Source of the DNA: Holtermannia corniformis
Lineage: Eukaryota > Basidiomycota > Tremellomycetes > Holtermanniales
Assembly: GCA_001599935.1 (NCBI GenBank)
Contig: BCIJ01000004.1
Span: forward strand, 412,346-476,345
Direction of reading: 5' to 3'
DNA: 64,000 nt
How positions within the stretch are numbered: the stretch's first letter is position 1; each line of letters opens with the position of its first letter. The notes beneath the pieces are model-generated. The model had not been told where the DNA came from. It saw nothing but the letters and a program-made list of their open reading frames with translations, and did no database searches. Position numbers and translations under genes: made by a program. Of this stretch, positions 1-64,000 are shown piece by piece.

Positions 1-95
1 CCTAAGAGTCGTCACGCGTCGCCGATCTACCTAAACCTTCCGCGACTTCCGCCGAGCGCCGACGCCCGTCGTCTCTCAGCAACCGCATCCTCACA
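1..95 (+). repeat. 3' part of the 5' LTR (truncated by window)
   Basis: This is base-for-base identical to 4801-4895 and ends in the canonical ...CA. The first about 269 bases of this LTR lie upstream of the window. Confidence 0.95.
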
Positions 96-97
96 TT

Positions 98-115
98 TGG
101 GGGCTCCAACGTGAT
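98..115 (+). other. Probable primer-binding site of the gag-only element
   Basis: Three bases after the LTR end comes TGGGGGCTC, which equals the first nine bases of the tRNA-Pro primer-binding site known from other LTR elements; the bases after that diverge. No stretch complementary to it is visible in the element's own LTR, so self-priming is unlikely here. tRNA identity is an inference. Confidence 0.45.
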
Positions 116-161
116 NCAAATCGCCTCTATCCCTCGCCCTATTGCGCTTACTACCTCAAGA

Positions 162-2849
162 ATGTCTACTACGCCTTTCGACGGACAAGCCGCCGGCTAT
201 CAGTCCCCTCCCGGGATTGGGACCGGTGGCGTTGTCAACTTTGCGGAGATGACCGCGTCAGCCTTCATCGAATGGTTGACNATCCATCCGCGCTTCACCG
301 CGAATTTGCTCGAGAACAACCCTCTCTGGCACAACGCGCCGCCCGCAGTCCTGGANCAAGCGAAGATCCAAGACCACCAGCTGGCGGCGGCGCAAGCCCG
401 TAACAAGAACCTTGCTCCCGATGAGCAGCTGCACGATGAAATCATGCGGCGCGACATCAAGGTCCCTCTGGTGCTCGGCCCCTTTTGGTGGAACTTGCAA
501 GTCATCCGCCTTTACAGGCTCCGCACCGGAGTAATGTTCGACCAAGGCTATCTCGAGGCGCGCGCCGCAGCCACCAATTACGACTCGGTTTATCCATTCG
601 GACGCCTTCTGCGTCTAGTGGAAATAGCTCGCAGCTACCAGTTTTATATCCTGCTGGACGGTGATGAGCATGGAGGAGCCAAGCTCCACGAGGTGTTCGT
701 ACCCACCAACAATTGGAGCCGCGACTTAGCGCTCGCCAAGGAAGCCTTGTGGGGCAGCGCCAAGCTCCGCGCTTACCACCATGTCTTCCCTGACTGTCCA
801 AAGCTCGAGGAAAACGGAGCCTTCATCACTCAGATAGATGCTCTTGCCTTCCTGGACTACACCGACCTAGTCCCTCGCAAAGCTAGTGCCGGCGCCGCCT
901 TGCGTGATCAGATCGTTAACGTGGTCAAGGTTTTTCAAGACCACGTTCGCTCGGTCTGCGACCACTTAGCGCAAGTCGGCACTCTAAGCGAAGTCTCGAC
1001 TCAGATCGCCGCTTGGCACGATCAAACCGGAGAAGACACGCCTAGTTCCGACTCCTCGTCGCTCTCTTTCAACACGGTGCGCCAGACTATGCACGCTACG
1101 TTGGAAAAGCGTGTCTACCCGCCCACAGTCGAACAGTGGATCCGCAAGTCGCCCAGCCTAGCGGAAGAAGACACGACCCCCGCCCGAAACCTCGAGTTTC
1201 TGGAACCGCCTCGGTGGGAAGGAAGGGCAACTCCCCCTCATATCCACCTCACCACTCCGCACGGCGGAAGACGCGGGGCATTCTCGCCCTCACCATCGCC
1301 ACTCGGCTCCCACGTCTCGCCCGGTTGGGAACCGGAGAGCGCCGACCGCCTGCACGAGCGTACCCTGCAAGCGGTGCGACAGTTAGTGCCGTCGGCGGTC
1401 CTGTCCCTAGACGGACTGTCCTTCGCCTTGCGCACCAGCGCTCAAGGATATTCTGTCGACGCGTTGCTACAGACCCAAAGCTTCGTTCCGGTTGAGACGA
1501 CTAACGGACAGGGAGGAATCGATCCTCACCACCCCTACCCTNCCCCCCAGCCTAACTTGGCGCCGCCATCCGCCGGACCACCACCACCTCCTCTCCCCTC
1601 ATCGGCGTACTCCGCAGCGGGAGGCCATCCGGGCTATCCCTCTGGAGATCCCTACGACCCGAGGTCGTATACGGAGAACGCCTATTATCCAAATGGCGAC
1701 ATTTGGAAAAACCAGCTGCCTCACCTCTTGCTCGACCCGAAAGTGAAGTTGGGAGGCAGCCTGACGTTTCCCATCCTGCCCGTCCAACTCGAAAGCGATC
1801 CCCTTAGGTACCTCAAGTGGACAAGAGAGGTGGACGAACTTCTGCGCTCGGCGCCGCTCAACGCGCCTATGCTGCAGAACCTCATTCCCGAGCGATGCTT
1901 CCAAGCTCATTCGCCGGTCTTCAAGTGGTTCAAACTCAAGACCCTCGCCGAGCAACAGGCCTACCGCCATAATTGGCCTCTACTGCGCTCAGCGCTCGAC
2001 GGTCTTGTCAAGACCTACACTTGGGATAGCAACTTCCAATCGCTTGCGCGCAGCCTGCAGTTCCGCAGCCCGTCAGGCCCCAAGATGGTGCAATCCGAGG
2101 ACCCTCACGAGTTTATTGCCAGGTGCAACGACTTGCTGTCCTTTGAAATGGAAAAGGACGGTGTTGTTCCTAGCCCCGCCGCGTTGCTCAACGCCATAGT
2201 AAGCAAGATCCCCCGCTCGTGGTATGGCGCTCTGCAGTCGTACACTAATCCTCAGCGTTCCTCCGTGGCCGAATTATACGGAATGTGTATGAATCTTCGC
2301 AACAACCTGGTCGGCGCGTGGAAGCTAGAAGTCAGTGCTACCGACTCATCCGGCGAAACGCCCATCGGGGTCAACCGTCCTCGTCGTGCGTTCATCACAG
2401 AGGTAAACGAAGAAGCTGGGGAAACATGGGAAGAAGCTCTGGACGGATGCAACGACGCCGTTCAGAACGCTACCTCCCTCGTGGCGCGCGCCGCTCAGCG
2501 AGCTCCTCCTCGCAGCACTCTGCCCGAAGGACACGTCGCCGCGTACCCTCGGGATGACGCAACGCGCAGCTCTAGCCCTCCCGGCGCTCGAGGCGGTAGA
2601 CCCTGCTGGCACTGTGCGTCGCCCAATCATTACGACAATGACTGCAAGCAGTGGATTCAAGCAGGAAAACCACGAGTGGACAAAAGCGCCGCTCGCCGAG
2701 CCCTTTTGACCTGCGCGGAACCCGACACTGAGGACGCCAGCTTCGACGCCAGCGAGGAGACCTATGAGGCTCAAGCTCTCCTCGCCGAGGCTAATCAAAG
2801 GCGAGATGCGGTACTGTCTCGCTTCCGTTCGGGAAAAGCTCGCCAGTAA
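162..2849 (+). CDS. Gag-like polyprotein of LTR retrotransposon
   Basis: A structural Gag protein of about 895 residues that would form the particle and bind element RNA. The frame is open from position 111, but the first ATG is at 162, so I take that as the start. The N-terminal half has no motif I recognise. A proline-rich linker is encoded around 1530-1600, and a retrotransposon-Gag-like helical region follows (about 1740-2330). A CCHC zinc knuckle (CWHCASPNHYDNDC, pattern C-x2-C-x4-H-x4-C) sits near the C-terminus at about 2600-2645. Four ambiguous bases (116, 281, 356, 1542) lie in or just before it, three of them at third codon positions. It is large for a fungal Gag. No pol follows in any frame. 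Confidence 0.8.
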   Translation: MSTTPFDGQAAGYQSPPGIGTGGVVNFAEMTASAFIEWLXIHPRFTANLLENNPLWHNAPPAVLXQAKIQDHQLAAAQARNKNLAPDEQLHDEIMRRDIKVPLVLGPFWWNLQVIRLYRLRTGVMFDQGYLEARAAATNYDSVYPFGRLLRLVEIARSYQFYILLDGDEHGGAKLHEVFVPTNNWSRDLALAKEALWGSAKLRAYHHVFPDCPKLEENGAFITQIDALAFLDYTDLVPRKASAGAALRDQIVNVVKVFQDHVRSVCDHLAQVGTLSEVSTQIAAWHDQTGEDTPSSDSSSLSFNTVRQTMHATLEKRVYPPTVEQWIRKSPSLAEEDTTPARNLEFLEPPRWEGRATPPHIHLTTPHGGRRGAFSPSPSPLGSHVSPGWEPESADRLHERTLQAVRQLVPSAVLSLDGLSFALRTSAQGYSVDALLQTQSFVPVETTNGQGGIDPHHPYPXPQPNLAPPSAGPPPPPLPSSAYSAAGGHPGYPSGDPYDPRSYTENAYYPNGDIWKNQLPHLLLDPKVKLGGSLTFPILPVQLESDPLRYLKWTREVDELLRSAPLNAPMLQNLIPERCFQAHSPVFKWFKLKTLAEQQAYRHNWPLLRSALDGLVKTYTWDSNFQSLARSLQFRSPSGPKMVQSEDPHEFIARCNDLLSFEMEKDGVVPSPAALLNAIVSKIPRSWYGALQSYTNPQRSSVAELYGMCMNLRNNLVGAWKLEVSATDSSGETPIGVNRPRRAFITEVNEEAGETWEEALDGCNDAVQNATSLVARAAQRAPPRSTLPEGHVAAYPRDDATRSSSPPGARGGRPCWHCASPNHYDNDCKQWIQAGKPRVDKSAARRALLTCAEPDTEDASFDASEETYEAQALLAEANQRRDAVLSRFRSGKARQ

Positions 2850-2854
2850 GCGAC

Positions 2855-3256
2855 GTGCCGTCTGCACGCTTACTGGATAGCCCCAACCCAGGCGGATCTC
2901 TTCATCATTCTCCTTCTTCTTCTATTGCATCGTCACTTCCTTCTGCGACTGCCGTCGCAAATTCTTCTTTTCCATTGATCCTTTCTTCTTCTGACGCCCT
3001 CGCTTCTTCGTCCCCAGTAGGCGCGTCGTCTGTTTCCGTTCCAACTCCTCCCTCCCAGTCGTGGGCCCTACTCGTAGCAGCGGAGCTCGACAGGATTTCT
3101 TCTCTGCCGTCTCCGCTCGCCGACGATCACTCCGCAGTCATCAAAATCGAACCGTCTTTCACTCGGCCGACCGGAGCTCTCCATTTGGGACACACCTTTT
3201 TGTCCGTACCATCCACCCTCGTGCTGCCGTCAGGCTCCTATCCTGCAAAGGGTTGA
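2855..3256 (+). CDS. Small Ser/Pro-rich ORF after gag (uncertain)
   Basis: A 133-residue ORF starts six bases after the Gag stop in another frame. The first two thirds are Ser/Ala/Pro-rich; the rest reads like folded protein (WALLVAAELDRI, then EPSFTRPTGALHLGH). There is no DSG/DTG protease motif. It could be a second protein of the element made by reinitiation, a remnant of pol, or chance. I do not recognise it. Confidence 0.25.
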   Translation: MPSARLLDSPNPGGSLHHSPSSSIASSLPSATAVANSSFPLILSSSDALASSSPVGASSVSVPTPPSQSWALLVAAELDRISSLPSPLADDHSAVIKIEPSFTRPTGALHLGHTFLSVPSTLVLPSGSYPAKG

Positions 3257-3487
3257 GTTGCGCTTGCGCTACTCTAGTCTTTGCTTAGTTCAGTCACGTG
3301 TCGTACGTAGGTAATGTTTCAATGTCTAGCAGATATCTTGTCAAGCAAGAGAGTCGAATTGCTNGAGGGTGTCGGTGTTAAGGATTTATGAATTGATCAG
3401 ATCCATACGCTCTGAGGAGAGAGGACCACTGGCCCTCAGACCCCTGTTTATATATCTACAATCTAATCTATTCTTAGGGATTTGCCA

Positions 3488-3720
3488 CTGTGCTGTGGTC
3501 ATGCTGAGGTGCGCTGAGGCCATGCTGAGGCCATGCTGAGGTGGCACAGCGCTGGGCTCAGCGCTCAGCAAAGCACTCAGCAAAGCACTCAGCAAGGCGC
3601 TCAGCAAAGCACTCAGCAAGGCGCTCAGCAAGGGCTCAGCAAGTGGCGCAGCAAGTGGCACAGCAAGTGGCACAGCAAGTGGAGCGGCAAATGACACAGC
3701 AAGTGGAGCGGCAAGGTACG
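3488..3720 (+). repeat. Tandem repeat of 12-bp GCTCAGCAAAGC/AGTGGCACAGCA-type units
   Basis: Imperfect 12-bp repeats fill this stretch: first CATGCTGAGGC-like units, then CAAAGCACTCAG/CAAGGCGCTCAG alternating, then AGCAAGTGGCAC and AGCAAGTGGAGC units. It lies in the non-coding interior of the gag-only element and creates chance ORFs on both strands. It is probably a replication-slippage expansion. Confidence 0.85.
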
Positions 3721-3742
3721 CGGCATGAGTCAGGCACAGGCA

Positions 3743-4175
3743 TCACGTGACCAATCCTTTACAATCAACAACAGACGCCGAGGGAAGAAGGCGCTTGCTC
3801 TCCTGAACGAAGTGCTTCTCCGGGGAATAGGACGAGTTCGAGGATGGCGCCGAGGGATCAAGACGCAAGTAACGAGGTTCACCTGGTCGAGTCAGCGGCA
3901 AGCGGCGCGCCGACACCCTTCCTCCTCTTCTTCGCGGTCGAACACGTACCAGCCAGGCCGTTGAAGTGACCAAAAACCCACTTAATCTGGTTGTCAAACG
4001 ACAAGGTCTTTGGCGGCCAAACGAAGTTCTCGGCGTCCTTGCCGCTGAGGGTCGCGGGCGACGGCGCAAACAGACGGTGCGACAGAAGAACGGAGTTCAC
4101 CGCTCGAATGACGAGTTGCTTGTAACCGCGAGGGGGCTTCAAGTCGGTGGGTTGGGATTGAGTGGAAAACAGCAT
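3743..4175 (-). CDS. Antisense intron-containing ORF inside the gag-only element
   Basis: Read on the minus strand, an ATG at 4175 opens an exon ending just before a GTACGTG donor. A 67-nt intron (3949-3883) with CTGAC branch point and CAG acceptor follows, and the second exon (3882-3743) continues in frame to a TGA, giving about 121 residues. Recognisable stretches include LKPPRGYKQLVIRAVNSVLL and WPPKTLSFDNQIKWVFGHF. I do not recognise the family. An intron antisense to the element can survive retrotransposition because the sense RNA cannot splice it. It may be a captured host gene fragment or an element-specific antisense gene. Confidence 0.4.
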
Positions 4176-4520
4176 TGGAGGCGACGCGCACCCACCGAGT
4201 GTTTATACGGTCGAACATTGGTCAACAAAACAAACCGCGCGGCGCCACCCGAGGTTCAAACTCCATCTTTCCCTAGGCCCCTGCCTTTGGCGACAACAAA
4301 CCGCCCTAAAGGGAGGCCCCTCGACGGCGAGCGCAAGGCGGCGGGCGCCGCACGAAACCAACCGCATGGTCCTGGCAGAACCCGCGGCCAAGTCTACCCG
4401 CGCTCAACACAGACCACGCTGGACCACGACGGGACCACCCTCAAACACTCAGGCGCGCGCCGACTAGGATGAACACCAGCCTAAAATCCCTGGCGGCGTC
4501 GTGGACCCTCGAGCGAGCCT

Positions 4521-4531
4521 GGGGGGGGGAT
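4521..4531 (+). other. Polypurine tract of gag-only element
   Basis: A run of nine G plus A lies directly before the TG that opens the 3' LTR; this is the usual plus-strand primer site of LTR elements. Confidence 0.75.
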
Positions 4532-4895
4532 TGTCACGGAGGGTAGCCGGCACGAGAGCAGGCGCCGCTCGAGAGGTCTTCGGCGGGCGGCATCAGCCGC
4601 GCCACTCGCCTCGCTCGAAGATCGCGGAGCTCGGCGCGCTCCGACTGCCGCAGCCATACGGCGTCCCGCGCCTCGAGAGATGCATCACCTTTGTACAACC
4701 TAACAGTTACCTATTGCTATCGCAACCCACAGACTAAAGTCAAACCCTCGAGTACTCTAAGTAGTTCTCGAGCACCAGCTAGCTCTGCTCCGCCTAGCGA
4801 CCTAAGAGTCGTCACGCGTCGCCGATCTACCTAAACCTTCCGCGACTTCCGCCGAGCGCCGACGCCCGTCGTCTCTCAGCAACCGCATCCTCACA
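4532..4895 (+). repeat. 3' LTR of gag-only element (364 bp)
   Basis: It starts TGTCACGG after the polypurine tract and ends CTCACA, after which flanking DNA resumes in the middle of a Tc1-type transposase frame. The seven-base TGTCACG start is shared with the gypsy LTR at 14383 and 19490, hinting at recognition by related integrases. No clear TATA box is visible. Confidence 0.9.
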
Positions 4896-5120
4896 GGCTT
4901 TGACAACACGCATGATCTGACGCTCGGTCCGCTGAGCAGCTGAGCGGGGTCTGCCGGACTTGGGAAGGTTGTAGCAGGTCCCATGCTGACGATAGCGAGC
5001 AATAGTATAGCCAACCGTGGACTTTGGCATGCCAATCTTTGTAGCGATGTCACGCATGCTGTAGCCAGCTTCGTGAAGTGCGACAACCTTTCCTCGCTTG
5101 CTGGGAGTATGGGCAACCAT
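4896..5120 (-). pseudogene. Tc1-like transposase N-terminal HTH fragment
   Basis: From the ATG at 5120, the minus strand encodes a helix-turn-helix of the Tc1/Tc3 type (KVVALHEAGYSMRDIATKIG, then PKSTVGYTIARYRQHGT) and the basic GRPRSAAQRTERQIMR hinge. The frame is cut exactly at the LTR boundary (4895/4896). This is a different Tc1 lineage from the intact transposase at 12963-14139. The longer open frame that runs on into the LTR and upstream to 5666 is a chance extension. Confidence 0.7.
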
Positions 5121-5249
5121 CGGTGGTAGTTTGGGGGCACACGAAGGTATGAGACGATACTTATGAGGGTTCGAAGCACGAGCAGCTGTACGAGCTGCCA
5201 CGCTAAAGTAAAGTTGGCCCCCTGTCCAAAAACTTTTGTTCATGACGAG
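4896..5249 (-). mobile_element. Relic of a Tc1/mariner element interrupted by the gag-only retrotransposon
   Basis: It contains the N-terminal DNA-binding part of a Tc1-like transposase on the minus strand plus, farther right, a stretch (about 5211-5249) that reads on the minus strand AACAAAAGTTTTTGGACAGG, typical of Tc1 terminal repeats, next to a TA at 5250-5251. The catalytic half would lie left of the window beyond the 5' LTR. The outer boundary is inferred from the TA and the repeat-like sequence only. Confidence 0.6.
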
Positions 5250-5251
5250 TA

Positions 5252-5726
5252 CAGTTGCGGGCTCAATCCCGACGCCTCTCACGCCCTCACGATCACTCCG
5301 CCGACACTCAGCACTGTAAGAGCAAGACGACGTGATAGCAAGCCCAGCATGGGCGTGGTTGACAACAGCATCGCAGTCTTGACCGTCCTCTTCATATTTG
5401 TTACCATCCTCGCCATCTCGGTCCGTCTCTCGGCCGACCTGATCCTCACGCCAGGAGTCTCCATCAAAGCACGTCTCTCGCTCGACCCACTCGAACGCGC
5501 AGCATTGCTCGCAAACTCCAGAAGCGTCTCGAGATGCAGCGGCGGGATTGCACTCGCTCGGACGCCGTTCAATAGGGGCTCGACCACCGGCGCACGGACC
5601 GCTTGCACCGCCCGCCGTTCCGTCCTCCGTCCTCGCTGCCGCAACATCCTCGACGTGTATGTACATCGCTGCTCAGAGATCTCGGCTGACGGCGCATAGC
5701 CCCAACACACCGACAGTTTCCATCAA
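5252..5726. other. Stretch with no convincing gene
   Basis: Open frames exist on both strands but overlap and show no recognisable motif. It may hold the promoter or unrecognised first exons of the gene that follows. Confidence 0.4.
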
Positions 5727-8700
5727 TGGCGAGCAGATCTGGCTCAGGTCGTGTCGCTCGCTCGCGCAAGGTTGGTGCACAATCGATTGATTGCAGTGGG
5801 GACGAGCGCTAACGTTGACAGATATGGCCGATCGAGCTCTGCGCGCATCATCTGACCCTACAGGCTGCCCAGTGTCGACTATTACCTCACAGTTGGTGGC
5901 CGCGTGCTCTCTCTGAACACTTGCGTTTGCGCGATCGGTTAGTCCCCGTGCTCTGCAGCATACCATTGCTGATGGTCCGAGGCCCGGAGGAGACTCTGAC
6001 TGTACAAGTTAACTACAGGCTCCCCGGCGGCGACTCTGGAAGCAAGCTTGGCGGCGTTGACCGGTGAGCACATCTTTCGACCGCCTGACAGAGCTGACCA
6101 TCCGTCTCCCCTTCCAGTGCTCGCCATGGCCTGGTCAACACCGGCAAAAGGTCGCACGCGCTCGATATCGGTAAGTACAACGCTGACGGCGCTGCAAAGC
6201 TGACCAATGCAGCGCCTCCTACAAAGCGCGCCAAGACCAATTCGAAGACGCCGTCGCGCCCTCGAGGTAACGCTGATGGTTGCCACGGCGCAGCTGTCTG
6301 ACCCGTCGCAGATCAGCCCCACACCCACGTCCAAACTGGTGAGTACCCCATCGAGCGCTACGCGTGTGACTAAGACGTGTCAGGCCTTCTTGCCACCACC
6401 GACTGGGATCTTGGTACGTGTGCCGTGCAGCTCGTGGGGTGCATGCTGACCTTGCATCAGGCGATCTTGAAGAGCAAGAAGGTACGTCGACCAGTCATGC
6501 CGTGCTTGCGGCCGACTGGACCAGAACGACAACTTGCACAAGCGATCGAGCTCAGTCGCCGGCACCCCGAAGCGGGTACGCTGCGTGCGCTCAAAGCTCT
6601 TGTCTCTGACCTTGTAGCACGAGGCGATCCTGGACCGTCGACCTCGAGCCACCGCACACGAGCCACATCGACCGCCGCGGCACCAGCACGTGAGCAGTCG
6701 TCGCTTGTCTTTATAGGTATCTAACGATCTCAGCGGCGGGACCGTCTCGTGCTTCAAGATCGTCCAGTGAGTGTCAGTCGACGCCTGCGCGCGGTACTTA
6801 TGCTGGTAGGCGCCAAGGGCAAGGCGAAAGCGCTCGAGCCGGACGGCGAGTGGTTGCGCGCTCGTTGGCGTGCGCTGATAATTGTGGCAGAGAACGGTGA
6901 GCGCAGCATAGGCTGCCAAAGTGACACGAGCTTACCTTGCAGATGATGCGCGGGTGCCTGGTGAGACGCAAGGTCAGTCGGTTCCTGCCAAAGCGCGCTG
7001 CTCATGCGGGCAGAAGCAGACACCATCCACCAAGATGCCGATGAAGCCAAGCGCGAGCGCCAATGGGAATGTGAGTCTCCGCTACCGCGAGTCCCTAGCT
7101 GAGCCACGATCAGCGCCCTCCGGCCAATCTACCCCGTTTGCTCCATGTCGTGCGCTCGAACGCAAGGGCTGCACCACACCGGCATTTCACCAATGGCTTG
7201 ATGCGGTCAAAAAGGGCAGACCCACACCGGAAGAGCTCGCTGCTTGTGCAAAGGAGAAAGCCGAGCTCGAAGCCGCGAGCAGCGCAGCTTGGACAGCAGG
7301 CTCGGGCGACGAGTATCCGGGACTCGCGTCGTGAGTGTTGATTCGTGACCGTGTAGCTGACATGTACAGTGCCGCTGGCTCGCCTCGATCCCGCTTGGGC
7401 GTCGTCCTGGCGTGGCCGCCCGTGCACGACGACGACACCGTACTGACGCCGCTCAAATTCACTCCACGGATGTTATTGAACTAGGGCGTCACGGCAGAGC
7501 GGGCAAGTACCATGTTTGTTCCTTTCAATGCTGACCGATTCAGACGTGGGTCTCCGATGTTGTCCCGGTCAAGTTTGCGTGTGACCATCACAAACTACCG
7601 CAATGGACCGACAACCTCGATACGCTCGCCGAAAGGTTTGGTATGCCACGCGCCGTCGTTGAGCTCGGAATCGACTACGTGCGTGGGCACATCAAAGACC
7701 GAGCGATCCGCCCGACGTACACGGTCATCGAGGGCGCTTTCGCTTGCGCTTGCTGTCAAGTCGTCTTCGACGAGCTCGCCGACACCGACGGACCGATCCA
7801 GCGCGACTCGACTGAGCTGTGGCTTCCTCTTGGAGCTCTTCCGCACCTCGACGTGGACGGCTCCATCCCAGCGCGTGTCGGCATCACCGCCTTTCTCCGT
7901 CACGGCTAGCTCCTCGGTGTATTTGCCACCGTCCCTCATGGCTCCATCGGGCGCTATGTTCGCCAACACGACGCCCACACGCTCGCTCAAGGCGCCGCCA
8001 TTGACGCCGCACTGAACCTCCTGGTCGATCTCCAAGGTGGTCAGGTCCCGCTCGGTGAGTCGAGCAATGTCCTACACAGCTGACACTGCAGACAATCGAT
8101 CCAACCATGCGCTATCTTGTTGGCCTGTACCACCCCGGCGCAACCCAACCAACGAGCAAGGTCATGATCTGTATTTCTGGCAAACCGTCAATCTCCGAAA
8201 GGAAGAGCTTGCCAACGGTGATGCCGAGATGTGGACCTTTGATAGCGTCCCCCGCGCAATCAGATCGGTGAGTCGGCTCTGCGGGCGATCAGCGTGGCTG
8301 ACATCTCAAGTACCTCATCAACGAGGATTGCGTCGCCCCCGCTGAGAGCCCGACCGGCAAGACGTGGCTGTCCCGGTGTTTGAGTCTATTGCAAGTCAAG
8401 ATTCAAGCACGACGTGAGTGGCAAGCGCCCAACACTGGCACGAGCTGACATCACCGCAGGGTCATTTGCGGAAAAAAGCGCGGCGAGCTTGAAAGGCAAG
8501 GCGACATGTATGTGCTGCGATTGCCAAAGACTGTATCACTGAACGTTGTAGTCGCCAAGCGCCCGGCCGAAGAACGCCAAGCAATCTACCAAGCGGCGGC
8601 CAGGAAGGCGGCTGAGACGCGTACGTGCCTCGTGCTATGCGTGCTGATGCATGCTGATCACCGTTCAGGTGCGGCTTGGACGACCGAGCGAAAGGCTGCC

Positions 8701-9445
8701 AACACCAAAGCCAGGTCCAAAGGAATGAGCAAGTCTTGGGCACGACGAGGTTCGTCTAGGCAAGCATCGCAGTGAAGCGTGCTCATCCTCGTCAGAAACC
8801 CGCCCTGAGAACCCGCGAGCTCCGCCTCGCATTCGGCACGACCATGATCAAAAGTGCACCGCCTACGTCGCGCAATTTGTCCAGCACCCGACCTCGCCCG
8901 CTTGGTGGCTGAACCTAGCTGAACTCTGGTACGCCGAAATCCCCAAAGACCGACGCGTCCCGGGCAAATTAGGTCAAGTCGTCACGAAGGACGAATCACC
9001 TCAATGTCCAGTGAGTAAATGCTTGCGGCTAGAACGTGGTACTGATGTATATGCAGAGGGTTTGCTCAAGGTCCAAGGCGGAAAGGTGGTTCCGTGGTTC
9101 TGCTCAGGTATTGATCCATGCTACGTTGATTTGCCGAGCAGCTGACGGCCTGCAGCCAAACGCCTTATATTCCTCGGGGATCCAAGCCAGTTCTATCCGG
9201 GCGGACGGAAGAGGCGGTGCGCTGCTTGCGACCGCGACGGCTCGTGTGGCTTCGCAGACACCGGTACAACCCTAGATCGGATCGACAACTGCTCAATTCA
9301 AGTGGGCGGCGATTGGCAGAACGCACCGGATGGTCTGGTCTGCACTCTCGATGTGATGGGCTATGGCGCGGAACCACGCAAAAGGCTTCCAGAGGAAGCA
9401 GCATGGCTGGCCACGCAGCGTGCAAAGAGGCAAGCGGATAAATAG
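5727..9445 (+). pseudogene. Intron-rich gene of an unrecognised family (copy A), with one in-frame stop
   Basis: Many small exons (often 30-150 nt) are separated by 35-50-nt introns with CTGAC branch points. The first exons (from a possible ATG at 5727) encode Lys/Pro/Ser-rich, probably disordered sequence. Clearer exons begin near 7544 (WVSDVVPVKFACDHHKLPQW) and include a Cys pair (FACACCQVVF). From about 8090 on, the protein aligns with copy B: SNHALSCWP, GKTWLSRCLSLLQVKIQ, then a core around 8845-9000 with HPTSPAWWLNLAELWY and DRRVPGKLGQVV. The C-terminal exon has RRCAACDRD, GLVCTLDVMGYG and a basic tail ending at 9445. A TAG at 7907-7909 interrupts the frame between FLRHG and LLGVFA, with coding continuing in the same frame. 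This could be a real nonsense mutation or a sequencing error. I do not know the family's function; the exon map upstream of 7.5 kb is uncertain. Confidence 0.6.
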
Positions 9446-9910
9446 GATATGCACATGATTGTACCATTATGCACGGAGCTGCTAGTCACACGCTGCTCGC
9501 GCGGTATGCTTGATAGTAACAGAAGCGCAAGTTACCTGGACTGCAGATGCATATGCTTTTGAACAGGTGTTTTGGACTGCGGGATTGCGGGTGTGAAACC
9601 GAAGAGAGGTGCCCGAATCATAGCCAGTCCTTTTGAAGAGGTAGTGATAGGCGCAGCGTATCTTTTCGCTGGCGAGGATACTCTCAACGTCGTATTGCCG
9701 CTCGGTATCCTCATGGAGGGCTCTCGTGGTTGACGACAAATGATTGGGGATATATGCTATATTACAAGTGATTCACAACTTCGAGGCGTGCCGGTAAAGC
9801 AGTCCCGGTGGCCTACTTCGGTCGCGCGATAGAGCGCCGCCGAGCATAGAGAGCAGCGGAAAACCGTACGTCGACCTTTTCATCGCACCACGCTTAATGC
9901 TACTCGGTCT
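9446..9910. other. Stretch with no supported gene
   Basis: Short open frames on the minus strand (9482-9739) have no recognisable motif or clear splice structure. Confidence 0.3.
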
Positions 9911-9919
9911 AGACACCGC

Positions 9920-10336
9920 ATGGACAGATACGCACAAAGCGGAGCTCAGCAAGACTTTGTCCACGATGATGCGCAACAGTTGGGCAGGATGAGGTTCGTT
10001 CGTGGATGGTCAAGGGAGTCAAAAGCTCACCTTTCTCAGATGATCGAACGGCAGCACGCAGTACCGCAGCTGATGATTCCAAACGGAGGATACGTGGTGC
10101 AATTGATCCATCACCCCGATACGCCTGCCTGGTGGATCAATATCGCCGAGCCTTGGCGCTTTGCCGTCCCGACCGATCGACAAGCTCCCGGCCGAGTCGG
10201 CCAGGTTGTGTCGACGGCGGAAATGACCAGTATACTGAGTAAGTCTGAGCTCAGCCCGACAGCAGCATTGACGTACTTATAGATGGCCTGCGTAAACTGA
10301 GCGGAGCGCCAGTCGGGCCGTGGTTTTGCCGAATCC
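9920..10336 (+). pseudogene. Truncated copy C of the AWWLN gene family
   Basis: The sequence between about 10075 and 10240 encodes the family core (HHPDTPAWWINIAEPWRF, DRQAPGRVGQVV) and then, after an apparent intron, the GPWFC segment equal to VVPWFC of copy A. The homology stops abruptly at about 10336, where a palindromic repeat cluster begins, so the C-terminal Cys-rich part is missing. Upstream residues (from an ATG at 9920) do not match the other copies well. Confidence 0.65.
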
Positions 10337-10490
10337 TGGGCTTCCGTACGTACGGATCCGTAATCCGTATATACGGATCCGTATATACTCTCGAAGTGCT
10401 GACGGATTACGGATCACGGTACGGATGTACAGATCCGTATGTACCGATTTTACGGATCTGTATATCCGTATATCCGTACAATACTCAGTT
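10337..10490. repeat. Cluster of TACGGATCCGTA palindromes
   Basis: At least six perfect or near-perfect copies of ATACGGATCCGTAT and half-sites (TACGGATC, GATCCGTA) are packed in 150 bp in both orientations, able to form several hairpins. Both strands are open in some frames only because the repeat lacks stops. About 30 bases at its left edge (CTTCCGTACGTACGGATCC) reappear inverted and diverged at 12443-12470. Confidence 0.8.
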
Positions 10491-10499
10491 TGCGCTCTA

Positions 10500-11150
10500 T
10501 ACTGTGCAGTAGGACAAGTATTATATCCGCTAATCGACCACAATGACATCCGCCTTGTCCTCCATGGCCTTCATCTCCTCACTGCGCTCCTTTTTGAACT
10601 CGCGCCAATCTGTCTCCTGAACCAAGCCAAGTCGCGACCAAGTGCCCGGTGATAGTGTCAGGCTAGAGGTAGTCAGCCCTCTAACATGAACTGCCAAAAG
10701 AGGACAATACTGAGGTTAGCAGGTCTAACCTCAGTCTGACTATATTCTGTGGAGTCACGACGCCATAGTCGTGACAGATAGACTGTGAGAGTCCTGCCTA
10801 GGAAGGGCAGTGACCTCTGTCGGGAAGGCAACGATCGGTAGATCGAAGCGGAGGACGGAACTCCAGGATCGCTGAGGCGAAAGACGAGGCGTCGCAAAGC
10901 GGACTTGGAGTTTTCACGTATGATATTCGGACTATGGAAGAAACTACCTACAGCACGCGCGGCTCTTAAGCCGCGGCACGCAGCCCTCATCTGACCATGG
11001 CACGCTAGGTATCCAGGGTCGTGCTCGAGGCTGAGGTAGCCACTCGGCATTGCCGGCAGCTCCTTTACAGCTTCCAGCTCTCTCCAGCGTCTCTGATCCC
11101 GTTGACCGTCTATGGTCCCAGTTCCTCGTACCTCCTGGTTCGTCTTCACC
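10500..11150. other. Stretch with no firm gene
   Basis: On the minus strand, 10530-10640 reads as plausible coding sequence (DWREFKKERSEEMKAMEDK, ending in a stop at 10530) and may be the end of an unidentified gene. Nothing upstream confirms it. The 10673-11161 minus-strand frame has no recognisable motif. Confidence 0.25.
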
Positions 11151-11153
11151 ACA

Positions 11154-11275
11154 GCGCGCACCGCGCGGCGGCATAGCCGCAGCGCACAGACAGTGGTGCG
11201 ATAGCACCAGTGGCACTCAGAGACTCTGAGCGTTGCAAGGCGAACTACTCAGCACGTGACACCGCCGTGAGCGTG
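11154..11275. repeat. Direct repeat, copy 1
   Basis: About 120 bp shared, with substitutions and small indels, with 12010-12123. Conserved blocks are GCGCACAGACAGTGGT, CACCAGTGGCACTC and CACGTGACACCGCCGT. The two copies are in the same orientation about 850 bp apart and flank the tRNA gene. Confidence 0.8.
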
Positions 11276-11456
11276 CCCCTGCGCGACCGAGAGTCCCACC
11301 TTTCGGAGGTAGATCTTCGCCGATCTCGCCTCAGTTCTTCCGGGCCATCGTCCTCTCTAGACGAAGCCCTCACAGAAGTTCAACCACAGGCCACACATTG
11401 CGGCCAAAAAAGCAGAGAAGTGCTAGTATGGGAGGGAGTGGGCACGAAGGCAAAAA

Positions 11457-11550
11457 AACCACTGGCGGGATTCGAACCCGCGACATTTCGCTCCCAAATA
11501 TTCGCGGGGAAAATAAAAGGCGAACGTTCTAGCCACTGAACTACAGCGGC
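11457..11550 (-). tRNA. tRNA-Lys(UUU) with a 21-nt intron
   Basis: Read on the minus strand from 11550: acceptor strand GCCGCTG pairs with CAGTGGT (two G-T pairs); a D arm GTTC...GAAC; an anticodon stem TTCGC/GCGAA; anticodon loop CTTTTA|A interrupted after base 37 by a 21-nt intron; a variable loop; and a T arm GCGGG-TTCGAAT-CCCGC. The spliced loop CUUUUAA gives anticodon UUU. A run of seven T on the sense strand overlaps and follows the 3' end as a Pol III terminator. The G1-U72 pair and U at the discriminator position are unusual, so it could be a diverged copy. Confidence 0.8.
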
Positions 11551-12009
11551 TCTACTTTTTTAGTGTGTTCCAAGACGCACAGGAGTGTCTATGTCAGACA
11601 ACAAAAGCTTGGTCGCAGTTGTGTGTCCTTCAGCAGCGCAAAACGCGGTTCTGGTAAAGACTTCGGTGTAGCTTTGATGAAAGAGCACGGAACAGTGATC
11701 TTCGTTTCCTTATGAATAGCTGTTTGTGATCTTTCACTACTGTGGTCGTGGCACGTGACTTGGCTGGGCCGCCACTCTGTGGAGTGGCTACCTTAGCCTC
11801 AAGTACGACCCTGGACACCTGGTGTGCCATGGTCTGTGCAGATGAGGGCTGCGCGCCTGTGAGGGCCTAGGCGAGAGAGCACGATGACCCAAAGGGCGAG
11901 GTGACATTGGCGTAGCGATCAGCCTCAGAAAGCGGGACTCTAGAATAGGTAGAACACTATAATATTCGAGCGATGTAGATACAACAAGAGACAGAGCCGA
12001 AGACAGGGG

Positions 12010-12123
12010 GCGCGCACGGCGCGGTGGCACAGCCGCTGCGCACAGACAGTGGTACGATTGGCACCAGTGGCACTCTGAGCGCCACGGAGCGGCTACTCGC
12101 CACGTGACACCGCCGTAGGCGTG
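12010..12123. repeat. Direct repeat, copy 2
   Basis: Same orientation as 11154-11275 and sharing its conserved blocks. It may be the end of an unidentified mobile element, or a solo-LTR-like fragment. Confidence 0.8.
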
Positions 12124-12800
12124 ACAATAATCCCCTCCAGCACTGGAGCCTTGGATACGTCCATCGCAGACATCTCACATGCAGATCTTTCGTTAGGGTA
12201 GTGAGCTAGACAGACTCTTAATCTGTTGGGGCAGTGATGGTTGCATCGAGGCTCAAGCCGAGCTAATGCAGTTTCGCCTGGCCCCCCCGAGTGCCCCTTG
12301 TCTACCACCGACCACATCTCGCCCGTATCCGTTCATAATCTCCACATAGAGTACACTAGAGCCCACTCTGCGAACACAAGGACCTGCGCCATTGAGCAAG
12401 TTGGCAGCTCGTCAACTGACTCAGTCTTGAAACGACCAAGAGCATGGATCCGTACATATGGAAGCCCTGGTTGGGTCACTTCGGGCGTCGGCGGTGGTGC
12501 CGGTTCTGGGCGTCAAGATCTCGACGGCACAGACTCTACGCAGCGTGTGACTACAGATTCCAAGCGACCGCACTCGCCTGTGCCTCGCGGCTGACCCCTG
12601 CAGAACGGGGCCTTCAAGACGCTCTTAGGCTGAGCCATCAAGAAGTCGATCCCGTTTGGTGTACGCGTCTGCATACCGCCCAGCTTGGGCGGTGATCTTG
12701 GGCGACTCCGAGCTTGAACCCTCGCAACGAGCCACCAGCGTTTACGCAGCACAGCGCCACATCACCTTCTTGTTAGACCTGGGGTTCGGTGTCTAGCGGA
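12124..12800. other. Stretch with no supported gene
   Basis: Short open frames only. 12443-12470 is the inverted match to the left edge of the 10337 palindrome cluster. The stretch ends at the TA insertion site of the Tc1-like element. Confidence 0.3.
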
Positions 12801-12804
12801 GTTA

Positions 12805-12877
12805 CAGCAAGACTCATTGACTATGCGTTTTGGGCAAAAACGCAAGTTGCGTGTAAAGTGAGGGTAGCATGTACTTT
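12805..12877 (+). repeat. Left TIR of Tc1-like transposon
   Basis: Starts CAGCAAGACTCATTGACTAT directly after the TA dinucleotide; it is a perfect inverse of 21601-21673. It contains a short internal palindrome (TTGGGCAAAAACGCAAGTTG region) that may bind transposase. Confidence 0.95.
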
Positions 12878-12962
12878 AGACCCATCTAGCCAGCGTACGA
12901 TGGTTGCCTGGTTGTTACTCATCGACGGCTACATAGAATCGCGTCTTTACATTGCTACATAC

Positions 12963-14139
12963 AATGGTCTACAAGAAGATCCCACCCTATATCTGGCAGA
13001 GACTGGAGGAAATCGAGAAGACTACACCGCACAAGCTCGACGCGTCATACCAGGTGCAGTACGGCTTTCATGACTTATGGCAGTGGTGACTGGATTTCCA
13101 GCTGTTTGGTGTAAGCCGGGGCAGCTGGCTACGCGCCAAGACAAGGAAACGCGAGACTGGCTCCTACGACGTCCTGACCAAGTACAATCACCGAAATCGC
13201 AAGCTGCCGCGCGACGTCATTAATGTCATGCTCGATATAATCGAAGCTCAGCGCGATACGACATCCCTGGAGCTTCAAGCACTTGTCAACTCCCACGGGT
13301 GGGATTGCAGTATTCATACCATCCGCCGAACCCTGCACCGCGAGGGTTACACCAACAAGAAACTCAGTAAAGTCGCGGCTGAGCGCAGCGAAGTCTTGAG
13401 GAAACAACACAAGCTTGCAATGCTCGAATACTCTGCAGAACAGCTTGTATTCTGTGACGAATCAGCTGTGGACCAGAGGACGTGGTTCAGGCGGCGTGGA
13501 TGGGCTCGTAAATCAGCTCGGGCCCGATTCTCATGTTCCTTTGGTCGTGGTACACGGTGAGTTGGTGCAAGCGTGTATCAGGGATTATTAACACCCTTGA
13601 TAGCTACTCTGTATTGCCCCTCCTGTCACTTGATGGTTACAGAGCGCTGCGCATCGAAGAGGGAGCAATAAACGGAGCAATCTTCAAGGACTTCATCGAA
13701 CACGATGTTGTACGTCATGTGTCACTAAAAATCAGGACTGACAGCTATGTCCAATACAAGCTTCCTGTTATGAACCCGTACCCTGGGAGAAACAGTGTGA
13801 TCATCATGGACAACTGCGCAATCCACAAGAACCCAGTCATCACGGAAATGCTTGAGAATGCCGGTTCGTCTGCATGTTGCTTTCCGCTGCATAATACATG
13901 TTTACTCTACAGGCTGTCGCATCCACTACCTCCCACCATACTCTCCCGACTTCAATCCCATAGAGGAGACATTCTCTATGCTCAAAGCAAAGCTCGCCGC
14001 GAATCGCGGTGTCAGTCGGCCTCCAAACACGCCTCACGACATCATGGCTTTGGCGTCCGACCTGATCAAGCCTGAGACAGCGCGCAATCTGTATCGCAAC
14101 AGCGGCTACACTGTACTTCCGCAGTCTGAAGAGTTGTAG
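12963..14139 (+). CDS. Tc1/mariner-family DD34E transposase
   Basis: It cuts and joins transposon ends. Splicing out three introns (13054-13101, 13557-13603, 13864-13912) gives a continuous frame of about 343 residues. The N-terminus has a helix-turn-helix-like region (KLDASYQ joined to LFGVSRGSW) and a basic linker. The catalytic core follows: Asp in LVFCDES, RYSVLPLLSLDGYRAL joined across the second intron, Asp in IIMDNCAIHK, and Glu in DFNPIEETF, with 34 residues between the last two. The YLPPYSPDFNP motif typical of Tc1 is present. I chose the ATG at 12963, 86 bases inside the TIR. All exon joins restore family motifs, so the gene looks intact and possibly active. Confidence 0.85.
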
Positions 14140-14377
14140 ACGTCACAGTGGCTGTATTGGAGTTTTTGATGACATGTACGTTTTACGACAACTGCAGCTG
14201 GTGCATCTCGACATATATGACAACGCCTGATATGAACATGCTATACACAAAGCTTGACGAACACTCCATCAAGTCTCGTAGTCTGGCGAGCAAGGTAGAC
14301 CTGCAAGCCAGTCCTGACGGGCTTCCCAGACGATTGACGACTCGAGCGTGTCAAGGCCAACTGATTGTTCGAGTTCC

Positions 14378-14382
14378 GAACG
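14378..14382. repeat. Left target-site duplication (gaacg) of gypsy element
   Basis: gaacg precedes the 5' LTR and also follows the 3' LTR at 20067-20071, a 5-bp duplication as expected of Ty3/gypsy integrases. Confidence 0.95.
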
Positions 14383-14659
14383 TGTCACGACCCGGTCTAG
14401 GCCTCGGCCCGTGACACATAGGCCTGCCACTTTCAAACCTCGTCTCCACAGGATTTCACGAACTGTTCATGGAAAGTNNNNNNNNNNNNNNNNNNNNNNN
14501 NNNNNNNNNNNNNNNNNNNNNNNNNNNNNNNNNNNNNNNNNNNNNNNNNNNNNNNNNNNNNNNNNNNAACCGCCGTCCAACCCTTTCACAAGACTCGTCT
14601 CGTGGCAACCTTCGTCGTCCACTCGGCTCGGCCTGACCAACCGGGTTCGGGTCGTAACA
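14383..14659 (+). repeat. 5' LTR of gypsy element (with assembly gap)
   Basis: The sequenced parts, 14383-14477 and 14568-14659, match 19490-19584 and 19975-20066 of the 3' LTR without a visible difference. That suggests recent insertion. Confidence 0.9.
14478..14567. other. Assembly gap of 90 N inside the 5' LTR
   Basis: The matching segment of the 3' LTR (19585-19974) is 390 bases, so the gap is under-sized by about 300 bases. Confidence 0.95.
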
Positions 14660-14661
14660 GA

Positions 14662-14674
14662 AGAATCGATCCTT
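14662..14674 (+). other. Self-complementary primer-binding site
   Basis: agaatcgatcctt, two bases after the 5' LTR, is the exact reverse complement of aaggatcgattct in the LTR (19824-19836). That LTR stretch lies about 40 bases downstream of a TATA box, where the transcript should begin. This is the arrangement by which Tf1/sushi elements prime reverse transcription from their own mRNA 5' end. Confidence 0.75.
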
Positions 14675-14777
14675 CACGCTTGTGATTGGGTTGAAACTCT
14701 CCTGGTAATCCTCTGTCTCCTTCGACACCTCGTCCCCTTCCTCTCGTCACTTCACTCCCTCCCGTCACTTCGTCAAG

Positions 14778-15821
14778 ATGGCTCAAACTTCGGCTCAACG
14801 CATGGCAACATTGGAAGCAACGATCACGCAACTTCAAGCTAGTCTTGGCGCGCTGGAACAAAACAACACCACGCTCAACAACCAACTAGTCGCTTTGCAA
14901 AATGGTCCGAACGCACCTGCGCCTCAAGCTCAAGCCGCTGCTCCGCCTGAACCGAAGGTGGCGCAACCCGAATTCTTTACCGGTCATCGCACAAANCTCG
15001 AACCNTTCCTCACNCAAGTTAGCATGGTCATTCAACTTCAAACCCGTCGTTTCCCCACGGAGAAGAGCAAGATCATCTACACTGGAACGTTCCTGCGCGA
15101 CACGGCCTTCCTTTGGTTTCAACCTTACGTCTCGATGACGCCCCAACCGGACTTTATGGACAATTTCAACCTCTTCTGCACCGAACTCCGCTCTACCTTT
15201 GGCGACCCCGACGAGAAAGCAACCGCTGAGCGTCAACTTTTTGCTNTACGTCAACGAGGCTCTGTNGCCACCTACCTTGCCGATTTCCAACGCTACGCCA
15301 CTCGTCTGGAATGGAACGATGCCGCAAAGACCGCTCAATTCTACCACGGTCTCAAGGACAACATCAAAGACGAATTTGCACGCATTGGCAAGCCTACGGA
15401 CTTCAAGGACATGACAAACAAAGCCGTTTCTATCGACTCCCGCATCTTCGAACGTTCTATCGAACGTGGTGACCGCACTGGCCAAGTCCGAACACTCGTC
15501 AACCCGCCGTCACCTTTCAACTCGTCACCTCGCCCCTTCGTCAAACCCGAGGCACTCCGCGCTACTGCCGCTGCACCTCTTACCCGCAATGGACGCTTGC
15601 ACCCAGACGAATATGAACGTCGCCGTAACGAAGACCTTTGTCTATACTGCGGATCCGACAAACACCTCGTCAGCAAGTGCCCTCATGCGCCTCCTCGCCC
15701 GCAAGCCCCTCCACCTCGTCAATCGTCGTTGCCCCGTCAACTACCTACCCAGCAGCAAGCCTTCCGCGCAAGAGCAACCGACGTCATTGAGGACACCGAT
15801 ATCCATTCGGAAAACGCCTAG
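14778..15821 (+). CDS. gag: Gag protein of gypsy element
   Basis: A 347-residue capsid/nucleocapsid protein. A short N-terminal coiled coil (residues about 6-40, MATLEATITQLQASLGALEQ) precedes a Retrotrans_gag domain (about 65-235; FLRDTAFLWFQPYV, RQLFAxRQRGS, YLADFQRYATRLEW). A CCHC zinc knuckle (CLYCGSDKHLVSKC) lies near residue 285, and a proline/glutamine-rich tail follows. The start ATG is 118 bases after the 5' LTR. Five ambiguous bases occur, four at third codon positions. The stop overlaps the open pol frame by 31 nt. Confidence 0.92.
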   Translation: MAQTSAQRMATLEATITQLQASLGALEQNNTTLNNQLVALQNGPNAPAPQAQAAAPPEPKVAQPEFFTGHRTXLEXFLXQVSMVIQLQTRRFPTEKSKIIYTGTFLRDTAFLWFQPYVSMTPQPDFMDNFNLFCTELRSTFGDPDEKATAERQLFAXRQRGSXATYLADFQRYATRLEWNDAAKTAQFYHGLKDNIKDEFARIGKPTDFKDMTNKAVSIDSRIFERSIERGDRTGQVRTLVNPPSPFNSSPRPFVKPEALRATAAAPLTRNGRLHPDEYERRRNEDLCLYCGSDKHLVSKCPHAPPRPQAPPPRQSSLPRQLPTQQQAFRARATDVIEDTDIHSENA

Positions 15822-18800
15822 GCTCCCAGCCGCCGCCCGGCCCGGACCTGTGGAGCCCAAATCAACGGCCTTTCAACAACGCCAACAGCGTTAACCTCCT
15901 CTCAACCACGTCCACCGCTCAAGACCTCATCTCCATCCTCCCACCGCATCTCCTTCTTCCATTTTCATTGCCCAACGTCACCTTCATGCGTCCGAACACC
16001 TTCTGGCCTGCTCTNGTCGACTCTGGCGCTTCCGCAAACTTCATTGATGACCGCTTCTGTCGTCAACATCAGCTTTACCTCCGCCCACGACCACGACCAA
16101 CGAACCTGTTCCTCATCAACGGTCAAGCTGCGCCCTCCATCACGCACGAGGTCCACCTTACNATGTTTACGGAGCTCTTCCAGCGTCAAACTGTTGTCCT
16201 TCAAGTCACGCGCCTTGCCAACATCCCCGTTGTCCTTGGCATTCCCTGGCTGCGCCAGACCAACCCTCATATCGACTGGTCGACCAATACCATCTCCTCC
16301 AACAGGCCAGCACCGCAATCATCGTCATCATCGTCATCATCATCAGCTTCGCCAGCATCACCGCCAACTATCACTCCGCCTCAAGAGGCTCGTCTTCAAG
16401 CAACGGTAGAAGATCTTGTTCCCGCTTCGGTACCAGCCACCTATCGCCACTTTGCCGATGTCTTCAGCAAGCAGCGAGCCGATACCCTACCGGATCATCG
16501 TCCCTTTGATCATACCATACCGCTGCAACCGGACAAGCAACCACCCTTCGGTCCNATCTACTCGCTATCCGAGCCTGAACTCAAGGCCCTTCGCGAATAC
16601 CTTGACGAGAACCTTGCAAAAGGATTCATCCGACCATCTGAATCCCCAGCTGGCGCTCCAATCCTCTTTGTTAAGAAGAAAGACGCATCACTACGTCTTT
16701 GCGTTGATTACCGAGGACTTAACAAGATCACCGTCAAAAANCGCTATCCGNTGCCTCTCATCTCCGAGCTGTTGGACCGACTTCGCCAAGCCAAAGTCTT
16801 CACCAAGATTGACCTCCGCGGCGCCTACAACCTCCTTCGCATCGCAAAAGGNGAAGAATGGAAAACTGCTTTCCGCACTCGATATGGACACTTCGAATAC
16901 CAAGTCATGCCCTTCGGCCTCACNAACGCACCCGCGTCTTTNCAACACCTCATGAACCACACCTTCCGNGACATGCTCGATGTCTTCGTCATNATCTACC
17001 TGGACGANATCTTAATCTATTCGCCNGATCAAGACACNCACGTCAAACANGTTACNGCNGTCCTCAACCGTCTTCGCCAAGCCAAGCTNTACGCNAANCC
17101 NGAAAANTGCGAATTTCACCNGGAACAAGTCGAATTCCTCGGATACGTCATTGGCCCTCACGGGATCACCATGGACCAAACCAAAGTCCAGTGCATCCTG
17201 GATTGGCCTACGCCAACCAATGTCAACGAGACGCGATCATTCCTCGGCNTCGCCAACTTTTATCGCCGCTTCATCAAGAACTACTCNGCCGTTGCGCACC
17301 CTCTTACGCAACTCACTCGCAAGGACCAACCTTTCGCCTGGTCAACCGCTGCCGAACAATCTTTCGCAGCTCTCAAGTCTTCCTTCGCCTCAGCCAATCT
17401 GCTGAAACACTTCGATCCCGCTACCGTCCTCGTACTCGAAACCGATGCCTCCGACTANGCTATCGCCGCTATCTTATCGCAAAAACCAGCTTGCAGCACC
17501 GACAATGCTGAGCTGCGTCCTATCGCCTTCTTCTCCAGAAAAATGACGCCTCCTGAACTCAACTACGAGATTCACGACAAGGAGATGCTCGCCATTATCG
17601 CTGCCTTCAAGGAATATCGCCACTATCTCGAAGGGAGTCAACACACCGTTGAAGTGTTGACAGACCACCGATCGCTCGAATANTTTACCTCGTCCAAGCA
17701 ACTCAATCGTCGTCAAGCCCGCTGGTCTGAATTTCTCTCNGACTTCAACTTTGTCATCAAGTACCGGCCAGGACTCCAAGGGACCAAGCCCGACGCCTTA
17801 ACCCGTCGTCCCGATGTTCACCCACTTGTCAAAGGTTCAAGCCTCTCCGTTGCTGCCAATCCGCACAACTTCCAGCAATTACTCAAGCCTGGTCAATATC
17901 TCCGCTCTATCGCTACCGATCTCATCGTTACATCGACACTTCAAGACTCCATCCGTCAGGCGCAAGATCAAGACGACTTCGCCACTGCTGCCAAAGATAA
18001 CCCCGAATCAACCGACTTCTCTGTCGATCCTGGTGGTCTTCTACTCCGTCACGGCAAGATCTACGTCCCCGAATCCCTTCGCCTCCAACTCGTCACCGAA
18101 CGTCATGACCGTCCAACTGTGGGACATCCTGGACGTCGCAAAACCCTTCAACTTGTCCAACGCGACTACTGGTGGCCCAAGATGAAGTCCTTCGTCTTTG
18201 ACTATGTTGCCACCTGCGACGTCTGCAACCGGGCAAAATCTCGACATCACAAACCGTACGGCGAACTGAAGTCACTCCCCGTCCCACCGTACCCCTGGTC
18301 GTCCATATCAATGGACTTTATCGAGGAACTTCCTGTTTCCAGCGGCTTCAACTCAATCCTTGTCATCGTCGACCGTCTCACCAAGATGGCAATCTTCCTC
18401 CCAACGACTACAACCCTTACCGCTGAGGAACTCGGTCCACTCTTCGTCACACACGTCTTCTCAAAACACGGCATTCCAACAAGCATCGTCTCCGACCGTG
18501 GCGCCAAGTTCACGTCCCGCTTCTGGCAATCGTTCACCAGCCTTCTCGGCATCTCTGCGGACTTCAGCACCGCATTCCACCCGCAATCTGATGGCCAAAC
18601 CGAGATTGTCAACCAAGCACTCGAACAATACCTCCGCATCTTCACCGACTATCAGCAATCAAACTGGTCATCCCTCCTGCCGCTTGCCGAATTTGCATAC
18701 AACAACCTCCCGCACTCGTCAACAACTGTGTCCCCGTTCTTCGCCAACAAAGGCTATCACCCAAAAGCCGACTTTGCCCCTGCCCCCGTTGAGACCAACG

Positions 18801-19375
18801 CACCACACGCTGTTCAGCAAGTTGTTGATCTCAGCAAACTACACAACTTCCTTCGTGACGAGGTCAAAACAGCCATCAACAACATGGCACGTCACTACGA
18901 CAAGAAACACCTTCCCGCGCCTGTCTACAATCTCGGTGACCAAGTCTGGCTCTCAACACGTAATTTCGCAACTGGTCGTCAAGCCAAGAAACTCGACCAC
19001 CGTTACGTGGGTCCTTTCAAGATCACGAAACGCATATCATCCCATGCGTACCAACTCGACCTCCCCTCCACTATGCGTGTTCACAACGTCTTCCATGTCA
19101 ACCTCCTGGAACCGTACCGACCCAACGAAATCGCTGGTCGTACGCAAGAACCTCCACCACCCGTCATTGTCAACGGTGAAGAAGAACTCGAGGTCCAAGC
19201 CATCCTTGACAGCAAGATGGACCGTCGCTATCGTCACGAACCGCTCCGCTACCTTGTCCATTGGAAAGGTTACAACGATACGAACGATACTACTTGGGAA
19301 CCGCTTTCGCACCTGGAGAACGCACTCGACTTGGTTCAAGATTTCCACAAACGACACCCTAATCGACCCCGTTAA
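15791..19375 (+). CDS. pol: Pol polyprotein: protease, RT, RNase H, integrase, chromodomain
   Basis: The frame is open from 15791, overlapping the end of gag in the -1 frame; the first ATG is at 15986. Domains in order: aspartic protease ([12 protein letters not shown]); reverse transcriptase ([18 protein letters not shown], then YLD plus an ambiguous D/E codon at the catalytic site, 17006-17008); RNase H ([13 protein letters not shown]); integrase with the HHCC finger (H-x8-H...CDVCNRAK) and DDE residues in [19 protein letters not shown] and [12 protein letters not shown]; a GPFKI-type module; and a C-terminal chromodomain ([18 protein letters not shown]) that usually directs integration to marked chromatin. 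Twenty-seven ambiguous bases lie here, 24 at third codon positions. Expression as Gag-Pol needs -1 frameshifting or reinitiation. Confidence 0.95.
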
Positions 19376-19475
19376 TCCCCATCCTTAATCAACATTCGCA
19401 CTCAGGCTTTCCTCCATCTCCCACCACCACTTCATTACGGCAAATCTCAAACGCTTCGCAGGAGCTCAGCCTTAT

Positions 19476-19489
19476 GGGGGGGGGGATAC
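19476..19489 (+). other. Polypurine tract of gypsy element
   Basis: Ten G followed by ATAC directly before the 3' LTR. Confidence 0.8.
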
Positions 19490-19629
19490 TGTCACGACCC
19501 GGTCTAGGCCTCGGCCCGTGACACATAGGCCTGCCACTTTCAAACCTCGTCTCCACAGGATTTCACGAACTGTTCATGGAAAGTCCTGCGGAATGGTTTC
19601 ATGGAAAGTCCTGTGGAACTTTCACGGAA

Positions 19630-19750
19630 AGTCCTGGGAAAATTCACGAAATGTTCATGAAAAGTTCATGAAAGGTTCATGAAAGTTTCATGAAAGTTTC
19701 ATGAAAGTTTCATGAAAGTTTCATGAAAGGTTCATGAAAGTTTCATGAAA
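19630..19750 (+). repeat. TTCATGAAAG tandem array in the LTR U3
   Basis: About ten 10-bp units of TTCATGAAAG/TTTCATGAAA follow one another. Each contains the palindrome TTCATGAA and together they sit 35-150 bases upstream of the TATA box. They resemble an upstream activating array, perhaps bound by a heat-shock-factor-like protein (GAA/TTC half-sites); this is inference. Confidence 0.75.
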
Positions 19751-19783
19751 GGATTGGGACTGAAAACTGAAAGCCTGTTTTTG

Positions 19784-19791
19784 TATATAAA
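19784..19791 (+). promoter_or_regulatory. TATA box of gypsy LTR promoter
   Basis: tatataaa lies about 40 bases upstream of the self-priming segment, positioning the transcript 5' end there. Confidence 0.7.
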
Positions 19792-20066
19792 GCCTGCCAG
19801 AATCGCCCTTGGGTCTTCTTCCCAAGGATCGATTCTCATATGTTACTTGTGCAATCCTAAGCACCGGTCAACAGTCGACAGTTCAAGAACAACGTCAAGC
19901 CTCGTCTCCGCCTTCGTCGTCGACTTCGTCATTGCCTGCTGCGTTGCCACCGCAGTCTGATCCTCAGGCAACCCAACCGCCGTCCAACCCTTTCACAAGA
20001 CTCGTCTCGTGGCAACCTTCGTCGTCCACTCGGCTCGGCCTGACCAACCGGGTTCGGGTCGTAACA

Positions 20067-20071
20067 GAACG
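20067..20071. repeat. Right target-site duplication (gaacg) of gypsy element
   Basis: Matches 14378-14382. Confidence 0.95.
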
Positions 20072-21600
20072 CGTCAACAAGCGCAAGCCCTTGGTGCTAG
20101 AAAGACGAGTTTGTAGCTTGTCGCGCAGGATGGCTGGAACCTGGAAGCGCTCTGCAAAGAGCTCGATAGTCATGTTCGCAACTGGAGGTGAAAGGGCAAA
20201 GTCTGAGATGCGCGAGTCACGCTGACTGCCAGGCGCATAGTTGCTTTCGTCGTTTGTGATTGCAGACAGGCGGTCGATGTGCGAGGGAGCAGCACGCGAC
20301 GAGGTCGGGGACTCAGAGGGAATTGTTGGAAGTGAACGGTAGGGCATCCTGAACCACGCATTGTCCGGAGGCATTGAGAGTGATACACGACAATGGTTGT
20401 CGCCTCTGCCTTCTTCCTGAAATTGTTTTCGTTTAGGTCTCAGACGCTTCTCACAGATGCCTGACATACCAGAGCCTGTACCCACTGGTCGAAGTGCTTG
20501 CCGAAGAGACGCAGGTGGGAGTGATCCTGTCGAATGTAGCAGAAGTCATGCCCGATCTCCGTGCAGCGGTACTTGTCATGCAGCTTGGCACGCTGCTCAA
20601 CTTGGAATGCCGACTGTAGAGCGTAAATCAGTCTTGGCAAGATTCAGGAACAAAACGGCGTACCGCAGTAGGGACTGGCTCGTCATCCTCACTACCCTCG
20701 GTCGCATCATCATCCACAGCAGCCGCAGCCTAGCTGCAGTCAGCACGCCTGCATGCCTTCATTCTACAAAACTGCTTACCGGATCCAGTTCTGTGATCAC
20801 CAGCTTGATGCACGGGTCTGTTGCCGAGTTCTTCTTTGGGAGCCTCTGCAGCATTGCGTGGTAGCCTTCTTCATTGCCCCATATGTACTGCCGGAGCTGT
20901 CCCCTGCTGCCAACCTACAGAGTGTCGTATTGAGACTTGCCGTGCTTTGTATTGTTGAACTCACTTGATACGTAATATCAAAGCAGTCTCGGGTGATTGT
21001 AGGGCCTTGACGGCGAGCATTCGAGCAGCACCAGATAAAGAGCCACGCTTCAAAGTCCGCATGACCTTCCTCGAGCCTCACTTGATCAACCGCAGGCGGC
21101 AGCTTTTGCTTTGACACATGCGGTTCCTTCTTGACCTTGGCCTGCTTCTTGACAGGCTTGAGAGGCTTTGCCGGTTTACCAAGCTTGACAAACACTATCT
21201 CCCACGTGACTGTAGGTACAATCAGCCTGTACACGCGATGGGGCGTTTCTAGGTACTGACTCTTACGAGGCTGTGGCACGGACGGCTGCGGTGGCCGCAT
21301 TGACCCAAGTGTGACCGTGATAGGCTGCAGCGATGGCCCTAGTGATGCCAGGGTAGCCTGAGAGCTTCAGCCACTTCAGATGTAGGATACACACGCTCAT
21401 ACAGGATACGGCTCTTGCAACCGCGTGTGCCGCGACGGCGAATCCGGCATGTCGACTAGCTCTGCAAAGAACGAGCTTGTCTGGCTACCGCTGGGCTGTA
21501 GCTGGCCTGGTGTCTTCCTGGGAGGTGTAGAAGTCATGCAAAACCACCGAGAGAGTTGCATGTTGCTTCGAGAACACGTCGAAGCTCGACCAAGAGGTGA

Positions 21601-21673
21601 AAAGTACATGCTACCCTCACTTTACACGCAACTTGCGTTTTTGCCCAAAACGCATAGTCAATGAGTCTTGCTG
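21601..21673 (-). repeat. Right TIR of Tc1-like transposon
   Basis: Perfect inverse of 12805-12877; followed by TA at 21674-21675. Confidence 0.95.
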
Positions 21674-21839
21674 TAGGCGACGTGAGGGGTTAGCTGCCCC
21701 CTGTCTTCCCGGCCGGCGTCCGTAGATAGTGATGCATCCATCTCACTTCCGCCTGACACTTCTTTGGGTATGCAACCCTTACAACGCTGGTGCAGTCTGC
21801 TGCTGACGTACACCTCAGTACACCTCCCCTTCACCTCGC

Positions 21840-23348
21840 CATCGGAAGAACCAAAAGCGCAAGGTCAGGGGTTGATTCATCTATCTGCGCTGTGCTCACT
21901 TCACAGACGGCAAAGGCAAGCCCTATGGTATGCCGCTCTACGTATCGTTCCACCACTAACCGCGCAGATGCGCGCTCCAATCACGCCATGTCGTGTTGGC
22001 CGCATCCACCCCGAGACGAAAACGGCAAAAACGAGCGAGGACACGATCTGCTCTTGCGACAGACAAAAGCTCTGCGCGGTCAAGAGCTACGGGACCAACG
22101 CGAGATCTGGACGCTGGAGAATATTCCGCGCAACATCCGAGCTGTGAGTTGGACTTGCAACCGGTGATCGAAGGGGTGGCTGACTCGAGCAAGTACCTGC
22201 ACAAGGAAGGGTGTGTTGACCCGGCCGTCGACCCGCAGCCCGATCCGCCCAAACAGAGGACATGGCTCGGCCGTTGCATCAGTCTGCTCCAGCGCAAGAT
22301 CCAGGGAAGGAGTGAGTTCTGAAATTTTGACATGTTCCGCGCTGACCTTGGAAAAAGGATCTGCAGCAGAGCGCAGCGCCGCGAGTCGTAAAGGTGCCGA
22401 GACGTGTAAGTGATCAGACTGTTATCAATCCTAGTTGACTGCTTCAGTCAAGCTGCGCCCGGTTGACGAGCGATTTCGAATTCGTCAAGCGAGCGCCATC
22501 AAGGCAGCGACAACGCGTACGTATCCTTTGTGCTTTGCACGCTATACCGGCTAACCTCCGATGCAGGCGCCAACTGGACGACGGAGCGCCGGCAAGAACA
22601 CTCGGCAATCAAGTCCAAGGGAATGCGCGAGTCCTGGGCTGTGTAGCGTCCGTTCAGGCAAGCATCAAAGTGACGTCAGCTCATCCTTGTTCAGAGGGCC
22701 GCCCTGTGAACCCACCTGGTCCGGTCCGGGTCCGCCACGACCACAGCGCATGCACCGGCCATGTCGTGCAGCTCGTCCGGCACCCCACTGCTTCGGCATG
22801 GTGGCTCAATATCGCCGAGCTATGGTACGAGGCAGTGCCGAACGACAGGCGAGCTCCCGGCAAAGTCGGTCAGGTCGTCAGCAAAGACGAGTACCAATCG
22901 ATGTACAGTGAGTGGGTGCTTGCAGTCGAAACGCGGTTCTGATGTACCTGCAGAGGGTCTGCTGACCGTCGATGGCGGGCATGTAACTCCGTGGTACTGC
23001 TCGGGTACTTGGTCATGTTGCGTGGTTCCGTGAAGCAGCTGACGACTTGCAGTCAAGCGACTGGTGTTCCTCGGCAAGCCAAGCAGTTTTTATCCGGGTG
23101 GGCAGACGAGACGATGCGCGGCTTGCGATCGCATCAGAACATGTCGGACGATTGAGGCTGCAAGCTCGATCCATCTCCAGACTTGTTCAGTGCAGGTTGG
23201 TGGGAATTGGCCACACGCACAACACGGACTTGTGTGCTCGTTGGATGTGATGGGGTACGGTGCGCCGCCGCGCCAGAGGACGGCGGAGGAAGCGGCTGCA
23301 TTAGCCGCGCAGCGCGCAAAGAGGAAAGGAAATCGAACGGATGTGTAA
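21840..23348 (+). CDS. Intron-rich gene of the unrecognised AWWLN family (copy B), probably 5'-truncated
   Basis: Exons align with the second half of copy A: SNHAMSCWPHPPRDENGKNE, an acidic/Arg stretch, RTWLGRCISLLQRKIQGR, AAERSAASRKGAETC, and ANWTTERRQEHSAIKSKGMR. The core at about 22735-22910 (HPTASAWWLNIAELWYEAVP, DRRAPGKVGQVV) follows, then PWYCS spliced to VKRLVFLGKPSSFYPGG. The Cys-rich end is RRCAACDR, GLVCSLDVMGYG and a basic tail ending TAA at 23348. Introns are at the same places as in copy A. The N-terminal half present in copy A is not recognisable here, and the Tc1 element ends 165 bases upstream, so the 5' end may be lost. No stop interrupts the part I could follow. Function unknown. 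Confidence 0.6.
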
Positions 23349-23628
23349 AAAAGTCAAGTCTCATGCACATCGCTATCCGACACTTTCCAGTGCTCCTCTC
23401 AGTGTGCCGCACATTGCTTGCTGACTATACTCGAGTATCGAGGTTAAGCGCAGGAAGTCGATTCAGCGACCGGCCTGACTGTCGGCTGACGGCTCGGGCG
23501 GCAGGTGACAAACATGCATAGAACGTTGACATTGTCAATCTCTGTCAACGCAAGACAATCAAGACAAGCAAGACACAACTCCCGGTAATACACATAAAAG
23601 ACATCCTCCGTTAAGCAGAACGACCGCA
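23349..23628. other. Intergenic, no gene seen
   Basis: Tail-to-tail spacing between copy B and the RNase III gene; no structure recognised. Confidence 0.5.
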
Positions 23629-25051
23629 TTAACCTCCGCGGGTCGACGACAAACAAGAAAAGAGTGGGGTAATGAAATCGACAGAGGGAGGGAAGCCCAG
23701 TGCCTCTTGGCACAAAGGGCAGTTGCCGTGTGGGCAGACGACCACCATACGGCGCTTGCGCGGGGACAGCGGTTCCGTTGGGCGACAGCGTTCCGCCGCC
23801 CTTGGACGTTGGACCGGCAGAGCCGATGTCGCCTGCTCGGCCGCATCTGTACGTATGCGATTTTCAAGTAATGCCAGATTGGCATCCTTTGGAGATGACG
23901 TCGCGGGTTCGTCTGTGGCTGCCTGCGACGAGACTCGCAGTGAGTCTTGCTGTGTGCCGGCTGAAACGACAACAGTGCCTTTGCCGTGGACACGGCGTTT
24001 ACGGGGGATACGGGGGAGAGCCTTGATACACCGAGCTAGCGCTTCATTGTTGCGCGAGCAACACTGGCAATGCGGTAGAGGGACGGGTCGAGGCGGGGGA
24101 GAGGGCGAGGCGGCTGACATAAGTAAAACGATGGACGCCCAAGTGACACTCACCTTCGTACGGGTCCGTCCATTGGGGCTGAGGCGACGAACGACCGTCA
24201 ATAAAACACGCCGGGGGAGGAAAGAGTTGCCGCGCCGGTGCAGCAATCATGGTGTACGTATTGGATATGGCGTCGTCTGGAACTTCACGTGTTCCGAGCG
24301 GAGCCGTGATATGATGCCGGGCTGCATTCGACAACCGCTTGCCGCTCTCGGCGGCTTTGCGAGCGCGCTCTTGCCTTGCCAGCATCGAGGTGCGGATGTC
24401 TGGGACGTGAAAGTCGACAAACGGCTGGAGTAGCTCGAGCAGCCAGCGATACGTGTTGTCAAACCCTGTGATGATCAATCACAGGCCGGGCGTTCGTACA
24501 CGCACCAGAGACGAGCAAAATGGCGGCTACAAGAGCCTCAAAGGCATCCTCGACTTGCTTTGGACCGGTGTCGCTACAGTCGCTCGGTTCACGGTCCGCA
24601 CTACCTCTGTAAAGAGCATCGTCCAGGTGATAGAGCAGCCCAAACAGCGTGCCGATACTTCCGCGAACCAAGCTGTGCTGCAGTTGCTGCCTGCGTCAGT
24701 GATTGCTGGGTGATCACGGTGACGCACAGACATAGCCGCCGGGTCGAGCTCATCGCGATGATGATACGCCGCCGATGAGATGACCATGGCCAGAACCTTG
24801 TCTCCCATAAATTCGAGCCGCTCATTGTCACGATACGTTGGGTTCTGGCGTGAGACGCTCGCGCAGGTCAACGCGCGGCGCAGCAATCGTCTTTGCGAGT
24901 CTGAGAGGTCATCGTCCGACGGCAGCGGGAATGGAGGCGGGTAGCCATAGGGGACAAAGGCAGGGATCACTGGGCATTTCGGCCATTGATCTGGCCAGTT
25001 GACCACGAATTCACAAGTGACCCCGCGTACAGGGTCAATCGCCCTCGACAT
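23629..25051 (-). CDS. RNase III-domain protein
   Basis: From ATG 25051 the first exon leads into an RNase III domain: LLRRALTCASVSRQNPTYRD, then the signature NERLEFMGDKVL. Later exons give HSLVRGSIGTLFGLLYHLDD and the second metal-binding helix QVEDAFEALVAAILLVSG. The two acidic pairs that bind Mg in active RNase III (E and D of the signature, D and E of EDAFEAL) are all present. Introns (for example one ending before GFDNTYRWLLELLQPFVDF) are 35-45 nt. The C-terminal third is basic and Ser/Pro-rich with small Cys groups (CQCCS, CPHGNCPLC), and I see no dsRNA-binding domain. It could be a dsRNA-cleaving Rnt1-type enzyme or a mitochondrial ribosomal protein of the mL44/L57 type; intact acidic residues favour an enzyme. 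The stop is at 23629-23631. Confidence 0.75.
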
Positions 25052-25117
25052 TGCTGATGGTGAACGAGATGCATCACGCGCAGCATGAGCAGAGCCCTTA
25101 ACCCCCCCCCGGTGTTG

Positions 25118-25157
25118 ACGATCGTCCAGCACCTGTCCCTCTCCAGGCTACCGTTAC
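25118..25157. repeat. Short dispersed repeat, copy 1
   Basis: gacgatcgtccagcacctgt and the following bases recur at 28278-28318 with few changes. On the minus strand both encode SLExDRCWTIV, so this may be a scrap of a duplicated gene. Confidence 0.65.
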
Positions 25158-25429
25158 GCCCAAGACGCGGCGGGGGTCTCTATGAGACATCTTCAGTACT
25201 ACCTTGAGGCTGGGTGCCTTTCATCAGCTGTTTTGGTCCGGACCCAGTCATAGTCTTGACGAATGAACACTGAACAGCAATCGTTGTTTCCCCATGGACA
25301 GCTGTTCGTGATTGAGCAGCGGAACACAATGATTCAGCACAGGAGCCATCACGTTCAAGTCGCCACGCAGTAGGCCAGCCGCCAAGGTTCGTGAGTGACT
25401 CACGCCCTTGAGCACCGCCGCGGCACCAC

Positions 25430-25590
25430 ATCCCCGCTGAAGATGTGGTAGGAGCCTCACTGGATTTCCCACTGGTCACCATCTGGCCTTTACGCTCCGG
25501 TGCGCGTCTGTCTTCAGGAACTGCTTCGTGCCAGCTCCGTGCCAGCTCTTCATGGCCCACCCAGCTCGACTCTTTTACGGCAGACGAGAT
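25430..25590 (-). pseudogene. Decayed copy D of the AWWLN family
   Basis: The minus strand reads HEELARSWHEAVPEDRRAPE then KGQMVTSG, matching LNIAELWYEAVPNDRRAPGK and GQVVSK of copy B. The AWW motif has become SSWVGHE-like and no flanking family exons are recognisable. It is an old fragment. Confidence 0.5.
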
Positions 25591-25599
25591 GACAGAAAG

Positions 25600-27027
25600 T
25601 GTGCGGAAAGGTCGACGGCTACTACATATGTCTGAGTTCAGCAGGATTGGCGGGGTGGTTCTTCATGCATGTATGGATTCAAGCGCATCGTCATCGAGCC
25701 AACTCACGACGCTTTGCCCAATACTGCAGCTTACCGTGCGACCACGCGGTTGTTGTATTTTCTTCGGTTCGTGCTTCAAGCGCTCACTATGTCAGCTTAC
25801 ATGAGAGGATTAACGTTTACTGACCGGTCTCCTTGCGCCTCGCACTGGTACGAGAGTACCTTTCGGCGTGCTTCTCATCCGTGTGTGTATTGAGCTTCGC
25901 CGGTGCGCCAGCACTGTGATCAGGTCGGGATCCGTATCGCCTTGTCACAGGTTTGGTGCGCTTGCTATCTGCGTTCTGTTTATTCTTAAAGCTTCCTGAA
26001 GCCGCAGAGTCAGCACGGCTGGTGTTCAATTGAGGGCAACCTACGTTGGGTGTGCATTCTCACTTGAAGCAGCAAGATACATCTCGAAAGCCATGTGCGA
26101 GTGTTTGCTGAAATCCAGTGTCGGGTCGCGCGCTGGTGCGATGCGGTTCTCATTGATGGGGTACTTTGACAATGTTAGCGTCTGGTGTTGTCCATCTGAA
26201 AACCCGATTCGCAGCACGGATCATCGTAAGATACTCTCCAGCGTATAGTCTCGACAACAGCATTGAGGTTCACAACGGCGCAGTGTGTAATTTGTGCAAA
26301 GGTATACTGTATCTGGTACGCTCACGAGAGCCTAGCTGTGATGGATCATGGCAGAGCTTGACACACGTAATGCTGGCTCTCGCATGGCTGTATCCATCTG
26401 TCGACTTTCACGTCTATCGCATACGTGCAGACGCGGCCAGGAAGCGACATCGGTCCCGCCTCTTGAACTTCCGATGGCCGCAAAGTGATGCGCTTTGACA
26501 GAGCCGCTATCTCCGCGCAAGCGACGTGCGGTGGCTATTAGCCCACGGTATCACCGTCTGTGCAAACAGGCACTAGGCTCTCCTCTCATCGAAACCTCAC
26601 CCCACTCTGTGCTTGTCGTCAGATAGCGGTGGTTCGTGCTTCTGAGTGGCGGAGGTTGCGTCCTGCTTGACTTTGTAGTACGGAGATCAACGTTAATGCC
26701 ATCATGTTGATGGGCTAGGGACCATTGCCTGCTAGGACGATCGAATGGGCTCGCTTGGCATAACAGTGACGGACAGGGGGTGTCCCCGGCGCAACCTGGA
26801 TCGACACAGGTATTGTACAAAGTGGCGCTTGCACTCGTTAGCATCGTGCCTCGGCTATGCTGTGCCCAATATGAACCTCAAATGGAAGGGTGTGTCTCTG
26901 GGGGGGCAGCGGGTTCTTCCAGACCGCCTGACTTGCAGTGATCTGAGCTATGTTGATACCCAGGAGATCACATCATTACTGCGTAGCCTGCTTCTGAACT
27001 CAATTCCGCATCACTCGAACCTTGCGA
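25600..27027. other. Long stretch with no supported gene
   Basis: Only short overlapping open frames on both strands (for example 25817-26029 minus, 26166-26498 plus); no motif, no convincing splice chain. Probably decayed mobile or duplicated sequence bounding the accessory block. Confidence 0.4.
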
Positions 27028-27940
27028 TCACTCCCCGGAAAACGTCTTTGGCGGTGCGTGCGAGATGTTGAGATCGCGCATCTTGCCCTGAGAAGGATTA
27101 GTGTCGAATGGACAGAATGACGAGTAACGCACATCCTCGAGCTGATAGACCATGCCGTGGATGTAGACTACCGTCAGCGCGCTCTCATCACCGACAGCTC
27201 ACCTCCATTGGCGCCTCGCCGCTTCCAGTCGTCCTGCATCGTCAGCCACCACTCCAGCCAACCCAGCGCACACACCTGTATAATAGTCGAATCCACAATG
27301 TGTTTCACGTTCTGCACGACATTCTCCTCGACAAGCAGGTCCAAGCTCGGTGGGTGGCCGAGGTCATCCTTGAGCCGCCTCGCAAGCGCTATCAGCGGTC
27401 GGAGAAAACGCTGAAGCGGGGCCATGGCGGGTGTATCGGGAAACATGGAGGCCGAGAGGGCCGACTGGCAGCCGACGCAGTTGGTGTGCCCGACGACCTG
27501 CGATCAGCCACGCACTCGAGGGCACGGCTCACCATGATATGCTTGATTTTGAGATTCTTGAGGGCCAGATCGATGACGGCGTTGATGCTGTCGTCTTTCT
27601 GACTGTACGTGTTTGCGATATTGCGGTGGACAAAGATTTCGCCGGGCGCGGCGTTGAACAGTGTCGATTCGGGAACGCGCGCATCCGAGCCTGATCGTCA
27701 GGTGTGCCACTTTGCCTTGAACTCACATCCTGCGGTCAGCTCGGTCAATCCGAAGAAACTCACCAATCCACAAGAGCTTCGGCCTCTGCCCCTTGTAATT
27801 GCGAGCAAAGAAATCCGGATCATGCTCGGCGATTCGCTGGGCCCATTCGGCGTTGCGCTCGACCAATTCGACCTAGGTTGTCAGTACTGCACCCCGTCGT
27901 GCGATCAGCGTACGAGCTCTGGAAAGTGACGGAGTGGCAT
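27028..27940 (-). CDS. Beta-carbonic anhydrase
   Basis: Interconverts CO2 and bicarbonate with a zinc ion. Eight exons give 214 residues: 27940-27914, 27872-27764, 27729-27727 (3 nt), 27690-27533, 27497-27276, 27233-27203, 27167-27133 and 27087-27028. Every join is in frame and restores the family pattern: KLLWIG, active-site CSDARVPES, FVHRNIANTY, INAVIDLALKNLKIKHI, zinc motif VVGHTNCVGC, LVEENVVQNVKHI, then VYIHGMVYQLEDGKMRDL at the end. Zinc ligands are Cys of CSDAR plus His and Cys of GHTNC. The zinc Cys codon is assembled from the 3-nt exon and the next one; skipping that exon would keep the frame but lose the Cys. No targeting signal is obvious, so the protein is probably cytosolic. Confidence 0.92.
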
Positions 27941-28532
27941 GGTTGTTAGCGAGTGAGCGAGCGGCCATCACGATCAGGTATGGGTCAAAGGGGCCAAGGC
28001 GAGACTGTGATCGACAGTCGACGTTTCAGCACGGTGGCGCCCGCTAGGTTTTCGCTGGGCTCATGCACAACCTACCACGGTGGGAGATGATCCGCAGGTC
28101 TGTGCGCTGTGGCTGATGCAGTGGCAGCGATGCATCCTGGTGTGGGCTTTCCACCTGCACCGAGTGATTGCGTATCGACTTTACTGCGTAGCTTGGCTGC
28201 CTCGCCCGGCCGCAAGACCCGGCTAACCCCCTGTTCGGCCGAATGACATCAAAGAAGCTGTCGTCGGGAAGTCGGCCTTGACGATCGTCCAGCACCTGTC
28301 CATCTCCAGACTACAGTACGCTTGCATGCCCACGCCCTCCGCCTGTACCGGCTCTCCGGGGCTATCACGCACCCACCGGCTCGACCGGACCGCACGGTGC
28401 CACTGCTGGTTGCGTTTTCCGTGGGGGGTTGCCATAACGCCGCGCGCGCCGGCCCTGAGCTGACCTGACGTCGCCCCTTCTTCCGCTCACTTCCACCATC
28501 TACCTCTCACATCTACACATCCACTTGAAAAC
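27941..28532. other. Intergenic stretch with a duplicated scrap
   Basis: It contains the second copy of the SLEMDRCWTIVK-encoding repeat (28256-28435, minus frame with KRNQQWHRAV) but no complete gene. It also serves as the promoter region of the divergent carbonic anhydrase and 6PGDH genes; a CT-rich stretch precedes the 6PGDH start. Confidence 0.45.
28278..28318. repeat. Short dispersed repeat, copy 2
   Basis: Near-identical to 25118-25157, in the same orientation. Confidence 0.65.
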
Positions 28533-30296
28533 ATGTCGGAGCAACTGTGCGTAGCTGGTAGTGTGTGCGGCACAACTGACACCTCGCAGCGGAGACATCG
28601 GACTGATCGGTCTTGCCGTCATGGTGGGTATCCGAGCTTGGGCCGGCCCGTGCTGACGTTCAGGGCATGAACCTGATCCTCAACATGAACGACAAGGGCT
28701 TCAAGGTCGTTGCGTACAACCGGTGGGTAGCTGGTCGTCCCTGCTTAAAGCTAATATCTCAGCACGACCTCCAAGGTCGACCACTTCCTCGAGAACGAGG
28801 CAAAGGGCACCCAAATCCAGGGCGCCCACTCTGTTCAAGAGCTCTGCGCCAAGCTTGCCCGTCCCCGCAAGATCATCTTGCTCGTCAAGGCCGGCCAGGC
28901 CGTTGACGACTTTATTGCCCAGCTCGAGCCTCACCTCGAGAAGGGTGACATTATCATTGACGGGGGTAACTCGTTCTNCCCCGACTCGATCCGCCGCACC
29001 AAGGAGCTCGAGGCCAAGGGCCTGCTCTTTGTCGGTTCCGGTGTCTCGGGTGGCGAGGAGGGTGCCCGTCTCGGGCCCTCGCTCATGCCCGGTGGTTCCG
29101 ACGCCGCCTGGCCCCACATCAAGGAGATTTTCCGTAAGTCGAAGAGTTTCTAGGAGCGCTCTAACAGTTCGCAGAAAAGACTGCCGCTCAGGCGTTTGGC
29201 GAGCCGTGCTGCGACTGGGTCGGTCAGGGCGGTTCGGGCCACTACGTCAAGATGGTCCACAACGGTATCGAGTACGGAGACATGCAGCTCATCGGCGAGG
29301 CCTACACCATTCTCAAGACCGGTCTTGGTCTTGCCGAGGCCGAGATTGCCAGCATTTTCGAGACTGTACGTCTTTCTAATCTCAACCCTGCTAACCCCGC
29401 AGTGGAACAAGGGTGTCCTCGACTCGTTCTTGATCGACCTCACCGCCCAGGTCCTTCGCTATACCGACCAGACCGACGGCCAGCCCGTTGTCACCAAGAT
29501 TCTCGACCAGGCCGGCCAGAAGGGTACCGGCAAGTGGACCGGTATCAACGCTCTCGACGCCGGTATCCCCGTCACCCTGATCGGCGAGGCCGTATTCGCC
29601 CGCTGCCTCTCTGCTATCAAGGAGGAGCGCATCAAGGCCTCCAAGGTCCACGCCGGTCCTGAGAAGCAGGCGTTTGCCGGTGACAAGCAGCAGTTCATCG
29701 AGTAGGTGATTGGCGTTTAGCAAACACTACTTACATTCGCAGCGACCTTGAGCAAGCCCTTTACGCGTCCAAGATCATCTCGTACGCCCAGGGCTTCATG
29801 CTCTTCCGCCAGGCCGCCAAGGACTACGACTGGGAGCTCAACTACGCCGGCATCGCCGCCATGTGGCGCGGCGGCTGCATCATTAGTGGGTTGCTGCACA
29901 CTCTAGAGTGCGCTAACCCGCGCAGAGAGCGTCTTCTTGCGTGACATTACCGAGGCTTACCGCAACAACCCTGATTTGACCAACCTCTTGTTCGACCAGT
30001 TCTTCCTCGACGCCATCACCAAGGCCCAGCCCGGATGGCGCCGTGTGGTCGCCCAGTCGACCCTGTGGGGTATCCCCATCCCGGCCCACTCGACCGCGCT
30101 CTCGTTCTTTGACGGTTTCCGTTCAGAGACGATCCACTCGGCCTCGCTCATCCAGGGTCAACGTGACTTTTTCGGTGCCCACACGTTCCGTGTTCTCCCG
30201 GGCAAGGAGAACGATGCGCTCCCGGCGGGCAAGGACATTCACATCAACTGGACTGGCCGTGGCGGCAACGTCTCGTCGTCGACCTACAACGCCTAG
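28533..30296 (+). CDS. GND1: 6-phosphogluconate dehydrogenase (decarboxylating)
   Basis: Third enzyme of the oxidative pentose phosphate pathway: 6-phosphogluconate plus NADP to ribulose-5-phosphate, CO2 and NADPH. The tiny first exon (MSEQL) splices to [19 protein letters not shown], the NADP-binding Rossmann start. Then come DGGNSFxPDS (N at 28978 hides one residue), the [20 protein letters not shown] substrate loop, [20 protein letters not shown] with the catalytic Lys, the 6PGDH signature [19 protein letters not shown], and the C-terminal [11 protein letters not shown] with substrate-binding residues. The length of about 490 residues is standard. Introns of about 40 nt lie near 28550, 28620, 28720, 29130, 29370, 29705 and 29885. 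There is no peroxisomal tail. Highly conserved and confident. Confidence 0.96.
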
Positions 30297-30443
30297 GCGT
30301 CATTGTAGGATAGGCAGTGAATGTAGATGATCACCAGACCTCCACTGCATCTGACCGGGGCGGGCCGACAGGCCGACCATGCCGGTTCGCCATAGCACCA
30401 CCATAGGTCATGAGCAGCTCACGACCCGTTCAATGCGTTCCCA

Positions 30444-32142
30444 ATGTCTGCTAATCCAGAACCGCAGTTTGCCCATCTCCGCCATGTGCAGAGCATCGAG
30501 CAAGCCGTAGCGGCGCCCGAGCCAGCGTTGACGCGCTCGGAAAAGAATCGCGACGAAGAGCACGCGCAAAAAGGTTACGAGTACGCCGAGGGCGGCCACG
30601 GCTGGGTCGTGCTTGCCAGCTGTGTGGTCTTTGCAGCATGCACCATGGGCTGGGGAATGGGCAGCGGTGGTGTTTTCCAAGAGGTGAGTGCGCCTCGTCG
30701 ATCCCAACTAACGGTCAGTACTACGCAAACGAAGTGTTCAAAGGCCAGAGCACGAGCAAGATTTCATTGATCGCTAGTTTCCTCGGATTTGTGAGTCAGC
30801 ACGTCCCGACGTTGCTAATGGCAGTTTCTCAACAGTACCGCGGCCATTTCCGGTCGCTTGGCCGATCGGTACGGCCCCAAGCCGATCATGTATACTGCGA
30901 TTTTTGTCGCCTGGGTCGGCAACTTTAGCGCGAGCTGGTGCACAAAGGTCTGGCAGCTCATTCTCTGTCAGGTAGGTTGATCTCTCGTGGCGTTGCTGAT
31001 GACAGGGGATCATTGCGGGTATTGGGTCCGGTGCGGCCGTGCCGCTGTTCCTGTCGATCCCGCCACAATGGTTCTACAAGCGCCGAGGGTTGGCGAGTGG
31101 GATTTCGATGGGCGGGGCGGGTGTTGGTACGTCTACTTGGGCTAGATGTCACTGACCGCAGGCGGTGCCGTGTGGTCGCTCGTGATCCGGCAGCTGCTTT
31201 CGACCGTCGGGTATAAGCGTACCCTCTTGTAAGTCTCGACGTAGCTGCCCGAGCTTACCGCAGGATCATGTCGTTCATCCTCGCCCTGCTTTGCTTGATC
31301 GCAACCGCTCTAATCCGGATCCAGCCCGATTCGCCCGAAGCGCAGGTCCGCCGCGGGCCCTTCATCGACAAGCGCGTCCTACGGCGTAGCGCGTTCTGGA
31401 GCTTGGTCGTCAGCATCGCGATCGGAACCTTTGGCTACATGTAAGTCTACGACCCAAGACTCTGCTGACTACCAGCATCCCGCTCAACTTTATCACGTCT
31501 TATGCCAAGTCGGTCGCGCCTCAAGGTGACCCTATCATGACGGCTCTGTTAGTCTGCCATCACGCCGAGAACCACACTGACGAGCAGACCTTTGACAATC
31601 ATGAGCATCTGCTCATGGCTAGGCCGCGCCGCTATCGGCTCCGTTTCCGACGCGATCGGCCCGCTCAACGCCTACGTTCTACTCTGGCTCTGGTCCGGCA
31701 TGTGCCAAATGGCCATCTGGTACACTGCGCACTCGTATGGCCAGATCATGGCTTTCGTCGTCCTCTGGGGTCTCACCGCGCCCGTACGTCCCTTGACGTC
31801 CCTTATCCCACTCCGCTCACACGCCCAGGGCTTCTTTGGTCTCTTGCCGCAAATCATCATCTCCGTCTTTGGGCCTGAGAACCTCGCGTCGAATTCGGGC
31901 TTGATACTGCTCGTGATCAGTATCGGTAACGTTGGAGCCGGTCCGATTGGCGGCAGGATCTACGACGCGACGCCGGGGACGGACGCGAGCGGGTGGAAGT
32001 GGGTGATTGTGTTTGGAGCGGTGACCCAGCTGCTAGGCGGGCTCACGGCTTGTTGGGGTGAGTCTGGGCGTTTGGACGGGATAGAGCTGACACGGCTGTA
32101 GCGCGATATCGAGCGTCACGCAAAGTCTTTGCTAGGGCTTAG
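30444..32142 (+). CDS. MFS transporter, monocarboxylate (MCT/MCH) type
   Basis: A plasma-membrane-type carrier of the major facilitator superfamily. After an acidic, hydrophilic N-terminus, the first helix has the GGHGWVVLASCVVFAACTMG start typical of fungal monocarboxylate-transporter homologues. Helices 2-4 carry ISGRLADRYGPKPIMY (the loop 2-3 motif). Then come QGIIAGIGSGAAVPLFLSIP, YKRRGLASGISMGGAGVGGA, a cytoplasmic loop with RRGPFIDKRVLRR, and in the second half GRAAIGSVSDAIG and NVGAGPIGGRIYD. About 12 membrane segments. Introns of 35-50 nt; the last exon adds a short basic tail ending 32140-32142. Substrate cannot be told from sequence; fungal relatives include riboflavin and carboxylate carriers. 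Confidence 0.85.
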
Positions 32143-32239
32143 TGCACAGGGTGTAGAAGATGCGATGATCATAATAAAGGTCTACGGTACACGATGCACA
32201 GTTACAAACATATGAGCGGTCGACGGCGCTAGAGGCGGG

Positions 32240-33404
32240 CTACCATTCAAACTCGCTGAGCGTGTTAGCGCACGACGCAGATGGCACCGACGAGCACACG
32301 CGCTGGGAAAGGCATAGCTCGAGAGGAATGGGAACGCTGGCAGGGGACGAAGCAGTCGACAATGCAACCCTCTGCGCACGCCCACGTTGGTTGAACTCAA
32401 GGTGGGCGACTGCATCCGAATCATACCCCAACGGGTAGCACATGCAGCGCTTCCACCTTGGGCGCCACGATCCAAGTACCCAGCGAGTGAAGAGGCCAAC
32501 TCACCCGTTACACTTTGCAAACAGATAATCCTTGCCATTGACATGGACCATGCCGTCCTTGAACACCGTCTTCCATTTATTCTTGACTCGCTGGACCTAC
32601 CATGCCAGTCAGCTTTGCCCTGGTTTTGCCATCGAAGCCAGCGCACCTTGTCGTAGACGCAAAACACGATATCCATCGGCCCGTCCTCGTCTTCACCGTC
32701 CTCGCCGTCGGCCGCATCGTCGTCTGAATCGTCAAGGTCGGAATCAATCACTTCGTCGCCTGGCAGCAGGCCTTTATCGTTTGGCTTGATCTCGGCTGGT
32801 TTGTCGGGTTCCGGCTGGGTTGTTAGCTGTACGCCGCGGGCGTGGTGCGACGATGACGTACCGCACCACCTCGCAGCCTCAGTGGATCCTCGGACAGCTG
32901 GTACGGCGCGCCTGGCTGGACTCCTGGCTCGGGCTTGATGGGCGGCAAGACGTATTCGGGCTTGATCCCGTTGGCTGGGAGGTGGGCGTACGGCTGAGAC
33001 AGGGGCGGTGGGTGGTGGTGCGCATAGTGTTGGACTGGACCCGCACCCGTCCCGTCAAAGTCTGCTACGCGCGTCTCGAGCAGCTTTCCCTCCCATTTCT
33101 GCGGCTGCATCACCACTTGGACGGAATCCAGCGCGGACAGACTGACCTGCTGCAACGCCCTGAGCAACTCCTCTTCCAGCCCATACTCTTCGAAATCCTG
33201 GCGAACCGACGCAATCACATCGTCGATGATGACGCGGTAGACGGCCGGCTGGAGAATGTTAGACAGTGTGCACCGGTGGGCTCTCCGGCGCCGACTGACG
33301 ACAATCTTGTTCGACCTGTGTGACAAAGCATATGAATGGATGAACGGGATACATAATGACCATGGTCAGCAGTGGGACACGGCAGATGGAGTGCAGTGAT
33401 ACCG
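32240..33404 (-). CDS. TOA1: Transcription initiation factor IIA large subunit
   Basis: Part of TFIIA, which stabilises TBP on the TATA box in Pol II initiation. The conserved N-terminal helical region reads PAVYRVIIDDVIASVRQDFE, then EYGLEEELLRALQQ and KWEGKLLETRVADFDG. A long Pro/His/Gly-rich linker follows, then an acidic stretch (DSDLDDSDDDAADGEDGED) and the C-terminal beta-barrel half, MDIVFCVYDKV ... VKNKWKTVFKDGMVHVNGKD YLFAKC ... EFEW at the very end (stop 32240-32242). The first coding exon is uncertain: SNKIV precedes the first intron and no clean ATG joins to it. An ATG at 33404 is a candidate. The gene is convergent with the MFS gene. Confidence 0.85.
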
Positions 33405-33641
33405 ACATGATGCCCTGGGCTGCCGAGGGGGATGGACGGTTGCCGCCCTTATATAGTGTGGTGGCGAGGAGGGCGCACTCAGTCGGAAGGGCCACCGGCT
33501 AAACTCGGTGGGGGAATTAGACCGGTACTTTTATTAGTTTTATCAGTTTTATTCTGTTTACGCCGAGATTTCAGAAGTTGCAGTCCACTTGCCGCACAAC
33601 GCAGTCAGTCAACCCAAACCGGTCGTGACAGTCTCGCCAGG

Positions 33642-36600
33642 ATGAGAAAGCAGCTCGACTCGCGCATCCCAGCGCTCATCAACAATGGCGTAAAGGCCAA
33701 CCACCGCAGCTTCTTCGTCATGGTCGGCGATCACGGGCGAGACCAGGTCGGTGGCTATGCGCAGTGCATGGTGCAGGACTAACACCCGCAGGTCGTCAAC
33801 CTCCACTTTCTCCTGTCGCAAACCCGTGTATCAGCTCGCCCAAGCGTCCTGTGGTGCTACAAGGACGACCTCGGGTTCACGACGTAGGTGCTACGGCAGT
33901 GGCGACTGGCTGACGACCGTAGCCACCGCAAGAAGCGCGAGGCCAAGATCAAGCGCGATGTCAAGCGCGGGATCCGGGAACCCAACGAGCAGAACCCGTT
34001 TGAACTCTTTGTGGCCGTGGCGGACATTCGGTACAAGTGAGTGGAATGACCTTGTTGCCCATTCGACTGACAAGCTTAGCAAGTACAAGGAGTCGGCAAA
34101 GGTGCTCGGTCAGACGTTTGGCATGTTGATCCTGCAAGACTATGAAGCGATCACGCCAAATCTGCTCGCGCGCACAATCGAGACCGTCGAGGGTGGCGGG
34201 ATCGTCGTGCTGCTGCTCAAGACAATGTCAAGCTTGAAGCAGCTGTATACCATGTCGATGGTGAGTGCGCTCTCCGTCGTCACTGGCTAATACTGCAGGA
34301 CGTACACTCGCGCTATCGGACCGACTCGCACGCAGCCGTCCAACCGCGCTTCAACGAGCGCTTCATCCTCTCTCTCGGCAACTGCCCAGACTGCCTCGTC
34401 CTAGACGACGAGCTCAACGTCTTGCCAATCTCAAAGGGCAAGGACATTGTCGCGCTCGATGACGCGGCGGCAGACCGCGGTCGGGCACGCAACGCTGAAG
34501 AGTTGAAAGCGATGAAGGAGAGCCTCGAGGGCGTCAACATTGTCGGATCGCTGGGCAAGCTTGCAAAGACGGTGGATCAGGTCGGTCACTGTCCCGCTGA
34601 CTCGACCGGGCTGACAAGACAGGCCAAAGCGCTGTTGACATTCGTCGAAGCCATCTCGGAAAAGACGCTCTCGTCGACCGTCTCGTTGACTGCCTCGCGT
34701 GGACGTGGTAAATCCGCCGCTCTAGGTCTCGCCATCGGCGCCGCGATCGCACACGACTATTCCAACATCTTTGTCACCTCGCCCGACCCTGAAAACCTTA
34801 AGACACTGTTCCAGTTTGTGTTCAAGGCGCTCGATGCGCTCGGGTACGAAGAGCACCTCGACTATGATGTCGTTCAGAGCACCAACCCGGCTTTCAACAA
34901 GGCGATTGTTAGAGTCAACGTGTACCGTGGCCACCGGCAGACTATTCAGGTGGGTACGGTCAGCTCACACGACGGTGCTGATGAGAGCAGTATATCCAAC
35001 CGGAAGACGCGCATGTGCTTGGCCAAGCCGAGTTGGTGATTATCGATGAAGCCGCCGCCATCCCCCTCCCGCTTGTGCGCAAGCTCCTCGGCCCGTACCT
35101 CGTCTTCATGGCGTCGACCATCAATGGGTACGAGGGGACTGGCCGATCGCTCTCGATCAAGCTGCTAGCCCAGCTGCGCGAGCAAACACGCCCATCCATC
35201 GCCAAAGAGCCCACCGGCACCAACGCTGGCCCGTCCAAAGCCTCGTCAGCAGGCCGCGCAGGTGCCGGGCTCGCCCGCTCCCTCCGCGAGATCAAACTCG
35301 ACGAACCGATCCGCTACAGTCCCGGCGACCAGGTTGAGAAATGGCTCAACTCCCTGCTCTGCCTCGATGCCTCGGCCGTCTCGCGCCTCGGCCAGGGCAT
35401 GCCCCCAGCGGAAGAGTGCGAGCTGTACTATGTCAACCGCGATACCCTGTTCTCGTACCATCCTGCATCCGAAGTCTTCTTGCAACGCATGATGGCGCTC
35501 TACGTCGCGAGCCACTACAAGAACTCGCCGAATGATTTGCAGTTGCTCAGTGATGCGCCCGCGCATCACCTGTTTGTACTCTTGCCGCCGCTCAAGGATG
35601 ACGCTAGTACCCTTCCGGACCCGCTCGTCGTGATCCAAGTCGCGCTCGAGGGCAACATTTCGAAAGACACCATCCTGCGAGAACTCGGTCGCACCGGCGT
35701 CCGCTCTTCCGGTGACATGATCCCGTGGCTCGTATCGCAGCAGGTGGGTCGTGCGGATGTGGGTCGGCGCTGACGTCTCAGTTCCAAGATAACGACTTTG
35801 CAATGCTCTCGGGTGCTCGGATCGTTCGGATCGCAGCGCACCCAGACTACACTCGGGTGGGTACCTTGCGAGCAGAGGGTTAGACTGACTGGACAGATGA
35901 AATACGGAACACGGGCACTGCAGGCGCTCAATGCGTTTTACAGCGGCGAGCTGACCAACCTCGACGAGGTGGTGGATGACGGCAGCGACGCGTTTGCAAA
36001 GGGCTCCAAGGTCGGCAAGGTAAGTTTCTGATATCACCGCCGACGACGCTAATGTGGCAGGATGCCAACTTGCTCTCGGACGACATCACCATCCGGGATC
36101 CACGCAAGATGCCGCCCTTGCTCCAACGCCTGTCCGAGCGCCGACCCGAAGCGCTCGACTACCTCGGCGTCTCGTTCGGTCTCTCCCAGCAACTATTACA
36201 GTTTTGGCGGAAAGCCGGCTTCGTCCCGCTCTATGCCAGTCAAAAGGAGAACGCGCTCACGGGTGAATACACATTTGTGATGCTGCGTGAACTGCAGAGT
36301 AAAGTCGCAGAGGCCGACAACTGGCTTGCGGCGTTTGCTCAGGGTAGGTTGCGCGGACGCGGGCGAACCCGGCTGACATGACAGACTTCCGACGGAGATT
36401 CATCAGCTTGCTGTCGTATGGCTCTTTCAAGAAATTTGATGCCGTGACGGCGATGACGGTGTTGGATGCTGCGGGCGCTGCGACCGGTAGTGTGCCCTCA
36501 AGTGAGTTGCCGCGATTTTCACGGGCAGCGGCTGATTGCAGGCACGATCACCTCCGACGAGCTCAAAGCGCTCGTCACGCCGTTCGACCTCAAACGACTC

Positions 36601-37308
36601 GAGTCGTATTCGCACAACATGCTCGAATACCACGTCATCCTCGACCTCGTCCCGACGCTTGCCAACCTGTTCTTCACACAGCGGCTTGGCTCAGAGCTGT
36701 CCCTACCTGCCACGCAGCGCGCAATCTTGCTCTGTCTCGGTCTGCAGCGCAAGTCGTTTGACGATATCGAGGCCGACTTGAAGATGGCGACGCCCCAAGC
36801 GCTTGCACTGTTTGCCAAGATGATGGTGCGGATAAGCAAGCAGCTCGAGGATATCCAGAAGAAGGCGCTGGCAGCCGACATCCCTGTCCGACAAGAGGTC
36901 ATCCGCAACGTGCCGACTGGGAACGGCAATGCACAACAGGGGACCGACAATTGGCAGCCAATGGCGACGACGGTCGAGGAGGACCTGAACGAGGTCGTAG
37001 ATGAGGAGACGAAAAAGGCGAGGGCGTTGCAGCGCGAGCTGATTGATTCGATGGATCTTTCCAAGTGAGTCTGCGTCGTCTCAGTGCCACGACTAACCGC
37101 CAGATACGCCATCGACGGCAGTGCCGACTTTTCAGAGGCGCAAGCTCAGGTCGAGGCTTTGGCCAGTGCCAAGCCAGACCAACGAGCGCGGCTGTCAACC
37201 GTCGTTAGCGTCAAGGCGGCACCTGCGGCGCCTGTCGCGACCAAGCAGAAGCGAAAAGGTGACTCGCTAGACAAGGCAGCCAAGAAGGGCAAGAAGAGCA
37301 ACGCGTGA
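33642..37308 (+). CDS. KRE33: RNA cytidine acetyltransferase Kre33/NAT10
   Basis: Makes N4-acetylcytidine in 18S rRNA and in some tRNAs and is needed for 40S ribosome assembly in the nucleolus. Exon 1 starts MRKQLDSRIPALINNGVKAN and the conserved SFFVMVGDHGRDQ|VVNLHFLLSQ follows across an intron. Next are RPSVLWCYKDDLGF, RKKREAKIKRDVKRGIR, FELFVAVADIRY, GQTFGMLILQDYEAITPNLL, and GGGIVVLLLKTM. The ATPase module has Walker A (SRGRGKSAALGL) and Walker B-like IIDEAAAIPLPLVRKLLGPY. The GNAT acetyltransferase region and LDYLGVSFGLSQQLLQFW follow, then the C-terminal tRNA-binding region and a Lys-rich tail (KKGKKSNA) probably serving nucleolar localisation. About 1040 residues, as in yeast. The stop is 32 bases from the stop of the convergent neighbour. 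Confidence 0.95.
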
Positions 37309-37340
37309 GATCATTACATGCATCATTGTACAATAGGGCA

Positions 37341-40300
37341 TCAATCCCCAATTCCACGTAGCGCGAGGAACCGTTCCGTCGCTGTCAGATCGTTACCGAG
37401 TTCGACGAGGGAACCTTTGACGTCTGCTCGACTACTTTGCGGCAGCTCGAGCGCGTTGCACGCTTTGAGGTACTTGGCGTTTGGCATTCCGCTGTGGCTG
37501 AGGTTTTCCGCTCGCAGGATCATCAAGACGGTGCTGAGACGATCGCCGTGTGCGAGCATTAAAGCGGGGCTGAACGTCGCCAAGAAGGGTACAACGTCGA
37601 GGAATGTAGTATGCAGAGCGGCCCGCAAGGCCTACCAAGTCAGACGGTACAGCAACAGCGAACACTTACCGAGGTTTGACATTGATCTTGAAGCGAAACG
37701 AACAGTAGCCTCTCGAGATCAGGCCAGATCCATTGCCAAAAGGATTCGGCGTCTTGGATCCTTGCTGTGTTGCAGTTGTAAAGGACCAGCAGCACTGCGC
37801 GTACGACGAGGAACGCTCGGGTGAGCAACTCGGCACCTTCGTGTATGCGCTCGGGTGCTAATAGAAAGTCGGCACATGCTTTGAAGGCCAGCCCGGAGAG
37901 GCGGCCGACCACTGGCAACACTTTGACTAGTCGCGGGGCATTGTCCTCGGTGGTCAACGTCGTCAGGATCAGAAAGCTATAGGTCCGGAGTTGCACCGCG
38001 ACCGCCTATCGTGATTAGACCTAGCACAATCTTGTCCGAGACATACCAGCCTGGCCATGGCTTCCGCTATTGATGCTAGCGTCGTCTGGTCATGGGCGTC
38101 GGCGAGCAGAATCAGCTGCGCCGCGAGTTTGCACACGCGCATAGCCAAGTCCAGGTCCTGCGCTCCAGTCATCGGGCGCTGCAATACTTCGAGACAGCCT
38201 GGCGCGGCGCCGACCAAGAGAGCCGTAATGCGCTGTTGATTCCCCATCCGGTCTTGGCTTGCGGCATCGCTGATGAGCATCTGCATTGTCAGCACAGTCC
38301 TGAAGCAATGACGCTTACCTCGAGCAACGCGCAAAGCGTCTGATCGGTGACAACAGCGCCTTGTATCACAGTACCCAGCTGCTCGTACGCCACGAGCACC
38401 GCCGTGTTTTCAACCTTCGCAGCTGTAGCGGCTTGGATCGACGTATCGAGAAGTTGGCGCAGCGCCGCTGCGTCTACGCGGAATCTTGCAAGAACGAGCA
38501 GAAGCAGCGTTGACGTTTGGTGTAAGAGTAGCTGACGGTTCAGCGCGACCCACCGTCGTACACTTGCTTACCGAGATGTCAGTCGTAGCGCGCTGGAGCA
38601 ACAAGCCGCACAGGCGCAGCAGCGGGTTGGGATCAAACTCCTTTGCCGTCCATTCGGCGACATGCCGCGCGAGCTTCATCAAGAAATCACCAAAGCCTGA
38701 ATGATGAGCGCAGCTCAAATGGCAATCACTCACTAGTCAGTGACTCGTCGGAGAACTCGGTCCAGTCCTTCATGAATAGGTGCAGCGATTTGAGAACCAG
38801 AGAGACGTCGCTAGTGCGCCGAGAGGCTCGCAATAGGCCATTCATGCTGTGACTGTCAGCTAGGTTGTGTGATGTTTACGTACATGTCGCGCAGGACCAT
38901 GTCACCAACGTCAGGGCGACTCTTTGCTCCGGGCGCTTTGATCGTTGGTGAGTAAACGGCACGAAAAACAGCTGCCATTCGGGAGTCGATGGTGGATGAG
39001 AGGTCGGCCTCGTCCTGGAGCCGAGTCAGTACAGTATGGTCGAGGTCGAGCTTACCCTCAACATCAACAGCAACAGCCCGCTGTCGGCATACCTACCTCA
39101 GGTCAGCGTTGTTCAGCTGCGCGCGAAGTACCAACGTGTGAAGCAGCAAGTGCAAGCAACCGCGAGCTATCTAGCCTCAGCAACAATGAGCAGGAGAGGA
39201 CGCGACTTGCCGTTCTCCGTGACGGCTGCATCGTAGCTTGCGTTGTCGTCGTTCAAGACTATTGAAGCCAAAGCTGCGGCCACATGGCTGACAATACATC
39301 AGCAATGCAGAGGCTCGTTCATACACGTACGGCAATGCAGGACCAATAAACGACCGGTCGCACTTGGCGAAAGCCGTTTGCAAGATGGACACTGCAAGCA
39401 GTCGGATCTCGGAAGAGATGCCCTTTCGAGCTAGCTCGGCGAGCACACCAAGGGCTTTGGTCATATATTGAATTTCTTCGGCGATGTAGTGCTTGGTCCA
39501 TGAGCGACGTCCTGCTGAATCCCTAGACCCACCTTGAAGACAATGACGAGGACGCAGTCGAGCATCCCACGAAGCGCGACAAAGTCTAAACTCGGCAGGT
39601 CCAGCTCGCACAAGAGCTGCAGGACTGCATCGACTAACGGCGCGCCGATGAGAAAGGTTGTCTTGGTAACTCCTGGCTCGAGCAGCGATGACGCACGACG
39701 CAGACCAATATGCTTTGGTGAATCGAGTATGGTGACAAGAGCGGGAACGAGGACGCTAAGACTACCTCGCTGGGACGGATCGCCCAGGTCCAAGATCGTC
39801 AATATGGCTTGCGACATGATTCGTCGATGCGTGGCCGGTGACAACTTTGCTTCCAAAGCCATGGCGCGAAGGGCGATGGCGAGTAGACTGGCGCGTAGCA
39901 GTTGCGACGCGGCGCTTTCGGCCTGCGGGCGTCAGTGCTGCCGCGCCGAGAGCCGACTCACATGTTTGTGATCGTTCTTGGCTGACTCCTTCAGCAGCAT
40001 CGTCCTTTCTGCTATGAGCGCCTCCAGTGTTGGCCATCCGATCACTAGCAGCGGTCAGGAAATATCCAATCTGGTTCGATCGACTTACTGGGTCCCGTCT
40101 TCCAAGCGTTGCTGTGAAACTCGAGTCTCCGCAACAGTTCAATGCGTGTCCCTACCTTGGACCGCACGAGGTGGTCTTCGAAGCATAGCGTCATAAAGCT
40201 CCAGTGGGTCGGCAGAAGCGATTGCTTCAAGACGTCGTACTCGACAGAGATCTGCCATCGTTAGCACAACGCAACACACCGTGACACTTACCTCTGAGGT

Positions 40301-43300
40301 GTCCAAGGCGTCCAGAAACACAAGAATGACCCCTACTACTGCCGATCTCCACGGACGACTGCCTTGACGAACGTCGGCTTCGATCAGATCCAAGATCAGC
40401 CGCCAAAGCGCTGCGGTAGTCTTTTGTCTACAGTGTCAGGGTTGGCAGCCGCAGTCGTCACGTACCTATCCTGGGTAGCTCTTTGTTCGGTGATGACCTG
40501 TTCAAGTGCTGCGTGATCCGTCACCACAACAGTCAACAACAATCTGACATATGGCTGCCGATCGGAGGCGGTTTGTAGGATCTTCCACAAGCTGTGAAGG
40601 TTCAGCGAGACTCTGAACAGATGTGCCACGCACGACAGATATAGGGCAGGCGCCAATGCCCGGATCTGCTATCGTCAATACCTCGCCGCCTGCAAGTCAT
40701 ACACGTACAGTAGTGGCCACGTCGGTCGCACGTCCTGCTTTGGTAAACAGCACGTCGAAGAAGCCTGCGATGAACACCGATTGTGGATGCGCCTCGCCAA
40801 ACAGAGTGGCGAGATCCTGGAGTACACCCAGATCCAGCGGTAGATCAGGCTCCGACTCGTTGTGACGGCGCCGATTAGACCTGTAGACTCAGTCGATCTG
40901 CAGCTAGTTCCTACCGTACTCACAAGAACAACTGGTCGCGCAGGGTGAGAGCCTCGGGTTGATCTTCATGCGACACCCCGTAGATTGAGAGTATCACCCG
41001 CAGAAGCTGTCGCAATGTAGACGCTCTGTACCCAGATCAGTAGCTTATCAACGTGTGAGACGTACGAACGGTAGATCGCCGTCATCCCCAGCAGATGGAG
41101 AGCATCGATGACGCGACCATAATCGAAAGGTACGTCCGACACAACCGAGTACCTCTGTATCGCGCGCGGTGTCGTCTGCCGGTGCGAAGCACATTACCAA
41201 GTCGTAGACTTCTACCAAGCCAAGCGAGTCATTTGCCTCAAGAGTGTCGCAGATCCGGTGCAGAACCACAGATGGGACATAGACATGGGACTGCGATAGC
41301 ACGCGCGTCCAGCGGGTCACTCGTGCAACCGCCTCGGCACCATTCTGCAATGATTCGTTGACGAGCTGCCACAGCGTATCTGCGCCAGTCTGAGCATCCA
41401 TTTCGAGCACCTTTGGCAGGGATTTGTAAACGTGATCCTATCGCGCATCAGTACGCCGTTGTCCAACGATAGCACGTACCTTTGCGGACAAGTCTCCCAA
41501 GTCCTCAAGCCACGCAATGAGCAGCTCTTGCGACAGAGCAAACGTCACGCCAGCCTCGATCAGTCGCGCGACACAGCCGAGCGCATTATCGGCTAGCGTT
41601 GACGCCGTGTCGTTCTCAGTATGCTGCTGATCAGTTGAAAGCTTACGCGAACACTCTGACACACCTCTGCCGGCGAGTTTTGACTTGCGTGTGAGGCATG
41701 CTGCTTGGCACTGTCATAGACGATTGTGGCGTAGCTCCAAGCTGTCAACCGTGCATTCCGATCGTAGTCAAACTCACCGGTCTGCATCCAGCGCAAATAA
41801 GGCATCGAGCCATTTGCAAGCGTAGAGGCTCAACAGTCGTCTGCGATCGGCCTTGTAGTATGCGACCGAGGTGGTCGAGACCGAGCCGCCGCTCTTGGGT
41901 GGCGCTCGTACGCCAGGTAGAGCCTTGTGCTTGGTCGCATACTGGGTGATACCTTGCAGCAAGTGTGCGCTCTGTGCGTTCAGCCCCTGCTTGTACTTTC
42001 GTGTGGCTATTCACCTCATCCAAGACCCAGCCTAGGACGGCGGCCGCCAGCCTCTCGAGCGCGTAGTCGGAGCACAGCGCGTTCGGCCAAGCGCGCTTGA
42101 TGAGCAATAAGAACGCATGCTCATTCACTGCCAAATCAATCTGAGCCAACGAGACCTCGATACTCGCGAGCAGCAATTCAACATCAGGCGACGAATCGAG
42201 TAACAGGGGTAACGCAAAGTCGCACTCGAGGTCGGGGTGTGCATTAGGTAAGAGACGAATCTCTTGATCGCGCCGCTGGAAGAGGCCGAGGTGATGGAGG
42301 TGTTCGAGAAGGTGTTGCGCGACGGTGTCGGACGTAATGGAGAAATCGGACCGGAGGACGGCACGGAGAGAGGCGAGATCTAGCGTGGTGTAGGTCCCGC
42401 CTTCGTCTGTTGAACTGTCGGGCAGGAGACCAGGGAGGACTTGGAGTAGTTCCGTGTCGTTTTGTGACGGTTTGTCCGGCTGCGGCGAGCGCAAGAGTGC
42501 AGTGATGTACGTAAGAAAAGGCCACGAGAAAACATACCAATCCGGCGAGACGACGACGCGCTCTGCAGGACAAGCGTCACCAAAGTCTGTCAAAGCCGAA
42601 GAGCGTGCGCGTTGCGTATCGAGTGCTTCCGCGTAGCGCTTGACGGTCTGCGGTAGATCGAGGTCGTCTGCACCGATACGATCACCCAGTCTCGACTGGA
42701 TGACGAGGGCGCTCGCGGCGAGCCCGTTTTCCAGTAGCTCAAGTTGGGTCCACATGATGCTATGCAGCACCGCGACCTCGTCAAGCGAGCACTTTTCCAG
42801 CTGCTGCGGATCCAGGAGCAACGCGTGGTATTGCTCTTCGAAAGACTGGCGCAGCGCTTCAGACCGAATCGTGACGCGTAATCGCGTCGGTTGACAGACA
42901 TCATCCTTGAGACCATTGAGGCATTCGGCGTGGAACAGCTGATTACAGCCTGTTCCGCAAACGTATGCTTGCGTCGTGATCCCCCAGAGCGGTAAGCGGC
43001 ATTTAGCGCACAGTGTCAAAGTGAACAGCGTGACGAGCGAGAGCTCGTGCTGCCCCACGATTCGGCGCGTGGGCGTCAGCATCCGGAGGTCGGCATAGTC
43101 GGATACGCCTTTGGATTGTCTCTGGACGTGACTGAATTTGATGGCCGCCGGTGTGGAGGATGCTTGGCCTAGGACGGGGGGCACGGTAATGACTTGGTCA
43201 AAAGGGGCGTAGCAGTCGAGGTGGACGAGGTCGTGGCACAGCAGGCATGCGAGAGCGAAACTGCTGATGGGTTTGGCGCAGTGCGAACATGGCTTGCCAT

Positions 43301-45016
43301 CGGCTCGCCATGGCACGTATTCGTGTCCAGTGTCCACCCTGGACGGCACGAGCTCACGCCCGATTTCCCACCGATACAGATCCACCTCGTACGTCGTCAA
43401 CGGTAAAGGCTTGGCAACGACGACATGGCCCATGGTCTTTGGCCAAAACGTTGCGAGGATCGCGAGCGCAGCATAGCGCGCGTCTGCAGTCCCATAGGCC
43501 GATACTTCTAACAAGTCTGTCGCGACGTCGGGCTTGGCTTTGATGACGGATGCAAGCAGGCGGTGGACGGCGTGGATCGTCGTGAGCGGTGCGATCGCGA
43601 GGTCGATGGTGGCTGTGACGGCTTGGATCAGAGATGGGATCGTGGCTGCCAGATGGTAGATTGCGGGCTCGAGATTGGCCGTGTGCGCAGATGTCATGCC
43701 GTGCGAGGAGGGCGGGAAGGAGGATTTACCGGTTACGGGCGACCAGCGCATCCATCCTTGTTGGTCTTGCGATGGGATCGTGTCGGCTGGGTCTGTCGAG
43801 AGGGAAAACGCAGGGACTGCAGGTGAGCTCTGACTCGCTGCGAATGGGTCTGAACAGTCAGCGTAGGCGCCATGTGCTCACGATACCCACCGGTCCATTG
43901 CTCGTTCGATTGCGGCACCCGGCCGCCTCTGAGGTCTGCCAGCTCGCCCAGAATCTCTCCAATCACGCGCTCAAACCACGCACAGAGTCTCTCTGCCATC
44001 TCGGGCGGGAAGCCATAAAACGCCGAAATGACGGCTCTTGCAATCTCTGCGCGCTTGGCATGATCTCGCTTGACGGCCACAAAGAGGCACGTTGCGAGAT
44101 CGAGGCAGGCCGATTGCAGCGCGTTTGGCGGGAGAGCCGGGCGGGGCCGACGGACTTTATGTAGGCAGTCGGATGCGAGGAGTGAGATGAGGATGGCGAT
44201 GAGGCGGTCGAGCAGGTCGGTGCCGACAATGGCGCTGGGTTCATGTTGCTCTACGGTTGGCGAGGCGATGGCTGAGAGCCGACCTTTGCGCTTGGGTGTT
44301 GGCGACCGGTTCGGAGACGACGGTGAAGGTGGTTCCCTCTCTCGCCAATCTGGTTTAAACAGATCGAGAGACTGTTTCCGTGCGAGCGCTAGGAGACCCA
44401 GCAGCTGATTGACAAGGTCTACGACGGGCTCAGTGTCCCATCCTGCGACGTCGCCGACCGAGGCTGTTTCAAAGTCTTCATGGCCGACACCCGTCGTTTC
44501 CGGGTGCTTGGCGCTGTTCCCAAGGCCCTTGAGCGAGTCGACACTGAACCGCTTGGGTTTGTGCTGCCTCGGGACTGTGCGATGTCCAAACTTTGCGAAG
44601 ATGTTGGGTGCTACCGGTCGCGCCTCGAGCCGGTCCAGCAGGTACGCCAGCAGCTTTTGTGTCTCCAGCAGGCCCGTATTGGCAGCTGGGATCTGCTTCA
44701 GCCGTCTCTTTGCTTCTGGGTGCTCGCTGCGCCGTCTTGCAAAGGGCGAGCCGCTGGGTGATGGCGAGGGTGAAGGGAGGGGTGAGGTCTCTCCCTCGAG
44801 CGGCGGCGTTGGGTCTGTGATGATACGCGGCAGGGCTGCGCGCACGCCGAGTGCTGCCCTTGCATCAGAGTGCGCAGTAGTCTCGGCTGGTGAGAAAGGG
44901 TCGGACGGTGTCGACTGCACCATGTCAGCTTGGATCCATGCTTGAGTCGCCGTTGTACCAATATCTCTGGCCGAGTGAGCCCGCCTGACCCGGTCCTGCC
45001 TTGGTCGTCCTCCCAT
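37341..45016 (-). CDS. Very large helical protein with two Cys/His clusters (possibly UNC80-like)
   Basis: An ATG at 45016 and a chain of minus-strand exons to TGA at 37341 suggest a protein of roughly 2200-2400 residues. I treat it as one gene because no internal start or stop separates the parts. The N-terminal 400 residues are Ser/Pro/Arg-rich. Helical-repeat segments follow (SACLDLATCLFVAVKRDHAK; LAATIPSLIQAVTATIDLAI). Two zinc-finger-like clusters sit at about 43.25-43.2 kb (CSHCAK...CLLCHDLVHLDC) and 43.0-42.9 kb (CAKCRLP...CGTGCNQLFHAEC). The rest is Leu-rich alpha-helical repeat sequence (for example RICDTLEANDSLGLVEVYDL). The overall plan recalls fungal UNC80-type channel-accessory proteins, but I see no decisive motif; a HEAT-repeat scaffold of another kind is equally possible. 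Exon limits between 37.3 and 41.7 kb are not worked out. Confidence 0.5.
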
Positions 45017-45224
45017 CCTATACCGTGTATGTTCATCGTGTGTCCATGCTCTGAGTGTCGAGCTCGATCGATGCGACCATGTCCACGTCCAACAAGCAGT
45101 GTGGTTCGCGTGCGCCCTCACTGACGACGACGACGAACACCACTTGTACTATCTAGACGATCCAGGCCAAAGAAGAGCAGCATCACGAGCATCAGTAGAG
45201 TACACTGCAGTGCTATCAAGACGC

Positions 45225-48200
45225 ATGGGAGCTCTCCCTGTACCAGACGGTGCACCCCCGCCAGCCGTACGTCGCATGTCCTTCCTCTCCACCACTGACG
45301 CATGATGAATTCCAGTGGAGACAGTTTAGCTTCTTCGACGTCGACGAGGTCAAGGATGCACACGACTTGGCCGAAGGGCCATCTGCAGTCCGGGTAGGTG
45401 ATCCAAGCTGCACGATTCGCAGGTTGACACAGCACAGTCCCTTCCTCCGCCTATCCTCATCATCCCCACTTCGCCATCTTCGCCCCTAGCCGCCAGTGTC
45501 ATTCTCTCGGACGCAACAGGACACATCTCACTGCTCAACCGCAAGTTTGAAGTCGAACGATCATGGAAGGCGTGGGACGGCAACGGGCGCAGCGTCGCAC
45601 TCATGGAGGGCGGTGGGATCCTCGTCACGATCGGGGTCGGTGCACGGCTGGATACCATCATGTAGCTAACACCTGTCGCAGGAAGAGGAAGAATCCCGGT
45701 TCCCAGTCTTGAAGATCTGGGATCTTGCGCGTGAAGATCGCAAGCTCAAACGGCCCGTCCTCATGCGCAGTCTCAAGATCCAGCATGGCCAGCGACCTCA
45801 TCCCGTCTGTGCTTGGTCTGTGCACCGTGAATCAACTGACATGCAGGCAGGTATCAAGCATCGCCATGACTACATCTCTCTCACATCTCGCTATCGGTCT
45901 CGGCGACGGCACCGTGCTGCTCTACCGCCACCTCTCGCAATCCCTCACGACTTCCCCCCTCAGCCTCACATCAATCCCAAAGCCCCGAGTCGTGCACGAA
46001 TCACCAGAACCTATTACAGGCCTTGGGTTCCGAGAACCGGTACGCAACGCGGCGCCAGGCGAAAAGGAGCCGCTGAGCTTGTTTGTCGTGACGACGAACC
46101 GGGTCCTGTGTGCCCAAGTGGGCGGCAAGGGCAGCGGTGGGGAATGCAGGACGCTGGATGAGATTGGCAGTGGGCTCGGGTGCGCGACGATGGATTGGGA
46201 CCGGCGAGAGATGATTGTCGCACGCGACGAGGCTGTCTACCTTTACGGTCCGGAAGGACGCGGCGCTTGCTACGCCTACGAGGGCGAGTCGATCTGCTCG
46301 TCGAGAACGGCGCTGACGGATCCAGGCCCGAAATCGTCCATCCACACGTATCAGCACAACCTCATCATCGTCTCGCCCCCGTTCCTCCCGTCGGCCGCGT
46401 CCAACTCGGCCACCGTGCGCAACTATGTCGCGCGAGCGGCACCATCCAACGGGACGTCGACCGACGTTGCCAAAGTGACAGTGTTTGACTTGCAGAACAA
46501 GCTCGTCTCGCACTCGAGTACGTTTCGCGAGGGCGTGCGCGACGTCGTCTGCCAGTGGGGCACCATCTTCATCTATGGCGGCGACAGCAAGGTTCGTCTT
46601 GACGTCCGTTCCGTCTTGCTGGTACTGATCCCACAGCTCACGCGGCTGGAAGAACACTCGACGGCTGCAAAGCTGCAAGTCCTGTTCCGCCGTTCGCTCT
46701 TTGTCCTCGCGATCGGGCTGGCGAAATCCCAGGGTGTAGACGAAGCCGGGTGTGCCGACATTTATCGCAAGTACGGCGACCACTTGTACGTCAAGGGCGA
46801 CTTTGACGGCGCCATGGCGCAATTCGTCAAGACGCTCGGCCACCTGCAGCCGAGCTATGTGATCCGCAAGGTGGGTCGTGTCCCGTCCACTCGCCGCTGA
46901 CACGGACCAGTTTCTCGACGCCCAACGAATCCACAACCTCACGACGTACCTGCAAGAACTGCACTCGCAAAAACTCGCCAACCCAGACCACACGACGCTG
47001 CTGCTCAACTGCTATACGAAAACGGCAGACCGCGCGCGCCTCGACAGTTTCATCAAGTCGGAAGCGGCGACCGCGGGCGACGTCGCCAGTCTGCCGTTTG
47101 ATCTCGAGACGGCGATCCGGGTCTGTCGCCAAGCGGGTTTTTACGAGCACGCAGTCTACCTCGCGAAAAAGTTTGGGCGGCATGAAGAGTTTTTGAGGAT
47201 CCAGATTGAGGATGCGGAGGATTTCAAGGATGCGCTGGGTTATTTGAGGGCGTTGGGCCCTGTCGCGGTGTGTGGCTGGTGCGGGTTGGCGGTGGCTGAT
47301 GGTCTGTAGGCGCAGGCGAATTTGGTGCGGTACGGCAAGAGCATGCTCCAGCGCGAACCGAAAGACACGACGAGGCTGTTGATCGACCTGTGTTCGGGCA
47401 ACCTCGGGCGCACGCCTCCAGCTATCAACGGCGATGGCGATGGACCACCTCGCACAGAGACCAAAGGCGGCGCCGCGTACCTCTCGTATCTAGGCTATAA
47501 CCGGGTCAGCGGCGTGTTTGGCGGCGAGCCATCGACTGTGACCGAACGAGCTGCATCCGCGTCCGAGCCTGAACACCGGCAATCACTCGTCTCGCGCTCA
47601 TCGACGGTCGATGTCGCGCCGGCGTACGATCCTCCGTCACCCCGGCTGTACTTTGCGCACTTTATTGACCACCCGCGGGAATTTGTCGAGTTTCTCGAGG
47701 CCGTCGCGGCCGAGCGCTGGGGTCAGGTCGTGCAGCCTGGGGCGTCTGAGCCGCCTGAGCCGGTCGACGGTGACGACGACGAGCTGGCGGACCAACGTGC
47801 CGTGTGGAACACTTTGCTCGAACTGTATCTTACCTCTGCGTCGTCGACCGACACGGTACTTGCGCTGCTCGATTCCTCACCCCGGATCCCGGTCGACCTG
47901 ATGCACGCGCTCATTCTGTGCTCGACGCACGCGTTCACGCCGGGTCTCGTCCGGCTGTGGGAGAAAATGGGCATGTACGAGGCTGTGCTCCGGTTCTGGA
48001 TGGAGCAAGCGACGCCTGAAGCCTCGCAGCAGGTCGTCCACTACCTAGGGCTGTACGGTCCCGAGAACCACGAGCTGTACCCGCTCGTGCTGCGTTACCT
48101 GACGTCTGCGCCGGCGCTACTCTCAGCCCACGTAGCGGACGTGGCAGAGATCTTGGACGTTGTGGATACGGAGCGCATCATGCCGCCGCTGGCCGTCGTG

Positions 48201-48768
48201 CAGTTACTCGGTCGGAACAATGTCGCGACGGTCGGGATGATCAAGCCGTGGTTGGCTGCAAAGGTGGCCTTGACGCGACAGGATGTGGATTCGGTGAGTG
48301 GTCCCGGTCGACGGCTGACGGCTGACGTGTATCTACAGGACAAGCAGCTCGTTCAGTCGTACCGGTCTGAAACGGCGACGAAACAGCGCGAGATCAACGA
48401 GCTGAGCGACGGGGCCGACCCGACAGTGTTCCAAGTGACGCGCTGTGCGTTTTGCGGGAACCAGCTCGATCTGCCTGCTGTGCACTTCATGTGCAAGCAC
48501 AGCTATCACCAGCGGTCAGTGCCAGTGATGATCCGTTGCGGATGCGCTGACAGCATTATCTAGGTGTCTGGCCGACGCCGAGCCAGAATGCCACCTGTGT
48601 GCAAGGCAGCACTCGGTCGTGCGCGAACTTTGGCGGAACCAAGAGCGCCTTGCGGACCGGCATGATCTCTTCTTCCAAGAAGTGCATGAAGCTGAGGATG
48701 GGTTTGGCGTCGTGGCCGGCGCGTTTGGCCGTGGGTTGTTCTACAAGCCGAAGCCGAGGCCGGCGTGA
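45225..48768 (+). CDS. VPS11: Vacuolar sorting protein Vps11 (CORVET/HOPS core)
   Basis: Shared core subunit of the CORVET and HOPS tethering complexes on endosomes and vacuoles. The first exon is MGALPVPDGAPPPA, joined to WRQFSFFDVDEVKDA, the standard Vps11 start. An N-terminal beta-propeller follows (ILSDATGHISLLNRKF, HLAIGLGDGTVLLYRH, GLGCATMDWDRREMIVARDE, THVFDLQNKL-like segment), then clathrin-type helical repeats (CADIYRKYGDHLYVKGDFDG, AMAQFVKTLGHLQPSYVIRK, FLDAQRIHNLTTYLQELH). The C-terminal RING-H2 is CAFCGNQLDLPAVHF, CKHSYHQR joined to CL, and CHLC. The end is at 48768. Starts are divergent from the large neighbour, about 210 bp apart, so the two may share a promoter region. Confidence 0.93.
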
Positions 48769-49220
48769 TGCATCATCACTCAAGCGCCGATGCCCGTACG
48801 CGCCGCCGACGGGCACGGACGCCGCTGATCGTTTGATTAGTCAGCGTTCATCGGTCAGCATGTCACACTGTTTGGCTCCGAGTGGCACCACCTTGGCGTC
48901 TGGCGGTGCAAAGGACGGACAAGGCGACACGGTTAGCCTAGGGGGATTCAGGGGTGCCGCGATCGATGCAGTGTGGACGAGGCCGCGCACATCCTTGCGC
49001 TGTCGCTAGCGTCCCCGGCCGCGTTGAGCGCTGCTGGCGTCCGGCTGACGGTGCCAGATGGCGGCCGGTGCTGCCACGTGGCGACCGAGCTGCTTTCGGC
49101 GCCCGTTCGACCACAACACCTTATAATCGCCGTCGAGTCTCCCCTTGCGCCCCTTGACCCCTCCAGCTCGACACTCGTTCTCTCCGTCTCTCTATAGTAT
49201 AGTTATCACCCCACCCACCA
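48769..49220. other. Intergenic/promoter region upstream of the ABC transporter
   Basis: No gene recognised. A TATA-like ctatagtatag at about 49190-49200 lies about 25 bases before the ATG, following a CT-rich stretch. Confidence 0.4.
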
Positions 49221-52200
49221 TGGCCGCCAATGCTGCAGGCCAGGCCGCCGTGCCCTCGGTCCTCCCTCAGCTCGGTCAGATCTTCCACCCGCATGGACAC
49301 ACTCTGGCACCGCAAGATGACTCTGCGCAGGATGAGCCGATCGACAGGCCGTTTCCTGATGAAGAGGTGCACGAGCTCGCGCGCTCGTTCAGCCACCACC
49401 TTGAGCGCGAGCGTACGCGTCGGTCTGAACACTTGCAGCCCGTCCAAGAAGACGTCGATACCAACCCGTTCCATGTCGAGGGTGGGTCTTGCGACCCGCG
49501 CTCACCGGATTTCAACGCGCGCACTTGGGCAAAAGCAATGATCAACCTGCACCAGAGCGACTCGGCGAGAGCGCCAGGCCGGACAGCTGGCATCGCGTTT
49601 CGTGACCTTGGAGCTTATGGCCGAGGCGCCGATGCAGACTACCAGAGTACGCTGCTGAATGCGTTTTCTGGAGTTGCTAGCGACGTGTTTGACAAGCTCC
49701 GCGGGAAGAAGCAGAGCCGCGTCGAGATCCTTCAGGGCTTTGACGGTCTAGTCAAGGCCGGGGAGATGCTCGTCGTCCTTGGCCCGCCCGGCAGGTATGT
49801 CCTCTGCAGACTCGGTCAACCCACTGACACAGTGCAGTGGCTGCTCGACCTTTCTCAAAACCGTCGCAGGCGAGACCAACGGGTTCAAGCTCACACCCGA
49901 GTCCTACCTCAACTACCAGGGCATCAGCGCCAAGAACATGCACTCGCAGTTTCGCGGCGAAGCCATCTACACGGCCGAGGTCGACGTTCACTTTCCCCAA
50001 CTCTCGGTCGGCGACACTCTGTTCTTTGCCGCCAACGCGCGCGCACCGCGCATCACCCCCGGCGGCGTCTCGCGCAAAGTCTATGCCGATCACATGTCAC
50101 GCATGATGATGGCCGTGTACGGCATCTCGCACACGATCAACACTCAGGTCGGGAACGACTTTATCCGCGTAAGTCTGTCTGGCTACACCGGACGGACTGA
50201 CTCTGCCAGGGCGTCAGTGGCGGCGAGCGCAAGCGCGTCACAATTGCAGAGGCCGCGCTCAGCCAGGCGCCTCTGCAGTGCTGGGACAACTCGACCCGTG
50301 GCCTCGACTCGGCCAACGCCGTTGAATTCTGCAAGACTCTACGCATGTCGTCCGAACTCCAGGGCACTTCCTCTCTCGTTGCCATCTACCAAGCGCCGCA
50401 GAGTGCTTATGACGTGAGTTACGACGCACCGCCACCCGCTGACCCCCCCAGCTGTTCGACAAGGTCACGGTCCTGTACAAGGGCCGCCAGATCTACTTTG
50501 GCAAGACGACGAGTGCAAAGCAGTACTTTGTCGACATGGGCTTTGACTGCCCCGATCGCCAGACGGTTGCCGATTTCTTGACATCGATCACGTCTGAAAA
50601 GGAACGCATCCCGCGCCAAGGCTGGGAGGACCGTGTGCCGCGCACGCCCGACGAGTTTGTCACGTACTGGAAGAACAGCGACGAGTACAAGCGTCTGCGT
50701 CTCGATATCGATGCGTACGAGGCCGAGTTCCCGATCGGCGGCGAACAGTATGAACGCTTCAAGGAGTCGCGCAAGGCCCAGCAGGCCAAGGGCCAGTGAG
50801 TTGCCGTCGTCAACGATCGACACTTACTGACGCCACCCAGGCGCATCAAGTCGCCCTACACGCTCACGTTCATGCAGCAGATTGAAATCTGCCTCTGGCG
50901 CGGCTTCCGCCGCTTGGTCGGCAACCCGGAAATCACCCTGACCCAACTGTTCGGCAACCAGATCATGGCCTTGATCATCTCGAGCGTCTTTTACAACCTG
51001 CAGCCGACGTCGGACAGCTTTCGCCAGCGCGGATCCTTGTTGTTCTTTGCCATCCTGCTCGCCGCGTTTTCGTCAAACTTGGAGATCTTGACCCTGTTTG
51101 CCCAGCGCCCGATTGTGGAAAAGCATACTCGGTATGCGTTCTACCACCCGAGCGCAGAGGCGTTTGCGTCAATGGCGACGGATCTCCCGTACAAGGTTTC
51201 AAACTGTGCGTGGGCACGGTAAAGGATCGAGCTGACGTACGTAGCGATCCTGTTCTCGCTCACGCTCTACTTTATGACCAACCTCCGGCGTGAGCCCGGG
51301 CCGTTCTTCTTCTTCCTGCTGTGAGTGATCGTCTGCTCCACAGCTGCACTCTGACCGTACAGCATCTCGTTCGCATTGACAATCACCATGTCGATGATCT
51401 TCCGCACGATCGGCGCCACTGCGCGCTCGCTCTCACAAGCGCTCGCGCCCGCCGCCGTCCTCATGCTCGCTCTCGTCATCTTCACCGGGTTTGTCATCCC
51501 GACGCGCAACATGCTCGGCTGGAGTCGTTGGATCGGCTACATCGACCCGATCTCGTACGGGTTCGAAGCGCTCATGGTCAACGAGTTCAGCGGCCGGGAT
51601 TACTCTTGCTCATCGTTCGTTCCGGCGTATCCGGACGCGACGGGCCTTCAGCGTGTCTGCTCGGCCGTCGGGGCTAGCCCCGGGTCATCGGTCGTCAATG
51701 GTGATGCGTACATCAACGGCAGCTTTGAGTACTACGCTGGGCACCGCTGGAGGTGGGTTTGGTTGCTGCGCTAGAGGCCAGGCTAACGCGACGTGACGAT
51801 AGAAACTTTGGCATCATTCTTGCGTTTGCAGTCTTTTTCCTGTTCACGTACCTCGTCGCTTCCGGTGAGTGGTCAGCCATCGTGACTCGCAAGCTGACGT
51901 GGCTAGAATACATCAGCGCCAAGAAGAGCAAGGGCGAAGTGCTCGTCTTCCAGCGCGGCCACTCGATCAACGGCGTGCTCGGCAAGAAGCACGGCGGCGA
52001 TCTCGAGTCGGGTCGCCAGATGGCTCAAGAAAAGACGATCGCTGAGAAGCCGGCTCCGAGCCACGCAGCGAGTGACTCGAGCTCGACGGTCCAGGACGAC
52101 GCGGCCATCATCCCGCGCCAGACTGCGATTTTCCAGTGGGAGGATGTCGTTTACGATATCAAGATCAAAAAGGAGGACCGCCGGATTCTGGATCACGTTG

Positions 52201-54499
52201 ATGGCTGGGTCAAGCCGGGCACTCTGACGGCCTTGATGGGCGTATCGGGTGCAGGCAAGACGACTTTGCTCGGTCAGTGGTCCCCTGTGTACTCGGCATT
52301 CACTGACAGGCTTAGACGTGCTCGCCACGCGCGTCACCATGGGTGTCGTCACGGGCAAGATGCTCGTCGACGGCAGCCAGCGTGACGACTCGTTCCAGCG
52401 CAAGACGGGCTATGTTCAACAGCAGGATCTCCACTTGTCCACGTCGACCGTCCGCGAGGCTCTCAACTTTAGCGCCATCCTCCGCCAGCCGCGTTCCGTC
52501 CCCAAGGCGGAGAAGCTCGCGTACGTCGACGAAGTCATCAAGCTCTTGGATATGGAGCAGTACGCGGACGCCGTCGTCGGTGTCCCTGGTGAAGGTCTCA
52601 ACGTTGAGCAGCGCAAGCGTTTGACGATTGGTGTCGAGTGGGTATTTTGAGCTTTTGGGAAGCACGCTGATGATTGCAAGACTCGCGGCCAAGCCGGAGC
52701 TTCTGCTCTTCCTCGATGAACCCACTTCGGGTCTCGACTCGCAGACGTCTTGGTCGATTCTCGAGCTGTTGGAAAAGCTCAAGCGTCACGGCCAGGCTGT
52801 GAGTGCTTGGTTCCAGACTGACATCAGCTGAGACGTACAGATCCTTTGCACGATCCACCAACCTTCGGCCATGCTATTCCAGCGGTTCGACCACTTGCTG
52901 TTTTTGGCAAAGGGCGGCAAGACGGTCTACTTTGGCGAAGTCGGCGACGGCTCTCACGTCCTGACACAGTACTTTGAACGCAACGGTGCGCACCAGTGTC
53001 CACCCGATGCCAACCCTGCCGAATGGATGCTCGAGGTCATTGGCGCAGCACCCGGTTCGCACACGGATATCGACTGGCACCAGACCTGGCTGCAGAGTCC
53101 AGAGTACAAGGGTGTCAAGGAGGAACTGCGTCGGCTTGAAGCTCGCAAGAGTGAAAAGGCACCCGCTAGCGAACCTCGGGATGTCGATTCGCTTCGCGAG
53201 TTTGCAGCGCCGTTCAAAACGCAGCTGTGGGAGGTCCTCAAGCGCGTCGCCCAGCAGTACTACCGCACGCCCTCGTACCTCTGGTCCAAGCTTGCTTTGG
53301 TCATCCTTGCTGTGAGTGCCGTCGGTCATCGGAACTGGGCTGACGTGCGCAGTCGCTCTTTATCGGTTTCGTCTTCTTCAAGGCCTCGAAGAGTATTCAG
53401 TCGCTGCAGAACCAAATGGTGTGTCACTTGCGGCTCGAGTGCTCGACTGACACGCCTAGTTTTCCATCTTCATGCTGCTCGTCGTCTTCCCCTCGCTGTG
53501 CCAGCAAATCATGCCGCTCTTTACCACTCAGCGTGATTTGTACGAGGCTCGTGAGCGCCCCGCCAAGACGTACTCGTGGCAATGTGAGTGTGCGAACCTG
53601 CACCGTGCTCGACGCTTACAGCCGCACTAGCGTTCATGCTGTCCAACATCCTGGTCGTGAGTAGCCTGCGTGCCGGCCTGGCGCAGTCGACTGACGTTAT
53701 ACAGGAACTCCCGTGGCAAAGTCTCGCCGGCTTGTTCCTGTTCATCTTGTGGTACTACCCTATCGGGCTGTACCGCAACGCCGAGCCGACGGGCACTGTT
53801 CGCGAACGAGGCGCGCTCATCTTTGTCCTCATGCAGGAGTTCATGTGGTTTGTGAGTATTTGCGATTGCCCGTGTTCTCGGCTGATCATCAGACGTCGAC
53901 GTTTGCCCACTTTATCGTGGCTGGGATCCCGTCGGCCGAGACGGCTGGTAACATTGCCTCGCTGCTGTTCTCGCTCTGCCTGATTTTCTGCGGGTGTGTA
54001 CAACTGCTCGATCGACGACCAAGGCTGACATCGCAGTGTACTCGCCACGTCCAACACTCTCGGCTGGTGGATCTTTATGAACAAGGTCTCGCCCTTCACC
54101 TACATTGTCGAGGCCGTCCTGGTCGGCGCGATTGCCGGCACCAACGTCGTGTGCGAGTCGGTCGAGCTATTGCACTTTGAGCCGCCATCCGGTCAAACGT
54201 GCCAAGCGTACATGCAGACGTACATCGACGCCGCCGGTGGCTACCTCGCAAACGGCGCCGCCACGTCCGACTGCCAGTTTTGCGCCATCGACTCGACCGA
54301 CACCTTTTTGGCGTCTGTCCAGTACTCGTACTCGCACCGCTGGCGCAACGTCGGCATCATCTTTGCCTACATTGCGTTCAACATTGCGGCCGCGCTTGGC
54401 ATCTACTGGCTCGCCCGGGTGCCCAAGAAGGCGAAAAAGGAAAAGGACGAGGTGAGTCGTGGCGAGTCTGATTGCGCACTGGCTGATCGTATCCAGTGA
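49221..54499 (+). CDS. PDR-type ABC transporter (ABCG, full-size)
   Basis: A pleiotropic-drug-resistance pump with (NBD-TMD) x2 layout, about 1430 residues. NBD1: Walker A GPPG joined to SGCST (Cys instead of the usual Lys region, as normal in fungal PDR NBD1), signature [14 protein letters not shown], Walker [18 protein letters not shown]1 begins near 50870 ([20 protein letters not shown]). A PDR-specific stretch ([24 protein letters not shown] [10 protein letters not shown]) follows. NBD2 is canonical: [11 protein letters not shown], joined [10 protein letters not shown], signature [14 protein letters not shown], Walker [17 protein letters not shown], and TMD2 runs to about 54450. The end has KKAKKEKDE. 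It exports hydrophobic compounds, possibly antifungals; the substrate is not predictable. More than 15 short introns. Confidence 0.93.
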
Positions 54500-54664
54500 T
54501 GACTGGCTCGTGGGTTGCTGCGGGTATCTAGACGTCTTTGCACTGTAATCTCTTTGATGCGAACCGTGTTGCATTGTCGATGATCGTGCGGTCGCCACTC
54601 TGTTTGTTTGCTTCCGCAACGTCTTGGTGGTGAACGGGTTGGTGCGGCGTCGAGTGACAACACC

Positions 54665-57600
54665 ATGTCGGGGATGGAACTCGATGCTGTCGCACCGGGA
54701 GCTGTAGACGCGGCTGTCGAAGAGCTCGGAGAACTCCTGGTAGAGCTCGATGCAAAGCCGCTCGACATCAAGCTGCTCCGACGACAGCTTGGCCTCGTTC
54801 GCCGCCTTGGGATGCAAGAGGAAGAGCACCGGGCGCTTTCGAGTCTCGCGCAGCACGTAGCACTACCAGAGAGTGAGTCAAGCTCTACCCGTACCTCATA
54901 GCTGATCAGACTTAGCCGACTGGATTCCATACCTCGAGAACTCGGTCAAGCAGCTTCCTCAGCCCGTCACGCTCGAAGCCCTCGTCATTGTATTGGAACG
55001 CTTCACCGCAGCAGAGGAAGACTATCTCTGTATGTAGCCTATCCATCGAGTGGTCGAGCTAATGTCGCAGCGTTTCCCATCCTGCTCTTGCACCTCCAGC
55101 TCATCCTCTCGCTCGGCGTCTCGGCCCACCCCCAACTCATCCCGCAAGCCGACGACGATGTGGAACCGGCTCCATATCCGTTCCCCAGCGCACAGTCAGA
55201 GCTGCTCAGCCTCGATCATCAAGTCGTCGACTTTCTGAGCATCGAGACGCTGTCGGGCTTGATCCAGAGCGTGGTAGACCGGGGTAGAGGAGTCATCCCG
55301 CAGGTGAGTGGATTTCGTCCCTTGGCGTATGCTTATATAATCGCAGAGTCACTTGCTGTGGGATGCGTCGTGTCGGTGGGAATTGGCCGTCTTGGAGCAT
55401 CTCAGTGGTGACGCAAAGTGAGTTGCGGGCTAGGCTGCCGAGCTCGGGTATTGATGGTGGACAGGGCGCAAAAGATTGTTGACACGCACGACTTTTTCCA
55501 AGCCAGAATAGGATCGGTGCATGCCAGTGGGTATCGCAAGGTCTCACGACGGTCTTCTCACACACTGCAGACTTTGCCGAGACTTCTCAAAAGTACTCGA
55601 CCTTCACCTCGCGATACTCGCAAGCAGAGTACGAGGCTCGTCTGGTGACCGCCGTCGAGACTGCAAAGGAGCCCCGGCGGCTGCTCGAGTCGGAGAAACG
55701 CTATGGCAAGACTCGTGAGATGTGGGAGGCTCAAGTCGTGAGTGCTACCAAGCTGAACAGGGTAAAGCTGACCGAGCGTAGGCCGAGGCGCTGTCGCCGA
55801 GTGCACAAGCAAAGGCCTACAAGGAGTACCTCGACTGGGAAAACCTACCACCCATCAGGCCGCCCGGAACAAAGGCTCACCCAGCGACCGCTGGGCTTCA
55901 CGCCGAGCTCTTGACGGCCCTCTACGAAAGGACATTGGCTTCTTTCGCGCGCAGCAACAACCTACTGCAGACTCTTGCGGATGAAGCTGTTGCCGAGTAC
56001 ACGGCGGCCGAGGCCAAGGCTAAAGCGTCTGCTGCTGTCGTTGCTGCATGCGGCAAGCCGGCCAAAGGCAAGAAGCGAGCCAGTAAAGCAGAGAGCGCGG
56101 CGATGCAGGCGGACGAATTGGATCGAGCGACAAAGGAGGCGACGAAGACACAGCTGGTCGCCCAAGCAAGGTTGGAAAAGGAGCAAGAGGCGAGGATCTG
56201 GTTCGACTATGCGACCCGGATGGTCAGTCGGTTCCGGCCATCTGGCGGGCGCTAACCTTTGCAGCACGAACTAGAAGGCGTGGAAGATAGCTCAGAGGCC
56301 GACCTCGGGAACGGCTCGATTGGCCAACAGACGGCGCTGATCTACAAACGCGCCGTTCGAGCTTGCCCTGAGAGCGCCTTGTTGTGGACGCGATACATGC
56401 TGCTGATCGTAGGTCGCCTCGACCTCGGCCTACCGCAACTGATCATGGTGCAGGAACGTGGCGTTCCGGGTGACGTCCGAGCTCTCTATGGCAAAGCTGT
56501 CGGGTTCGGCCTGCTGCTCGACTCCGAGCTTGCTGTAGATGGCTTTATTGAGCTTGCTCTGGCGAGGGCAAGCTATGAAGCGCGCCTCGAGGCGGACCAA
56601 GATATTCCAGAGGAGGACTACGAGGCTGTTGTTCTGCGCGGCGCGTTGAGCATGGAGTTTGGTCAGTCACGCTTTTCACGAGCTCCAATACTGACTTATC
56701 CAGTCAACGAGGGTAGAGTACCGACGGTGATCTTGACCGCTATCAAGACTCTCAGCAACGGTCGGTCGACCAGCCCGAGACTGCGTCTGTGCTGATACGA
56801 GAACAGTGTGGAAAGACGGCGATCCGCAGTGCCGATTGGAAAAGTTTGCGTGGCAATGGGCAAGTCCCTTCTTTCACACCCGCCGAAGCTGATGGGACAG
56901 GCCGCGAGCTACAACCAAGAGCGTGTCCTCGAGCTGCAGTGGCTCGGTGCGGGAGACCTATGGGATGCCGCAAGGAAATCTCACTCGCACTCTTACCGGA
57001 TGTGGCTGGGCTACTTTGACTTTCTCAAGTGCGTAATGTTGTCGTCGTGCTTATAATTACTCACACATCTCAGAGCGAACCCTGATCAAACTGTATCCGA
57101 TTTGTCTACCATTTACCGCGATGCGTCTCAGCGCCACAATCTCGACTGGCCGGATCCCATCTGGGAGCAATGGTTGGAGTACGAGCGCGTATATGGCAAT
57201 CTGCGAAGCTTTGCCGCCGCACAACGCATCGTTGATCGCGAGCGATGGCGCGTGGAGAAGAAGCGCGAGCAAGTCGCTGCGGAACAGGCTCGTGCGATGG
57301 AGGAGTATCAACTGCAGTTCCAAGCTATGCAGGTTGGTGCGGCCGAGGCGCAAGTTGCCGAGCAGGCGTCGGGTGTTGTAGCCGAGGCCATGGAAGTCGA
57401 CCCGGTCGAGTCGACTTTGGCGCCTGTAGTCCCCGCTGCAACCGAGCACGTGAAGCGGTGAGTGCGATTGGCTCGAGTGAACAATAGCTGAGATATGGCA
57501 GTGATCGGGAGAACACTACGGTGCTGGTCACAGGACTCGTCAAGGGCACAGAGGAGGCCGAGGTCGAGGCGCTGTTCAAAGATGTGGGTGCTACATGGCA

Positions 57601-59253
57601 AGGATACGGTCTGACCAGCAGTGCGGCGAGATCCGAGAGGTGACCGTTCTGGCGCGCGCCGACAAGGACACGGACGCTGCCATGGTAGAATTCCGAGGTC
57701 GCGTGAGTGGACCGCGCGCTCATGTGTGCAAGCTGACCGTCGGTAGGACTCGGTACCTGCTGCTCTCACAAAGGACAAGAAGCGGATCGGGAATCACGAA
57801 GTGGATGTGGTTCTGCTGTGGCGTGCCACCCTCTTTGTCACCAACTTTCCTCCAGCCGCCGACGACGACTATATGCGCAAGGTCTTTGCGCCGGTATGTA
57901 TGTGGTTGTCGAGGCCGCCTTGCTAAACATGCTGTAGTACGGTAGCATCCTGCAGACACGGTGGCCGAGCCTCAAGTATGCAGAGTCTCGGCGCTTCTTG
58001 TACCTCACGTTCGACTCGCCGGTGAGTGGGTCGGTGGCCCCTTGCGCCGTCTTGACACTCGCAGGAATCGGCTCAAAAGTCGCTAGAGCTCCACGGGACT
58101 CGACTGCAGAGCGGCTTGAGCTTGTCCGTCTTGATCTCTGATCCTGCGGCAAAGCAGAAGCGCTCGGACGCGCAGCCTGAAGGCCAAACCTTGTTCGTCA
58201 ACGGCCTGTCCAGGGACGACACCAAGGAGGAGGTCGAGGCCATCTTTGCTGCGGTCGGTCCCGTCAAGTCTGTCAATTTGGGCAAGGACAAGGACACGGG
58301 CGAGTTCAAGTGTTTTGCTTTTGTGGTTATGGATTCGCCGGTGGGTACATGGCCGTCAGTCGCGGCAATGCTGACGGGCTCGTAGGAGGCTACGCAAGCT
58401 GCGCTGAGTCTGGCGGGCACCAAGCACAAGAGGCGCGCGATCCGCGTCCAGCTCGCGGACAGTCATCGTGGCGCCAAACCCGGGTAAGTGGGATTCGGTG
58501 CTCGATTCGACGCTGACTGCAGCAGACCCAGTGTCGCTCCGTCAGCCGTGCCCTCATCTGGCTTCAGCGAGGCAAAAGACCGCAGACTGCGCTCTGTGCG
58601 CCTGACCAACATTCCCGATGGCACGCAAGAGGCATTGCTGCAGCAAGCGCTCAGCAAGATTACCGAGGTGAAACGGGTACAGCTGTTTGCGGCCCGGCAC
58701 GAGGCGACGGCCGAACTAGCGTCTCAAAGTGTTAGTGGTCGGCATGGGGTCAGAATGTAGCTGACTAAAACAGCACGTCGGCGTACTCATCCTGCGGACC
58801 GAGCCGTTCGTGTTCAACGGCACTACCATTGGGATCGTCGAAGATGGCGCGGCGCGCGTCCCACAGGTCGCATCATCGAGTAGAGCTGCCCCGGTCGACA
58901 GTTTGGCGTTTGCCCCTCGACCGGCACGCAAAGGCAAGTCGAAGCTGGGCCTCGGAGCGGGTCACTCTGCACCACGCGCGGACAAGGTGCTCGATGCCGT
59001 CGCGCCGACCAGTGGCCAAGGTACGCAAGACGATTTCCGGGCAATGGTCTCTGCCAAGAACAAGCAGCGCGAGGGCAAGCTGTCGTCGAAAAAGGCGCCG
59101 GTGTTTGTGCATGCGTCCAAGGCTGCCGAGGCGGAAGGCGAGCACGCTCTGCCCGATACATCTATTGAGACCGCGGGCGATCGGGGCGAGAAGCGCGGGA
59201 TGGACGTAGACGAGGACGAGGACAAGCAGGGTAAAAAAGTCAAGTTTGCGTGA
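54665..59253 (+). CDS. Prp24/SART3-type U6 snRNP recycling factor
   Basis: Re-anneals U4 and U6 snRNAs. The N-terminal two thirds (54.7-57.4 kb) are HAT half-TPR repeats, including KRAVRACPESALLWTRYMLL, WLSYFDFLK-like and WPDPIWEQWLEYERVYGNL. Four RRMs follow: NTTVLVTGLVKGTEEAEVEA, ATLFVTNFPPAADDDYM, GQTLFVNGLSRDDTKEEVEA with CFAFVVM, and RSVRLTNIPDGTQEALLQQA. Near the end is the LSm-binding motif (TQDDFRAMVSAKNK), and the protein finishes with a basic KKVKFA tail at 59253. The HAT plus RRM plus LSm-motif order is that of SART3 and fungal Prp24. The start is 165 bases after the ABC transporter stop; the stop is 25 bases from that of the convergent neighbour. Confidence 0.92.
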
Positions 59254-59278
59254 AGAGTACATATATGGATGCAATGTG

Positions 59279-61542
59279 CTACACTCCGCCAAACAGGCGC
59301 CGGAACCATCGCTTGAACCTGAACCAACCACTGCCGTCCCATCCTGCCATGCGCGGCTCTGTGCCGACCCACATACGGCCATGGCCGAACCGAACGACGC
59401 CTTGGTCCTCTTCGCCGCTCTGGGGCGGGACCGAGACCGCCCTCGTCTCGCCCGTCTGTTCGTTGTGCACCTGAACAACCTCCCACCCGGCCCTACCACC
59501 ACCAGCCTCGAGATCCGTCTTCCTCCCCGGCCGGGGTAGCGGGAACCTCGCCGTCCCCGCTTTCCCGATCGATCGGCCTACAAACGCAGGAAAGAGGGCA
59601 AGCAAGCTCTCGAGCTCGTCATTCCTGATATGCTCTGGGAACGCCCACAGGCGCAAACGGGGTCGGTTCAGATCAGCTTCTTGAGCGGCGAGATCGACGT
59701 CGTCGTCAAACTCGTCGTCTTCGACGATTGCGGATTCTTGATCGGTCCCACCGCTTGTTGAACGGACCATGGGGCGACCTAGGAGCAGATGGTCGTCTTC
59801 GCGATAGCCTGCTGAAGCTCGATCGTGGCGTTTGAGCGATGCGAGAGTGTCTTGGCGTTCGGCCACGTCTTCGAGTGCCATGACGATCTCCATGCCGTCG
59901 TGAGAGTCTGAACCGGGCAGTAGTGGCGATGCTTGGTTACTGCTTGGCCCTGAGCGCGGCGTGAGTGGCGGTAACGTCAATTCAGACGTCGAGTCGGATT
60001 GGAGTGGGTTGGGCATGTTACCGTACTGTAGCGCTCTTGAAGGGGGCGGAACGGGAGCTGGACCGCGCCGACCGCGCTTGTTGGGCGACGCACCGCCTGA
60101 TGGGTCGATGAATGGATCTGAGATTGCGCGGGAGCGAGACGGGGTCGAGGCCAGAGGCGGTCGAGCTGGTGATCGTCGGGATGGGGGAACGGGCGCTTTG
60201 TGGATCGGCATGAGCTCTTGTCCTGGTGAACCGAGGTGGGGCGTGGTCGGCATTGAACTGGAGCGGATATGGGACTGGGACTGCGAGCCCGAGTATGGAA
60301 GTGTCGGTGGGCGGAGGAGCGGTGCGAGCGAGTTGGAAGTGGAAGCTCGTGGCCTGCGCTTGAGTTGGGGCGGCGATGTCAACGGCTGATCGGTGAACCC
60401 AAGCACGCCTTTGAGGATCATGATGCCTTCATGCATAAAGTCGGCCCCACTACAGTCGTCAGTGCCACCCATGACACGCAGTCAACTTACCCGGCCTCCA
60501 TGAAGACGGCATCATCGACCTCCCAAACGACACGACGATCGCCTGCGCCGCCTCGATTCGGGTGGCCAAGACTCTGCGTTCGCAGTACAGCCCACAGTCC
60601 ACGAAAGAATGGCTCGAGTCCGCCCGCGCTTCGAGTACACCACGTCGTCAACCAACGTTCGAGTTTCTCCCTGCGCTCCTTTTTCGCCCGTGTACCGGCT
60701 AGATCCGAGCGCGCAAGTGGAGAGAGCGAGGCGTTGGGCAGGGTAGAAACGATGAGGGCGTGGTAGGAAGTGAGGCGGACGCGGAGGTGGTGGAGATGGG
60801 CTTGTGAGCGGATCGACGACTGTAGACGGGTAAACGCTGCGCGGTGTGAAGGGGGCAGTTTGGCGAGGGTGGAAGAGATGTAGGAGGATGCGTCGGGGGG
60901 TGGGTTGAGTGAAAAGTAGAATTGTCGGCAGCGGTAGGCAAACGTCTGTAGGTCCTTCACGGTGTTAGCTGAGCAGGGGGTGATACGACGACATACGGCC
61001 GGACTGGGACTGCCGACGCCATCGCCTCGACGGCTGCCATAGACACTACCTTCTCTCCCGCTGTGTACCGACATGGCATGGCTCGATCCGGGCGGCGGAC
61101 TGCGCACCGGTACCGGCGGAGGTGTGCCCCTAGCCATGTCCGTCGGTCTTCGTATAGGACTCGCCAGTGCACCCGCGCTCGCACTCGATCCTCTACGGAT
61201 CGGACCTGGGTGAATCGAGCTCTCCTGAGAACCCCTTCTGGAGCGCGTGAGCGCATCGAAAGAGGATTGATGTCGGAGCGACGACGGCGGGGACTGTACG
61301 CGCCGACTGGCTGCACCGGCCGCGATGCCGGCTAGACCGCCTGGGCGAGCTCGAGTTGGGACGGGTTGAGCGAGGGGACCATCGGGACTGATGGGACCGT
61401 GATGGCGCCTGACGGGGGATGACTGGCCAGAAGCGGAGCCGATGGATGAGGTTGACTGGAGCCGGAGCGGTGGGGGCATCCGGTTCCTGCGTGATGGTGG
61501 TGGAGAGGGAGGGTAGGACGGGTGGTGGGCGGTCGTTGTCAT
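59279..61542 (-). CDS. Proline/serine-rich protein of unknown function
   Basis: About 735 residues from ATG 61542 (the longer frame to 61563 begins with GTG). The first about 200 residues are Pro/Ser/Arg-rich and disordered. A folded helical region follows (VKDLQTFAYRCRQFYFSLNP, TLAKLPPSHRAAFTRLQSSI, HHLRVRLTSYHALIVSTLPN, WLTTWCTRSAGGLEPFFRGL). After a short intron (60495-60450 area) come GADFMHEGIMILKGVLGF and a second disordered, proline-rich stretch. The C-terminus has RPRLRLWAFPEHIRNDELES and ends in an amphipathic, possibly membrane-associated WFRFKRWFRRLFGGV. I do not recognise the family; the middle helical region resembles proteins conserved in basidiomycetes only. Confidence 0.7.
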
Positions 61543-61880
61543 GCTACCGTCTGTGTGGTGCACCGCGAGGGTAGAAGGTCGTTCGACAGGGGGAGGAGGA
61601 GCACACTGTCGCTAATGGGCCGTGATCAGGACGGCCGGTAGACGAGCTAGGGGTAGTGCAGGACAGCTGGGAGATAGATGGGATGTCTGCTGTTTGCCGC
61701 GCCGTCCTTTGTCAACCACCCAGCCTCGGGAGCTGTCTCGACCTTGTAGATCAGATCAGACCAGGCAGGTGGACTGCTCAGCTGCTTGTCCCTGTCACCG
61801 TCGTCGCCGTCGGTGGTGCGCAGACGGGCGACGGGTTCCCACCGCGTGATCCGTCATCGATCCATCCATCTACCGGCCAT

Positions 61881-63631
61881 CTACTTGTTCTTGCCCTTAC
61901 GCTTCCTAGCTTTGCTATCACCTTTTGGATCAACAGCCGCGCTCTCCATCCGGCTCTCGTCTGGTTCTTGCTCCTGCACGGCTCGCGCACGGATCGCAGC
62001 TTCAGACGGCGGTTCGATCGTCGGGTCGGTCAGACCATTGGCATTGGCGGCGTCTTGGTCGTCTGGGGTATCAGACCATGACCACAGAGTCGCAAACTCT
62101 CCACGAGCGAGCGCCAGTAAGGCCGGTGCGCCGACTGATCACCTCATCAGCTTTGCTCTCACGTCGATGGCACAACGCCGACTCACTGCAAGCCGGCGAG
62201 AGGTACAGCAGAGCAGGCTGCGCAGCTTTCCAGCCATGCATGACGACCACCGTCGTTGCGAGGCCCACCACATACGCGACTAACACTGTTGTAAAGTATG
62301 GCCGCGGGAACCCCTGGCGCGGGGTAGAGTCCCGTCCTGGGTATCGACCGAGGTGTTGCGCATAGTCGAAGCGCAAGCAGAGGGCGATCATGATACCGGG
62401 GAGCACAATGTCCCCCAAGCCCAGGAGTGCAAAGTCGGTCGAGCCGAGGCCAGATTTGGGCGCTAACACCTACGAGGCCGTGTCAGCCGGGGCAGCACGA
62501 CCAGACAGACAGACCTTGATAGGCGCATCGAGACCCTTGGCGACCGTGACCATGACGCCTGTGCCAAACACCCAGGCAATATCATATACGAACAAGCCGG
62601 TCAACAGAGCCGCACCGGTCCGAAAGCTGTCAAGCTTGAGCAGCGTAATCGCGCCGTGGGCGAATGCGAATGCAAGTAGGTTGGTGAGGTACCATGGTTT
62701 CGAGAGGTAGAGATATAACGGTGGGAGCGTGATTGCGAAGGGAAGTAGCAGGATAGTCGGGAGCGTGAGCGGTTGGTGTGCGATCTCTGCGCGCTGTCAG
62801 GGACCCGAGTGGTCAAGAGCTCAGCGGACTGACGACGGATCCCGGCCGAGAGTCGGAGGTGGTACACTGTCGGCGTGAAGCCGGTGATGCGGAGCAGATA
62901 GTGGGTGATTGTAGAGAATGACTGTCGTTGTCAGCCGGGTTGCAGTCATAACGGCGCAACTCACATTCTGCAATGCAAAGATGCCAAGGAAGCCGACTGT
63001 ACACGGTCAGTGCTGTTCAGCATGTAGAACGAGCGGGAGAGCACGCAGGTGCCGATCAGCAGCGAGAATCAAGCTGCTCAGCTGCGTCTGCCCAGCACCA
63101 CCGCGCGTATGCATGCCTGATTCCTCTCAACCCTTGGCTCGCCGCCGCCAGAGCAAGAGCAGAGCCCAGAGCCAAAACCAAAAGCACTCACAATACCCCC
63201 CAACGACCCAATTCACCCACTCCTCCCCCGCCCACTTTAAAGCCCCAAAAAGCAGCAATAGCGCTACACTGCCCAAGACCGGAAACAACAGTGAATCCAC
63301 CAAGGTCAGATGCTCCGCCTCATCCTCCTCATCGTCGTCTTCGTCAGAGTTGAGGAACGCGTGGTCGGCGTCGACGCCTAGGATGTTGGATTTGGCGGCG
63401 CGGGCTCGGAGGCGGCGTTTGATCTCTTTCGGTGTCTGGGCGTGTTAGCTGCTATGTACGCGTTGGACCGGGTGGGATGGGTGGACATGGCTTGGACTGG
63501 GTGGGATGGACTGGGCGAGGATGGGATGGAGCACTGACTTTGAGAGAGGAAAAGGAGCCAATGATGATGGGAGCCAAGGCTTGTGCACCCAATGCAGCGT
63601 ATGCACCGTACAGGGCACCGTCGCTGCCCAT
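61881..63631 (-). CDS. Signal peptide peptidase-type intramembrane aspartyl protease
   Basis: Cleaves leftover signal peptides and tail-anchored proteins inside the ER membrane. From ATG 63631 (MGSDGALYGAYAALGAQALA), the first membrane segment is followed by the cytosolic basic/acidic loop LRARAAKSNILGVDADHAFL and LTLVDSLLFPVLGSVALLLL. Catalytic motifs: YD in LFVYDIAWVFGTGVMV, GxGD in ALLGLGDIVLPGIMIAL, and the PAL-type QPALLYL near the end. The C-terminus KRKGKNK-stop fits a KxKxx ER-retrieval signal. About 400 residues in eight or so exons with about 40-nt introns. The family-standard order (YD, then LGLGD, then PAL) is complete, so it should be active. Confidence 0.9.
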
Positions 63632-63749
63632 GGTGCTTGGGATGAGCTGCTCGAGCTCAAGGATGATGATGGACACCAACTAGCATCAGAGCAGACGACG
63701 TGCAGCGCAGGGGGTTCGTCGACTCGATTGATACGCGCTGAGCGCTTGG

Positions 63750-64000
63750 CTATACCCTCCTCCACAGCACCAGCACCCCCGCCTTGGCTCGATCCCCCGC
63801 GTCAACCCTCAGCCCCGGCACCAACGTCCACCCAACAGGCTCCAGTACCAGAGCATAATCAGCCTCTTGGACACCCCACGGCGGTCCATGATCACCGGCT
63901 TCGAGTGCCTGCTCAGCGTTCAAGATCGGCCAGATGCGCGTGATCAGGACCGAGCCGGGTGTAGGGAGTAGCTGGGCATAGCGTGCTGCCCAGGCGGAGC
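63750..64000 (-). CDS. TPMT-like thiol methyltransferase, C-terminal part
   Basis: The gene runs off the right edge of the window; only the last 83 codons are seen. WAARYAQLL, GSVLITRIWPI and GPPWGVQEADYALVLEP with GWTLVPGLR match the end of the TPMT/HOL-type S-adenosylmethionine-dependent methyltransferases that methylate thiols or halides in fungi. The stop is at 63750-63752, about 120 bases upstream of the protease gene on the same strand. Confidence 0.65.
   Translation of the reverse strand, partial: SAWAARYAQLLPTPGSVLITRIWPILNAEQALEAGDHGPPWGVQEADYALVLEPVGWTLVPGLRVDAGDRAKAGVLVLWRRV

Follow-up and report, generated by a model that had tools for sequence, protein, structure and literature searches.

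How is the zinc-ligand cysteine of this carbonic anhydrase encoded, given that its codon appears to be divided between exons and completed by only three bases, GAT, lying between two introns? The gene in question lies on the minus strand of a 64,000-nucleotide stretch (here called the window; C4:412346-476345) of a genome of 20.2 Mb in 55 contigs, and positions given without a contig prefix are those of the window. An earlier note on this DNA had proposed that GAT is a microexon completing the Cys codon and, further, that exon choice could switch between an active and an inactive enzyme. The first proposal is the reading that we hold with high confidence: GAT would be a genuine exon of 3 nt, included as a rule in the mRNA of a functional beta-carbonic anhydrase of the CAN1 type and situated between an older downstream intron (intron 2) and a second, upstream intron (intron 1), with enzymatic activity and constitutive inclusion both predicted from sequence.

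The CAN1-type gene (27028..27940, minus strand) was delineated by ab initio prediction together with a match to PF00484, and runs from ATG to stop in 8 exons; its ab initio product of 214 amino acids reads MPLRHFPELVELVERN...FSGE. A short first exon is joined by removal of a predicted 41-nt 5' intron (27873..27913), which gives MPLRHFPELVELVERN, a beginning that resembles the YPEMKEL..RN start of relatives in the alignment. The exon thus joined ends ...ATT-G (protein KLLWIG), with its last base at 27764. Intron 1 follows (27730..27763; 34 nt, phase 1, after ATTG), with a CTGAC branch-like motif at 27739-27735, and then the microexon GAT (27727..27729), which completes GGA (Gly) and supplies the T of TGC, the codon of the zinc-ligand Cys. 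Intron 2 (27691..27726; 36 nt, phase 1) splits this Cys codon as T|GC and has its CTGAC branch-like motif at 27701-27697. The exon downstream of intron 2 (27533..27690) begins GCTCGGATG, opening with the GC of the Cys codon and continuing SDARVPE...IKHIM. The remaining introns, all gene-model predictions, are of 35 nt (27498..27532), 42 nt (27234..27275), 35 nt (27168..27202), and 45 nt (27088..27132), the first two of which flank an exon encoding VVGHTNCVGC... (27276..27497).

Beta-carbonic anhydrases are recognized by a motif comprising the zinc ligands Cys, His, and Cys and an Asp-Arg pair. In the predicted protein, SDAR, GHT, and NC are all present; the Cys of GCSDAR requires GAT, and the His of GHT and the Cys of NC, both carried by exon 27276..27497, correspond to the remaining two zinc ligands established for beta-carbonic anhydrases. 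With GAT included, the product matches PF00484 at 131.9 bits (cut-off, 25.7) over profile positions 2-156 of 156, and the score drops to 118.3 bits without it. A homologue search of 5.8 billion proteins with a 205-amino-acid query found 796 relatives, 120 of which were listed; the best among the matches listed were Tremellomycete carbonic anhydrases, from Papiliotrema laurentii (64% identity), Kwoniella, and Cryptotrichosporon. By these comparisons, the product is a Tremellomycete beta-carbonic anhydrase of the CAN1 type, for which CO2 hydration activity is predicted. Introns as short as those of this gene might suggest Malassezia, but the protein matches point to Tremellomycetes instead. The nearest characterized family, compared here via proteins, is CAN1 of Cryptococcus (PMC4257545), C. 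neoformans and C. gattii CAN1 being 59% and 57% identical to the query (P0008 and P0015). In that study, an alignment with C. neoformans cDNA served to place the exon boundaries of C. gattii CAN1, and Can1p is reported to have the beta-carbonic anhydrase signature (PMC4257545).

The genome holds other matches to this family. A CAN2-like carbonic anhydrase gene at about C6:552444-553544 (L031) is predicted to have nine exons, among them an 18-nt exon encoding RNIANQ; its catalytic Cys codon is unsplit, with GCADSR lying within an ordinary 54-nt exon. A third, distant match, reading HTDCG, was found at C19:142368-142727 (L002; PF00484, 33.9 bits).

At the junction itself, the arrangement described in the earlier note (a 34-nt intron, GAT at 27729-27727, and a 36-nt intron) is correct to the base. 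Translation of the spliced sequence confirms both outcomes that it had given: joining with GAT yields KLLWIGCSDARVPES, or I-G-C-S-D-A-R, and skipping GAT yields KLLWIGSDARVPES, or I-G-S-D-A-R, with the reading frame intact. The spliced strings diagnostic of inclusion are GGATTGGATGCTCGG and GGATGCTCGG, and that of skipping is GGATTGGCTCGG. We use the term microexon for an internal exon of at most 15 nt flanked by two spliceosomal introns. Splice signals are complete on either side of GAT, as had also been claimed; among 612 predicted introns, the two donors rank at the 93rd (donor 1) and 90th (donor 2) percentiles and the two acceptors at the 66th (acceptor 1) and 11th (acceptor 2).

Alternative ways of splicing the Cys region were enumerated using GT/GC-AG introns of at least 20 nt, and only sites beyond the initial 60 nt of the exon were considered. 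Only 1 of 8,292 splicings (243 with a single intron and 8,049 with two) gives LLWIGCSDAR, and it is the sole combination that both retains KLLWIG and yields CSDAR, so that the microexon is needed for the conserved product; four further splicings reach CSDAR yet destroy KLLWIG. Retention was considered as well: intron 1, if retained, causes a frameshift; with intron 2 retained, the protein reads IGCEFKAKWHT and then stops; and retention of both together also leads to a stop.

The chance of finding such an arrangement was gauged by scanning 459,712 stranded positions for AG|NNN|GT pairs. Summed splice scores equal to or above those of the GAT pair occurred at 2 of these positions, the GAT pair included, and no acceptor-donor pair as strong was found among the same positions when the two sites were 1-2 or 4-12 nt apart. 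We also employed a gene finder that makes no use of homology; it combines a codon and order-4 coding model with separate models for donors, acceptors, branch sites, and lengths. In its first run, it was trained on the window and C4:1-200000 (34,016 bases masked) and seeded with six introns of the carbonic anhydrase gene itself. This run produced 73 genes, which together have 540 internal exons and 612 introns with a median length of 46 nt, and it picked the GAT structure, with a 73-nt intron that skips GAT as runner-up, 5.5 nats lower. Because this run had been seeded with introns of the gene under test, a second training was carried out on C4:1-200000 only, excluding the window (463 predicted introns); the seeds now came from the CAN2-type gene (four introns), and the branch seeds and starting length curve were still set by hand. 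The held-out gene finder predicted the identical seven introns of the carbonic anhydrase gene, the GAT microexon among them. When the 47-nt interior was shuffled, the held-out model predicted a microexon in none of 1,000 shuffles. By our estimate, the probability that a chance pair with a G-any-T triplet arises in one of about 15 places within the 73 nt is on the order of 1e-6 to 1e-5.

Several observations count against the microexon. Introns 1 and 2 are short, only 2 of 463 predicted introns being 36 nt or less; lengths of 34-36 nt are found in four of the seven introns of the carbonic anhydrase gene. The low rank of acceptor 2 also counts against it, as does the size of the 73-nt skip intron, which is permitted in this genome (43 of 463 predicted introns are 70 nt or longer). 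Taken with the unique splicing solution, the splice-site strengths, the held-out prediction, and the relatives described below, all of which back a microexon that completes the Cys codon, we predict that the 3-nt exon GAT is very probably real.

Exon structure in relatives was read from proteins; in a search of viral contigs (16 loci, 34-39% identity) and genome contigs (34 loci, 35-41%, all those listed being bacterial by title), no fungal DNA matched. Among the 27 best of the 120 listed relatives, 23 show GC before S/A-D in the alignment, and the remaining 4 (P0020, P0022, P0023, and P0024) all break exactly at the Cys-codon junction. In P0020, which reads WIGSFAEAHVLITIFTLSGSDAR there, a 16-residue stretch replaces the Cys. 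Neither intron 1 nor intron 2 kept alone yields this reading, and its letters fit a 48-nt stretch ending AG ahead of the GNTCG exon, so the microexon model explains P0020 incompletely. P0022, from Kwoniella pini, reads ...FLTGSDAR, and P0023, a metagenome fragment that is 86% identical, starts VDGWLVLKSGSDAR. P0024, from Dioszegia hungarica, reads WIGFPPRP...ISCQAR and is frame-shifted, with out-of-frame letters that fit CAG|GCTCGGACGCC by our decoding. A Gly precedes SDAR in P0020, P0022, and P0023, as expected for an intron ending AG|GNTCG. From this Gly and the decoding of P0024, the acceptor of intron 2 seems to be common to all four, in which case the first base of the Cys codon, T, must be supplied by upstream sequence.

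When nine aligned pieces of the 5' exon were used as queries in a second search, 8 proteins emerged from 178 candidates. P0121 to P0126 read LLWIGC or VLWIGC, and the next residue is K in P0121 and P0122, E in P0123 to P0125, and T in P0126. These residues fit read-through of a donor, GGNT|GTRAGT in five cases and a GTACGT-like donor in one (the T-ending fragment), which suggests that intron 2 is present without intron 1. P0121 and P0122 are near-duplicates of each other, P0123 is 86% identical over 35 amino acids to P0010, and P0125 is 88% identical over 34 amino acids to Cutaneotrichosporon cavernicola (Trichosporonales). As read from proteins, several Tremellales sequences break at the Cys codon, and the Trichosporonales-like fragments fit intron 2 alone; both observations speak for the microexon and suggest how it may have arisen. 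Finally, P0127, a deposited model from C. decagattii, reads ILWIGSDAR, the exact skipped form, while the Can1p of C. gattii mentioned above has the beta-carbonic anhydrase signature. The P0127 model is only 88 amino acids long and is missing a further 14 residues at another place; misannotation or decay of the gene is a likelier explanation for it than regulated splicing.

In the simplest history, an old intron within the Cys codon was joined, in Tremellales, by another one lying 3 nt farther upstream. Under this scheme, the older intron 2 would divide the catalytic Cys codon after its T and ahead of GC, and intron 1, sitting three bases upstream, was probably gained in the Tremellales line, stranding GAT; alternatively, the upstream intron may have been lost in Trichosporonales. 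Each short intron would be recognized alone, by intron definition, and removed in turn. Intron definition should suffice because neither intron depends on the other for a donor, a CTGAC branch-like motif, or an acceptor. With acceptor 1 and donor 2 only 3 nt apart, simultaneous engagement of both introns is unlikely; as they have no bases in common, the mRNA would be the same whichever of them is removed first. The strong internal sites and the weak last acceptor should favor inclusion of GAT over skipping. Since retention of intron 1 shifts the frame and retention of intron 2 gives an early stop, splicing errors would be mostly unproductive, and skipping alone would make a full-length protein lacking the zinc Cys.

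Such skipping is central to the switch proposed in the earlier note, in which GAT is a regulated cassette: inclusion would give active enzyme, and skipping would give an inactive form, lacking the Cys, that might still assemble. A role of that form in sensing CO2 can be imagined as well. We consider this very unlikely. It draws on the preserved frame, on the skip-form gene model deposited for C. decagattii (P0127), and on the second, plant-type carbonic anhydrase gene on C6, owing to which loss of the CAN1-type enzyme might be tolerated. There are also precedents of a kind, as glucose-controlled microexon switching has been described for Xlr2 of Trichoderma virens (PMC11121469) and a 3-bp alternative exon for homothorax of Drosophila (PMC7392893). 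However, the internal sites that favor inclusion are strong and the acceptor that skipping must use is weak, leaving an active/inactive switch by exon choice unsupported at this locus. Moreover, alternative splicing in C. neoformans is mostly intron retention, and is said to diversify the proteome little (PMC5006051).

Less probable again is that the 73-nt intron alone is real and that the gene makes a Cys-less protein, its ordinary activity lost. This structure is the second choice of the gene finder, and introns of 73 nt can occur in the present genome. For it to hold, however, the strong internal acceptor and donor must both be there by chance (2 of 459,712 positions), as must the exact G?T triplet, at about 1 in 16; in addition, the rest of the protein (SDAR, GHT, and NC) is intact, as in active relatives. 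A stwintron or recursive (zero-length) splice point, with nothing kept between the two introns, can be set aside as scarcely credible: a donor 3 nt past an acceptor in adjacent introns does resemble nested introns, but excising all 73 nt leaves a Cys-less protein, GAT separates acceptor from donor so that there is no fused AG|GT, each intron has a complete donor, branch-like motif, and acceptor, and no internal intron interrupts an external splice element here.

Ultra-small exons as a kind are already known, and the included microexon that we favor has several counterparts. One is the 1-nt exon of Fusarium CYP621A P450 genes, which its authors describe as without earlier example among fungal genes (PMC12940212). 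Like GAT, it is a fungal ultra-small exon in a conserved motif that is kept among relatives, and it was inferred because the flanking exons could not otherwise be joined. The CYP621A exon is 1 nt long, falls in a structural PKG motif, and is RNA-confirmed, whereas GAT is a sequence-inferred exon of 3 nt in the codon of a metal ligand of a basidiomycete (PMC12940212). In plants, where 1-nt exons are known (PMC4674806, PMC8831610), the exon of Arabidopsis APC11 is constitutive, as GAT presumably is, and likewise flanked by two ordinary introns; unlike GAT, it is 1 nt long and has been tested with constructs (PMC4674806). The micro-exon of Drosophila homothorax shares with GAT its 3-nt length and its conservation, but it is one of two alternative versions of an exon, the other being longer, and the isoforms differ in their roles, whereas skipping of GAT would remove a catalytic residue (PMC7392893). 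Plant microexons more generally are conserved small exons that are often wrong in reference annotations, as in Tremellales models, although they come from an RNA-based survey of ten species and the Tremellales case is drawn from sequence (PMC8831610). Among the matches listed in full-text searches of papers available without subscription, no report of a Tremellales carbonic anhydrase microexon was found. What is new here is the catalytic metal-ligand position, the apparent conservation, and runs of 2-nt exons, described below.

The earlier note had called exons of 3 nt extremely rare. This holds for exons generally; in the present genome, ultra-small exons look fairly common. In 264 kb comprising the window and C4:1-200000 (34 kb masked), 23 exons of 1-15 nt were predicted, versus 2, 5, 1, 5, 4, and 2 in six shuffles of intron interiors. 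These 23 are predictions rather than a confirmed set, one having zero score gain and several being weak, and they suggest that ultra-small exons form a class in this genome. Two predicted zero-length exons, with AG|GT joined directly, were excluded from the set; these lie at 30971/30972 (plus strand) and C4:133096/133097 (minus strand) and are possibly recursive splice points or gene-finder errors.

A second example involving conserved residues is an M50B-like peptidase gene at C4:103869-103975 on the minus strand (L014:3869-3975), which matches PF13398 at 192.4 bits. Its ILWHVP motif requires four introns with the consecutive internal exons TG, TG, and GCATG (2, 2, and 5 nt), and this splicing is unique among 16,318 combinations of up to five introns of at least 28 nt with internal exons of at most 15 nt. 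The predicted joined sequence over C4:103860-103980 (minus strand) is ATTCTGTGGCATGTGCCG. Among ten relatives chosen from the 120 listed (1,447 found), four have WHV, WHI, or WHF, all of them outside Tremellales. In the other six, all from Tremellales genera, the three residues are missing (P0129, P0133, and P0145) or garbled (P0131, P0135, and P0139). In a carboxypeptidase-like gene, exons of 8 nt (L015:3524-3531) and 10 nt (L015:5155-5164) contribute to WLNG and MCNW, respectively, two motifs conserved in yeast carboxypeptidase Y (1wpx) by alignment; this model also holds a stretch of about 20 unmatched residues and is fused to a downstream gene. Further predictions include a 7-nt exon in a loosely aligned part of an NDUFA6-like gene and a 12-nt exon at the start of a weak, below-cut-off Pfam match in an arrestin-like gene.

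On balance, we lean toward a broader proposal, of which CAN1 and the M50B-like gene would be examples: Tremellales may have conserved, largely unannotated, constitutive exons of 2-10 nt in the codons of catalytic or conserved residues, with many deposited proteins wrong at these points. If the GAT exon is as we predict, an exon far below the footprint of the spliceosome is needed for the metal site of an enzyme, and the short introns of Tremellales make the sequential use of neighboring splice sites directly testable. Gene models of Tremellales, Cryptococcus relatives included, could then silently drop catalytic residues, given that the C. decagattii model is without the zinc Cys and that 3 of the 10 chosen M50B-like models are without the three conserved residues. 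Predictions of activity or inhibitor design based on such faulty models would mislead.

Short introns are not confined to the carbonic anhydrase gene in this part of the window. Across 27028-37308, the median intron length per gene is 35-40.5 nt in four of five predicted genes and 49 nt in the fifth (32240-33408), compared with a median of 46-47 nt in C4:1-200000; the neighbor of the carbonic anhydrase gene, at 30444-32135, has a median intron of 35 nt.
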